Part shown: in pieces, positions 1 to 46,891 of the stretch | Position numbering within the stretch: position 1 is the first letter of the stretch | Layout: every line of letters begins with the position of its first letter | Assembly (NCBI GenBank): GCA_039196715.1 | Contig: JBCCUP010000032.1 | Coordinates: forward strand, 1 to 46,891 | Direction: 5' to 3' | Source: Pseudomonadota bacterium | GTDB lineage: Bacteria > Pseudomonadota > Gammaproteobacteria > CALCKW01 | DNA length: 46,891 nucleotides | Notes under the pieces: model-generated | Seen by the model: the letters and a program-made list of their open reading frames with translations, nothing else | Databases searched by the model: none | What the model was told of the DNA's origin: nothing | Position numbers and translations under genes: made by a program

Positions 1-219
1 CACGCCACAGCGGGTGCACGTGTTGCACGGCCACTACGGCTGCTGAAAAATGTGACGCCAGTCTACCCCGGTCCGCCCGGCAGCGGTGGAGACGTCCCCG
101 GTGGCTTGCTACTCTAAGCGGCTTGCCGAACGAACCTGTCCGCGCAGTGCGTACCCGGGCCGACAACCCACCATGGCTGCACGGGTAGGCCGCTCAGCCA
201 ACCGAAATCGGAGCCTTCC

Positions 220-2073
220 ATGGCCGACTACCTCTCCAAGACCAGCACCCACGGGCGCAACATGGCAGGCGCCCGCGCCCTCTGGCGCGCGACGGGCATG
301 AAAGACGGTGACTTCGGCAAACCCATCATCGCGGTGTCCAACTCCTTTACCCAGTTCGTGCCCGGCCACGTGCACCTGAAGGACCTCGGCCAACTGGTCG
401 CCCGCGAGATCGAGGCCGCCGGTGGCATCGCCAAGGAGTTCAACACCATCGCCGTCGACGACGGCATCGCGATGGGCCACGACGGCATGCTCTACTCGCT
501 GCCGTCGCGCGAAGTGATTTCCGACGCAGTGGAATACATGGTCAACGCGCACTGCGCCGACGCGCTCGTGTGCATCAGCAACTGCGACAAGATCACCCCG
601 GGCATGCTGAACGCCGCCATGCGGCTCAACATCCCGGTGGTGTTCGTCTCGGGCGTGCCGATGGAGGCCGGCAAGGTGCAGTGGAGCGAGGGTGGCGAGG
701 TGCAGAAACTCGACCTCGTCGACGCGATGGTGCAGGCCGCCGACCCGAAGGTGTCCGACGAGGACGTGAACCGCATCGAGCGTTCGGCCTGCCCGACCTG
801 CGGCAGCTGCTCGGGCATGTTCACCGCCAACTCGATGAATTGCCTGACCGAGGCGCTCGGCCTGGCCCTGCCGGGCAATGGCTCACTGCTGGCCACGCAC
901 GCCGACCGCGAGGCACTTTTCAAGCGCGCCGGGCGCACCGTTGTCGAGCTGTGCCGACGGCGCTATCAGGACGATGATGAGTCGGTGCTCCCGCGCAACA
1001 TCGCCAACTTCCAGGCGTTCGAGAATGCCATGAGCCTCGACATCGCGATGGGGGGCTCAACCAACACCATCCTGCACCTGCTTGCCGCCAGTGAAGAAGG
1101 CGGCATCGGCTTCACCCAGAAGGACATCGACCGCCTGTCCCGCACCGTGCCGCAGTTGTGCAAGGTGGCGCCGAGCACGCACCTGTACCACATGGAAGAC
1201 GTGCACCGTGCCGGTGGCGTGCTTGGCATACTTGCCGAGCTCAACCGCGCTGGCCTGCTGCACGCCGACCTGCCAACCGTGCACAGCGCGAGCATGGGCG
1301 AAGCGCTGGCGAAATGGGACATCGCCGACACCGGCGACGACGAAGCACGCGCGCTCTACAGCGCGGCGCCGGGCGGCGTGCCGACGCAAGTCGCCTTCAG
1401 TCAGGAGCGCCGCTGGCCCGAGCTCGACACCGACCGCGAAAACGGGTGCATCCGCCGCGTCGAAAACGCCTACAACCAGGATGGCGGCCTCGCCGTGCTC
1501 TACGGCAACATCGCCGAGGACGGCTGCGTGGTCAAAACCGCAGGTGTCGACGAAAGCATCCACGTGTTCAGCGGGCCGGCGGTGATCTACCACAGCCAGG
1601 ATGACGCGGTGAAAGGCATCCTGGGCGGCAAGGTCAAGGCGGGCGACGTGGTGGTGATTCGCTACGAGGGGCCGCGCGGCGGACCAGGCATGCAGGAGAT
1701 GCTCTATCCGACGAGCTATCTCAAGTCGATGGGTCTGGGCAAGGCATGCGCGTTGATCACCGATGGCCGGTTCTCCGGCGGCACATCCGGACTCTCGATC
1801 GGCCATGCCTCACCGGAGGCGGCACAGGGCGGCGCGATCGGTCTTGTCGAAACCGGCGACATGATCGACATCAACATCCCCGAGCGCAGCATCAATGTGC
1901 GCGTGGAGGACGCCACGCTGCAGGCGCGCCGCACAACCATGGACGCTGACCCGAACGGCTGGCGGCCGGGCGAGCGCCCGCGTAAAGTCACGCAAGCCCT
2001 GCGCGCCTACGCGTTGTTGAGCACGTCGGCGTCTCGCGGTGCCGTGCGAGACGTGTCTCAGATCGAGAGCTGA
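220..2073 (+). CDS. ilvD: Dihydroxy-acid dehydratase
   Basis: Converts 2,3-dihydroxy-3-methylvalerate and 2,3-dihydroxyisovalerate to the 2-keto acids in isoleucine/valine synthesis; cytoplasmic Fe-S enzyme. The 617-residue protein is full length for the family. It carries the NCDKITPGM signature (Cys122, with Lys124 as the expected modified metal-ligand Lys) and the [10 protein letters not shown] signature (Cys197), both expected in the cluster/Mg site, plus the C-terminal [10 protein letters not shown] motif. The ATG is preceded by a GGAG-like sequence about 8 bases upstream. It stands alone and is convergent with the GNAT gene. A weak possible promoter (TTGCAC at 23-28, AAAAAT at 46-51, 17 bp spacer) lies upstream. 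Confidence 0.97.
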
Positions 2074-2076
2074 AAC

Positions 2077-2090
2077 ACGGCGACAGCCGT
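2077..2090 (+). terminator. Short hairpin after ilvD
   Basis: ACGGC-GACA-GCCGT forms a 5-bp stem with a 4-base loop, starting 4 bases after the ilvD stop codon, between two convergent genes. There is no U-run, so it is only a weak candidate for 3'-end formation. Confidence 0.25.
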
Positions 2091-2253
2091 CCGTTTGCGG
2101 TGCGCACACACGCCACCCAGACCGGTCCGACATGGCAGGCGGGAGGGCCGACGCCCACCGGTGTCGCGCCGGGCTTGCCGCGTGTCGAACACAGCCTCCC
2201 GCCTCGGCCACGACCGCTCGAGCTGCGCCAGTTGACGATGCGTGCCGCGCGCC

Positions 2254-2853
2254 TCAGTCACGCGGCCGCTCGAGCAGGAACCGCAGGTGCACGGAGACCG
2301 TCGACCATTCGCTTGCGATGATCGAATACACAGCGGTGTCACGCACGGTGCCGTTGGCCATGATCATGTGGGAGCGCAGCACGCCGTCGAACTTGGCACC
2401 GAGTCGTTCAATCGCGCGTCGGCTCTGCCCGTTCAGGACATGCGTGCGAAACTCCACTGCGATGCAATCGAGATGCTCGAACGCGTGCCGCAGCAGCAGC
2501 CACTTGCACTCGGTGTTGAGCGGGGTTCGCTGCACTGCAAGACGACACCAGGTGGAACCGATTTCCACCCGCCGCGCGTGCGCGTCGATGTTCATGTAGG
2601 TGGTCATGCCAACCGCCCGTCCGGTGCGGGCGTCGATCACGGCAAAAGGCAGCATCGTCCCAGCCGCCTGCAACGCCAGTCGCCGATCGATCTCGGCGTC
2701 GATGCCGTCCGGGTCGGGCACCGTGGTGTACCAGAGCCGGTGCAGTTGGCCGTCACGCGTCGCCGCGCGCAGGTCATCAGCGTGCTCATGGGACAGGGGT
2801 GCTAACTGTGCGTGGTCTCCCTCCAGGGTCAGCGGTGCAATCCACGGTGTCAC
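2254..2853 (-). CDS. GNAT-family N-acetyltransferase
   Basis: A 199-residue protein of the RimJ/RimL-type GNAT group, which transfers acetyl from acetyl-CoA to an amine; the substrate cannot be told. It shows the typical order: an N-terminal 'hLxPLSxeH' strand, a central PFAVIDARTGRAVGMTTY strand pair, then a TECKWLLLRHAFE helix and an ERLGAKFDGVLR end motif as in ribosomal-protein/alanine acetyltransferases. I chose the GTG at 2853 because AGAGGA lies about 9 bases upstream; a longer reading frame would add a non-conserved Arg-rich extension. It follows the boxR-type gene on the same strand with a 130 bp gap and is probably a passenger of that unit. Confidence 0.85.
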   Translation of the reverse strand: MTPWIAPLTLEGDHAQLAPLSHEHADDLRAATRDGQLHRLWYTTVPDPDGIDAEIDRRLALQAAGTMLPFAVIDARTGRAVGMTTYMNIDAHARRVEIGSTWCRLAVQRTPLNTECKWLLLRHAFEHLDCIAVEFRTHVLNGQSRRAIERLGAKFDGVLRSHMIMANGTVRDTAVYSIIASEWSTVSVHLRFLLERPRD

Positions 2854-2983
2854 GGTGTCGGTCCTCTGGCGTGTCACCCCGGAGTGTGAAAGCCGTTCGC
2901 CGCCGACACAAGCGTGCTGTACCAACGGGGAATCGGAGCGGCGCGGCGCGGCGGCCAAGCGGCACCGGACGCGTCACGGTCGC

Positions 2984-3841
2984 TCAGTCCGTTGCCGGAG
3001 CGCTCCACCCTGCGAGCTCAACCAGGGTCACCAACTCGCGTAGGCTGTCGGCAGGCGACCCGCGTTCGGTGTCCAGCGTGCGCTCGGCTTGTGCGTAGAG
3101 CGGCTCGCGCTGCCGCAAGAGCGTCACCAGCGCGTTCATCGCCGCCGGATGACCGGCCATCGGCCGTGTATCGCCCTGCAGCCGCACACGCTCCATGTGT
3201 GAATGCGCGTCGGCGCGCAACCAGACTGTCTGGCAGCGTGCGCGCAAGACCGCGTAGGTGCCGTTGTCGGTCACCACGCCGCCCGCCACCGCGACCACGG
3301 CACGGTCGGTCGAGTCGATGAAATCGAGCAGTGCCGCGCGCTCGATTTCCCGATAGCCCTCCTGCCCGTAGACGGCCATCACGTCCGACGTGCTGAGGCC
3401 GCTGCGCTCGGTGATCAACGCGTCGAGTTCAACGAAATCGCACCCGAGGCGCGCCGCCAACCCCTGCCCCAGCGTCGACTTTCCCGCGCCGCGCAAGCCG
3501 ATCAGAGCAATGCGTTGCGCCCGCGCTGCCGCCGTGGACGCCGCGTACAACTGGTCGAGCACACTCTTCCGCAACGCGGGTTCTGCCTCGCGAAAGGCCC
3601 GTGCGAGTTGCCAGGCATCACTGTCCTGTGCCGGCGCGTCGACGAAGGCCCCCACCGTGCAGTCCAGCGCCAACGCGATCTGCCGGAGCACACTGATGCT
3701 GGCGTTTCCGCTACCGAGTTCCAACTGGGCGAGATAACGCTGCGAAACGCCGGAGCGCTCAGCCAGAACCCGACGCGAGTAACCAAAACGTTCACGCCGC
3801 TCACGCACGCGAAGGCCCACTGAAGCGACGTAGTCTGCCAT
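2984..3841 (-). CDS. boxR: BoxR/BzdR-type regulator (XRE HTH + shikimate kinase-like domain)
   Basis: 285-residue fusion of an XRE helix-turn-helix domain (about 9-62; recognition helix near VSQRYLAQLE) with a shikimate-kinase-like P-loop domain (Walker A GLRGAGKST, residues 115-123). In the BzdR/BoxR family this kinase-like domain senses benzoyl-CoA and the HTH represses the benzoate operon. The ATG at 3841 is preferred because GGAG sits 5 bases upstream of it. It lies 351 bp downstream of boxB on the same strand, which supports the role. The kinase fold alone could suggest aroK, but the N-terminal HTH and the location argue for a regulator. Likely autogenous repressor of the neighbouring box genes. 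Confidence 0.9.
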   Translation of the reverse strand: MADYVASVGLRVRERRERFGYSRRVLAERSGVSQRYLAQLELGSGNASISVLRQIALALDCTVGAFVDAPAQDSDAWQLARAFREAEPALRKSVLDQLYAASTAAARAQRIALIGLRGAGKSTLGQGLAARLGCDFVELDALITERSGLSTSDVMAVYGQEGYREIERAALLDFIDSTDRAVVAVAGGVVTDNGTYAVLRARCQTVWLRADAHSHMERVRLQGDTRPMAGHPAAMNALVTLLRQREPLYAQAERTLDTERGSPADSLRELVTLVELAGWSAPATD

Positions 3842-4192
3842 GTCATCTCCGACGCGCGCGGTCGGTTGTACACCGGTCATCGCCACCGTGTTGCCCCGCT
3901 GCGCATCCAACGGCTCGAAACACACGGGCGACTCTCGACGTCAGTCACGGCAGCGCGTGCGGCAGACGTCAGCCAGCGACATCGATCCACTGCTACCACA
4001 GCGGCACCGGTGCGGTATTGGCGCCCGCTGTCGATCGAGTCAGTACGCAAGCCAGGCAGGTTCAGGGTCGCTGCTGCGACCCTGGCGAGCCCGGAGGCAA
4101 GTACGCGCGTTGTCGGACGACGTCCACGAAGGCGATCGCATACGTCCGGATACCGTTGCAGCGGCTGCTGTTCTGTCGACACGCCCGGCTCC
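3842..4192. other. Spacer between boxB and boxR
   Basis: 351 bases without a convincing gene. The reading frames present have non-protein-like, Arg/Ser-rich translations. The SD for boxR (GGAG) is at its left edge. No clear promoter or palindrome was found in it, although a separate promoter for boxR would have to lie here. Confidence 0.5.
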
Positions 4193-5644
4193 TCACGCCA
4201 TGTGCAATTGCACGTATTCGAAATCACCGGGCTTGTTGTCGACACCGACGCGCGGCGGTGCAATCCAGCCCGCGTAGTGCCCAGGCCGGAACTCGGGCAC
4301 CATCAGGGACTCGATATAATCTCGGTCCCCGCTGGAGGGCAACCAGTCCTCGGCTCGGGATTGCCAGACCTCAGCGCCGACAAATTCGCCCTCGGGCGTC
4401 ACGTGTGCATCGCTGAACACCCCGATCTGCCGGTGAAAGCCCTGGTGCGGCAGGGCCAGCGTGAACGACACACCGCTCTTGGCAATCGCTGCGTTCCAGC
4501 GCTTGATACCGCCCGACGCGTCTTTGACGTAGTCGTCGCGCAGGCGCATGTTGATCGCCGAAAGCGCAGGCACGTCGCGCACCACGACCTCACCGTGTTC
4601 GATCTGGACGACCGGGTAGGTGTCACCGTGCAATCGGTGGTCATCATCGAGCTTGACCTCCTGATAGCGGCCCTTGATGCCAGCGTTGAATGCGTTCGCC
4701 GCATTGGTTGACACCTCGGCGCCGAAGAGGTCCAGCGACAGGCTGTAGTGCAGGTTCAGCTTCTTCTGGATCGTTGGCAGATCGATGACACCGAGTGCGC
4801 GTACCGCATTGATGTCATACGGGTCGTCGATACCGGCCTCGCGCATGGCTTCGCAGGTGCGTTGCACCACACGCCCCACCCCGGTCTCGCCGACGAACAT
4901 GTGGTGTGCTTCCTCGGTCAACATGAACCGACAGGTGCGGGAGAGAGGGTCGAAGCCCGACTGGGCGAGGCTCTCGAGCTGCATCTTGCCGTCACGGTCG
5001 GTGAAGTAGGTGAACATGAAGAAGGACAACCAGTCGGGTGTCGATTCGTTGAACGCGCCGAGCATGCGCGGTGCCTCATCCGATCCGGACTGGCGCCGCA
5101 ACAGGTCGTCGGCCTCCTCGCGTCCGTCCCGACCGAAGTACTTCTGCAGCAGGTACACCATTGCCCAGAGGTGGCGACCCTCCTCGACATTGACCTGAAA
5201 CAGGTTGCGCATGTCATAGAGCGAGGGCGCGGTCATACCGAGGTGTTTCTGTTGCTCGACCGAAGCCGGCTCGGTGTCGCCCTGGATGACCAGCAGGCGG
5301 CGCAGCATCGCGCGGTACTCGCCAGGCACTTCCTGCCAGGCAGGCTCACCGGCGTGCTCGCCACAGGGCACCGTGCGACCCTCGACCTCCGGGGCGAGCA
5401 ACACTCCCCAGCGGTAGTCCGGCATCTTGACGTAGTCGAAACGCGCCCAGCCTTTGGGGTCCACGCTGACTGCGGTGCGCAGGTACACGAGGCTTTCCTG
5501 GAACTGCTTGGGAATCAGGTCGTTCCACCAGTTGATGTACCCCGGGTGCCATTTCTCGAGTGCCTTCAGGACACGTTTGTCTTTCGCCAGGCCAACGTTG
5601 TTGGGGATCAGCGTGTCGTAGTCGATCGCTTGCACACCGCTCAT
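4193..5644 (-). CDS. boxB: Benzoyl-CoA 2,3-epoxidase, oxygenase subunit BoxB
   Basis: Class I diiron epoxidase component that, with the reductase BoxA, O2 and NADPH, converts benzoyl-CoA to 2,3-epoxybenzoyl-CoA. The 483 residues match the family length. The expected diiron ligands are all visible: Glu125, Glu155-x-x-His158 (in NVEEGRHLW), Asp216 (TYFTDRDG) and Glu245-x-x-His248 (TEEAHHMF). The gene lies 45 bp downstream of boxC and is co-directional with the ligase, hydrolase and boxC, so it is probably in the same transcript. The reductase gene boxA, often adjacent in other genomes, is not in this window. Confidence 0.96.
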   Translation of the reverse strand: MSGVQAIDYDTLIPNNVGLAKDKRVLKALEKWHPGYINWWNDLIPKQFQESLVYLRTAVSVDPKGWARFDYVKMPDYRWGVLLAPEVEGRTVPCGEHAGEPAWQEVPGEYRAMLRRLLVIQGDTEPASVEQQKHLGMTAPSLYDMRNLFQVNVEEGRHLWAMVYLLQKYFGRDGREEADDLLRRQSGSDEAPRMLGAFNESTPDWLSFFMFTYFTDRDGKMQLESLAQSGFDPLSRTCRFMLTEEAHHMFVGETGVGRVVQRTCEAMREAGIDDPYDINAVRALGVIDLPTIQKKLNLHYSLSLDLFGAEVSTNAANAFNAGIKGRYQEVKLDDDHRLHGDTYPVVQIEHGEVVVRDVPALSAINMRLRDDYVKDASGGIKRWNAAIAKSGVSFTLALPHQGFHRQIGVFSDAHVTPEGEFVGAEVWQSRAEDWLPSSGDRDYIESLMVPEFRPGHYAGWIAPPRVGVDNKPGDFEYVQLHMA

Positions 5645-5689
5645 GTTGCTCTCCGTTCCAATGGCTTCGGCCGCGAAGCCGGTTGTCAG

Positions 5690-7351
5690 TTACACCCGTT
5701 CGGCGGCGTAGTCGCCGCGCACGCCGGTGCCATAGCGCTGCAACGCACCGTGTTCACCCGCGGCACTCGGGCGTTGAAAAATCCAGTTCTGCCAGGCACT
5801 CAAGCGCGCGAAAATGCGCGTTTCCATCGTCTCGGGGCCGACGAAGCGCAGATTGGCCTCCAGGCCGGTCAGCGCGTCGGGCGAAAAGCTTGCGCGCTCC
5901 TCGAGGAAGACCCTCACCTCGTCGTCCCAGTCAATGTCATCAAGCGCCCAGGTCACGAGACCGAGCGCGTCCGCAGCCGCCGCATCCAGCGGCTCACCGA
6001 GTGCCGCCTCGCAGGCCGAGAGGGCCTCGGGGCGACCGTGAAACCGGTTCTGCAACCGGGTCAGGCCGTGACCCATTTCGAGGCCGGCAAGGTTCAGTTG
6101 ACTGAGTTGCAGGCTGGCTTCGGGTCCGGGCATGTCGTCGAACTCACCGTCGGCCATGTACACCCGGTCGGCCGCCAGGGCGACCTCGGCAAACAGCCCG
6201 GCAAAGCAGGACCCGGGCTCCACCAGCGTGACCAGCGAGCGCGAGCTCACGTCGATGCGCTTGAGCACGCGGTGCCACAGCTGCAACGTCTCGTTTGCGA
6301 GCCAATCGGTGTCACGCCACGCCGCGCAGGCCTGCTCGTGCGCGAGCACGGCGTCGCCGTCGCCCACGCTGTGGAACACGAGTACGCCGATCTCGGGCTC
6401 GTTGAAGCGCAGCTGCAGCAGCGCGTCGTCCAACTCCCTGGCGCACCTGAGCAGCCAGTTCTGTTGCCCGGCACGGTGGAGCGCATCGAGGTCTTCAGGC
6501 ACCCCCTGGTCAGGCCCGGCCAGGTGGACGTGGGCAATGCGCTTGCTGCGCTCGATCTTCACGCGCACCGTGCTGTAGCGCAGCGAGCCGTCGTCTTCGA
6601 TGTCGCGGTGCAACGCGCCGAGCGCAATGCCGGGTCGGTCACCGCGCGGTGGGCTGTCCACGGCGAAAGCGGCGGCACACTCGGCCAGACGTGCTTCGAA
6701 CCGACTGTTGCGTACACACTCATCCACCAGCCGCCAGTCGACCGCCCGCTGCCCCTTGACCCCCTCCTCTGCCGTACAGAAGGCGTCAGCGAGGTCCCGT
6801 CGGACCCGACGTTTGTCGGTCAGGCGCGTCAGGCCGCCGGTGCCGGGCAACACTGCCAGCAGCGGCACCTCAGGGAGCGACACCGAGGAGTTGCTGTCGT
6901 CGGCGAGCAGGATGTGGTTGCAGGCAAGCGCCAGCTCGTACCCGCCGCCGGCACAGGAACCCTGCACGGCGCAGATCCAGGTCTGCCCTGACACCTCAGC
7001 TGCGGCCTCGAGCGCGTTGCGCGTCTCGTTGGTGAACTTGCAGAAGTTCACCTTGTGCTGGTGGCTCGCGCCGCTCAGCATGCGGATGTTTGCGCCAGCG
7101 CAGAACACCCGATCGCGCCCTGAGCGCAGCACCACCGTGCGTACCTGCGGCTGTTCAAAGCGCATGCGCTGGACGATGTCGGCGAGCTCGATGTCGACGC
7201 CAAGGTCGTACGAGTTGAGCTTCAGCTCGTACCCGTCGAACAAGCCGGCTGACTCGTTCACCCGCATCCACACCGTGGCGACGGGGCCATCGATATCGAC
7301 CGACCAGTGCCGGTAGGCCTCAGGCACCGTCTGAAATTCGATCCACTCCAC
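5690..7351 (-). CDS. boxC: 2,3-epoxybenzoyl-CoA dihydrolase BoxC
   Basis: Ring-opening enzyme of the aerobic CoA-dependent benzoate pathway; hydrolyses the epoxide to 3,4-dehydroadipyl-CoA semialdehyde and formate. 553 residues, the long two-lobed form of the crotonase/enoyl-CoA hydratase fold characteristic of BoxC. The N-terminal lobe has the oxyanion-hole strand FCAGANIRML and the SCAGGGYELALAC helix (residues about 85-160); a second crotonase-like lobe follows (about 270-470). It is separated from the upstream hydrolase gene by 83 bp containing an AT-rich TTATAAA element, so an internal promoter is possible. Confidence 0.95.
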   Translation of the reverse strand: MEWIEFQTVPEAYRHWSVDIDGPVATVWMRVNESAGLFDGYELKLNSYDLGVDIELADIVQRMRFEQPQVRTVVLRSGRDRVFCAGANIRMLSGASHQHKVNFCKFTNETRNALEAAAEVSGQTWICAVQGSCAGGGYELALACNHILLADDSNSSVSLPEVPLLAVLPGTGGLTRLTDKRRVRRDLADAFCTAEEGVKGQRAVDWRLVDECVRNSRFEARLAECAAAFAVDSPPRGDRPGIALGALHRDIEDDGSLRYSTVRVKIERSKRIAHVHLAGPDQGVPEDLDALHRAGQQNWLLRCARELDDALLQLRFNEPEIGVLVFHSVGDGDAVLAHEQACAAWRDTDWLANETLQLWHRVLKRIDVSSRSLVTLVEPGSCFAGLFAEVALAADRVYMADGEFDDMPGPEASLQLSQLNLAGLEMGHGLTRLQNRFHGRPEALSACEAALGEPLDAAAADALGLVTWALDDIDWDDEVRVFLEERASFSPDALTGLEANLRFVGPETMETRIFARLSAWQNWIFQRPSAAGEHGALQRYGTGVRGDYAAERV

Positions 7352-7430
7352 GGCTACCCCACTGCGTCCGGTTGATGTGCTTTATAACACACGCCTACGC
7401 GGGGAATCCTGGCCTAAAACCCCTCAATGA

Positions 7431-7444
7431 TGCATTATGACGCA
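7431..7444 (-). promoter_or_regulatory. Candidate BoxR-type site upstream of boxC
   Basis: TGCATTATGACGCA fits TGCA-N6-TGCA with one mismatch. It overlaps the hydrolase stop codon and lies 80 bp upstream of the boxC start. A TATAAA-like element follows at about 7381-7387 (minus-strand reading). The related BzdR regulator is reported to bind TGCA-containing operators; the assignment here is inference. Confidence 0.3.
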
Positions 7445-8253
7445 CATTCAGTCAGGAATCGGGCAATGAGCGCGCCTGTCAGATCGGGGTGCTCCAGGTG
7501 AGGGTGGTGCCCACAGGCGTCCAGCAGGTGGGTGTCGACGCGGCCGGCGCACGCCGCGAGCACCTCGAGCTGTCGTGTCGAGCCATACGCGTCGTCGGCC
7601 CCCTGCAACGCGAGCATCGGCAACCGGATACCCGGTAGGCGCACCTGCAGATCGCCGACCGCAAAGTCGGGGTCTGTCCAGGCCCCGTGCCAACCGCTGA
7701 ACAGGGTGTCGACATCCCGGTGGTAGCCCACAAGCCGCGTGCGCAGCCCGCCAGCCCGGTAGCGTTGCCCGGTGTCGCGAATCGCCGCCAACTGCTCGGG
7801 CTCGGTGAAGAAATGCGGCGCCATGAGCACCAGGCCAACCAGCCTCGGGTCTGCCCGGCCGGGGCCCCCGGCGTACGCCGCCGCAACAGATCCGCCGTCA
7901 CTGTGGCCAAGCAACACCGCGCGGTCGATACCAAAGGCATCGAGCACCGGTGCGACAGCGCTGTCGGCCTCCTGCTGCAGGTAGTCAGCTGACCACGGCG
8001 AACGTCGCGCGTTCGAGAAGCCGTGGCCGGCGCGGGACCACGCCAGCACACCCCAGCCAGTGGCCTGCGCCAGGGCGGCCGGAAAACGGCGCCAGAGCGC
8101 CACCGAACCCAGGCCCTCGTGCAGCAGGAGCACGGTCGGCGCCCCCGAACCGGGGTTGGCCCCCCACGCCTGGCACTCGACGAAGACGGGGCCGCCCACC
8201 TGGCGCAGCGTCACCCGCGACGGGGCGTCGCCGACCGGCCAGGCGAACCCCAT
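7435..8253 (-). CDS. Alpha/beta hydrolase of the box cluster
   Basis: 272-residue alpha/beta-hydrolase with an HEGLG oxyanion motif near residue 45, nucleophile elbow GHSDGG (Ser118), an acidic GADDAYGS segment (Asp220/221) and a C-terminal GHHPHLEHP histidine (about 249). Its ATG follows the ligase stop codon after a single base (TGACATG), so translation is coupled to benzoate-CoA ligase. Similar hydrolases occur in other box clusters; a role in hydrolysing a CoA ester or a dead-end intermediate is plausible but not shown. Cytoplasmic; no signal peptide. Confidence 0.88.
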   Translation of the reverse strand: MGFAWPVGDAPSRVTLRQVGGPVFVECQAWGANPGSGAPTVLLLHEGLGSVALWRRFPAALAQATGWGVLAWSRAGHGFSNARRSPWSADYLQQEADSAVAPVLDAFGIDRAVLLGHSDGGSVAAAYAGGPGRADPRLVGLVLMAPHFFTEPEQLAAIRDTGQRYRAGGLRTRLVGYHRDVDTLFSGWHGAWTDPDFAVGDLQVRLPGIRLPMLALQGADDAYGSTRQLEVLAACAGRVDTHLLDACGHHPHLEHPDLTGALIARFLTECAS

Positions 8254-8254
8254 G

Positions 8255-9808
8255 TCAGCCGGCGTTGTCGCGCAACTTGAAGCGTTGAATCTTGCCCGTT
8301 GGCGTTTTCGGCAAGGCGTCGACGAAGGCGACCCAGCGTGGGTATTTCCACTTGCCCACCACCGCCTGCACGTGCGCCTTGAGTGTCTCGACCATCGCCG
8401 CGTCACCGCGGTGTCCCGGCTCGAGCACGACGAAGGCCTTGGGCTTATCGAGATCGTCATCGTCGCGCGCGGCCACGACCGCGCACTCGAGCACCGCGTC
8501 GTGTTCGATGAGCGCCTGCTCGACTTCGAAGGGCGCGACCCAGATCCCCCCCACCTTGAACAGGTCGTCGGTGCGGCCGCAGTACACCAACCGTTGACCG
8601 TCGCGTTGGTACTTGTCACCGGTGCGCGTCCACCGGCCTTCAAACGTCGCACGGTTCTTCTCGCGCAGCTGCCAGTACCCCTCGGACGCCGACGGGCCAT
8701 CGACGAGCAACTCGCCGATTTCACCGTCTTGCGCCTCGTGCCCCGCGTCGTTCACCAGCTTCAGCGTGTAGCCGGGCACCGCCTCGCCGGACGCACCGTA
8801 GTCCACCGCGCCGGGCCGGTTGGATAGAAAGATGTGCAGCATCTCGGTCGAGCCCACACCGTCGAGGATGTCGGTGCCGACCAGGTCACGCCACCGTCGA
8901 CCGATTTCGGCTGGCAGGGCCTCACCCGCCGAAATGCAGCAGCGACACGGTGGCAGCGCCTCGCCGCGCTGGGCCAGCGTGCTGAGCAAGCCGGCATAGA
9001 GTGTTGGCACGCCGCAGAACACCGTGGGTTCGTACGCCCGCAACGCATCGATGACCACCTCGGGCGTGGGTCGACCCGCCAGCAGGTAGCTGGTCGCACC
9101 CACGGAGAGTGGGAAACTCATGGCGTTCCCTAGCCCATAGGCAAAAAACAGCTTGGCTGCCGAGTACACCCTGTCCGACGCGTCGATCTGCAGCACCTCG
9201 CTCGCGTAGGTCTCGGCGGTGGCCCTGAGGCTGCTGTGCAGGTGCCGAACGCCTTTGGGTTGCCCGGTCGATCCACTGGAATACAACCAGAACGCGGTCT
9301 CATCGGCACTCGCCGAGACACAGCCGGACGGCGCAGACGCCGACAGCGCCGCACCGAAATCGACGGCGCCCGCCACGCTTTCGTCCGAGGGACCGATCAC
9401 ATAGACCGTCTCGACCGTCGGGTGGTCAGCCAAAAACGGCGCGATCAGCGGCAGCAAGGGGGCCGAGACAAAGACGGCACGCGCCCGTGAATCGGCGAAG
9501 ATGCCCTCGTAGACCGGTGTCGCGAGCAGGGTGCTCACCGGGACGGGAACCACTCCGGCTTTCAGACACCCCCAGAAGATCAGCGGGAACTCGATCTGGT
9601 CCAGCACCAGCATGATCGCGCGTTCTTCGCGCCGCAGCCCGCGCTCCCGCAACAGGCTCGGCACCCGATCGCTCTGCTCGGCAAGCTCTGCATAGCTCAG
9701 CTGCCGTTGTGCCCCGTCGATCTCGACAAACGCCGGGTGCGAGGCCCGCTCGCCACCGCGGTGCCGGTCAACAAAATGGGTTGCTGCATTGCCGTCGGTC
9801 TCGTGCAT
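8255..9808 (-). CDS. Benzoate-CoA ligase
   Basis: ANL-superfamily acyl-CoA synthetase of 517 residues that activates benzoate with ATP and CoA, the entry step to the box pathway. Visible motifs: AMP-binding P-loop YSSGSTGQPKG (176-186), VGSTEMLHIF substrate/AMP segment, TGDKY, the GRTDDLFKVGG hinge and the catalytic lysine in PTGKIQRFK (Lys506). FFAYGLGN and SAGEALP are typical of the benzoate/4-hydroxybenzoate ligase branch. The ATG is preceded by a strong GGGAGG. It is the first gene of the minus-strand box unit, with a palindrome immediately upstream of its ribosome-binding site. Confidence 0.94.
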   Translation of the reverse strand: MHETDGNAATHFVDRHRGGERASHPAFVEIDGAQRQLSYAELAEQSDRVPSLLRERGLRREERAIMLVLDQIEFPLIFWGCLKAGVVPVPVSTLLATPVYEGIFADSRARAVFVSAPLLPLIAPFLADHPTVETVYVIGPSDESVAGAVDFGAALSASAPSGCVSASADETAFWLYSSGSTGQPKGVRHLHSSLRATAETYASEVLQIDASDRVYSAAKLFFAYGLGNAMSFPLSVGATSYLLAGRPTPEVVIDALRAYEPTVFCGVPTLYAGLLSTLAQRGEALPPCRCCISAGEALPAEIGRRWRDLVGTDILDGVGSTEMLHIFLSNRPGAVDYGASGEAVPGYTLKLVNDAGHEAQDGEIGELLVDGPSASEGYWQLREKNRATFEGRWTRTGDKYQRDGQRLVYCGRTDDLFKVGGIWVAPFEVEQALIEHDAVLECAVVAARDDDDLDKPKAFVVLEPGHRGDAAMVETLKAHVQAVVGKWKYPRWVAFVDALPKTPTGKIQRFKLRDNAG

Positions 9809-9823
9809 TCACCCTCCCTGCCC

Positions 9824-9837
9824 TGCAATACATTGCC
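9824..9837 (-). promoter_or_regulatory. Candidate operator at the box operon start
   Basis: TGCAATACATTGCC contains the near-perfect dyad GCAAT-AC-ATTGC. It lies 16 bp upstream of the ligase ATG and directly upstream of its GGGAGG ribosome-binding site. It fits TGCA-N6-TGCA with one mismatch. A weak -10-like TAGACT lies just upstream in the minus-strand reading, so a bound repressor would sit near the transcript start. BoxR is the obvious candidate binder; inference. Confidence 0.4.
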
Positions 9838-10222
9838 AACGGCGCCAGTCTACAGCACTGTGTCGGCGCATCCAGCGTGGCGCGGCTTCCGCCGGCCGGC
9901 CGGAGACCGTCGCACCGACGCCGGACGCGCCGTGACAACGCCAGGTCCACCCGAATCCGGTCAGCCCCCGGGGCCGACCCGGCGACGGCGAACGGCACCT
10001 CGCGGCGAGCAGCGCACTCATCCGACGGTGTCACGCGGACCAAAGCCACGACACGGTCACAGATCAGCGAATCCGGCGGTAGGACAAGCGGAACGCAAAC
10101 CGCGCCAAATCCTGCCTGACCGGCCAGCCGACCTAGCTCCCGGAGCATGAGACCCCCCCTTGGTACTGTCAGCCAGTGTTGTCGCTCGATCGGCACAAAC
10201 AGGGCCACCGCCGACGGCATGA

Positions 10223-10240
10223 TTGGTACTTTGATACCAA
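10223..10240. repeat. TTGGTA-N6-TACCAA inverted repeat
   Basis: Perfect 6-bp arms around CTTTGA in the AT-richer patch of the gene-poor region. The octamer TTGGTACT of the left arm also occurs at 10160-10167, 63 bp away, as a direct repeat. The layout is that of a regulator binding site, but no regulated promoter can be assigned. Confidence 0.35.
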
Positions 10241-10476
10241 ATCACCTGTAAAAGTCTGTGTCTCCCCTGCGACAGTGCGCAATCGTCACCGCATGAACGC
10301 CTCCGGAAATTTAATACATTCCTGTCCCCGGGCCACGTTCCGTCTATCAGCTGCTGTGGAAACTGAGGAGTGGGTCGTGTTTGTGCGCCGACCAAACTGG
10401 ATAGCATGTCGAACACGTCAGACCAACACGTGCGACCAAAGGCAGTCCACGATTGCCGCGGGCACGCAGCGCCGCC

Positions 10477-10659
10477 ATGCGAAAACACCACGACGCCACA
10501 ACACGCCACACGAAGACACCCCATCGTTCGTCGAACACGGCGGTCCCGGAGCCGACCCCCCAGCGACCGCGTGGCGCACACCACGACAACGACGTCGACG
10601 CCGCGATCCAGCTGATCGCGTCGTTACGCTTGCAGGACTTCATGCACAACAAGCTGTAG
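10477..10659 (+). CDS. Possible small protein, 60 aa
   Basis: Tentative. The last 24 sense codons, encoding an amphipathic stretch DNDVDAAIQLIASLRLQDFM followed by HNKL, have G or C in the third position in 23 cases, like the real genes of this window. The N-terminal half is His/Thr/Pro-rich and less convincing. No Shine-Dalgarno sequence is visible before the ATG. It is oriented opposite to both flanking genes. I recognise no family. It could be a genuine small ORF or the remnant of a larger one. Confidence 0.3.
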   Translation: MRKHHDATTRHTKTPHRSSNTAVPEPTPQRPRGAHHDNDVDAAIQLIASLRLQDFMHNKL

Positions 10660-11066
10660 CACAGCTGCCCCGTCGACCCCGGTCGCACGGCGCCGGTTGT
10701 GCAACATACGATCCGTGCGTTCGGGGCATCGACTGCACCGTGCTCGACGATCGACAGCCGCCGCGATGTCAGGTTGATCGGTGCGGGTGCCCGCTTCTGC
10801 TTTTGCGCCAGACCCGGTGTGTCTCCCACCGTCCGAAGCCGGTCGCGGCGTGGTCAGCGCAGAGACACTCGGCGCCCGTATGAAACACGTGTAGGCACTG
10901 GACGCCTGCGTACGCTCGACGTGACCGCCGGTTCTGGCAACCGCCTGGCCCCGCAGAGTGGCGTTTGGCCTCCGTTGCCGAACCGAATCCCTCGACGAGA
11001 ACACCGAGTGCAGAGTGCTGAGCACCGGACGGCGGGGCCGGGAGTTAGCCCGAGCCACCACCGTCG

Positions 11067-13109
11067 TCAAAGCACCTTGGCGTACCGCAGGCCGTCGAAC
11101 ACGGCCGCGTGGATGTTGCGTCCAGAGACCGCATCGCCCAGACGAAACACCTGGTATCGACCCTCGGGGTTGCGCACGATGGTCTGTGGCTGCCCCGCAA
11201 TCAGCGCGTCGTAGTCGACTTCACCGGTATTCGACGACCCCGCCAGAAGGTCGAAATACAATTCCGACAGGGCTTCGGTCCCATGGTTGACGATGATCTG
11301 GTCGTACTGAGCCTCGAAACGGAGATCCTCCCGGTAGTCGCTGTTGAAGTGCGCAACCAACCGGTTGCCCTCGCGTGATACCGACAGGAGTCGGCGCCCG
11401 AGCGTCGTCGTCATGTTGCAGGCCTGCAACTCCCGCATGTAAGGCGAGAGGTTTACCCCCATGACATCCAACGCCGGACCCCGATCCGGCGTGACGAAAT
11501 CGAGTTCGGCGCCGGCCTTCCCGACAACCTCGGCTGCCTGCAGGCCGGTGTGGTCGCCGGCATCGTCGTACAGCAACACCCGCTCACCCGGTTTCACATC
11601 GCCCGCGATGATGTCCCAGGCACTGACCACCAGCTCGTTGCCGGCCTCGAGTATGTCGGTGTGGGCGACACCACCGGTTGCGACGAACACCACGTCCGGG
11701 TTGTGGGCCAGCACCTGTTCCGTGTCAGCCCAGCAGTGGTACCGAAGTGTTCCGCCAGACGCCTCGATCTGCTGCACGCGCCAGTCGACGATCCCGAGCA
11801 ACTCGCGCCGCCGCGGGTTCTGCGCAGCGAGGCGCAGCTGGCCACCGGGCGCAGGCGCGGCCTCGAGTACGTGCACCTCGTGCCCGCGGGCGACAGAGAC
11901 GCGCGCGGCCTCGAGCCCGGCGGGACCGGCACCCACGACCACCACGCACCGTTTGCGTTGACTCGGCAGCACACGGTGGGGCTGTGACTGCTCGCGGCCG
12001 GTGGCGGGGTTGTGCACACACAGCGCGGCCTGGCCGAGGTAGATTCGGTCGAGACAGAAGGTCGCACCAACACAGGGGCGAATGTCGGCTTCCTGCCCGC
12101 GGCTGAGCTTGTGCACGATATCGGGTTCGGCAATATGCGCCCGCGTCATGCCCACGAGGTCGATTTGCCCGCTCAGGACCGCGTGCCGTGCGGTCGCGAC
12201 GTCCGGAATGCGGGCGGCGTGGAACACGGCGAGCGCGCTCTGCGACTTGACCTTCTCGGCCATGTCGAGGTGCGGGGCCGAACGCATGCCCGTGACCGGG
12301 ATCACCTGCGACATCGCCGGGTCGGTGTCGCAGCGCCCACGGATGACATTGAAGAAATCCACCAGCCCCTCGCGCTCGAGGTGCGCAGCGATCAACAGCC
12401 CCTCTTCCTCGGTGATGCCACCCTTGCGGTATCCCTCGTCTGCCGTCTGCCGAATACCGATGATGAAATCGGGCCCGACACGATCACGCATGGCGCGCAA
12501 CAGCAGATCGGAAAACCGCAACCGATTCGCCAACGAGCCGCCAAACTCGTCGTCACGCGTGTTCGTCACATCCGACCAGAACTGGTCGATCAGGTGGCAA
12601 TAGGCCTGGACTTCGACCCCGTCGAGACCGGCGGCTTGCATGCGTTCGACCGCGTCGGCGTAGTGGCTGACGATGCGCTCGATGTCCCAGCGCTCCGCCG
12701 GCTTCGGGAAGCCTCGGTGCGCGGGCTCGCGTTTGTCCGACGCGCTGAGCAGCGGCAACCAGTCCCCGGTGTTCCAGTGTGAGCGCCGACCGAGATGCGT
12801 GAGTTGGACCATCACCTTGCAATCGTGCGCGTGGCATTCATCCACGAGCTTGCGGAACCACGGCACGATCTCGTCTTTGTAGGCCAACAGGTTGCCGAAC
12901 ACCGGCGGGCTGTCGGGCGACACCACAGCGGAGCCCGCGGTCATGGTCATCGCGATGCCACCCTGCGCGCGTGCCACGTGGTAGGCACGGTAGCGGTCTT
13001 TCGGCATCCCCTCCTCGCTGTAGGCCGGTTCGTGCGACGTGGTGATGATGCGGTTCTTGAACGTGAGGTGTTTCAGCGTGAACGGTGTCAGCAACGGGTC
13101 GGCTGGCAT
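11067..13109 (-). CDS. DgcA-like NADH:flavin oxidoreductase, probable N-methyl amine demethylase
   Basis: 680 residues with the architecture of trimethylamine dehydrogenase/2,4-dienoyl-CoA reductase: an Old-Yellow-Enzyme FMN barrel (1-340), an Fe-S segment and a C-terminal Rossmann domain starting at VVGAGPAG (391-398). The Fe-S motif has Cys346, Cys352 and Cys364, with Ala349 where the second Cys of the usual CxxCxxxC pattern would be. As I recall, dimethylglycine demethylase DgcA and N-methylproline demethylases share this variation. Likely oxidatively removes an N-methyl group from a betaine-derived amine. This agrees with the sarcosine/dimethylglycine genes 6 kb away. No DgcB-like electron-transfer partner is adjacent. 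Confidence 0.85.
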   Translation of the reverse strand: MPADPLLTPFTLKHLTFKNRIITTSHEPAYSEEGMPKDRYRAYHVARAQGGIAMTMTAGSAVVSPDSPPVFGNLLAYKDEIVPWFRKLVDECHAHDCKVMVQLTHLGRRSHWNTGDWLPLLSASDKREPAHRGFPKPAERWDIERIVSHYADAVERMQAAGLDGVEVQAYCHLIDQFWSDVTNTRDDEFGGSLANRLRFSDLLLRAMRDRVGPDFIIGIRQTADEGYRKGGITEEEGLLIAAHLEREGLVDFFNVIRGRCDTDPAMSQVIPVTGMRSAPHLDMAEKVKSQSALAVFHAARIPDVATARHAVLSGQIDLVGMTRAHIAEPDIVHKLSRGQEADIRPCVGATFCLDRIYLGQAALCVHNPATGREQSQPHRVLPSQRKRCVVVVGAGPAGLEAARVSVARGHEVHVLEAAPAPGGQLRLAAQNPRRRELLGIVDWRVQQIEASGGTLRYHCWADTEQVLAHNPDVVFVATGGVAHTDILEAGNELVVSAWDIIAGDVKPGERVLLYDDAGDHTGLQAAEVVGKAGAELDFVTPDRGPALDVMGVNLSPYMRELQACNMTTTLGRRLLSVSREGNRLVAHFNSDYREDLRFEAQYDQIIVNHGTEALSELYFDLLAGSSNTGEVDYDALIAGQPQTIVRNPEGRYQVFRLGDAVSGRNIHAAVFDGLRYAKVL

Positions 13110-13279
13110 GGCACGGACTCGGGTGGCGGTGCACGCAGTTCAGCATGCACCCAAACGCACTGCAAGCCCGCGCCGCTGGCCGCGTGCACCGCCGTGCTGG
13201 TCACTGAGATGCCCCCTTTGTGGCGCCACGGACCCAGCGCACGCACGCTACACTGGGCGGCCTCGCGAGGAGACACGCC

Positions 13280-13882
13280 ATGAGACTCTTTTACGCCCGC
13301 GGCACGATCGCCCTGGCCAGTTTGATCGCACTGGAAGACACCGGCGCGCCCTACACGGTCCACACCCTCGACTTCAGCCAGGCCGAGGAGAACGCACCGG
13401 CCTACCTTGCAATCAACCCCAAGGGTCGGGTGCCGGCACTCGACACGCCAGACGGCATCCTCACCGAAACCCCAGCGATCCTGACCTGGATCGCCGACTC
13501 GCACCCCGCCGCCGGGCTGCTGCCGGTCGGCCACTACCCGCGCGCGCGGTGCCTCGAGTTCATGAGCTACATCGCAAGCACGGTCCACGTGAACCACGCC
13601 CACCGCATGCGCGGCCACCGCTGGGCGGACAACCCGAACTCGTTCGAAGACATGCAACGGCGGGTCCCGGGAAACATGCGTGACAGCCTGCAACTGGTCG
13701 AGGAGGCACTCGACGGCGACTGGGTGCTCGGCCGCAGCTACACCGTGTGCGACCCGTACCTGTACACGATATGCACCTGGCTCGAGGGCGACGGCGTCGA
13801 CGTCAACGACCTGCCCCGCATTGCAGCCCACATGCAACGCATGCAGGACCGCGCTGCGGTGCAACGCGCGCACGCCGTCTGA
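13280..13882 (+). CDS. Glutathione S-transferase family protein
   Basis: 200-residue cytoplasmic GST: N-terminal thioredoxin-like domain with NPKGRVPAL cis-proline loop (about 51-59) and the T-E-T-PAIL glutathione-binding turn (about 63-70), then an all-helical C-terminal domain ending in a PRIAAHMQRM helix. The ATG at 13280 is preceded by GAGGAGA. The substrate is unknown; the sequence resembles the small GSTs that act in detoxification. Single gene, co-directional with the exported protein 115 bp downstream. Confidence 0.92.
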   Translation: MRLFYARGTIALASLIALEDTGAPYTVHTLDFSQAEENAPAYLAINPKGRVPALDTPDGILTETPAILTWIADSHPAAGLLPVGHYPRARCLEFMSYIASTVHVNHAHRMRGHRWADNPNSFEDMQRRVPGNMRDSLQLVEEALDGDWVLGRSYTVCDPYLYTICTWLEGDGVDVNDLPRIAAHMQRMQDRAAVQRAHAV

Positions 13883-13997
13883 GCCACTGCAACCGTCAAC
13901 CCGGGCCGCGTCACGCTCAAAGCGCCGGCAAGTTGGCCGACACCCTGTGTGGAGCCCCGTTTCGGGAGCCTCCGCCGAATCAGCGCAGGGACGTGAC

Positions 13998-14840
13998 ATG
14001 ATACGAGCGGTGTTCAAGGGACTGTTGGCCAGCCTGGTCTGGATGAGCGTGGCGGCGGCTGCCGCGCCGGCGGACATCGACGAGTTGCTCGAGACCTCCG
14101 GCCTGAACGCGCAGCTCGACGCGCTGCCCGGCGTCATCGCACACAGCATCGAACAGGGCATCGCACAGAGTGGCCAGCGCGTCCCCGCTCACCATGTGAC
14201 CGCACTGGCCGCACAGGCGCGTGCGGACTACGACCCGACGTCACTGCGGGCGACCGTGCGCGCAGCCCTCGCGGCACTGAGTCCAGCCGACGTCGAACGC
14301 AACCTGCGCTGGCTGAACAGCGACGCCGGACGGCGCGTCACAGCGGCCGAAATCGCCGCCGGCACGACCGAGGGCGTGGCTGCCATGAAGCGCTTCCTGC
14401 TGACTGTCGCATCGGATGCCACCGGGGCCGACCGACGCGCCCGCGTGGTCGCGCTGGACCGTGCGCTGCACGCGACGGAGCGCATGGTCAGCCTGCAACG
14501 CAACGCGGCCCTGTCGATGCTGGTGGCGGCCAACGCGATGGCGCCGACCGAGATGCAACGCAGCTACCAGGAGCTCGAGGGCATCGTCGACCAGTTGATG
14601 GCGCGCGGTGGCATCGAACAGATGTCGGGCTACACCCAGCTCGCGATGGTTCACACCTACCGCAACATCCCCGACAGCGCACTCGACGCCTACCTCGCAC
14701 ACCTCGACACAGCCGCCGGGCAGGCGTTTGCCAAGGCGGTCTTCGACGGCATGGAACAGGGAATCTTCAACGCCAGTGCGCGCTACGGGCGATCGCTGAT
14801 CGGTGTGCTGGCGGAACTCGCCAGCGAAACGAGTTCCTGA
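13998..14840 (+). CDS. Exported DUF2059-like protein
   Basis: 280 residues. Residues 1-23 form a signal peptide (hydrophobic FKGLLASLVWMSVAAAAA, Ala-rich cleavage site), so the product is probably periplasmic. The rest is helical and looks internally duplicated: 'LSPADVERNLRWLNSDAGRRV' and 'IPDSALDAYLAHLDTAAGQAF' occupy equivalent places, resembling the FYxSxxGqk segment of DUF2059. Function unknown. The ATG at 13998 follows AGGGACGTGAC. An imperfect GC hairpin (13951-13973) precedes it and might end the GST transcript. Confidence 0.7.
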   Translation: MIRAVFKGLLASLVWMSVAAAAAPADIDELLETSGLNAQLDALPGVIAHSIEQGIAQSGQRVPAHHVTALAAQARADYDPTSLRATVRAALAALSPADVERNLRWLNSDAGRRVTAAEIAAGTTEGVAAMKRFLLTVASDATGADRRARVVALDRALHATERMVSLQRNAALSMLVAANAMAPTEMQRSYQELEGIVDQLMARGGIEQMSGYTQLAMVHTYRNIPDSALDAYLAHLDTAAGQAFAKAVFDGMEQGIFNASARYGRSLIGVLAELASETSS

Positions 14841-14860
14841 GCCCACCCGCACAACGACAC

Positions 14861-16159
14861 TCAGCCGTCAGGCGCCGCCAACGACCGACGCGCGGCGTCC
14901 ACCGACACCTCACCCGACGCAATCATCTCTGCCGCAACCCGCGCCACGGCGTCGCCGTGTGCGCCCGCAGCGATCGCGATGTTGCGTGCGTGCAGGGCCA
15001 TGTGGCCCCGTTGAATGCCCTCGGTTGACAACGCGCGCAGGGCGGCGAGGTTCTGCGCCAGACCGACACTTGCGACCACTTCGGCCAGTTCAGTCGCGCT
15101 CGCGACACCGAGTACCACGAGCGCCGCTTGCGCCGCCGGGTGCGTGCGCGTTGCACCCCCGACCAGACCGAGCGCCATCGGCAGCTCGATCGAGCCGAGC
15201 AGCGCGCCGTCGCAGTCCATTCGCCAGCGCGTCAACGCCGTGTACCGGCCACCGCGGGCGGCCCAGGCGTGCGCCCCGGCTTCAATCGCGCGCCAGTCGT
15301 TGCCCGTTGCCAGCACGACCGGATCGATGCCGTTCATGATGCCCTTGTTGTGCGTCGCGGCGCGAAAGGGGTCGACTTCAGCCAGCGCCCCGGCCTCGAC
15401 AATGCCGGACACCACGGCCGCCCCCTCGAATGCGGACGTGGCCAGCGCCTCGGGCGTCAGGCGCACCCTTGCGCGTACCAGGCGCTTGTCGGCGAGGTTG
15501 GACAGGATGCGCAACCGTGCCGTGCCACCGGTCACCCGCTCCAGCAGCGGTGCCACCAACTCGGCCTTGCTGTTGACGGTATTGGCACCCATGGCATCGC
15601 GCACGTCGACCAGCAGATGTACCACAAGCATGGAACCGACGGCGGTCTCGGCGAAGGCATGGCACTCGACGCCGCAACAGCCCCCGCCGAGCGCGACAAG
15701 TGCCTGATCGTGGGTGTTGGCCAGCGCGACGATCTCCTCGGCCGCGGCGTCGACGGCACGGGACGCGGCGTCGAGGTCGTCGATCCCGAGCAGCTGAATC
15801 TGGCCACGCATGACCGGCGGGTCGCTGTCCGCAGTGAACCCGCCACAGCCGCGTGCGAGCTTGGCCATGAACGACGCCGCCGCCACGACGGAGGGCTCTT
15901 CAACCGCCATCGGCACCGCGTACTCCCGGCCGTTGACGACAAAGTGGGTGGCGATGCCGAGCGGCAACTCGAACCGGCCGATGACGTTCTCGATCATGCC
16001 GTCCGCGGTGTCGAGGGCCAAGGCGCCCGCGCCGCCCAACGTGCGTTGCTGGGCCGCGTCGAGGCCGCGTGCGTTGGCCAGGGCGTCGAGGCGCTGGGTG
16101 GGTGTCAGATGGCGGAGCCCGTCGAGGCGGTCATCGATGGCGGTCACGGGGAGGTTCAC
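14861..16159 (-). CDS. mvaA: Hydroxymethylglutaryl-CoA reductase, class II (degradative)
   Basis: 432-residue class II HMG-CoA reductase, the NAD(H)-linked type that in Pseudomonas mevalonii oxidises mevalonate and CoA to HMG-CoA. All landmarks are present: GMIENVIGRFELP (catalytic Glu), the DVRDAMGANTVN cofactor-loop motif, THNKGIMNGID (catalytic Lys and Asp), GGATRTHP and the HMALHARNIA motif with the C-terminal catalytic His. I chose the GTG at 16159 because it gives the same N-terminus length as the family (AIDDRLDGLRHLTP aligned to the usual start); no strong SD is visible, so the start is less sure. No other mevalonate gene is adjacent. Divergent from the sulfatase. Confidence 0.94.
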   Translation of the reverse strand: MNLPVTAIDDRLDGLRHLTPTQRLDALANARGLDAAQQRTLGGAGALALDTADGMIENVIGRFELPLGIATHFVVNGREYAVPMAVEEPSVVAAASFMAKLARGCGGFTADSDPPVMRGQIQLLGIDDLDAASRAVDAAAEEIVALANTHDQALVALGGGCCGVECHAFAETAVGSMLVVHLLVDVRDAMGANTVNSKAELVAPLLERVTGGTARLRILSNLADKRLVRARVRLTPEALATSAFEGAAVVSGIVEAGALAEVDPFRAATHNKGIMNGIDPVVLATGNDWRAIEAGAHAWAARGGRYTALTRWRMDCDGALLGSIELPMALGLVGGATRTHPAAQAALVVLGVASATELAEVVASVGLAQNLAALRALSTEGIQRGHMALHARNIAIAAGAHGDAVARVAAEMIASGEVSVDAARRSLAAPDG

Positions 16160-16291
16160 GGTGCGGGTGTGTCGCAACCTTGGCACGCACGCGGGTTCAC
16201 CGCAATGCGCTGCCACCGTGCCGCCCGAGTGTTCGATCACCACGACAGACGTATACTGGATGATCAAACACCGATTCGACGAGCCCGGCGC

Positions 16292-17929
16292 ATGACTGTC
16301 CGCAACATCCTGTTCATCATGGCCGACCAGCTGCGCTTCGACTACCTGTCCTGCACGGGCCACCCGCACCTGCACACCCCCAACATCGATCGCATTGCCG
16401 CCGAGGGCGTGCGGTTCAGCCGAGCGTACGTGCAGTCTCCCGTCTGCGGCGCCTCACGCATGTGCTTCTACACCGGCCGCTACATGCAGTCGCACGGCGC
16501 TGTCTGGAATGGCATCCCGTTGAAGGTGGGCGAGATGACGCTGGGCGATTACCTGCGTCCGCTCGGTCTGCGCACTGCGTTGGTGGGCAAGACCCACATG
16601 CGCGCGGACGCCGAGGGCATGGCACGCCTCGGCATCGACCCCGCCTCACCGATTGGCACCCTGGTCACGCAGTGCGGCTTTGAACCCTACGCACGCGACG
16701 ACGGTTTGCATGGCCAGGGACCGGACGGGTGGTACGACCCGGCCGGGCCGGACACGCCCTACCAGAACTACCTCCGCACGCTCGGCTACGACACCGAGAA
16801 CCCGTGGCACGACTTTGCCAACAGCGCGCGCGACGATGACGGCGCGCGGTTGTCGGGCTGGCTGATGAAACACTGCGATCAGCCGGCAGCGGTGCCGGAC
16901 GAGCACGCCGAAACACCCTGGACGACGCGGCAGGCGATGGCGTTCATGGAAGACGCCGGTGACGACCCCTGGTGCCTGCACCTCTCCTACATCAAACCGC
17001 ACTGGCCGTACATCGTGCCGGCGCCGTACCACAACCTGTACTCAGCTGAACACGTGCTGCCCGTCGTCCGCGACGACCACGAGCGCGTTGACCCCCACCC
17101 GGTCTACGCCGCGTTCATGAACCACCGAAGCTCGCAGGCGTTCTCGCGCCAGGGCGTGCGCGAGGCGGTGATCCCGGCGTACATGGGCCTGATCAAACAG
17201 CTTGACGACCAGATCGGGGAGCTACTCGACTTCATGACCCGGACCGGGCGACTCGAGGACACCTTGATCGTGTTCACCTCGGATCACGGTGACTTTCTCG
17301 GTGACCATTGGCTCGGCGAAAAAGACCTGTTTCACGAGCCTTCCGCGAAAGTGCCACTGCTGATCCGCGACCCGTCAGCGGACGCGGACGCGACCCGCGG
17401 CACGGTGTGCGACGCGCTGGTCGAGTCGATCGACCTCGCGGCCACGTTTGTCGATGTCGCCGGCGGCGCCGTGCAGCCGCACCGACTCGAGGGCGCGAGC
17501 TTGCTGCCGTGGTTGCACAACACGCCACCCGAGACCTGGCGTCGACATGTGATCAGCGAGTATTTCTACGGTATCTTCCCGTCCGGAAAAGCCGTGCACG
17601 GCGACAAGATCGACGACGCCAGATTGTTCATGGTGTTCGACGGCCGCTACAAACTCACGCACGCGCCCGACATGCCCCCGATGCTCTTCGACCTCGACAC
17701 CGACCCAGACGAGCTGCGCGACCTCGGGCGCGATCCGACCTACGAAGCGGAGTGCGAACGCCTGATGGCGGCCTTGCACCGGTGGGGTCTCCGCGAATCG
17801 CAACGCCAGACGCGATCGGCTGAGCAGATGCTCGCGATGCGCGGCAAATCCCAGCGCCGGGGCATCAACGTCGGCCTGTGGGACCTCGACGACCTGCCCG
17901 AGGGCGATGTGCGAGACACGCTTGCATAA
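16292..17929 (+). CDS. Type I sulfatase / alkaline phosphatase-superfamily hydrolase
   Basis: 545-residue formylglycine-type sulfatase without a signal peptide, so cytoplasmic. N-terminal metal site NILFIMADQLR (Asp12) and the maturation motif Cys52-Gly-Ala-Ser-Arg56 (C-x-[P/A]-x-R; Cys52 would become formylglycine) are present. VGKTHM and FTSDHGDFLGDH give further catalytic/metal residues. A C-terminal Tyr/Phe-rich region follows. Substrate unknown; phosphonate or phosphodiester hydrolysis is the alternative, since related enzymes share the fold. An activating formylglycine-generating enzyme is not in the window. A TATACT element at about 16251-16256 could be the -10 of its promoter. Confidence 0.9.
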   Translation: MTVRNILFIMADQLRFDYLSCTGHPHLHTPNIDRIAAEGVRFSRAYVQSPVCGASRMCFYTGRYMQSHGAVWNGIPLKVGEMTLGDYLRPLGLRTALVGKTHMRADAEGMARLGIDPASPIGTLVTQCGFEPYARDDGLHGQGPDGWYDPAGPDTPYQNYLRTLGYDTENPWHDFANSARDDDGARLSGWLMKHCDQPAAVPDEHAETPWTTRQAMAFMEDAGDDPWCLHLSYIKPHWPYIVPAPYHNLYSAEHVLPVVRDDHERVDPHPVYAAFMNHRSSQAFSRQGVREAVIPAYMGLIKQLDDQIGELLDFMTRTGRLEDTLIVFTSDHGDFLGDHWLGEKDLFHEPSAKVPLLIRDPSADADATRGTVCDALVESIDLAATFVDVAGGAVQPHRLEGASLLPWLHNTPPETWRRHVISEYFYGIFPSGKAVHGDKIDDARLFMVFDGRYKLTHAPDMPPMLFDLDTDPDELRDLGRDPTYEAECERLMAALHRWGLRESQRQTRSAEQMLAMRGKSQRRGINVGLWDLDDLPEGDVRDTLA

Positions 17930-17936
17930 AACTGCA
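17923..17936. promoter_or_regulatory. TGCA-N6-TGCA palindrome upstream of usp
   Basis: TTGCA-TAAAAC-TGCAA is a perfect 5-6-5 inverted repeat spanning the sulfatase stop codon, 166 bp upstream of the universal stress gene. It is the only exact TGCA-N6-TGCA I noticed in the regulatory spaces and resembles the two candidate sites in the box cluster. About one exact match is expected by chance in 47 kb, so weight rests on position only. Confidence 0.3.
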
Positions 17937-18102
17937 ATACACGCACCGCTTGCTCGATGGCGCCGCTGCGGGTCGGTTCTGGACACAACGGTGCGCAGCC
18001 CGGAGAGCCGCGCGGAAGCTCGGCGCCAATTGGCGCGCGAACCGTGCAGAGCCAACGTGCAAAAACCCCACTGAAACCCGACGAACACATCAGGAGCGTC
18101 AC

Positions 18103-18942
18103 ATGCACTACAAGCACCTTCTCGTCTACCTCGACAACGGCGCGTCGAACCCGGCACGCGTGCAGTTGGCGTTGTCGCTCGCCAAGGCACACGACGCTCG
18201 CCTGACCGGCATCGTGGTCAACGAATTGCCGAGCGAAGGCTTGCTCAGAAACCTCGGATTGGGCGACGGTAAGTCGGCGATCGGGCAGGCACGGGCCGCC
18301 GCGAACACCGTACACGAGGCCTTCCGAAGCGCATGCGCCGATGCACAGGTTGTGTGCGATACCCGCCTGCTCGAGTGCAAGGAGGGCCGTGCAGGCGAGA
18401 AACTCGCCCGCATCGCCAGGCTGTACGACCTGTGCGTGGTGCGACAGGCCAACCCCGAACGTCCCCATGCCGCGCAGGTATCGGCCATGTCGGAAGAGGT
18501 CATGCTGTCCTCGGGCCGGCCCGTCATCTGTGTGCCTTACATTGGCGCGCACGAAGTGCCGTTCAAGACCAGCGTGATCGCCTGGGACGGCAGTCGGGCC
18601 GCTACGCGCGCCGTACACGACGCCCTGCCTGTGCTCGCACAGATCGACCACATCAATATCCTGGTTGTCAATCCGGCGAACTTCGAGAATTTCTCCGATC
18701 ACGCGCCGGGAGACGGACTCCAGAGCCTCCTCGCGACCCACGGCATCGACGCGCGCGTCAGCCGTATCGATGCCGGTGACATCAGCACGTCGACCGTCAT
18801 CCTCAACCACCTCAGCGACACGGGCGCGGACATCCTGGTCATGGGCGGTTACGGCACACCACGCTTGCGGGAAATCCTCTTGGGGGGCGTCACACATACG
18901 CTGTTCAAACACATGACGGTCCCGGTGTTCCTGTCGCACTGA
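18103..18942 (+). CDS. Tandem universal stress protein
   Basis: 279 residues made of two UspA domains (about 1-145 and 150-279). The second has the nucleotide-binding signature VMGGYG-x9-GGVT (a GxxGx9G pattern) and ends in the family's TVPVFLSH strand. The first domain lacks a clear ATP motif, as is common in tandem forms. CAGGAG lies 6 bases before the ATG. Cytoplasmic; role in stress response generic. It is a single-gene unit followed by a strong hairpin. Confidence 0.92.
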   Translation: MHYKHLLVYLDNGASNPARVQLALSLAKAHDARLTGIVVNELPSEGLLRNLGLGDGKSAIGQARAAANTVHEAFRSACADAQVVCDTRLLECKEGRAGEKLARIARLYDLCVVRQANPERPHAAQVSAMSEEVMLSSGRPVICVPYIGAHEVPFKTSVIAWDGSRAATRAVHDALPVLAQIDHINILVVNPANFENFSDHAPGDGLQSLLATHGIDARVSRIDAGDISTSTVILNHLSDTGADILVMGGYGTPRLREILLGGVTHTLFKHMTVPVFLSH

Positions 18943-18986
18943 CAACAGCGCGCCAAACCGACGCCGCCCGCCGTTGTCGGTGACCA

Positions 18987-19026
18987 GCCGATGCCGTGCC
19001 GCCTGCAAACTCGGCACGGCATTGGC
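18987..19026 (+). terminator. 15-bp stem-loop after usp
   Basis: Perfect 11-bp arms ATGCCGTGCCG / CGGCACGGCAT around a 10-base loop, extended by four more pairs including one G-U on the plus strand. It begins 45 bases after the usp stop. There is no U-run, so a classical intrinsic terminator is not certain; RNA processing/stabilisation is an alternative. The G-U pair (a C-A mismatch in the opposite transcript) suggests it works in plus-strand RNA. Confidence 0.45.
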
Positions 19027-19087
19027 CGAGCAAACTGCTGACATCCCCCTTGACCCGCAGTGAGCCAAGGGGTAGGTTCACCGCCAC

Positions 19088-19103
19088 TGGACACATCTGT
19101 CCA
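19088..19103. promoter_or_regulatory. Palindromic operator upstream of the methylated-amine operon
   Basis: TGGACA-CATC-TGTCCA, a perfect 6-4-6 inverted repeat, lies 35 bp before the first gene. A -10-like TACTAT (19105-19110) follows at once, so a protein bound here would sit in the promoter spacer. The TetR gene inside the same operon is the natural candidate binder. Confidence 0.5.
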
Positions 19104-19137
19104 TTACTATCCATCGCGGGCGTCACAGGAGCAGCAC

Positions 19138-21543
19138 ATGAAATCGCACTATCGGGTTGTGGTCATCGGCGGTGGGGTCGTCGGGTCATCGGTGCTTTAC
19201 CACCTGGCCAAATTCGGTTGGTCAGACGTGTGCCTGATCGAGCGCTCCGTGCTCACGGCCGGGTCGTCGTGGCACGCGGCGGGCGGTTTTCACGCGCTCA
19301 ATGCCGACCCGAACATCGCGGCGCTGCAGGCCTACACCATCGACTTGCTCCAGGAGATCGAAACCGAATCCGGGCAGTCTGTCGGCATGCACATGACCGG
19401 GGGCCTGACGCTCGCCGGCACCCCCGACCGCTGGGACTGGTTGCAGTCGGCCTACCGCGTGTTCCAGAGCATCGGCATCGACGACGTGCGCCTGATGACC
19501 CCGGAGGAATGCCGCGAGGTCGCACCGGTCATGTCCGTCGACGGCGTGCTCGGCGGCATGTGGGCAGACCGCGAGGGCTACATCGACACCACCGGCACCG
19601 TGCACGCGTACGCGGGCGCCGCGAAAAAGCACGGTGCCGAGATCATCGAGCACAACCGCGTGCTGTCGCTGCAGCAAACCGCCGACGGCTGGCGCGTGGA
19701 GACCGAGCAGGGCACGGTCAGCTGCGAGCACGTTGTCAATGCGGCCGGCCTCTGGGCCAAGCAGGTCGGGCGCATGGCCGGCATCGAGCTGCCCGTGTCG
19801 CCGCTCGCGCACCACTACCTCGTCACCGAGTCGATCCCGGAAGTCGCGGCACTGGAAAACGAGCTGCCGATGATCGTCGACCTCGAGGGCTTCACCTACA
19901 TGCGCCAGGACCAGCAGGGCATGCTGCTGGGCATCTACGAAATACAACACCAGCACTGGATGATGGACGGTGCACCCTGGGACTACGGCATCGAGCTGCT
20001 CAACCCGGACCTCGACCGCATCGAGAACGAGCTGGCGCTCGGCTTTTCGCGCTACCCGGTGCTGGAGAACGCGGGCATCAAAACCTGGGTGAACGGCGCG
20101 TTCACATTCTCACCCGACGGCAACCCCCTCGTCGGACCCGTCCCCGGCAAACGCGGTTACTGGTGCGCGTGCGCAGTCATGGCAGGCTTTCTCCAGGGTG
20201 GCGGGGTTGGCAAATCGCTGGCCGAGTGGATCATCCACGGTGAGCCCGAGGCCGACGTCTACGGCATGGACGTCGCGCGCTACGGCGCCTTCGCAGAGAA
20301 CAAGCAGTACATCAAGGAAACCACCGGGCAGTTCTACACCCGCCGTTTCGTGATGACCTACCCCAACGAGCAGCTGCCCGCGGGTCGGCCACTGAAGATG
20401 GCCGGCGCGCACAGCGACATGGCCCAGGCCGGCTGCCGGTGGGGCGCCAGCTGGGACTTGGAGGTGCCGCTCTACTTCGCGCCGGCCGGTTTCGAGGAGA
20501 CACCCACGCTCAAGCGCTCCAACGCCTTCGATATCGTCGCGGCCGAGTGCGCATCCGTGCGCGGCGGTGTGGGTCTGCTCGACATCACGGGCTTCTCCCG
20601 TTTCGAGGTCTCCGGCAGCGACGCGGCACGCTGGCTCGATTCGCTGTTTGCCACCACTTTGCCAAAGCCCGGCCGCGCCCGCCTTGCCGTGATGCTGGGC
20701 CACGACGGTCGCCTCAAGGGCGATCTCACCGTATTCAACTGGGGCGACGGCAGCTACTGGATCATGGGCTCGTACTACCTGCGCGCCTGGCACATGCGCT
20801 GGTTCGACGATCACCTTCAGGGCGATGTCCAGGTGCGTGATCTCGGCGAAGAGATCTCGGGCTTCTCCCTGTCCGGACCCAAGTCGCGTGAGGTCATCGA
20901 ACGCCTGACCGACGCGGACGTCGGTGCCCTGCCCTTCATGGGCTGTGGTGCCTTCGACATCGGCTTGATCCGCACACGTGTTGGCCGGCTGTCCGTGACC
21001 GGCGAGCTCGGCTACGAAATCCACTGCCGCGCCGGCGACCAAGCCGCCTTGCGACGCGCCCTGCTCGACGCCGGTGCCGACTCCGGCCTCATCGAGTACG
21101 GGTTCAATGCACTGCTGAGCTTGCGGCTCGAGAAGAGCTACGGCATCTGGTCGGCCGAATTTACCCAGGGGTACACGCCAGGCGAGACCGGCATGGACCG
21201 CTGGATCGACTGGAGCAAAGCGGCCTTCAACGGCCGAGACGCCGCGATCGCCGAGCGCGACGGCAACGGCCCGGCGCGTCGCCTGGTCACCCTCGAGATC
21301 GACGCCACCGACGCGGACGCGAGCGGCTTCGAGCCGTTGTGGCACGGCGACACGTTGGTCGGCTACGTGACGTCCGGCGGCTACGGTCACACGGTCGGCG
21401 CGTCGCTGGCGCTCGCGTTGGTGAAGCCCGAGCACAGCGAAGTCGGCAGCGAGCTGACCGTGCACATTGTCGGTCAGGCAAGGCCGTGCCGCGTGATCCC
21501 GCCATCACCCGTCGACCCGGCCGGCGAGGCGATGCGCGCATGA
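19138..21543 (+). CDS. Dimethylglycine/sarcosine dehydrogenase-like flavoprotein with GcvT domain
   Basis: 801-residue single-chain flavoprotein. N-terminal FAD Rossmann motif VVIGGGVVGSS (about 8-18); SSWHAAGG with His46, the residue to which FAD is covalently bound in mammalian DMGDH/SDH; DAO domain to about residue 380; then a GcvT/aminomethyltransferase domain (about 430-790) with GELGYEIH and RLEKSYG signatures, which binds tetrahydrofolate and captures formaldehyde as methylene-THF. Predicted to oxidatively demethylate dimethylglycine, sarcosine or a similar secondary/tertiary amine. AGGAG precedes the ATG. First gene of the operon; its stop overlaps the next start (ATGA). Confidence 0.9.
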   Translation: MKSHYRVVVIGGGVVGSSVLYHLAKFGWSDVCLIERSVLTAGSSWHAAGGFHALNADPNIAALQAYTIDLLQEIETESGQSVGMHMTGGLTLAGTPDRWDWLQSAYRVFQSIGIDDVRLMTPEECREVAPVMSVDGVLGGMWADREGYIDTTGTVHAYAGAAKKHGAEIIEHNRVLSLQQTADGWRVETEQGTVSCEHVVNAAGLWAKQVGRMAGIELPVSPLAHHYLVTESIPEVAALENELPMIVDLEGFTYMRQDQQGMLLGIYEIQHQHWMMDGAPWDYGIELLNPDLDRIENELALGFSRYPVLENAGIKTWVNGAFTFSPDGNPLVGPVPGKRGYWCACAVMAGFLQGGGVGKSLAEWIIHGEPEADVYGMDVARYGAFAENKQYIKETTGQFYTRRFVMTYPNEQLPAGRPLKMAGAHSDMAQAGCRWGASWDLEVPLYFAPAGFEETPTLKRSNAFDIVAAECASVRGGVGLLDITGFSRFEVSGSDAARWLDSLFATTLPKPGRARLAVMLGHDGRLKGDLTVFNWGDGSYWIMGSYYLRAWHMRWFDDHLQGDVQVRDLGEEISGFSLSGPKSREVIERLTDADVGALPFMGCGAFDIGLIRTRVGRLSVTGELGYEIHCRAGDQAALRRALLDAGADSGLIEYGFNALLSLRLEKSYGIWSAEFTQGYTPGETGMDRWIDWSKAAFNGRDAAIAERDGNGPARRLVTLEIDATDADASGFEPLWHGDTLVGYVTSGGYGHTVGASLALALVKPEHSEVGSELTVHIVGQARPCRVIPPSPVDPAGEAMRA

Positions 21544-23078
21544 GCGAGGCACGCTCGAAACGGCGCGGCCGACGCGCCCGAGCCACGAGCCAGGACAAAC
21601 CGGGCCGTGCGCCCGACTACCGCCAGCTGCGCAACCCGTTCAAACCCGTCGACCTGTTCACCGCCGACCGTATCGAGGCCATGCACGAAGCTGCGCTGAC
21701 CGCGCTCGAGGAGCTCGGCCTCAGGGTGCTGCTGCCCGAGGCCCGCGCCTATTTCAAGCAGGCTGGCGCGCGCGTCGAAGAGGACATGGTCTACCTCGGT
21801 CGCGAGATCGTGACTGCGGCGCTGGCGTTGGCACCACGCCGCATTCAGATGCGCGGTGGCGCTGCGGGCCGTGACGTCACGCTGGAACTCGGCAGTCTCG
21901 TGTTCCAGCCCGGTGCCGGTGCACCGCATGCGACCGACCTCAAACGGGGTCGGCGCCCAGGCAGTGAGCGCGACTTCCGCGAGCTGATCCAGCTCACCCA
22001 GCATTTCGACGTGCTGCACATGGTGCCACCGCTCGTCGAACCGCAGGACGTGGCGACCCACGTCCGCCACTACGCCACCATGGAGGCGCAGCTCACGCTC
22101 TCGGACAAGGTACCGTTCGTGTTCTCGCGCGGCACCCCGCAGGTGCTCGAAAGCTTCGAGATGTTGCGCGACTTCCGCGGCCTCTCGGATGCAGCGTTCC
22201 ACGCCGAGCCGCACTGCTACACCATCATCAACACCAACTCGCCGCGCACGCTCGACATCCCGATGGCACAGGGCCTGATCGATTTCGCCAAGGCCAAGCA
22301 GGTGTCCATCATCACGCCGTTCACGCTGATGGGTGCCATGGCGCCGGTCACCGTCGCCGGGGCCATCACGCTGTCGCACGCCGAGGCGATCGCCGCAATC
22401 ACCCTCACCCAGCTCGTCCAGCCCGGTGCACCGGTCTGCTACGGCACCTTCACGTCGAACGTCGACATGAAGTCCGGCGCCCCGGCCTTCGGTACGCCGG
22501 AGCACTTCAACGCCTCGCTGGTCGCCGGTCAGCTCGCCCGTTTCCTCGGCCTGCCGTGGCGCTGTGCCTCGGGCAGCGCGGCCAACATCAACGACGCGCA
22601 GGCGGCCAACGAGACACAGTTTGCGTTGTGGGGCTGCATCATGGCGGGTTCCACGGTTGTCATTCATTCTGCCGGTTGGCTCGAAGGCGGATTGACGGTG
22701 TCCTACGAGAAACTGATCACCGACCTCGAGGTGGTGCAGATGGTCGCCGAACTCTGCGTCACGCCGACCGGCTCTTCCGACGACGACATCGCGCTCGATG
22801 CGCTGCGTGAGGTGGCACCGAGCGGGCACTTCTTCGGTTGCGAGCACACCATGGCGCGCTACACCACGGCGTTCTACGAACCGCTGGTGGCCGACTGGTC
22901 GAACTTCGGCACCTGGACAGAGAACGGCGCGAAAACGGCGAGTGAGCGGGCCACGTCACGGTGGCAGCGGATCGTCGAGGCAGACACCGGCCCGCGTTTC
23001 GACGGCGCGCGCATCGACTCTCTGCACCGCTACATCGAGTCGCACACCGCCGCCGGTGGCGCAGAGGTCGTGAGCTGA
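21540..23078 (+). CDS. MttB-family (trimethylamine methyltransferase-like) protein, non-pyrrolysine
   Basis: 512-residue TIM-barrel methyltransferase of the MttB superfamily: N-terminal 'IEAMHEAALTALEELGLRVL', central DIPMAQGLIDFAKAKQ, and CYGTFTSNVDMKSGAPAFGTPE signatures. The frame has no internal stop over full family length, so it belongs to the non-pyrrolysine branch, of which the anaerobic glycine betaine:corrinoid methyltransferase MtgB is the characterised type. A Lys/Arg-rich N-terminus (about 1-25) is an extension. The ATG overlaps the upstream stop by ATGA. Substrate is probably a quaternary or tertiary methylamine related to the neighbouring enzymes. No corrinoid protein gene is in the window. 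Confidence 0.9.
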   Translation: MSEARSKRRGRRARATSQDKPGRAPDYRQLRNPFKPVDLFTADRIEAMHEAALTALEELGLRVLLPEARAYFKQAGARVEEDMVYLGREIVTAALALAPRRIQMRGGAAGRDVTLELGSLVFQPGAGAPHATDLKRGRRPGSERDFRELIQLTQHFDVLHMVPPLVEPQDVATHVRHYATMEAQLTLSDKVPFVFSRGTPQVLESFEMLRDFRGLSDAAFHAEPHCYTIINTNSPRTLDIPMAQGLIDFAKAKQVSIITPFTLMGAMAPVTVAGAITLSHAEAIAAITLTQLVQPGAPVCYGTFTSNVDMKSGAPAFGTPEHFNASLVAGQLARFLGLPWRCASGSAANINDAQAANETQFALWGCIMAGSTVVIHSAGWLEGGLTVSYEKLITDLEVVQMVAELCVTPTGSSDDDIALDALREVAPSGHFFGCEHTMARYTTAFYEPLVADWSNFGTWTENGAKTASERATSRWQRIVEADTGPRFDGARIDSLHRYIESHTAAGGAEVVS

Positions 23079-23079
23079 G

Positions 23080-23733
23080 ATGGCGACCTCGCCGTCTGCG
23101 CGGGTCGACGAACTGCCCGCCGGCAACATCAAGGTCACCCGCGAGGACTGGCTGGCCTGTGCCCGTGCGCGCCTGATTCAGTCCGGCATCGGCGAGGTGA
23201 AGATCCTCAGCCTCGCGGCGGAACTCGCGGTGTCGCGCTCGAGCTTCTACTGGTACTTCGAGAGCCGTCAGGACCTGTGCGACGCGTTGCTGGCCGAGTG
23301 GGAGGCCACCAACACGGCGATCCTCTGCCGGCACGCGGAGGCTCCAGCGCGCACTGTCACCGAGGCGGTGTGCAATCTCTTTCGCTGCTTCGTCAACCCG
23401 GCCCTGTTCGATCAGCAGCTCGACTTTGCCGTGCGCGAATGGTCACGACGGGACACACGGGTTCGCGACGTCATCGACCGCAGCGACAACGAGCGCATTG
23501 CCGCCATCGCCGCCCTGTTTGAACGCTTCGCGGTCGAACCCGCGCTCGCGGACGTGCGGGCGCGGGTGTTGTATTTCATGCAGATCGGTTACTACGCGCT
23601 CGACCTCGCCGAGCCGATCGAAGCCCGGCTCGCCCGCACCCGCGATTACCTCTACGCTTTCACCGGCGTCGAACCCCGCGAGGCGGAGATCGTGGCCTTG
23701 CGCGCCTACGCGCTCGAGGTCATCCCCACATGA
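23080..23733 (+). CDS. TetR-family transcriptional regulator of the methylated-amine operon
   Basis: 217 residues with an N-terminal TetR helix-turn-helix (about 20-65; signature VSRSSFYWYFESRQDLCDAL) and a helical ligand-binding domain. The ATG is one base after the MttB-family stop, and its own stop overlaps the soxB start, so it is embedded in the operon it probably controls. The 6-4-6 palindrome at 19088 has the size expected for TetR operators. Ligand unknown; a methylated amine is likely from context. Confidence 0.9.
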   Translation: MATSPSARVDELPAGNIKVTREDWLACARARLIQSGIGEVKILSLAAELAVSRSSFYWYFESRQDLCDALLAEWEATNTAILCRHAEAPARTVTEAVCNLFRCFVNPALFDQQLDFAVREWSRRDTRVRDVIDRSDNERIAAIAALFERFAVEPALADVRARVLYFMQIGYYALDLAEPIEARLARTRDYLYAFTGVEPREAEIVALRAYALEVIPT

Positions 23734-24986
23734 CAGACCGGTACAGCGCCTGGCGGTTGCTGCGCGAGGGCGTGCGCAGCGCACCCACCTGGCAACCTGC
23801 CTGGCGGAAGCAGACCGCACCGGACAGCCACTACGACGCGGTCGTGGTCGGCGGCGGCGGCCACGGCCTCGCGACCGCCTACTACCTTGCCAAGAACCAC
23901 GGCATGCGCCGCGTCGCCCTGGTCGAAAAAGGCTGGCTCGGCGGCGGCAACACCGGCCGCAACACCACGGCCGTGCGCTCGAACTATTTCTTTCCCGAGA
24001 GCGTGGCGCTGTACGACCTCGCGCTGCGCTTGTACGAGGGCCTCAGTGACGAGCTGAACTACAACGTGATGTTGAGCCAGCGCGGCATGCTGATTGCGGC
24101 ACACACCCCAATGCAGATGGAAATCTGCACCCGCATCGCCAACGCCATGCGCCTGAACGGCGTCGATGGCGACCTGATGACGCGCGGACAGGCACTCAAA
24201 CGCCTCCCGTTGCTGAACCGGACGGCCGACGCGCGCTACCACTGCCAGGGCGGCATCTGGCAAGGCCGTGCCGGGGTTGCACGCCACGACGCGGTGGCCT
24301 GGGGCTACGCGCGGGCGGCGAGTGCGCTCGGTGTCGACATCATCGAAAACTGCACCGTCACGGGGCTGGATGTCACCGACGGTGCGGTCTCAGGCGTGCA
24401 GACCACCCGCGGTGCGATCAGAACGGAGCGCGTCGGCATTGCGGCCGCCGGTGCCACTCCCGGACTGGCCGCGCTGGTCGACGTCGCGCTGCCAATCCAC
24501 ACCTACGCCCTGCAGGCCTTCGTCTCGGAGCCAGTCAAACCGTGCCTGGACACCGTGCTGCTCTACCTCGGTACCGGCACGTACGTCTCGCAATCGGACA
24601 AGGGCGAGCTGGTCTTCGGCGGCGGCCTCGACCGCGTACCCACACACGGGCAACGCGGGAACCTGCCCGTGCAACAGGTGGTGGTGTCCGGCTTGCTCGA
24701 GATGTTCCCGACCTTTGCCCAGTTGAAGCTGCTGCGCCAGTGGGCCGGCGTGGTCGACGTCGTGCCCGACAGCTCGCCGATCATCGGCCCGGTGGGGCCG
24801 CGCGGGCTGTTCATCAATTGCGGCTGGGGCACCGGCGGGTTCAAGGCCATACCGGCGGGTGGTTGGCTGCTGGCACACCTGCTGGCGACCGGCGAACACC
24901 ACGCAATCAGTCGACCCTTTGACCTCGACCGCTTCACGACCGGGCGCCTGATCGACGAAGCGGCCGGCTCGGGGATCGCCCATTGA
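23730..24986 (+). CDS. soxB: Sarcosine oxidase, beta subunit
   Basis: 418-residue FAD/DAO-family protein, the catalytic subunit of heterotetrameric sarcosine oxidase, which oxidises N-methylglycine to glycine and passes the methyl carbon to THF. FAD motif DAVVVGGGGHGLATAYYLA at 36-54; the GGNTGRNTTAVRSNYFFPESV segment (about 73-93) is typical for SoxB and precedes the covalent FMN region; GWGTGGFKAIPAGG near the C-terminus closes the flavin site. ATGA overlap with the TetR gene. A 76 bp gap follows before soxD. Confidence 0.95.
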   Translation: MTDRYSAWRLLREGVRSAPTWQPAWRKQTAPDSHYDAVVVGGGGHGLATAYYLAKNHGMRRVALVEKGWLGGGNTGRNTTAVRSNYFFPESVALYDLALRLYEGLSDELNYNVMLSQRGMLIAAHTPMQMEICTRIANAMRLNGVDGDLMTRGQALKRLPLLNRTADARYHCQGGIWQGRAGVARHDAVAWGYARAASALGVDIIENCTVTGLDVTDGAVSGVQTTRGAIRTERVGIAAAGATPGLAALVDVALPIHTYALQAFVSEPVKPCLDTVLLYLGTGTYVSQSDKGELVFGGGLDRVPTHGQRGNLPVQQVVVSGLLEMFPTFAQLKLLRQWAGVVDVVPDSSPIIGPVGPRGLFINCGWGTGGFKAIPAGGWLLAHLLATGEHHAISRPFDLDRFTTGRLIDEAAGSGIAH

Positions 24987-25062
24987 ACACGCTGACCCGA
25001 TTCCCTCACGGGACGCAGCTGCGCACGAACCGACCCGGCACAGGCCGGGGTGGGAGACGCTA

Positions 25063-25329
25063 GTGCAACGATTTCTCTGTCCCTTCTGCGGCGAACGCGA
25101 CGAGACCGAGTTTCATTTCGGTGCCGAGGCCGGGCGACACCGGCCGGAGCCGGCCGACAGGGTCGATGCAGACGCCTGGTACCGCTACCTCCACGCGCAG
25201 GCCGCACCCCGGGGCCCGGCCCGCGAGGTCTGGGTGCACCTGAGCTGCGGCGAGTTCTTCCTCATGGAACGCGACACGGTGACGCGCGAGGTGCTCGGTT
25301 CGTCGGCCCTGCCGGGGCGTGAGCCGTGA
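25063..25329 (+). CDS. soxD: Sarcosine oxidase, delta subunit
   Basis: 88-residue small subunit with the zinc-binding CPFCGERDETEFHFGAEAG motif at its N-terminus (Cys6, Cys9, His18 and a later Cys in HLSCGEFF as likely ligands) and the WVHLSCGEFFLMERDT segment typical for SoxD. Starts with GTG, preceded by GGGAG 8 bases upstream. Its stop overlaps the GTG of soxA (GTGA). Structural subunit of the alpha-beta-gamma-delta complex. Confidence 0.94.
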   Translation: MQRFLCPFCGERDETEFHFGAEAGRHRPEPADRVDADAWYRYLHAQAAPRGPAREVWVHLSCGEFFLMERDTVTREVLGSSALPGREP

Positions 25330-28169
25330 GCGGCTGGCGCGCCAGCCGGGGCGTCGACATCGACCGTGCGCAGGTGTTGCAGTTCGAGTTCGACGGCACG
25401 CCGATGAGCGGCTATGCCGGTGACACCCTCGCTTCCGCCCTGCTGGCATCGGGCGAGCGGGTGCTGGGCCGCAGTTTCAAGTACCACCGGCCACGCGGGC
25501 TGTGGGGCTACGCGGGCGAGGAGCCCAATGCCATCGTCGACGTAACCCTCGGCGAACAACACACGCCAAACGTCCGCGCGACCACGCTTGCACTTCAAGA
25601 CGGTATGGTGCTGCGCTCGGTCAACACCCGGCCGACGGCGGCGCGTGACCGCAGCGCGCTGATCGACCGTCTGCACCGCTTCCTGCCGGCGGGGTTCTAC
25701 TACAAGACCTTCATGCAGTTCGGGTGGATGCGCTGGGAACCCATGATCCGACGCATGGCCGGGCTTGGCAAGGTCGACGCCGACTGGCACCCACCGGCCG
25801 ACACCGCGACACAAAACGCGCACTGTGAGCTGCTCGTGGTCGGCGCCGGGCCCGCGGGTCTTGCTGCCGCGCGCGCCGCGGCGGTGGGCGGTCGACCCGT
25901 GTGGCTGATCGACGACGCACACGCCGTGGGCGGCAGTCTGCGGTGGCGCGGTGGCGACGTCGACGGGGCACCCTGGCCGCGCTTCGCCGAGCAGTGCGTC
26001 GACACGATCCGCCAGAGCGGCGGCCGCGTCCTGACCAACACCACCTGTTGGGGCGCGTTCGACCACGGCACCTACACCGCGTGGGAACGGCGCAAGGGTG
26101 CACCCGACCGGCTGTGGTGCATTCGTGCGGGTGCGGTGGTCGTCGCCACAGGTGCGATCGAGCGGCCACTGTGGTTCGCCAACAACGACCTTCCCGGCGT
26201 TCTCTCCGCAGAGGCGGCCTTGCATTACCTGGTGCTGCACGGCGCCGTCTCCGGTCGGACCATCGTGTTGGCGACCGGCAACGACAGCAGTTACGCCGTA
26301 GCTGCTGCACTCGCCGATGCCGGGGCGACGGTCCAGCTCGTCGACGCACGCAGCGACACACCATCGGCACCCGAGGGAGTCGTGCACCGCAGCGGGCGTC
26401 AAGTGGTGCGGGCGCACGGGTCACGGCACGTCGAGGCCGTGACGCTCGACGACGGCACGCGCCTCGACGCCGACACCGTGCTGGTGTCCGGCGGCCACAC
26501 GCCGAGCGTGCACCTGCATTGCCAGGCCGGCGGCAAACTGGACTGGTCGGATGCGGTCGACGCCCTCGTGCCGCGGCCGTTCGCCGATCACCTGACTGTC
26601 GCCGGCGCTGCCAATGGCGCATTCGGCCTGGCTGACGCGCTGTCCGAGGGCCACGCAGCGGCGCAGGGCCAGGGCGCCGCGCCGCACGCCGAGACGACAC
26701 CCCGCCATCCGCCGTTCGCGTTCCGCCCCGACGCCGACATGCCGGGTCGAGTGTGGATAGACCCGCAAAACGACGTCACCTTGAAAGACATCGGACTCGC
26801 TGCGCAGGAGGGCTTCCAATCGGTCGAACACCTCAAGCGTTACACCACACTGGGCATGGCGACCGATCAGGGGCGCAGCAGCAACTTCGCCGGCCTCGCC
26901 GCGATGGCGGGCGTCACACAACGCAGCATTCCCGAGACCGGCACCACCACCTACCGCCCGCCGTTCGTGCCCGTGCCGCTTGGCGTGATCGGCGGCCGAC
27001 GCCGGGGCGAACTGTTCAATCCGCTCAAGCGCCTGGCACTCGAACCCCAGCACCGCAGCCGGGGTGCGCAGTTTCGCGAGTACGGTGGCTGGCTGCGGCC
27101 CGCGGTATACGGACGAGACGACGAGGCAGCGCTGGCACAGCGTGAAGCGCGCATGGCGCGTGATCACGTGGCGGTGATCGACGCCTCACCGCTCGGCAAG
27201 CTCGACGTCATCGGTCCCGATGCAGCGGCGCTGCTCGACTACGTCAACTACCGGCGCATGGCGACGCTGCCCGTCGGGCGCGCCCGATACGGCTTTCTGC
27301 TCGGCGAGAGCGGCGTGGTCTACGACGATGGGGTCGTCTTGCGCGTGTCGGAGACACACTTCGTCGTCTCGGCCTCCTCGAGCCACGTCGACGGTGTTCG
27401 GCTGTTGCTCGAGGAAGCACGCCAGGACCGTTTCGACCCCAGACGCGTGTTTGTCCACGATCTGACGCCCCACTACAGCACGCTGAGCGTGAGTGGGCCA
27501 CAGGCGCGCGCCGTGCTGGTGGACAGCGGTGTGTCTCTGCCCGATGTGCCGCACATGGGCCTTGGTGCCGGCCGGTTTCGCGGGCAGCCGGTGCGGGTCG
27601 CACGCGTCAGTTTCACGGGTGACCTGTGTTTCGAACTGTCTATCGCACGCACCCATGTCGCCGACCTGCACGCAGCGCTGGACGCGGCCGCCACCGCGCA
27701 CGGCGGCGGTTGGATCGGCTTGGAAGCGCTGCTGATCTTGCGCGCCGAGAAAGGCTACATACTGGTGGGCAAGGACACCGACGGCGGCACCCTGCCCCAC
27801 GACCTCGGGTGGTCGGCGCCGCGCGCGAAACGCACGGATGAATACCAGGGCAAGCGCTCGCTCTTCACCGACGCGGCTGAAGACCCCGAGCGGCGGCAAT
27901 TGGTCGGTTTGCAGGTGGCGGCGGGCGAGCCTCCGTTGGTCACGGGCGCGCACCTCGTGCCGCTCGGTGGCGCTCGGCGCTCACTTGGGTTCGTCACGTC
28001 CAGTGTCATGAGCCCGAGCCTGGAGCGGCCCGTTGCCCTCGCCCAACTCGAGCGGGGTGCGGCACGGCAAGGCGAGCGCATCGGGGTGTTCCACCTCGAC
28101 AGCACACGCGAGGCGACCGTGGTCCCTGCCTGCGCTTTCGACCCCGAGGGAGGTCGCCTCGATGGATGA
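25326..28169 (+). CDS. soxA: Sarcosine oxidase, alpha subunit
   Basis: 947-residue subunit that binds NAD and tetrahydrofolate. N-terminal ferredoxin-fold 'FEFDGTPMSGYAGDTLASALLASG' region (about 20-45), a pyridine-nucleotide domain starting ELLVVGAGPAGLAAA (about 168-182), a central DVTLKDIGLAAQEGFQSVEHLKRYTTLGM segment typical of SoxA, and a C-terminal GcvT-like domain (about 590-930). GTG start overlapping the soxD stop. Length and order match the family. Its 3' end overlaps soxG by 8 bases. Confidence 0.96.
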   Translation: MSGWRASRGVDIDRAQVLQFEFDGTPMSGYAGDTLASALLASGERVLGRSFKYHRPRGLWGYAGEEPNAIVDVTLGEQHTPNVRATTLALQDGMVLRSVNTRPTAARDRSALIDRLHRFLPAGFYYKTFMQFGWMRWEPMIRRMAGLGKVDADWHPPADTATQNAHCELLVVGAGPAGLAAARAAAVGGRPVWLIDDAHAVGGSLRWRGGDVDGAPWPRFAEQCVDTIRQSGGRVLTNTTCWGAFDHGTYTAWERRKGAPDRLWCIRAGAVVVATGAIERPLWFANNDLPGVLSAEAALHYLVLHGAVSGRTIVLATGNDSSYAVAAALADAGATVQLVDARSDTPSAPEGVVHRSGRQVVRAHGSRHVEAVTLDDGTRLDADTVLVSGGHTPSVHLHCQAGGKLDWSDAVDALVPRPFADHLTVAGAANGAFGLADALSEGHAAAQGQGAAPHAETTPRHPPFAFRPDADMPGRVWIDPQNDVTLKDIGLAAQEGFQSVEHLKRYTTLGMATDQGRSSNFAGLAAMAGVTQRSIPETGTTTYRPPFVPVPLGVIGGRRRGELFNPLKRLALEPQHRSRGAQFREYGGWLRPAVYGRDDEAALAQREARMARDHVAVIDASPLGKLDVIGPDAAALLDYVNYRRMATLPVGRARYGFLLGESGVVYDDGVVLRVSETHFVVSASSSHVDGVRLLLEEARQDRFDPRRVFVHDLTPHYSTLSVSGPQARAVLVDSGVSLPDVPHMGLGAGRFRGQPVRVARVSFTGDLCFELSIARTHVADLHAALDAAATAHGGGWIGLEALLILRAEKGYILVGKDTDGGTLPHDLGWSAPRAKRTDEYQGKRSLFTDAAEDPERRQLVGLQVAAGEPPLVTGAHLVPLGGARRSLGFVTSSVMSPSLERPVALAQLERGAARQGERIGVFHLDSTREATVVPACAFDPEGGRLDG

Positions 28170-28692
28170 ACACCGTTGGTCGGAGACCTCGCCCCGTGTC
28201 GGCGATACGCTGTGCGCGGGAGACGTGACCATCACGGTCGCGTCGCTGCCGCCGATGGCACTGGTGTCAGGGGACGTCATGCACTTCGCGACAGATCGGG
28301 GTACGACCCTGTCCGGTCTTGCCGAGCTGATCAACCCCGACGCTGCGTACATTCGCCTGGCCCGCGATCGCATTCTCAGCGTGGGAGACGTCGTGGATCA
28401 GCTCGACGAGGGGTGGCGTCCCGGCGTCGGGCATACCGGCAACGGGCATGCCGGCCTCGCGGTGAGCCGAATCGACGGCGGCTACGCGTGCCTCGCCCTA
28501 AGCGGGGACGGGACCGAGACCCTGTTGCAGCAGGGCACGAGTGTGAATCTGAGGCAACCGAGCCCCGCCGCAACGTTGCTCTTCGCCGGCCAGCCGGCGG
28601 TTCTGGTGCGCGCGCCAGGGGCGTGGTGGCTGCTGGTCGACCCGGCGCAGCTCGCCTACCACTGGCTGTGGTTCAGCGGCGCGCAGGCATGA
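28162..28692 (+). CDS. soxG: Sarcosine oxidase, gamma subunit
   Basis: 176 residues. Sequence conservation of this subunit is low, but position directly after soxA, an 8-base overlap (ATGGATGA), size, and the 'DPAQLAYHWLWFSGAQA' C-terminal segment after a YIRLARDRIL core agree with SoxG, a structural subunit of the tetramer with a GcvT-like partial fold. Completes soxB-D-A-G. The last gene of the plus-strand operon; no folate-recycling genes (glyA, purU) follow it here. Confidence 0.85.
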   Translation: MDEHRWSETSPRVGDTLCAGDVTITVASLPPMALVSGDVMHFATDRGTTLSGLAELINPDAAYIRLARDRILSVGDVVDQLDEGWRPGVGHTGNGHAGLAVSRIDGGYACLALSGDGTETLLQQGTSVNLRQPSPAATLLFAGQPAVLVRAPGAWWLLVDPAQLAYHWLWFSGAQA

Positions 28693-28758
28693 GGGCACTC
28701 CCACTACCGCCCCCAGACACAGTACCATCGGACCGACCTGGCACATCGGATCTGCGTC

Positions 28759-29952
28759 ATGCCTTTGTTTCCTGTCGTCCGCCACGCGCGGACCGCTGCC
28801 ACCGCGGCCGTGTTCTGCGCCGCTGTGGCGTCCGCCGACACCGCGCACCTGCCCATCGCAGACGCCCACGTCCACTACAGCCACGACTCCGTCGAGTTAA
28901 CGCCGCCCGCGCGCGTGATCGAATTGATGCGCGAGGCCAACCTCAAGTTTGCCCTGGTCTCGAGCTCGGATGACCGCGGAACGCAGCTGCTGTCAGCGCT
29001 CGCACCCGATCTGATCGTGCCAGGCTTGCGCCCTTACACGCGGCGCGGCGAACTCAGTTCCTGGTTGACCAGCGAGACAAACCTCGCGTACGTCGAGGCG
29101 CTGCTCGCGCGCAACCGCTATGCGACCATTGGTGAATTCCACCTCTACGGCAGCGACGCCGAGCTGCCGATACCGCGGCGCATCGTCGAACTCGCCGTGG
29201 AACACAACCTGGTGCTGCACGCACATTCGGACGCCGACGCGGTGGAGCGCCTGCTTGCGCAGGACCCGACAGTCAAAGTGCTGTGGGCGCATGCCGGCTT
29301 CGACGAGCCCGAGGAGATCGGCGCGATGCTGGCCAAACACGACCGACTGTGGGCCGACCTCGCGTTTCGCGGTGACGTCAGTTACGACGGTGGGTTGAGC
29401 GAGGAGTGGGTCACCTTGTTCACCACACATCCCGATCGGATCATGCTCGGCACCGACACCTACACACCCGAGCGGATGTATTTTCTGCCGAGCCACGCTG
29501 AAGCGTCACGCCGCTGGTTGAGCAACCTGCCAGCGGACGTGGCCGAGCGCGTGGCGTGGCGCAACGCCCACGAGCTGCTCATGCCGCATTGGGACGCGAA
29601 CCGCGCGGACACGGCCGCTGAGGCGGTGTGTGAGCCATACGCCAGCGAGGCACCCGGGGTCGCGGTCAGGGCGGTCGAGCCGATTGTCGTCAGCCAAGCC
29701 TTTACGGCGGTCGTCACGGTGTGCCACGCCGATCTCGATATCACGAGCGTGTCCCTCGACGCGCGCATGCCGACCCACGGCCACGGCATGAACTACGCGC
29801 CGACCCACACGGTGACCCAACACACCGCCGACACGTACGAGGTGCAAGTGGACGGTGTGGTGTTGCACATGCCGGGCGAGTGGCAGTGGCAAGTCGTCGT
29901 GCGCAGCGACGGCGGGCGGACGCGGGTCACCCGGGATTTCAGCGTGAACTGA
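28759..29952 (+). CDS. Exported amidohydrolase fused to a YtkA-like domain
   Basis: 397 residues. Signal peptide 1-26 (cleavage near ASA-D). Then a TIM-barrel amidohydrolase of the Amidohydro_2 type with metal ligands DAHVHY (His37, His39), LHAHSD, WAHAGF and GTDTYTP (Asp). From about residue 300 to the end is a beta-sandwich with DARMPTHGHGMNY and a late HMPGEWQWQVVV, the signature pair of YtkA-like domains (PF13115 type). The hydrolase substrate is unknown. Its stop shares one base with the start of the diheme protein (TGATG), so the two are coupled. Unusual fusion. Confidence 0.8.
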   Translation: MPLFPVVRHARTAATAAVFCAAVASADTAHLPIADAHVHYSHDSVELTPPARVIELMREANLKFALVSSSDDRGTQLLSALAPDLIVPGLRPYTRRGELSSWLTSETNLAYVEALLARNRYATIGEFHLYGSDAELPIPRRIVELAVEHNLVLHAHSDADAVERLLAQDPTVKVLWAHAGFDEPEEIGAMLAKHDRLWADLAFRGDVSYDGGLSEEWVTLFTTHPDRIMLGTDTYTPERMYFLPSHAEASRRWLSNLPADVAERVAWRNAHELLMPHWDANRADTAAEAVCEPYASEAPGVAVRAVEPIVVSQAFTAVVTVCHADLDITSVSLDARMPTHGHGMNYAPTHTVTQHTADTYEVQVDGVVLHMPGEWQWQVVVRSDGGRTRVTRDFSVN

Positions 29953-31124
29953 TGGGCAGCTTCTCGACGGCGCTGGGCGGCTTGCTCGCCATTGTGGTGC
30001 TCGGCCTCGCCGGACAGAGCGCCGACGGGTCCGAGCTGCGGCCCGATTTTTCGGCCGGCGAACGCGCCATCATCACAGGTTTCGGCCCCTGGCCGACGGC
30101 GACACCACCCGATCCCGGCAACGAATTGTCCGGCCGACCGTGGGCAGAGTCGCTCGGCGAGGCGCTGTTCCGCGACCCCCGGTTGTCGGGTAGCGGACAT
30201 TTCGCCTGTATCACCTGTCACCAACCGGTGCGCGGGTTCAGCGACGGCGTGCCGGTGGCGCTGGGCGAAGCCCGACACACCCGCAACACCCAGGGCCTGC
30301 TCGGCGTGGGACTGCAGCGCTGGTTTGGTCGCGACGGCGGCGCCGACAGCCTCTGGGCCGCGAGCCTGCGCCCGATGTTGTCACCGATCGAAATGGCTGC
30401 TACAGCCGAGGGCATCGCCGCCCGGTTGCGCGACGACGACGCCTTGCAGGCCGCCGTCGACGCGCACGCCCCCAACCTCGGCTTTAACCTCGATTCCGAC
30501 ACCGACATGACGGTGTTCATTGCCAAGGCACTTGGCGCTTACCTGCGCACATTGCAATCACCGCGCACCCCGTTCGATGAGTTCCGCGTGGCCCTGTTGG
30601 ATGGCGACGCCGACGGAATTGCACGTTACCCGGCCGCGGCACAACGCGGCCTCAAGCACTTTGTCGGCGAGGCCAGGTGCTTCGTGTGTCACGTGGGGCC
30701 GGCGTTTTCCAACGGCGAGTTCCACGACATCGGGCGCCCCTTTTTCACTGGCGTCGGTGAGGTCGACGGCGGCCGCTACCTCGGCATCAAACGGGTGCGG
30801 CGCGACCCTTTCAACCTGCTTGGCAGTTATGCAAGCTCCGCAGGCACTGCAGAAAAACGCAAGACCGATACGGTCACACTGGGACAGGTGAATTTCGGTC
30901 AGTGGCGCACGCCGTCGCTTCGCAACTTGCTCTCCACAGGTCCTTACATGCACGACGGCAGTCTCGCGAGCCTGCGCGACGTGATCGACCATTACGCCGA
31001 CATCGACCCAGACCGCCTGCACAGTGACGGCGAGGCGCTGTTGCGTCCGCTCCCGCTCGACGACAGAGACCGGGCGGATCTTGTGCGCTTCCTCGAAACG
31101 CTCAGCCCGGTGACCGTACGCTGA
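29952..31124 (+). CDS. MauG / cytochrome c peroxidase-family diheme protein
   Basis: 390-residue exported protein (signal peptide about 1-26) with two heme c sites, Cys86-ITCH90 and Cys243-FVCH247. The spacing, an inter-heme aromatic segment LQRWFGRDG (Trp124), SPIEM, and WRTPSLRNLLSTGPYMHDG identify the bacterial diheme peroxidase/MauG family. It could reduce H2O2 with electrons from a cytochrome or oxidise a partner protein as MauG and MbnH do. Translationally coupled to the amidohydrolase-YtkA protein, so that periplasmic protein is a candidate partner. Converges with the membrane-anchored gene, with only 7 bp between stops. Confidence 0.9.
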   Translation: MGSFSTALGGLLAIVVLGLAGQSADGSELRPDFSAGERAIITGFGPWPTATPPDPGNELSGRPWAESLGEALFRDPRLSGSGHFACITCHQPVRGFSDGVPVALGEARHTRNTQGLLGVGLQRWFGRDGGADSLWAASLRPMLSPIEMAATAEGIAARLRDDDALQAAVDAHAPNLGFNLDSDTDMTVFIAKALGAYLRTLQSPRTPFDEFRVALLDGDADGIARYPAAAQRGLKHFVGEARCFVCHVGPAFSNGEFHDIGRPFFTGVGEVDGGRYLGIKRVRRDPFNLLGSYASSAGTAEKRKTDTVTLGQVNFGQWRTPSLRNLLSTGPYMHDGSLASLRDVIDHYADIDPDRLHSDGEALLRPLPLDDRDRADLVRFLETLSPVTVR

Positions 31125-31131
31125 CGGCAGC

Positions 31132-31677
31132 TCAGTTGGAGGCAAAGAAGCTGTAGTAGCCCTCCACGTCAACCGTCACGACAACCGGTTGCGCGGTGTC
31201 GTTGCGCCAGTACCAGCCGTGGTAGCCGTCGAAGGGCGCCGTCAGCCCTCCCTCGCCGCGGTCGACGCCGTTTTCGACCCAGTAGCTGCTGTACGGGATG
31301 CTGCTGTCGAGGTGGTCGCCATGGATTTCGAGGTGGAGCGGGCTGCCGTCGCTTTGCCAGCGGAACAACAACTGCTGCCCCGCTTGCATGGTGGCCTTGA
31401 CCTCGACACCTTCCCCCGGCGCAAGGTTGATCCGCGCACTGTCACTGCGACGGCCACCGTCGGCGTGCCACAGGACACTCGCCGACGGTACGGTGTTGTG
31501 TAAGGCATCCAATCCCAGGCGCTGACCGATACCGGTCGGGTCATACCCGTACTCCGCCGGCGCCACCACGGTGACCAATACGGCGAGCGCAACCACCGCA
31601 GCGCCTGCGGTGGACAGCAGCAAGTTCGTGGTACTCAACGCGGTGCGTACAGGGTCTTCAGAGGCACTTTTGGACAT
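31132..31677 (-). CDS. Membrane-anchored periplasmic protein linked to HupE
   Basis: 181 residues: short cytoplasmic N-terminus, one membrane segment (about 19-41, LLLSTAGAAVVALAVLVTVVAPAEY), then a beta-rich periplasmic domain with HGDHLD, several Trp and a C-terminal VDVEGYYSFF strand. The 'PAEYGYDPTGIGQRLGL' stretch after the anchor is typical of a family annotated simply as transmembrane anchor proteins that accompany HupE/UreJ-like genes. Function unknown. The ATG is one base after the HupE-like stop (TGACATG). Confidence 0.75.
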   Translation of the reverse strand: MSKSASEDPVRTALSTTNLLLSTAGAAVVALAVLVTVVAPAEYGYDPTGIGQRLGLDALHNTVPSASVLWHADGGRRSDSARINLAPGEGVEVKATMQAGQQLLFRWQSDGSPLHLEIHGDHLDSSIPYSSYWVENGVDRGEGGLTAPFDGYHGWYWRNDTAQPVVVTVDVEGYYSFFASN

Positions 31678-31678
31678 G

Positions 31679-32374
31679 TCAGGCAGCCTTCAGATAGCCG
31701 AGCAATTGGTAGCCAGTCAACAGGAAACCGAGCATCATCAGCAGCACGTTGGCCGCAACCGCCCAGGCGGTGAAGCGGCCGGTCTGCCGCCAGAGCAGGA
31801 CGACGAGCACGATGCCCGCGAGCGCCAGTAATTGACCGAGTTCCACGCCTGCATTGAACAGCAGCAGCTTGCCCATCAAGCCGTCGGTGGGTATCTCGAG
31901 ATCCTGGAGCTTGGTGGCGAGACCAAACCCGTGACACAGCCCGAACGCGAACACCGCCACTTTCGGCCAGGGCCGCCAACCGACCAGCCGTTCGAAGCCC
32001 CCGAGGTTGTCGAGGGCCTTGTATACCACCGACAGACCGATCACCGCGTCTATCAGGTAGGCGTCTGCACGGATGTCGGCAAGCACGCCCGTCGTCAAAG
32101 TGAGACTGTGGCCGATCGAAAAAAGCGTCACGTAGACGAGCACGTCGCGCGCGCCGCCAAGCAGGAACACCACGCCAAGCAGGAACAGCAGGTGGTCGTA
32201 GCCGGTCACCATGTGCTTCGCGCCCAGGTACAACCAGGGACCGACACTGACACCCGTCACGCTCTCGATGAACGCCGCGTCGCCCGCGGTCACCCCGTGT
32301 GCCCAGGCAAGGTTCAACCCAATGACCATCAACACACAGGCGAACACACACTGCAGAATGGAGAGTTGCCGCAT
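31679..32374 (-). CDS. HupE/UreJ-like membrane protein
   Basis: 231-residue polytopic protein: N-terminal signal or first helix, followed by about six further membrane helices. Family motifs LGAKHMVTGYDHLLFLLG, FSIGHSLTLTTG, FGLCHGFGLA and FNAGVELGQL are all present and His-rich, as in the HupE/UreJ_2 group. Characterised relatives import nickel or cobalt, but this subgroup is often seen without hydrogenase or urease genes, as here. Metal specificity cannot be told. First gene of a two-gene unit with the membrane-anchored protein. A CCGGACT/AGTCCGG inverted repeat lies just upstream. Confidence 0.88.
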   Translation of the reverse strand: MRQLSILQCVFACVLMVIGLNLAWAHGVTAGDAAFIESVTGVSVGPWLYLGAKHMVTGYDHLLFLLGVVFLLGGARDVLVYVTLFSIGHSLTLTTGVLADIRADAYLIDAVIGLSVVYKALDNLGGFERLVGWRPWPKVAVFAFGLCHGFGLATKLQDLEIPTDGLMGKLLLFNAGVELGQLLALAGIVLVVLLWRQTGRFTAWAVAANVLLMMLGFLLTGYQLLGYLKAA

Positions 32375-32384
32375 GGGCCGGGGT

Positions 32385-32416
32385 CCGGACTCGGTGGCCT
32401 AAGCCTAGCAGTCCGG
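32385..32416. repeat. Inverted repeat upstream of HupE-like gene
   Basis: CCGGACT and AGTCCGG (7-bp perfect arms) flank an 18-base centre that contains GGC-CTAA-GCC. It lies 11 bp before the HupE-like ATG, where it could be an operator or a leader hairpin. No SD is obvious for this gene, which makes the element the main visible 5' feature. Confidence 0.3.
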
Positions 32417-32466
32417 GCCGAACACGCAGCCCGCGGACCCCCGTCGCCCGCGCTTGCGTTGGCCGC

Positions 32467-33390
32467 TCAGTAGATCTTCGGCACGTAGAGTTCGTCGGGG
32501 AGGGTCTGACGCTCGTAATAGGGGTCGAACTGGCGCTCGGGCAGTTCGATCTGATCCCGGTCCACATCGCGGTACGGTATCAGCGACAACAAGTGCTCAA
32601 TGCAGTTCAACCGTTCCCGTTTCTTGTCGTTGCCCTCGACGATGTACCAGGGCGCCTCGGGGATGTTAGTGCGTTCGAACATCTCCTCCTTGGCACGCGT
32701 GTAGTCCTCCCAGCGGATACGTGACTCGAGGTCGATCGGGCTGAGCTTCCATTGCTTCAGAGGATCGTGGATGCGCATCAGAAAGCGCAGCTGCTGCTCC
32801 TCGTCGGTGATGGAGAACCAGTACTTGACCACGGTCACACCGGAACGCACGAGCATCCGCTCGAATTCCGGCACGTCGCGGAAGAACTGTTCCACCTGGT
32901 CCTCGGTGGCAAAACCCATGACGCGCTCGACGCCTGCGCGGTTGTACCACGACCGGTCGAACAGAACGATTTCACCCCCGGCCGGCAGGTGCGGTACATA
33001 GCGTTGGAAGTACCACTGCGACTGCTCGCGCTCGGTGGGCTTTGGCAGGGCCACCACGCGGCACACGCGCGGGTCCAGGCGTTGGGCGATGCGCTTGATC
33101 ACCCCGCCCTTGCCGGCGGCGTCGCGCCCCTCGCAAATGATCAGGACCTTGGCACCGGTGTCCTGCACCCAATCGTGCAGCTTGATGAGTTCGCCCTGCA
33201 GACGCAGCAGATTGCGGTAGTACACGCGTCGATCGAGGCGTTCCGGGTGCGCGTCCTTGTACAATCGACGGAGCTCCTCGGTGAGCAAGGGTTCAGCGAA
33301 CTCCATCTCATACATCTCGTCGAGCGAGTCCTCGAACTCGGATTCCATCCAGTCGCGCAAATTCGTTTGTGGTGGCGTTGACTCGGACAT
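32467..33390 (-). CDS. ppk2: Polyphosphate kinase 2 (class I)
   Basis: 307-residue PPK2 that transfers phosphate between polyphosphate and nucleoside diphosphates. Walker A GRDAAGKGG (88-96), VALPKPTEREQSQWYFQRYVPHLP and the Walker B/lid region VLFDRSWYNRAGVERVMGF are canonical; one catalytic domain of normal length places it in class I (polyP-dependent NDP phosphorylation). Acidic N-terminal 30 residues. Single gene, cytoplasmic. The downstream HupE-like gene starts 92 bp beyond its stop in the same direction. Confidence 0.95.
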   Translation of the reverse strand: MSESTPPQTNLRDWMESEFEDSLDEMYEMEFAEPLLTEELRRLYKDAHPERLDRRVYYRNLLRLQGELIKLHDWVQDTGAKVLIICEGRDAAGKGGVIKRIAQRLDPRVCRVVALPKPTEREQSQWYFQRYVPHLPAGGEIVLFDRSWYNRAGVERVMGFATEDQVEQFFRDVPEFERMLVRSGVTVVKYWFSITDEEQQLRFLMRIHDPLKQWKLSPIDLESRIRWEDYTRAKEEMFERTNIPEAPWYIVEGNDKKRERLNCIEHLLSLIPYRDVDRDQIELPERQFDPYYERQTLPDELYVPKIY

Positions 33391-33472
33391 GGCTCTGGCG
33401 ATTTTCCCGATGATCCGACCAGTATGGCTGCATGATGTGTCGGCTACGTGACACGTGCAAGCTCCCCGCCAG

Positions 33473-34531
33473 TCAGCGTCCCCCGCCCCACAAGAGGCGC
33501 GCCCAGATCACCACGGAACCAACAGTAATCGTGATGCGCAAGAGGTGGTGCAAGGCAACCAACATCGGACTGACGCCGAAGCTCAAGGCGATCAGGCTCA
33601 TTTCGGTGACGCCGCCCGGGGCAAAGCTGATGAACAGCGCTTCCACTGGCAAGGGTGTCACCGCTGACAGCGCTATCGCAAACCCCAACGAAAGCACCAG
33701 CACGCAGCTGATCGAGAGGCTGCTCATGCCAAGCGCGCGCAGCAACTGCCGCCGATCAAAATCGACGAAGCGTGTCCCGAGCCCGGCGCCAACGACGAGC
33801 TGGGCCACGTGCAACAGCCACTCGGGTGACGTAACGGCGGCCCACCCGACTGCGTGCAGCACCGCGCTGACCAGCAGCGGTGTCATCAGGTGACCCGCCG
33901 GCAACCGCAGCCACGGCGACACCGCCAGACCGGTGGCCGCCAGACCCGCCACCCACAGCACGTCGGCTGCGTGCCACCTGCCCCGGGACAGCGCCTCGCC
34001 CGCGGCACTGCCCACCGCGGTGCCGTGCCACAGCAGCAGGGTCAGCGGCACCACCATCACCACCAACACGATGCGGGTGAAGTGCTGCACCGTGAGGGTA
34101 CGCGCATCGCACCCAGCGGCTTCGCCGAAGGCGATCGCCTCGATCAACCCCCCCGGCATCGACGCGTAGAAGGCGGTCTTGGGGTCGTAGCCACCCACCC
34201 GCCGAAACAGCGTGTAGCCCACACCGTGGCTGAGCAGAACGAATGCAAGCATGGCAAGCAGCGAGACCCACAGCGTTGGCAGAATCGACACCAACGCCGG
34301 CGTGAAGCTCGCGCCGATCATCACCCCGATGATCGCGATGCAGACCCGGCGCACGCGCTCAGGGTAGGTTGGGCATTGAGGAAAGGCGCGCGCCAACAGC
34401 GGCGCGCTGAGCGCGGTGGCAAACAGGCTGCCGAGCATCCACGGCATCGGCAAGAGCGTATGGCTCGCGAGCCACCCGCCGGCCACCGCGATGGCGGTGA
34501 GCACCAGCAGTCCCGCCGCCGGCCTGCTCAC
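33473..34531 (-). CDS. AbrB-family membrane transporter
   Basis: 352-residue integral membrane protein with about ten helices in two repeats, each containing an SMPGGLIEAIAFGE- or FAPGGVTEMSLIAL-like motif, the hallmark of the AbrB family (PF05145, formerly named after ammonia monooxygenase). Probably a small-molecule carrier; substrate unknown. I prefer the GTG at 34531, which has GGAG 6 bases upstream, over a GTG seven codons earlier with no SD. Follows the FMN reductase gene on the same strand. Confidence 0.85.
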   Translation of the reverse strand: MSRPAAGLLVLTAIAVAGGWLASHTLLPMPWMLGSLFATALSAPLLARAFPQCPTYPERVRRVCIAIIGVMIGASFTPALVSILPTLWVSLLAMLAFVLLSHGVGYTLFRRVGGYDPKTAFYASMPGGLIEAIAFGEAAGCDARTLTVQHFTRIVLVVMVVPLTLLLWHGTAVGSAAGEALSRGRWHAADVLWVAGLAATGLAVSPWLRLPAGHLMTPLLVSAVLHAVGWAAVTSPEWLLHVAQLVVGAGLGTRFVDFDRRQLLRALGMSSLSISCVLVLSLGFAIALSAVTPLPVEALFISFAPGGVTEMSLIALSFGVSPMLVALHHLLRITITVGSVVIWARLLWGGGR

Positions 34532-34623
34532 AAGGGGCTCCGAGGCAACCACGGCGTCGCCGTGCCGACGAGATCAGCGTGCATCGACACAGTATAACGG
34601 CGGCACGTGTCGCCGCCGTCTGC

Positions 34624-35163
34624 TCAACGCAGTTTCGCGAGTTCCTCACGCAGCGCCGCAGCGAGTGTCGGATCGGTCAGTTCACCCCGAGCAGCATCGA
34701 CGTTGTCGTGAAACCGCGGCACGCTCAGGCTGCCTCGCAGCTCACACCCGAAGTACGGCGCACTTTCGATCGCGGCACGCAACACCGACGCCGCGCCGCC
34801 GGGTCCGGGTGAGGTCGACAACAGCACCATCGGTTTGTCCTGGTAGACCTTTCCTTCCAGCCGGGACGCCCAGTCAAACAGGTTCTTGAAGGCCGCGCAG
34901 TAGTGTCCGTTGTGCTCGGCAAAGGAGATGATCACGCGGTCCGCGGCGGCGATGCGGTCCTTGAACTGCTGTGCCAGGGCCGGCACGCCGTTCGCTTGTT
35001 CACGGTCACTGCTGTAGAGCGGCATCTCGAAGTCGTTGATATCGAGCCGATCGACGCTGCCCTCGGGCGCGAACTCGGCGACAAAGACGGTGGCCGCGTG
35101 CTCGGCGAGCACACGGTTGATGGACGACCGGCTGTTGCTGGCTGCCAGACTCAATACGCGCAT
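34624..35163 (-). CDS. NADPH-dependent FMN reductase-like protein
   Basis: 179-residue flavodoxin-fold protein. FMN phosphate loop AASNSRSSINR (7-17), then the SFAEHNGHYCAAFKNLFDWASR segment, a variant of the usual P-E-Y-N-G motif, and STSPGPGG. Transfers electrons from NAD(P)H to FMN or quinones; precise acceptor unknown. GGAGG lies 8 bases before the ATG. Same orientation as the AbrB-family gene 90 bp downstream. Confidence 0.9.
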   Translation of the reverse strand: MRVLSLAASNSRSSINRVLAEHAATVFVAEFAPEGSVDRLDINDFEMPLYSSDREQANGVPALAQQFKDRIAAADRVIISFAEHNGHYCAAFKNLFDWASRLEGKVYQDKPMVLLSTSPGPGGAASVLRAAIESAPYFGCELRGSLSVPRFHDNVDAARGELTDPTLAAALREELAKLR

Positions 35164-35220
35164 GGGTGCGCCTCCGGGTGGGTGTCGACGGGAGCAAACT
35201 GGTGGTATCGCCTGACGCTT

Positions 35221-35688
35221 TCAAGGTGCACTGTCGATTTCAACGGACAGACCGACTGACAGCAAAACCAGAAAGCCGACACCCAGCGCCAGACACAGTG
35301 GCGCATAGAGCCGTCTGTCGAGGGTACGAAACGGCTCCACCGCACCCGAGAGCGGCCCGGGCAGGTAGGTCGCCGCTCCGCGCCCGAGAAACACGGCGAC
35401 CAGCAGCCAGAGCCCGATCTCTCGCACGCTGAGCCCGACGACGCTGCCGTCCGGGACCGCAACCCATCCAGCCGCCCAAAGCGCCCAGAACGCGGCTGCG
35501 AGCAGGGCCAGAGTGACCACGAGGCACAGACCGAGACCGGGCATGCGGTGCACGTCGGGGCGGCCGATCACGGCGTCGATCAGCGTGCGCTCGTCCTCCC
35601 CTGGCCAGCGAAGACCACACCCCCAGGCGAGGTGCAGGCCAGCGATGCCGACAAGCACGGCAGCGAGCAGTACAGCAAGCGTCTCCAC
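35221..35688 (-). CDS. DUF3995-type four-helix membrane protein
   Basis: 155 residues with four predicted membrane helices (about 2-20, 51-75, 86-108, 130-150) and the LHLAWGCG segment early in helix 1 typical of DUF3995. Function unknown. I prefer the GTG at 35688, with GGAG 5 bases upstream, over a GTG at 35712 that lies inside the operator. Divergent from a TetR gene; TTGACT-17-TACCAT (minus strand, 35744 to 35716) is a good promoter and its -10 overlaps one of two identical-type palindromes, so TetR repression is expected. Confidence 0.75.
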   Translation of the reverse strand: METLAVLLAAVLVGIAGLHLAWGCGLRWPGEDERTLIDAVIGRPDVHRMPGLGLCLVVTLALLAAAFWALWAAGWVAVPDGSVVGLSVREIGLWLLVAVFLGRGAATYLPGPLSGAVEPFRTLDRRLYAPLCLALGVGFLVLLSVGLSVEIDSAP

Positions 35689-35703
35689 GGCGGCTCCAAA
35701 AAC

Positions 35704-35757
35704 ATACGCCACCGTATGGTAAATGGATGCATTGAAGGAGTCAATACGGTAGCGTAT
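35704..35757. promoter_or_regulatory. Paired TetR operators and mirror-image divergent promoters
   Basis: Two palindromes of the form ATACG-N4-CGTAT lie at 35704-35717 and 35744-35757, centres exactly 40 bp apart. Minus-strand promoter: -35 TTGACT (35739-35744), -10 TACCAT (35716-35721), 17 bp spacer. Plus-strand promoter: -35 TTGAAG (35732-35737), -10 TATGGT (35755-35760), 17 bp spacer. Each operator overlaps one -10, and the right one also touches the opposite -35. Confidence 0.7.
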
Positions 35758-35766
35758 GGTGCCGGC

Positions 35767-36342
35767 ATGACCCGCGCGTCGAAGCTCTCACCCGTCGACT
35801 GGATCCAGGCAGCCTTCCGCACCCTGACCGAGCGCGGTATCGAGCAGGTAAAAGTCGAGCCACTGGCGCGCGAGTTGGGCGTCAGCAAGGGGTCGTTCTA
35901 CTGGCACTTCAGCGACCGCTCGGCGTTGCACGCTGCGATGCTGCAGCACTGGAGACAAGAGGCCACAGACAACATCATTGTCCAGGTCGAGCGCACTGCG
36001 GACACCCCGCACAGGCGCCTGCGCACCCTGGTCGGCCTGGCGGCGGCAACGGCACCGAAACGCTATGGCGGGGCCGGTGTCGAGTCGGCACTGCGCAGTT
36101 GGGCACGGCACGACTCGGCCGCGCAGGCGACCGTGACGGCGGTCGACGACACGCGCATACGGTACGTGCGCACCTTGTTCAAGGCAGCCGGCGCACCCCC
36201 GGCGCAGGCGCGCCTGTCGGCCAGCACCCTGTACGCCACGTTGGTCGGCCTTGACGCCCTGCCCCAGCACGGCGTGCGCCTTCGCGAATCGGCGCTGAAT
36301 CAGGTGCTCGACGGCCTGCTTGAAGCCCTGACACCCCCCTGA
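35767..36342 (+). CDS. TetR-family regulator controlling the divergent DUF3995 gene
   Basis: 191 residues: N-terminal TetR HTH (about 8-53; LGVSKGSFYWHFSDRSALHAAML) and a helical C-terminal domain. The ATG at 35767 has no Shine-Dalgarno sequence, but it falls where transcription from the TTGAAG/TATGGT promoter should begin, so the mRNA may be leaderless. An in-frame ATG at 35716 would place the N-terminus inside the operators and is less likely. Presumed autorepressor and repressor of the DUF3995 gene; ligand unknown. Convergent with the first anchored paralog. Confidence 0.88.
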   Translation: MTRASKLSPVDWIQAAFRTLTERGIEQVKVEPLARELGVSKGSFYWHFSDRSALHAAMLQHWRQEATDNIIVQVERTADTPHRRLRTLVGLAAATAPKRYGGAGVESALRSWARHDSAAQATVTAVDDTRIRYVRTLFKAAGAPPAQARLSASTLYATLVGLDALPQHGVRLRESALNQVLDGLLEALTPP

Positions 36343-36345
36343 CGC

Positions 36346-37182
36346 TCAGTCGCCGATACGGTCGGGATCGAACCGGGCGTGCCCCAAGGTCGGCAACACG
36401 TCGCTGACCGCGAAAACGGTCAACGCCACGGGGCCATCGACAAGCTCGGATTCGATCGCAAAACTGCGCTCACCCGCATGCGACTGGACACTGGCGAAGT
36501 ACAACGCGAGCCGATCGCCGGTCGCGCCACCGGCGTCCACCCGCCGCACATCGACCAGCACGTCCGACGCGGTTGTGGCCGCGTCAGCCGCAAAAGCTGC
36601 CTCGATCCAGGCCGTGGTGTGGCGTGCATTGAAACTCAGCCGTTTGGTCTGGCTGCGTTCGACGAAATGCAGATCCAGGGGTGCGCTGTCAAGCGCAGGT
36701 AGGGTCGTGTCCGCGACGATGGCCTCAAGCCGCGCCATGAATCGGGTGCCACGCTCGACACGGTCGATGTATTTCTCCAGCACGGTGGGCAGGGCGATCG
36801 GGCTCGCGTCGTCGTCGAAGTACGCCAGCGGCACGCGGTCGATCACCGGCACGGGTTGAGCGACGCCCTCCGCTGCCGTTTTGTCGTCAAGCGCCGCCGA
36901 CTCGGGCACGGTCTCGCGGGGCCGGTCCGGCGTTGCGACGCGACCTGCTCGGTCCGAAGTGTCTGCCGCTGCCGCGGCGCGGGTCGGCCCGGTTGGCTCC
37001 GGTGTCACAGCCGCCGACGAACCGGACGGGTCCGACGCGGTGACCACAGGCGTCGCCCGCTGCGCCGTGCTGTCTTCCGGCACGCTGTCCTGGACCAACT
37101 GCACCGCCAGCGCACCGAGCCCGAGCACAAGCAGGGCCACTCCGAGTCCCAGCGCAAAGCGCTTCTCCTCACTCGTCGCCAT
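36346..37182 (-). CDS. Membrane-anchored protein of unknown function, paralog A
   Basis: 278 residues: one N-terminal membrane helix (about 8-30), a Thr/Pro/Ala/Ser-rich linker (about 35-110), then a folded domain containing LAYFDDDASPIALPTVLEKYIDRV. The same arrangement and motif occur in the next gene (YFGDDADFSEVPRVIEGYIGKV), so the two are tandem paralogs. Most of the protein is expected in the periplasm. I recognise no family. Second gene of a two-gene minus-strand unit, 15 bp after paralog B. Confidence 0.7.
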   Translation of the reverse strand: MATSEEKRFALGLGVALLVLGLGALAVQLVQDSVPEDSTAQRATPVVTASDPSGSSAAVTPEPTGPTRAAAAADTSDRAGRVATPDRPRETVPESAALDDKTAAEGVAQPVPVIDRVPLAYFDDDASPIALPTVLEKYIDRVERGTRFMARLEAIVADTTLPALDSAPLDLHFVERSQTKRLSFNARHTTAWIEAAFAADAATTASDVLVDVRRVDAGGATGDRLALYFASVQSHAGERSFAIESELVDGPVALTVFAVSDVLPTLGHARFDPDRIGD

Positions 37183-37197
37183 GGCCTGACCCCCTGC

Positions 37198-37926
37198 CTA
37201 GTCGATTACCACATCCCCTTCCACTATCAACGGCATCAACGAGCCCATACTGTACACACGGACACGCAAACCCGATGTCGGCAGGTGGCGACGACGGACG
37301 GGGAAACTCAGCTCGCCGTCGTCGCTCACGGTGGCCGGCGAGATCAGCACGGCCGGTCCGTGTCCGGCCTTCTGGTGAATGGCGACCATCACATCACCGA
37401 CCGACGCCCCGGGCGTGTCGAGTCGAACGCGCACATCCAGCCAGGCGCGGTCGTCAGTGCGTCGCGTCGCGACCACCGGCCCAGCGGACAAGGGCGCGAC
37501 GGACTCATCGGATTCGGCGTCGTGCGCGATCTCGGTGATGCGCCCCACCATACGGGACGGGTTCTTCACTTTGCCGATGTAGCCCTCGATCACGCGCGGC
37601 ACCTCGGAAAAGTCGGCATCGTCACCAAAATAGTCGAGCAGGAGATCGGTCGGCAGCCGCACAACGCGGGCTGCGGCGTCCGCGTTCGTCGGGGTCGCGT
37701 CAGCCGGCTCGGGCGCGAGCAGGATCACGGTCCCGTCAGCCGACGCCGTGTCCGCGCGCGGCACCGCCTCGTCGGTCGCCCAGAGCTCGATGACCCGCGG
37801 TTGGGGGGCGCGCTGTCGGGCATTGTTCGCATACGAAGCGGCATACAACACGACAAACAACGCGACCAACGCGATCGGCACCGTTGTCCAACGCCAAACC
37901 GCCTGAACGGCGGGAGAAACGTCCAT
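37198..37926 (-). CDS. Membrane-anchored protein of unknown function, paralog B
   Basis: 242 residues with a membrane helix at about 13-34, a shorter linker than paralog A, and the shared LLLDYFGDDADFSEVPRVIEGYIGKV core near residue 95. The C-terminal half is beta-rich (WLDVRVRLDTPG...LRVRVYSMGSLMPLIVEGDVVI) and ends in the same place as paralog A, suggesting an Ig-like or similar periplasmic domain. Function unknown. First gene of the pair; divergent from the EamA transporter across 129 bp. Confidence 0.7.
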   Translation of the reverse strand: MDVSPAVQAVWRWTTVPIALVALFVVLYAASYANNARQRAPQPRVIELWATDEAVPRADTASADGTVILLAPEPADATPTNADAAARVVRLPTDLLLDYFGDDADFSEVPRVIEGYIGKVKNPSRMVGRITEIAHDAESDESVAPLSAGPVVATRRTDDRAWLDVRVRLDTPGASVGDVMVAIHQKAGHGPAVLISPATVSDDGELSFPVRRRHLPTSGLRVRVYSMGSLMPLIVEGDVVID

Positions 37927-37998
37927 CGAGGGGACTGCCTATACTGTCGAAAACTGTTCACCAGTCGGTCGCCGCACCGCCTTCACACGCGGCGCAGC

Positions 37999-38014
37999 TT
38001 GAATGAACACTCAA
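37999..38014. promoter_or_regulatory. Imperfect palindrome in the divergent spacer
   Basis: TTGAATGA-ACACTCAA, symmetric at six of eight pairs, followed by AT-rich TAATTACT. It lies in the 129 bp between paralog B and the EamA transporter, where a shared operator could be. Weak evidence. Confidence 0.25.
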
Positions 38015-38055
38015 TAATTACTCCAACCCACCGCCAGGCTTTCCGCTCCGTCATC

Positions 38056-38949
38056 ATGCTCGCGTCGTCGTCGAGAGCCACCACACTCGCACTGTTCAGC
38101 GTGCTCACGCTGCTGTGGAGCTTCTCCTTCCTGCTGATCAAGGTCAGTGTCACCGACTTCGCCCCGTCGACCCTGGTGTTCTGGCGTCTGGTGATCGGCG
38201 CGGCCGTGGTCAGCGCCGCCGCCACGCTGTGGCGCACCCCCCTGCCGGACACCCGAACGCACTGGCCGCTGGTGCTGTGGGTGGCCCTGCTCGGCAACGC
38301 CCTGCCCTTCTACCTGATCCACCGTGGCGAGCTGACCGTGGACAGTGGCGTGGCGTCGATCCTCATGGGCAGCATGCCGATCGCCACCTGTATCGTCGCC
38401 TGGATCGGCATCCGAGAACGCCCGAGCGGCCGTCAGATGCTCGGCATCGGCTTCGGTTTTGCGGGGCTGATCAGCCTGATCGGGTGGGACTCGATCGCCG
38501 GCCTCGGGCGCACGGAGGGCCAGCTGATGGTCGCAGGCGGGGCGGTGTGCTACGCGGTGAGTGCCGTGCTTGTGCGCCGAGCGGGCGTGCCGCCGTCGCT
38601 GTGGGTCGCCGCGCTGACGCTTTGGGCTGCCGCGGCCATGAGCCTGCCGCTCGCGATCGGTGCCGGCTTGTCACCGCATCGACCGCCGACCACCGGCGTC
38701 TGGTTGGCGGTGGCAACGCTCGGCGTCGGGTGCACAGGCCTGGCGCAGGTCGTCTACTTCAGTCTGCTCAGTCGGATCACGGCGAATCACTTCGCCCTGA
38801 TCAACAACTTCATCCCCCTGCTGGGCTACGGCTGGGCCGTCTGGCTGCTGGGTGAATCGCCCCGCACCAGCGCCCTGCTCGCGGCCGGCCTGATCCTGCT
38901 GGGTGCGCGGCTGGTGCTGAGTGCGCCGCGCCAGGCACCGACACCCTGA
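38056..38949 (+). CDS. EamA/DMT-family transporter
   Basis: 297-residue drug/metabolite transporter with ten predicted helices in two EamA repeats. The first repeat has LTLLWSFSFLLIKVSV and the ending SILMGSMPIATCIVAWIGIRERPSGRQMLGIGFGFAGL; the second ends with FALINNFIPLLGYGWAVWLLGESPRTSALLAAGLILLG, both typical. Exports or imports small metabolites; substrate unknown. The start is the first ATG before the hydrophobic region; no good SD is visible, so it could begin slightly upstream. Confidence 0.9.
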   Translation: MLASSSRATTLALFSVLTLLWSFSFLLIKVSVTDFAPSTLVFWRLVIGAAVVSAAATLWRTPLPDTRTHWPLVLWVALLGNALPFYLIHRGELTVDSGVASILMGSMPIATCIVAWIGIRERPSGRQMLGIGFGFAGLISLIGWDSIAGLGRTEGQLMVAGGAVCYAVSAVLVRRAGVPPSLWVAALTLWAAAAMSLPLAIGAGLSPHRPPTTGVWLAVATLGVGCTGLAQVVYFSLLSRITANHFALINNFIPLLGYGWAVWLLGESPRTSALLAAGLILLGARLVLSAPRQAPTP

Positions 38950-38973
38950 ACCCGGTGTAGACGATACCGTGTG

Positions 38974-40086
38974 CTAGCCGAGGTGTGGCAGGCCGAGGTA
39001 GTCACGCGTCCCCATTTCACGCAGCCGACTCGCCGCCCTGACGAACTCGAAGGCCATCCGTTTGCCGACGTAGAGCTGTTCGGGCTCGGCATCGGCGCTG
39101 ACTATCACCACGACATTGCGGTCGTAGAGCTCGTCGATGAGGTTCACGAAACGGCGGGCAGCATCGCTCGCCGCCTGGTCCATGACCGGCACGTTGCTGA
39201 TCAGAACGCTGTGGAACTCCCGCGCGATTTCGATGTAGTCAACGCTGGCACGTGCACTCTCACACAACGCGGCGAATTCGCACCACAACACTCCGCCTGC
39301 CCGCGCCCGAACGGGGATGTCGCGGCCGTTGACCGTCAGTGCACCGGGCACACAGGCGGCGCCGTCCGGGGCCAGCTCGGCAAACCGCTGCGCCATGGCC
39401 GTGTCTGCCGCCGCCCCGGTCGGCACGTAGTAGACCGGCACTCGCTCAAGTGTGCGCAGGCGGTAGTCGGTGTCGCTGTCGAGGTGCACGACGCTGCAGT
39501 GTGACTCCAACAGCGCGATCGCCGGCAGGAAACGCGCGCGCTGCAGGCCGTCGCGATACAGCCCGCTTGGGGGCACATTCGAGGTTGTGACCAGCGTGAC
39601 GCCAAGCGCGAACAGGGCGTCGAGCAAGCCGTGCATCAGCATGGCATCGGTGATGTCGTTGATGTGCATCTCGTCCAGCACCAGCACGCGCGCCTCGCGG
39701 CTGATCTCGGCCGCAATGTCGGGCAAGGGGTCCTGACGGTCGGCGCGCGCGCGCAACCCGGCGTGCACCCGCTGCATGAAGCGGTGGTAGTGCAAGCGCA
39801 ACTTTGCGTCGAAGGGCAAGGTGTCGAAGAACAGGTCGCAGAAATGCGTCTTGCCGCGACCAACCCCACCCCAGAGGTAGATGCCAGTGACGGCCGTGAC
39901 CGCCGGCGCGCTGCGAAACCGGGCGAACCAGCCGGACGGCGCGCGTTGCGGCGGCTCGATCAGCCGGGACCACAACGCGTCGAGCGCGACCACCGCCTCG
40001 CGTTGCGCCGCGTCGGGCGTGAAGCTGCCGTCCGCCAGTGACCCCTCGTAGACCGAGAGTGGCGACCCGGTGCGAACCTCAGTCAT
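38974..40086 (-). CDS. zapE: Cell division ATPase ZapE (AFG1-like)
   Basis: 370-residue AFG1-type P-loop ATPase. Walker A GGVGRGKTH (73-81), Walker B VLVLDEMHI (134-142), sensor TTSNVPPSGLY, and the C-terminal FVNLIDELYDRNVVVIVSADAEPEQLY are characteristic. ZapE acts at the FtsZ ring in late division under low-oxygen or heat conditions. The ATG at 40086 fits family length; upstream in-frame sequence is not conserved. It lies 32 bp downstream of the PilZ gene on the same strand and may share its transcript. Confidence 0.93.
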   Translation of the reverse strand: MTEVRTGSPLSVYEGSLADGSFTPDAAQREAVVALDALWSRLIEPPQRAPSGWFARFRSAPAVTAVTGIYLWGGVGRGKTHFCDLFFDTLPFDAKLRLHYHRFMQRVHAGLRARADRQDPLPDIAAEISREARVLVLDEMHINDITDAMLMHGLLDALFALGVTLVTTSNVPPSGLYRDGLQRARFLPAIALLESHCSVVHLDSDTDYRLRTLERVPVYYVPTGAAADTAMAQRFAELAPDGAACVPGALTVNGRDIPVRARAGGVLWCEFAALCESARASVDYIEIAREFHSVLISNVPVMDQAASDAARRFVNLIDELYDRNVVVIVSADAEPEQLYVGKRMAFEFVRAASRLREMGTRDYLGLPHLG

Positions 40087-40118
40087 GCGGCGGGCTGTTT
40101 TCGGCGTGCACCGGCAGC

Positions 40119-40517
40119 TCAGTCGGGTTCGTTGGCTCGAATCGCCTTGATCGCGACTTTCTGACGTCGCAACACATAGCGGTGCAAGCGATCGGCGACA
40201 TCCGGCTGCAGGTCGATCAACCGGCAACGGCAGATTGTGTCTTCGTCGATCTTGATCACGTCGGCGAAGGCCTCGATCGGCTCGGACTCATCAGGCAGAT
40301 CCAGCACCACGCGGTAGCGCATGTTCAATTGCAAGCCCGCACACAGGCACGAGAAGCCACCGGCGCTGATGTCCAGCACACGCGCCAGCTCGCCTTCCAC
40401 TTGCAGAATGACCGGCTCATCCCGGTCCGGCACCACGCGGTAGGCGGCGCGCGTCGACTGGTCATCGATCTTGAGCTCGATGTGCCCGGCCTTCTCGCGT
40501 TTGAAAATCACAGCCAC
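40119..40517 (-). CDS. PilZ-domain protein
   Basis: 132 residues. A single PilZ domain with both c-di-GMP motifs intact: R23-AAY-R27 (RxxxR) and D49-I-S51-AG-G54 (DxSxxG). Short basic N- and C-termini. Probably a cytoplasmic c-di-GMP-binding protein. Its ATG lies inside the end of the MotA-like gene, overlapping by 10 bases, so the two are co-translated. PilZ proteins such as YcgR act on the flagellar stator/rotor, which makes the MotA-like neighbour a likely partner. Divergent from pelDEFG, another c-di-GMP-controlled system. Confidence 0.88.
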   Translation of the reverse strand: MAVIFKREKAGHIELKIDDQSTRAAYRVVPDRDEPVILQVEGELARVLDISAGGFSCLCAGLQLNMRYRVVLDLPDESEPIEAFADVIKIDEDTICRCRLIDLQPDVADRLHRYVLRRQKVAIKAIRANEPD

Positions 40518-41281
40518 GGTCCACGCCCCGTTTCAAGCTCGCCGATGGTGTCCACCTCGACCGCAACCGGTGCGCCGGGCACCAGGTCCACAAGGCGGTG
40601 AAAAACGGCGTCAACGTTGTTGTTCTGCAGGATCTGTATACCGCCCTCGTAGGCCAGTTGTATGCAATTGGCCTCGCGCTCGCGGGCAATCACCAGGCGC
40701 ATGCACACCGGCAGCACCACCAGCACCAGGCTCAACAACGCCACCAGCAACGGCGCCACGCTGTGGCTCTGCACCAGCGTGGCCCCGCTCAGCGCAGCAT
40801 CCACGACGCTCAGGACAAAGGCAAGCGCGCCGGTGCCCGCCAGTGCGGCGGCGAGGAAGAACCACGGCAACACGGTGTGGTTGGCGCGTTGACGTGCCAG
40901 CTCGATACCGGAGGCCGCTTCGAGTCGCATCCGATGTTCCTCGGCCGCGCACGCGACGAGCTTGCACACGCGTTGCAGCGGCATCCAATTGGCCTCCACG
41001 TCCGCGAGGCCGACCAGGCCGTTGCGGCGCGAATGCTCCGTGAGCATGAGAATGTGCGTCAGGGTATCGCGCGGGTCCCGAATGCCCTCGCGCACGCGCG
41101 CGACGGTGCACTGCAGCGCTCGCACGAGCGCGTCGCCGCCGATGCCAGCGGCGACCAGACAGCCGCTGCCGAACAGCACGAAGACCGCGGCCAGGCCCAC
41201 GCCGAAGAGGTGTCCAGCCTGCAACCAAAGCACCGCGAGCAACAGGTAGAGGGCCGCGAACCCCGTCGTCCTCAGCACCAT
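40508..41281 (-). CDS. MotA-like membrane protein
   Basis: 257 residues with the MotA layout: two N-terminal membrane helices (about 4-22 and 26-48), a cytoplasmic loop of about 90 residues with LTEHSRRNGLVGLADVE (the MotA 'ARrxGllaLE' segment), then helices at about 138-158 (starting LPWFFLAAALAG, with the MotA-like proline) and 175-197, and a cytoplasmic tail LAYEGGIQILQNNNVDAVFHRL matching MotA's EGllaIqxGxnP. Divergence is high and no MotB gene is adjacent. Could be a stator-like or ExbB/TolQ-like proton channel. Start at 41281 chosen as the first ATG before helix 1. Confidence 0.75.
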   Translation of the reverse strand: MVLRTTGFAALYLLLAVLWLQAGHLFGVGLAAVFVLFGSGCLVAAGIGGDALVRALQCTVARVREGIRDPRDTLTHILMLTEHSRRNGLVGLADVEANWMPLQRVCKLVACAAEEHRMRLEAASGIELARQRANHTVLPWFFLAAALAGTGALAFVLSVVDAALSGATLVQSHSVAPLLVALLSLVLVVLPVCMRLVIAREREANCIQLAYEGGIQILQNNNVDAVFHRLVDLVPGAPVAVEVDTIGELETGRGPWL

Positions 41282-41530
41282 GACCAAGCCGCTAAAAGAT
41301 TGATTTTCTTGATATACACAGGCGTCCAAGCGTGGTTTTTCAGGCCGCGCCGGCACCGAAGTGCGCCAGTGAGCGATGCGTTTTCCACCCCCAAAAAGTA
41401 GCTCATCGCCGATCAGCCCGCCACCCGCACATCGGGCCCGTCTGCACCGCATCAGCCTGCGGCGTTCTTGCCGATACACCCAGAGAGATGCCGTCACCGC
41501 GCGCGCCGAGCGTGCCCATGTACCACCGCC
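41282..41530. promoter_or_regulatory. Divergent promoter region between MotA-like/PilZ and pelDEFG
   Basis: 249 bp between two divergently transcribed units. An AT-rich island with TTGAT-TTTC-TTGAT and TATAC (41301-41317) contrasts with the GC-rich surroundings and lies close to the MotA-like start; it could be the promoter or an operator. No clean -35/-10 pair could be assigned for either direction. Confidence 0.4.
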
Positions 41531-42856
41531 ATGTCCCAGCTGAGCTCACGCCTAGAACTGACACGCCCACACCGCGGCGGCCACCACTTCGAGTGGCTCG
41601 AGATCATCCTCGCCGTGCTCGCGGTGCCGATGGTGGGCGCCCTGCTGACCCCGCACGACCCCTTCTTCAACGAGGCAAGTTTCCCCTGGGGGGCGCTCGC
41701 CCCGCTCGTGATCTCGCTGCGCCACGGCAGCGCCAAGGGCCTGATCACAGCGGCTGCGTTGACCGGTTTGAACGCCTTGACCGTGGACAGCATCTGGATG
41801 CAGGACAGCACGTTCAGCCGCGAGATCGCCCTGGGCTACTTTCTGATCGCCTTGATCGGCGGCGTGTGGTCGGATTCCTACCGCCACCGCCTCGACGCCG
41901 AACTGGTACGCGCAGACTACCAATCGCAACGGCTCGACGATTTCGCCCAGAATTACCACGCGCTGCGCATCTCGCACGATCGCCTTGAATACCGCCTGGC
42001 CGGGTCGGTCGTGAGCTTGCGCGAAACGCTGCAGGATGTGCGGCGGGCGTTCCGGCAATCGGTGGAGGGCGGCAGCCACCTCGAGGACTACGCTGACGAC
42101 ATCCTCGCGCTGTTCGACTCCTTTTCCTGGGTGCAGGCCGCCGACCTCTACCTCGTAGACGACGCCGGTCGCGTGCTGGCCACGCCCGCAGCCGAAGTCG
42201 GCGACCCGAAACCCCTCGACGGCACCAACCCGCTGGTCGAGGCCGCGTTGCACACGCGCAAGCTGGTCAACCTCTCCGAACTCGATCCCGCACACCAGAT
42301 CGGCACCGTGCTGGTGGCAGCACCCCTGGTCGACGGCACCAACCGCGTGCGCGCACTGGTGACCGTGCGACGCATTCCGTTTCTGTCCTTCACGCCGGAC
42401 AACATCCAACTGCTGGCGGTGCTGAGCGCCCACGTGGGTCACCTGATTTCCGAGGCCGAACTGGCCGGCAAGGGCGACAGCGAGCAGCGGTTCCGTCGCG
42501 AACTGCACCGGGTCTGCCGGGATGCCGAGACCTTCCACTTGCCCGCCATGCTGGTGCGCGTGTTGTTGACCAGCCCGGACCACCAGCACGCGCTGGCCAA
42601 CTACATCATGAGCCTGCTGCGCGGCCTGGACGTCGCGACCAAGAAACAGGTCGGCCCGCAGACCGAGCTGATGCTTTTGATGCCCCTGACCGAAGCGCGC
42701 GAGTATGAGACGTTTCAAAACCGGATAGAGGAATCGGTCGAACAGCGCTTCGGACGCAGCCTGACCGCCCTCGGTTGCAGTATCAGCAAGCGCCCGATCG
42801 GGCCGGACAGCAACGCCGACGCGATCTGGACCAGCTGGCGGGGCCCACATGGGTAG
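41531..42856 (+). CDS. pelD: Pel polysaccharide c-di-GMP receptor PelD
   Basis: 441 residues: four N-terminal membrane helices (about 22-115), a GAF-like domain (about 155-310) and a degenerate GGDEF domain (about 318-435). The inhibitory-type c-di-GMP site RxxD is intact as R364-G-L-D367, corresponding to R367/D370 in Pseudomonas aeruginosa PelD, so allosteric activation of Pel synthesis by c-di-GMP is expected. First gene of a plus-strand pelDEFG set; overlaps pelE by 8 bases. Inner membrane. Confidence 0.93.
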   Translation: MSQLSSRLELTRPHRGGHHFEWLEIILAVLAVPMVGALLTPHDPFFNEASFPWGALAPLVISLRHGSAKGLITAAALTGLNALTVDSIWMQDSTFSREIALGYFLIALIGGVWSDSYRHRLDAELVRADYQSQRLDDFAQNYHALRISHDRLEYRLAGSVVSLRETLQDVRRAFRQSVEGGSHLEDYADDILALFDSFSWVQAADLYLVDDAGRVLATPAAEVGDPKPLDGTNPLVEAALHTRKLVNLSELDPAHQIGTVLVAAPLVDGTNRVRALVTVRRIPFLSFTPDNIQLLAVLSAHVGHLISEAELAGKGDSEQRFRRELHRVCRDAETFHLPAMLVRVLLTSPDHQHALANYIMSLLRGLDVATKKQVGPQTELMLLMPLTEAREYETFQNRIEESVEQRFGRSLTALGCSISKRPIGPDSNADAIWTSWRGPHG

Positions 42857-43841
42857 TGCGCTGGCACTGCTGCTGGGCAGCGCCCTCGAATTTGCGAGCG
42901 TGCGGCAACTGCTGGGCGGGATCGCGAGCGGGCACGACTTCGCCCTGTTCGCCTGCACCCACTTGACCGCAACCGGCCTGATCACCGTTGGCTGCCACCA
43001 CTTCCTGCCGGCTGCGCCGCGCCAGAATGAACGCGAGATCGTGCTGGCCTACTGCGGCGTGCTGGCGCTGTGCCTGCCGATGCTCGGCGCACTCACCGTC
43101 ATCGCCTTGCTGGTTACGCTGTGGCAGCGCCGGAGCACGAGCGCCACCGCCTGGCACATCACCGACGTGCCGGAACTCCCGGCCCGCGCCAACAACGGCC
43201 GTGGCGAGCGCTATGGCGAAGCGGCGCTAATGGGCATCCTCTGCCATTCGCGCAACGCGGAGAAGCGGTTGCGCGCGGTGCTCGCCACGCGCCAACTTGA
43301 GCCCCGCGCCGCCCTGCCGCTGCTGCGACGCGCGCTGAGTGACGCGAGTGAAGACGTGCGCCTGCTCGCGTTCTCCCAGCTCGACAGCAAACAGGAATCG
43401 CTCAACCAGCAGATCAAGGACCTGCTCGGCGAGATGGACGAGAGCCCTGACATCATCCACGACCCCAACATGCTCGCAACCATGGCATCGCGGTTCTGGG
43501 AGCTGGTCTACCTCGGATACAACAATACCCAGGGAGACCTCTCGCTGCTCGACCGAGCGCGCGAACACCTGTTGCGCGCGATCGACCACAACCCGAGCGA
43601 CGCGGAGTTGCATTTCCAGATTGGTCGCATCGAACTGAAACTCGGCAACCTCGACAGTGCACGCGACGCCTTCGAAGTTGCCCAAAAGGGCGGCTTCTGC
43701 ACCGACGAGCTCATGCCCTACCTGGCCGAATGCGCGTTTCTGTCCGGCAACTACGGCGATATTCGTCCGTTGCTCGATCAGATCGATGTGCGACGCCGCA
43801 GCCGGGAGCCCTTCAACGCCTTGGTGGCGCTGTGGGCATAA
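42849..43841 (+). CDS. pelE: Pel biosynthesis protein PelE
   Basis: 330 residues, matching PelE of P. aeruginosa in length. Two N-terminal membrane segments (about 3-20 and 60-90), a linker, then helical TPR-like repeats (about 225-320, e.g. SDAELHFQIGRIELKLGNLDSARDAFEVAQKGG in pattern). PelE binds PelF and helps hold the synthase complex with PelD and PelG at the inner membrane. Overlaps pelD by 8 and pelF by 10 bases. Confidence 0.9.
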   Translation: MGSALALLLGSALEFASVRQLLGGIASGHDFALFACTHLTATGLITVGCHHFLPAAPRQNEREIVLAYCGVLALCLPMLGALTVIALLVTLWQRRSTSATAWHITDVPELPARANNGRGERYGEAALMGILCHSRNAEKRLRAVLATRQLEPRAALPLLRRALSDASEDVRLLAFSQLDSKQESLNQQIKDLLGEMDESPDIIHDPNMLATMASRFWELVYLGYNNTQGDLSLLDRAREHLLRAIDHNPSDAELHFQIGRIELKLGNLDSARDAFEVAQKGGFCTDELMPYLAECAFLSGNYGDIRPLLDQIDVRRRSREPFNALVALWA

Positions 43842-45373
43842 TCCGTCGCTGGCCAACCGCATCCTCGGTCGACGTGCTGCTGCTCGTCGAGGGCACCTAT
43901 CCGGTGCTGCCGGGGGGGGTGTCGGAGTGGGTGCACGCCACGGTCTCGGCGCTGGAGGGACGCCGCTTCGGCATTGTCTTCATCGGCGGTGACCGGGCTG
44001 AAGCCAATCAGCTCCACTACAGCCTGCCGCAGAATGTCGTGCACTTCGAGCACCACTTCATCGCCGACTCGTGGAAGGCACGACGCCACTGGCGAGGACG
44101 GCCGCAGGCCCGGAACCCCGGCGCCCTCTCGCAACTTGCGAGCTTCTACCACGCGCTGGTTGACGCCGCGACCAACGACCTCGAGCCGCCGCCGGCCGAC
44201 GAATTGTTCGAACTCATCGCGGCCGGATCGATCACCCGCGAGGACTTCCTCCACAGCCGGGAAGCCTGGGACGTATTGCGCGTCTGCTACCAGGGCGACG
44301 GCGCCACGGGCGCCCGCTCGTTCATCGACATCTTCTGGCAGATCCGCGCCATGTACGCCCCGCTGCTCACGCTGAACGCGATCATCGAGCGCCTGCCGGA
44401 CTCCCAGGTCGTGCACGCGCTGTCGACCGGGTTCGCCGGCGCCCTGGCCACGCTGCTCAAGCAACGCCGCGGCGATGCCATCCTGCTCAGCGAGCACGGC
44501 GTATACACGCGCGAACGCACCATCGACCTGGCCCGGACAACCGGCGGTCAGAAAGGGCCCGGACGCCACTCCGCGAGCCTGGACGACAGCGATGGCAGGC
44601 GGGTGTGGATCAAATACTTCGAGTCGCTCGGTCGGATCAGCTACCGACACGCCGACCGCATCACCGCGCTGCACAAGAGTAACCAGGAGTGGCAACTCGC
44701 CGCCGGCGCCCCACCGGCGCGCAGTCGCATCGTGGCCAACGGCATCGACGTCAGCCGCTTTGCCTGCCTGCGTGACGACCGCACCGAGGAAATCCCGCGT
44801 GTCGTCGCGTTCATCGGGCGCGTGGTGGCCATCAAGGACGTCAAGACCTTCATTCGCTCTATCGCCCTGATGCGACAGAGTGACCCCGACATCGTGGGCT
44901 GGATCGTTGGCCCGGTGGACCAGGACCCACGCTACGCCGACGAGTGCCTGGCGTTGATACGCAGCCTCGGCCAACTCAACCACGTGCGTTTTCTCGGCTA
45001 CCAGGACGTCGAGGGCATCTACCCGCGGGCCGGGCTGGTCATGCTGACATCGCTGTCGGAGTCGTTGCCTCTGGTGGTGCTCGAGGCCTTTGCCGCCGGT
45101 GTCCCGGTGGTCGCGACCGACGTCGGCGCGTGCGCCGAACTGATCCGTGGTCGCGATGAAAAGGACCGACGCCACGGCAGCGCAGGTGCGATCGTATCGA
45201 TTGCCAATCCACAGCAGACCTGCGACGCCGCACTGGCACTGTTGAACGACCACACCGCGTGGCGGGCCGCTCGGGACGCAGGTAGCGCCCGTGTCAAAGC
45301 GCTCTACGACGAGAACTCGATGCTGGCTGAATACGAGGCCTTGTACGCACACATTTCCAGCAGGGCCGCCTGA
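43832..45373 (+). CDS. pelF: Pel glycosyltransferase PelF
   Basis: 513-residue GT4-family cytoplasmic glycosyltransferase that polymerises the GalN/GalNAc-rich Pel chain from UDP-sugars. N-terminal EGTYPVLPGGVSEWVH (20-35) is the PelF hallmark; HALSTGFAGALATLL, SLGRISYRHADRIT and the EX7E motif in SESLPLVVLEAF follow. The GTG at 43832 gives a protein of family length and overlaps the pelE stop by 10 bases. Its stop shares one base with the pelG start (TGATG). Confidence 0.95.
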   Translation: MGIIRRWPTASSVDVLLLVEGTYPVLPGGVSEWVHATVSALEGRRFGIVFIGGDRAEANQLHYSLPQNVVHFEHHFIADSWKARRHWRGRPQARNPGALSQLASFYHALVDAATNDLEPPPADELFELIAAGSITREDFLHSREAWDVLRVCYQGDGATGARSFIDIFWQIRAMYAPLLTLNAIIERLPDSQVVHALSTGFAGALATLLKQRRGDAILLSEHGVYTRERTIDLARTTGGQKGPGRHSASLDDSDGRRVWIKYFESLGRISYRHADRITALHKSNQEWQLAAGAPPARSRIVANGIDVSRFACLRDDRTEEIPRVVAFIGRVVAIKDVKTFIRSIALMRQSDPDIVGWIVGPVDQDPRYADECLALIRSLGQLNHVRFLGYQDVEGIYPRAGLVMLTSLSESLPLVVLEAFAAGVPVVATDVGACAELIRGRDEKDRRHGSAGAIVSIANPQQTCDAALALLNDHTAWRAARDAGSARVKALYDENSMLAEYEALYAHISSRAA

Positions 45374-46710
45374 TGTCCGGTATCGGTTTCGAGCTGCACC
45401 GACTGCTCAAGGACGAACGCCGCCAGAACCGTGCGAGCCTCGCGCGCTCGATGGACTCGCGCGCGAGCACACCGTGGCTGCCGCCTTTCGTGATGATTGC
45501 AGCAGCCGGGGTGATCACCGGGGCCGCGCTGGGTCAGGGTGAAACGCTCGAAAAAACCGCTGGCCTGTTTGTCTGCCTGGTTGCGGTGTCGCTGTTCGCC
45601 TGTGCCGCCCCGACAGCGGCGATTGCGCGGATAGCCAGCGACCCGAACGCGGCCGTGGTGCGCCCGCTGATCCTCGCCAACCTCAGCACCACGGCGCTGT
45701 CCCTGGTGTGCGTGATGTTGCTGTGGCATCCACTGGCCGGCTTGTTCAACCTGTCACCCACGCAGCCGGTGGTGCTCAGCGCCGTGTTGTTGGCCAACCT
45801 GTGGCCACCAACCGTCGCCCTGCTGATACGGCGACAGGCCAACGGTGTGGCGGTGCCGATCCTGATCGGACTGGTCGCCCTGACGAGTGTGTGGTTCGCC
45901 TTGCGCCTGGTGCACGGCACCGACCTGACCGTCCAAACGCCGTTGATACTCGTGCTCTCCCTGCTCGCCCTGCTGCTCGGCATCGTCGTGGCCCTCGGCA
46001 TTTCGCTGGATCGGGATCGCAAGGCGGCAGAGAACAGCCTGATCAGCTCACTCGACCTCACCACCTGGGCGCCCGCGGTGTTCACGGTCATCATGCTGAC
46101 TGACCGCTTCCTGCTCAGCAACGCCGGCGAAGCCGCGGGATCGCCGCTTCGCAGCATTACGCCGGCCCTGGTAACACTGCTGTGTACGGTGCCAGCCCTG
46201 TGGTTCTTCGTACGGCATCTCGAACCCCAACTCGGCCAACAGCGACGCGAGTTGTTGAACGCCGTCTACGAGGGCGAATCCCTGATCCACATCGAGCAAC
46301 TGCTGACCTCTTTCGTGAGCTCGACACAGGTCGGGCTGATGACCTTCGCCAAGCTGCTCGGGGTCGCGGCAGTCGGCAGCGTGCTGATCGGACCCGAGCT
46401 GTTGTCCAGCCTCGGCCTCGACACCACCGAGATCGGCCGCCTGCAACTCGCGGTCATCAGCAGCGCCATGCTGGCGCAGTTCCTGGCGTGCGTTTCGCTG
46501 TTCTGGTTGTTGCAGTTGCGCACACACGCCCTGCTGGTCACGGTGATGGGACTGGGCATCTACCTCGTGCTGACCATCGCCGCGATGCAATCCCACTTCT
46601 TCCACACCCCGGTGGCCGCGGCACTGGCCGCCAGCATGACCAGCGTGTTGTCACTGAGCGTGTTGCGCCACGCCATCGATTCGCTGTCGGTCGATTTGCT
46701 GCTCAATTGA
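45373..46710 (+). CDS. pelG: Pel inner-membrane transporter PelG
   Basis: 445-residue, about twelve-helix membrane protein of the polysaccharide transporter family. The N-terminal MSGIGFELHRLLK and LPPFVMIAAAGVI segments are typical of PelG, which forms the synthase complex with PelD, PelE and PelF and moves the polymer across the inner membrane. Last gene of the set. The exporter and modification genes pelA, pelB and pelC are not found on either side within the window. Confidence 0.94.
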   Translation: MSGIGFELHRLLKDERRQNRASLARSMDSRASTPWLPPFVMIAAAGVITGAALGQGETLEKTAGLFVCLVAVSLFACAAPTAAIARIASDPNAAVVRPLILANLSTTALSLVCVMLLWHPLAGLFNLSPTQPVVLSAVLLANLWPPTVALLIRRQANGVAVPILIGLVALTSVWFALRLVHGTDLTVQTPLILVLSLLALLLGIVVALGISLDRDRKAAENSLISSLDLTTWAPAVFTVIMLTDRFLLSNAGEAAGSPLRSITPALVTLLCTVPALWFFVRHLEPQLGQQRRELLNAVYEGESLIHIEQLLTSFVSSTQVGLMTFAKLLGVAAVGSVLIGPELLSSLGLDTTEIGRLQLAVISSAMLAQFLACVSLFWLLQLRTHALLVTVMGLGIYLVLTIAAMQSHFFHTPVAAALAASMTSVLSLSVLRHAIDSLSVDLLLN

Positions 46711-46720
46711 GCAACCCATC

Positions 46721-46891
46721 TCAACCGCCGCGGTAGCGTGCCCAGGCGGGCACCAACCGCGCGGCGTCACGGTCGAAGACGCGGTCTCGCTCGCGTGCGT
46801 CAGGACACACCGACTCCAACACCCGCCAGAACGCAGCCGAGTGGTTCATGTGCCGGCTGTGCGCCAGTTCGTGCAGGACCACGTAGTCGAC
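46721..46891 (-). CDS. M48/DUF45 (YgjP-type) metallopeptidase, partial
   Basis: Only the last 56 residues are in the window; the 5' end is cut by the window edge. The fragment contains the zinc protease motif HELAH followed by SRHMNHSAAFWRVLE, the exact pattern of the YgjP-like (PF01863) family, in which the two His and a downstream Glu bind zinc. Cytoplasmic protein of uncertain role. Convergent with pelG, 10 bp between stops. Confidence 0.9.
   Translation of the reverse strand, partial: VDYVVLHELAHSRHMNHSAAFWRVLESVCPDARERDRVFDRDAARLVPAWARYRGG

Follow-up and report, generated by a model that had tools for sequence, protein, structure and literature searches.

To our knowledge, no stator A subunit has been studied that does without either a B subunit or an ion path. 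In Shewanella putrefaciens, motA and motB are followed directly by the gene for a stand-alone PilZ protein, MotL, which at high c-di-GMP slows the lateral flagella; for the PilZ proteins YcgR, MotI, and FlgZ, the reported targets are MotA/MotC or the rotor (PMC8203827). Our literature search found no paper describing PilZ together with a MotA that is orphaned or lacks MotB, and none linking PilZ with ZapE.

The window analyzed here is the whole of contig C32 (46,891 bp) of a 4.95-Mb draft gammaproteobacterial genome. It contains a MotA-like gene with an ATG start (257 aa; 40508–41281, minus strand), assigned by a PDB profile match, an AlphaFold model, and a tree. This gene overlaps by 10 bp (40508–40517) with a single-domain PilZ gene (40119–40517, minus strand; Pfam PilZ, 32 bits with a cut-off of 22.5), and zapE, encoding an AFG1-like ATPase (38974–40086, minus strand; NCBIfam ZapE, 413 bits, 8e-124), lies 32 bp downstream of pilZ in the same direction. 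No motB was found beside the MotA-like gene in the window. On its other side, a divergent intergenic region of 249 bp (41282–41530), in which a scan for sigma-70 promoters gave no match, separates it from the ATG of pelD at 41531. The pel genes are all on the plus strand: pelD (41531–42856; PelD_GGDEF, 1.4e-16), pelE (42849–43841; assigned by position, TPR/HEAT repeats, and the PelE tree), pelF (43832–45373; NCBIfam PelF, 543 bits, 8e-163), and pelG (45373–46710; Pfam PelG, 5e-22). Just past pelG, the contig breaks off within a ygjP-like metallopeptidase gene, of which only the part encoding the C terminus is present (46724–46891, minus strand; HELAH motif, 69% identity over 52 aa to a homologue at L024, homologues in PF01863). 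An earlier note on this DNA had described a diverged MotA-type gene without a motB neighbor, overlapping by 10 bp with a PilZ gene and divergent from pelD across 249 bp, and these coordinates were confirmed; zapE and the ygjP-like gene end were absent from it.

The MotA-like protein alone reached no Pfam family. A profile of five MotA-like sequences nevertheless matched PomA in the PDB (4e-8) as well as other MotAs, and did not match ExbB/TolQ, so the label “diverged MotA” is correct. The best structural match of the AlphaFold model (pLDDT 83) was PomA (8brd) with a Z score of 19.6, compared with 9.1 for ExbB; PomA and MotA chains in general gave Z scores of 15–20 over ~200–220 residues, and ExbB/TolQ gave ~8–9. 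The sequence and fold are thus those of a MotA/PomA-type stator A subunit, including the cytoplasmic torque-interface domain. Hereafter, MotB-less MotA-like proteins are designated B-type and the MotAs of MotA-MotB-PilZ operons A-type; the A-type operons encode a MotB with plug and OmpA regions and also contain PilZ genes. In a tree of 37 proteins, one clade (100/99) united all 19 B-type proteins and was nested in a 100/99 clade with the MotAs of the MotA-MotB-PilZ operons and two more MotAs, while the flagellar MotA of the same genome was placed apart from this group. ExbB/TolQ formed a separate 100/100 branch. The relatedness to MotA/TolQ, which the earlier note had left to a clustering test, is therefore that of an own clade inside the flagellar MotAs, and descent from a flagellar-stator-type MotA is well supported. 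Searches of plasmid and phage collections found no relative. MotA-MotB-PilZ operons with an intact pore and a single-domain PilZ carrying both motifs were observed in several gammaproteobacterial families (L065, L066, L068, L069, L071, L072, L073, and L163), and this MotL-like arrangement is possibly widespread.

The pore positions were compared in an alignment of 24 B-type proteins and 14 MotB-partnered MotAs; the roles assigned to the positions (P173, T186, P222, R90, and G93) are taken to be those usual for MotA and PomA. The TM3 proline (equivalent to Escherichia coli P173) and the TM4 threonine (equivalent to PomA T186) were present in none of the 24 B-type proteins and in all 14 MotB-partnered MotAs. 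The proline at the end of TM4 (P222 equivalent) was found in 4/24 and 14/14, respectively. The cytoplasmic R90 and G93 equivalents, on the other hand, were present in all 24 B-type proteins. The FliG contact equivalent to E98 was missing in the B-type proteins and in the A-type stators as well. With these losses, no ion flow is expected through the MotA-like protein, and the operon contains no motB that could encode a dedicated MotB/PomB partner; both observations speak against the stator-like channel proposed in the earlier note. The dN/dS values of 0.04–0.08 among close relatives indicate strong purifying selection, so that the MotA-like gene is not decaying. Judging from these residues and rates, it is probably a working but non-conducting paralog. 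Exactly one MotB_plug protein was found in eight of the nine carrier genomes, the ninth being a 79%-complete MAG with none, and FliG was found in seven of the nine carriers tested, the two without it being the least complete genomes. The single MotB of the window's genome is encoded in a regular motA-motB operon (L028:6592-9086), followed there by a PilZ gene of a longer form (203 aa). Another degenerate MotA_ExbB-like protein of this genome, just below the Pfam cut-off, is likewise encoded with no MotB beside it (L030:7340-8089, minus strand); genes for a membrane protein with a coiled coil and for a GGDEF protein lie downstream of it.

Among 369 genomes of the class, B-type scores were confined to three GTDB families (at least 240 bits, followed by a drop to at most 176). 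In a sample of 398 genomes of the phylum, no B-type protein was found besides that of the window's genome; the next match, in G698, belonged to a MotA-MotB-PilZ operon. Many other genomes gave weak A1/A4 matches; these were considered as further carriers and rejected, those that were read being ordinary MotAs with intact pore motifs. The order of motA-like, pilZ, and zapE was found in every readable carrier locus of the three families. In the order to which G147 belongs, 30 of 48 genomes, all of one family, carry the MotA-like gene. This group, probably Granulosicoccus and its kin, is referred to here as Granulosicoccus-type. The triplet is complete in 28 of these 30 loci; one of the remaining two is cut by a contig end, and the other (G413) has a gap, with a ZapE-like frame starting ~550 bp beyond pilZ. 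It also occurs in G062 and G196 of the third family and in the four members of the genus of the window's genome, being split over two contig ends in one of the latter (G001). The genes beyond the triplet differ among the carriers. A ygjP-like gene (PF01863) lies directly upstream of the MotA-like gene on the same strand in 27/30 Granulosicoccus-type loci. Most of the genomes are draft MAGs, in which a gene that is found counts for more than one that is not. The constant partners of the MotA-like protein are PilZ and ZapE, and the conserved partner of the pair is ZapE, not Pel.

The PilZ protein of the window retains both c-di-GMP motifs, RAAYR (RxxxR) and DISAGG (DxSxxG), in agreement with the earlier note, and its model matches c-di-GMP-bound PilZ structures (Alg44 and YcgR) and MotI. 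The PilZ fold is accompanied by RxxxR and D/NxSxxG, and none of the four genus members has either motif damaged. The protein is a probable c-di-GMP sensor. Both motifs were intact in 13 of the 25 PilZ proteins associated with B-type MotAs. In most of the others, nearly all of them Granulosicoccus-type, RxxxR was changed to RxxxQ/P/W/A, or the aspartate of the second motif was replaced by glutamate. With about half of the proteins damaged, sensing of c-di-GMP is not a general property of the family. A tree of these short proteins showed long branches, and no conclusion here draws on it. In Granulosicoccus-type genomes with eroded motifs (L141, L074, L145, L136, L139, L147, and L158), pilZ is nevertheless under purifying selection. 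Unlike YcgR-type brakes, the PilZ-only protein of the window (about 130 aa) has no N-terminal PilZN/YcgR domain. Seven PilZ matches were found in its genome, at least two of them YcgR-type, and the idea that the pair substitutes for a missing YcgR was rejected because YcgR-type genes are present. Two such genes (PilZN + PilZ; L005 and L007) lie close together on contig C63 of this genome.

The earlier note had tied the pair to Pel synthesis through PelD, whose c-di-GMP site (R364-GLD367) is indeed intact in the window; the RxxD site is intact in all four genus members. The adjacency is also more than a peculiarity of one genome, as pel lies beside the pair in all four species of the genus and remains there while PelD identity falls to about 34%. 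It does not extend further: no carrier outside the genus was found to have pel next to the pair, and in one of them (G354) pel is on another contig. PelF was above the cut-off in 24 of the 369 class genomes, and at the 20 pelF loci outside the genus, several of them on short contigs, neither a B-type MotA-like gene nor its PilZ gene was found nearby. In G001, G002, G003, and the window (at the contig edge), the ygjP-like gene lies beyond pelG, so that pelDEFG, on the opposite strand, separates ygjP-like from motA-like. In G062, motA-like is directly adjoined by an HNH gene, and no pel genes intervene; in the genus, HNH lies beyond ygjP-like. The simplest history is that the ygjP-motA-like-pilZ-zapE array is the older one and received pelDEFG before the divergence of the four species, the direction of insertion resting on one outgroup family in which ygjP-like and motA-like occur together. 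The PelD and PelE trees, in which G002 is sister to the other three species (99/96 and 99/99), indicate a single acquisition. An independent second acquisition in G002, whose PelF is only 33% identical, was rejected by these trees. The G002 PelF (L025:5728-7239) has an extremely long branch of 5–6 changes per column, which makes the PelF tree unusable for this species, and a changed or lost function is possible.

The Pel system itself appears incomplete in the genus. pelA was not detected in the four genomes, whereas the same query found it in three controls (1e-169 to 1e-180), which makes the usual modification and export of a Pel polymer doubtful. pelABC are not adjacent to pelDEFG, pelB and pelC having been looked for by adjacency only. 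The pelDEFG genes without a detectable pelA (window 41531–46710; L022, L024, and L025) form a Gram-negative set of the Pel-type inner-membrane components without the usual modification enzyme. With no pel beside the pair outside the genus, an insertion into an older array on the other strand, and no detectable pelA, the proposed Pel tie was not borne out, and a joint control of the pair and PelD by c-di-GMP would be incidental or secondary.

The explanation judged most likely, which we hold tentatively and at somewhat less than even chances, is that a stator relative with neither MotB nor a working pore holds a PilZ receptor at the membrane and damps the flagellar motor, or else acts with ZapE, pelDEFG being a later insertion. 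The tree, the residues, and the synteny support an origin of the MotA-like protein from a stator operon of the MotA-MotB-PilZ kind, in which MotB and the ion-path residues were lost while the MotA fold, the rotor-facing cytoplasmic domain, and the PilZ neighbor were kept, and zapE became the third gene. The MotA-like protein would then most likely serve, without conducting ions, as the membrane-bound partner on which the single-domain PilZ docks. When c-di-GMP rises, PilZ would bind it, and the complex could damp rotation by competing with or poisoning the true stators at the rotor. Synteny places the putative insertion of pelDEFG beside motA-like in the ancestor of the genus. It is this combination of descent, a kept fold, rotor-side face, and PilZ, and a lost MotB and ion path that favors a motor-damping role, for which MotL is the closest studied precedent. 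Against it, the c-di-GMP motifs are damaged in about half of the PilZ proteins, the E98-equivalent contact with FliG is missing, the two YcgR-type proteins of the genome could already do the job of a brake, and the constant link to ZapE is left unexplained. Because of that permanent link, a role in division is a serious rival, though on balance an unlikely one: in response to c-di-GMP, the MotA-like/PilZ pair would position ZapE at the membrane or regulate it there, so that the sessile switch is coupled to the Z-ring or to envelope quality control, with flagella not the target. zapE remains the third gene in all three families while the outer genes change, and biofilm phenotypes of ZapE have been reported in Pseudomonas aeruginosa (PMC10989928) and E. 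coli (PMC8743551). However, co-transcription alone can keep genes together, bacteria that lack the pair also have zapE as an ordinary conserved gene, and no motif in PilZ or the MotA-like protein points to ZapE.

The conserved fold and rotor-facing R90/G93, together with the one MotB per well-covered carrier genome, would also suit a stator in which the MotA-like protein joins the resident MotB, either as an alternative subunit or in a mixed complex. We consider this improbable, as the TM3 proline, the TM4 threonine, and mostly the TM4-end proline are lost, so that neither proton nor sodium conduction is predicted, and the gene is never encoded with motB. The least likely of the four models, with very little probability in our estimation, is that of the earlier note, in which a c-di-GMP-gated, stator-like channel acts together with Pel synthesis. 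The adjacency in all four genus species, which persisted as PelD diverged, and the intact PilZ and PelD motifs are what such joint action would predict; they are outweighed by the ion-path residues absent from all members, the missing MotB, the pair without adjacent pel in all other carriers, the 0/20 other pelF loci with this MotA-like or PilZ gene, the interruption of an older array by pel on the opposite strand, and the pelA undetected in the genus.

A conserved MotA clade without MotB and an ion path, held with PilZ under strong selection, would mean that the MotA scaffold is reusable as a signaling platform. The pair would offer a natural experiment on where MotA is bound by PilZ proteins, and through the ZapE link a possible coupling of motility and division to c-di-GMP becomes testable. 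The trio of motA-like, pilZ, and zapE looks new. A broader possibility, which we regard as rather doubtful, is an undescribed class of non-conducting “pseudo-stators”, PilZ platforms operon-wired to ZapE, through which one second-messenger module would control motility and division. Some caution is due, as adjacency to pel is not function and the pel operon here lies inside an older gene array.

Compared with the pelABCDEFG operon, the locus has the same pelDEFG order and the PelD c-di-GMP site, but pelABC are not adjacent and pelA was not found in the four genomes. The motor brakes YcgR, FlgZ, and MotI are likewise PilZ proteins, whereas the window PilZ lacks the PilZN domain and the true YcgR-type genes are elsewhere in the genome. 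The PomA-type stator A subunits (TGI4 group; PMC12505986) share with the MotA-like protein the fold, the length, the four TM helices with a cytoplasmic domain, R90/G93, and the tree position, but the MotA-like protein has no B subunit and has lost the ion-path residues. As for MotL, compared by these features, the likeness consists of a single PilZ domain of about 130–145 aa with RxxxR and DxSxxG, encoded after a stator-type MotA gene. Here, in contrast, there is no motB, the MotA has a degenerate pore, and the next gene is zapE; the MotL arrangement with PilZ directly after motA and motB is instead found in the related A-type operons (motA-motB-pilZ).
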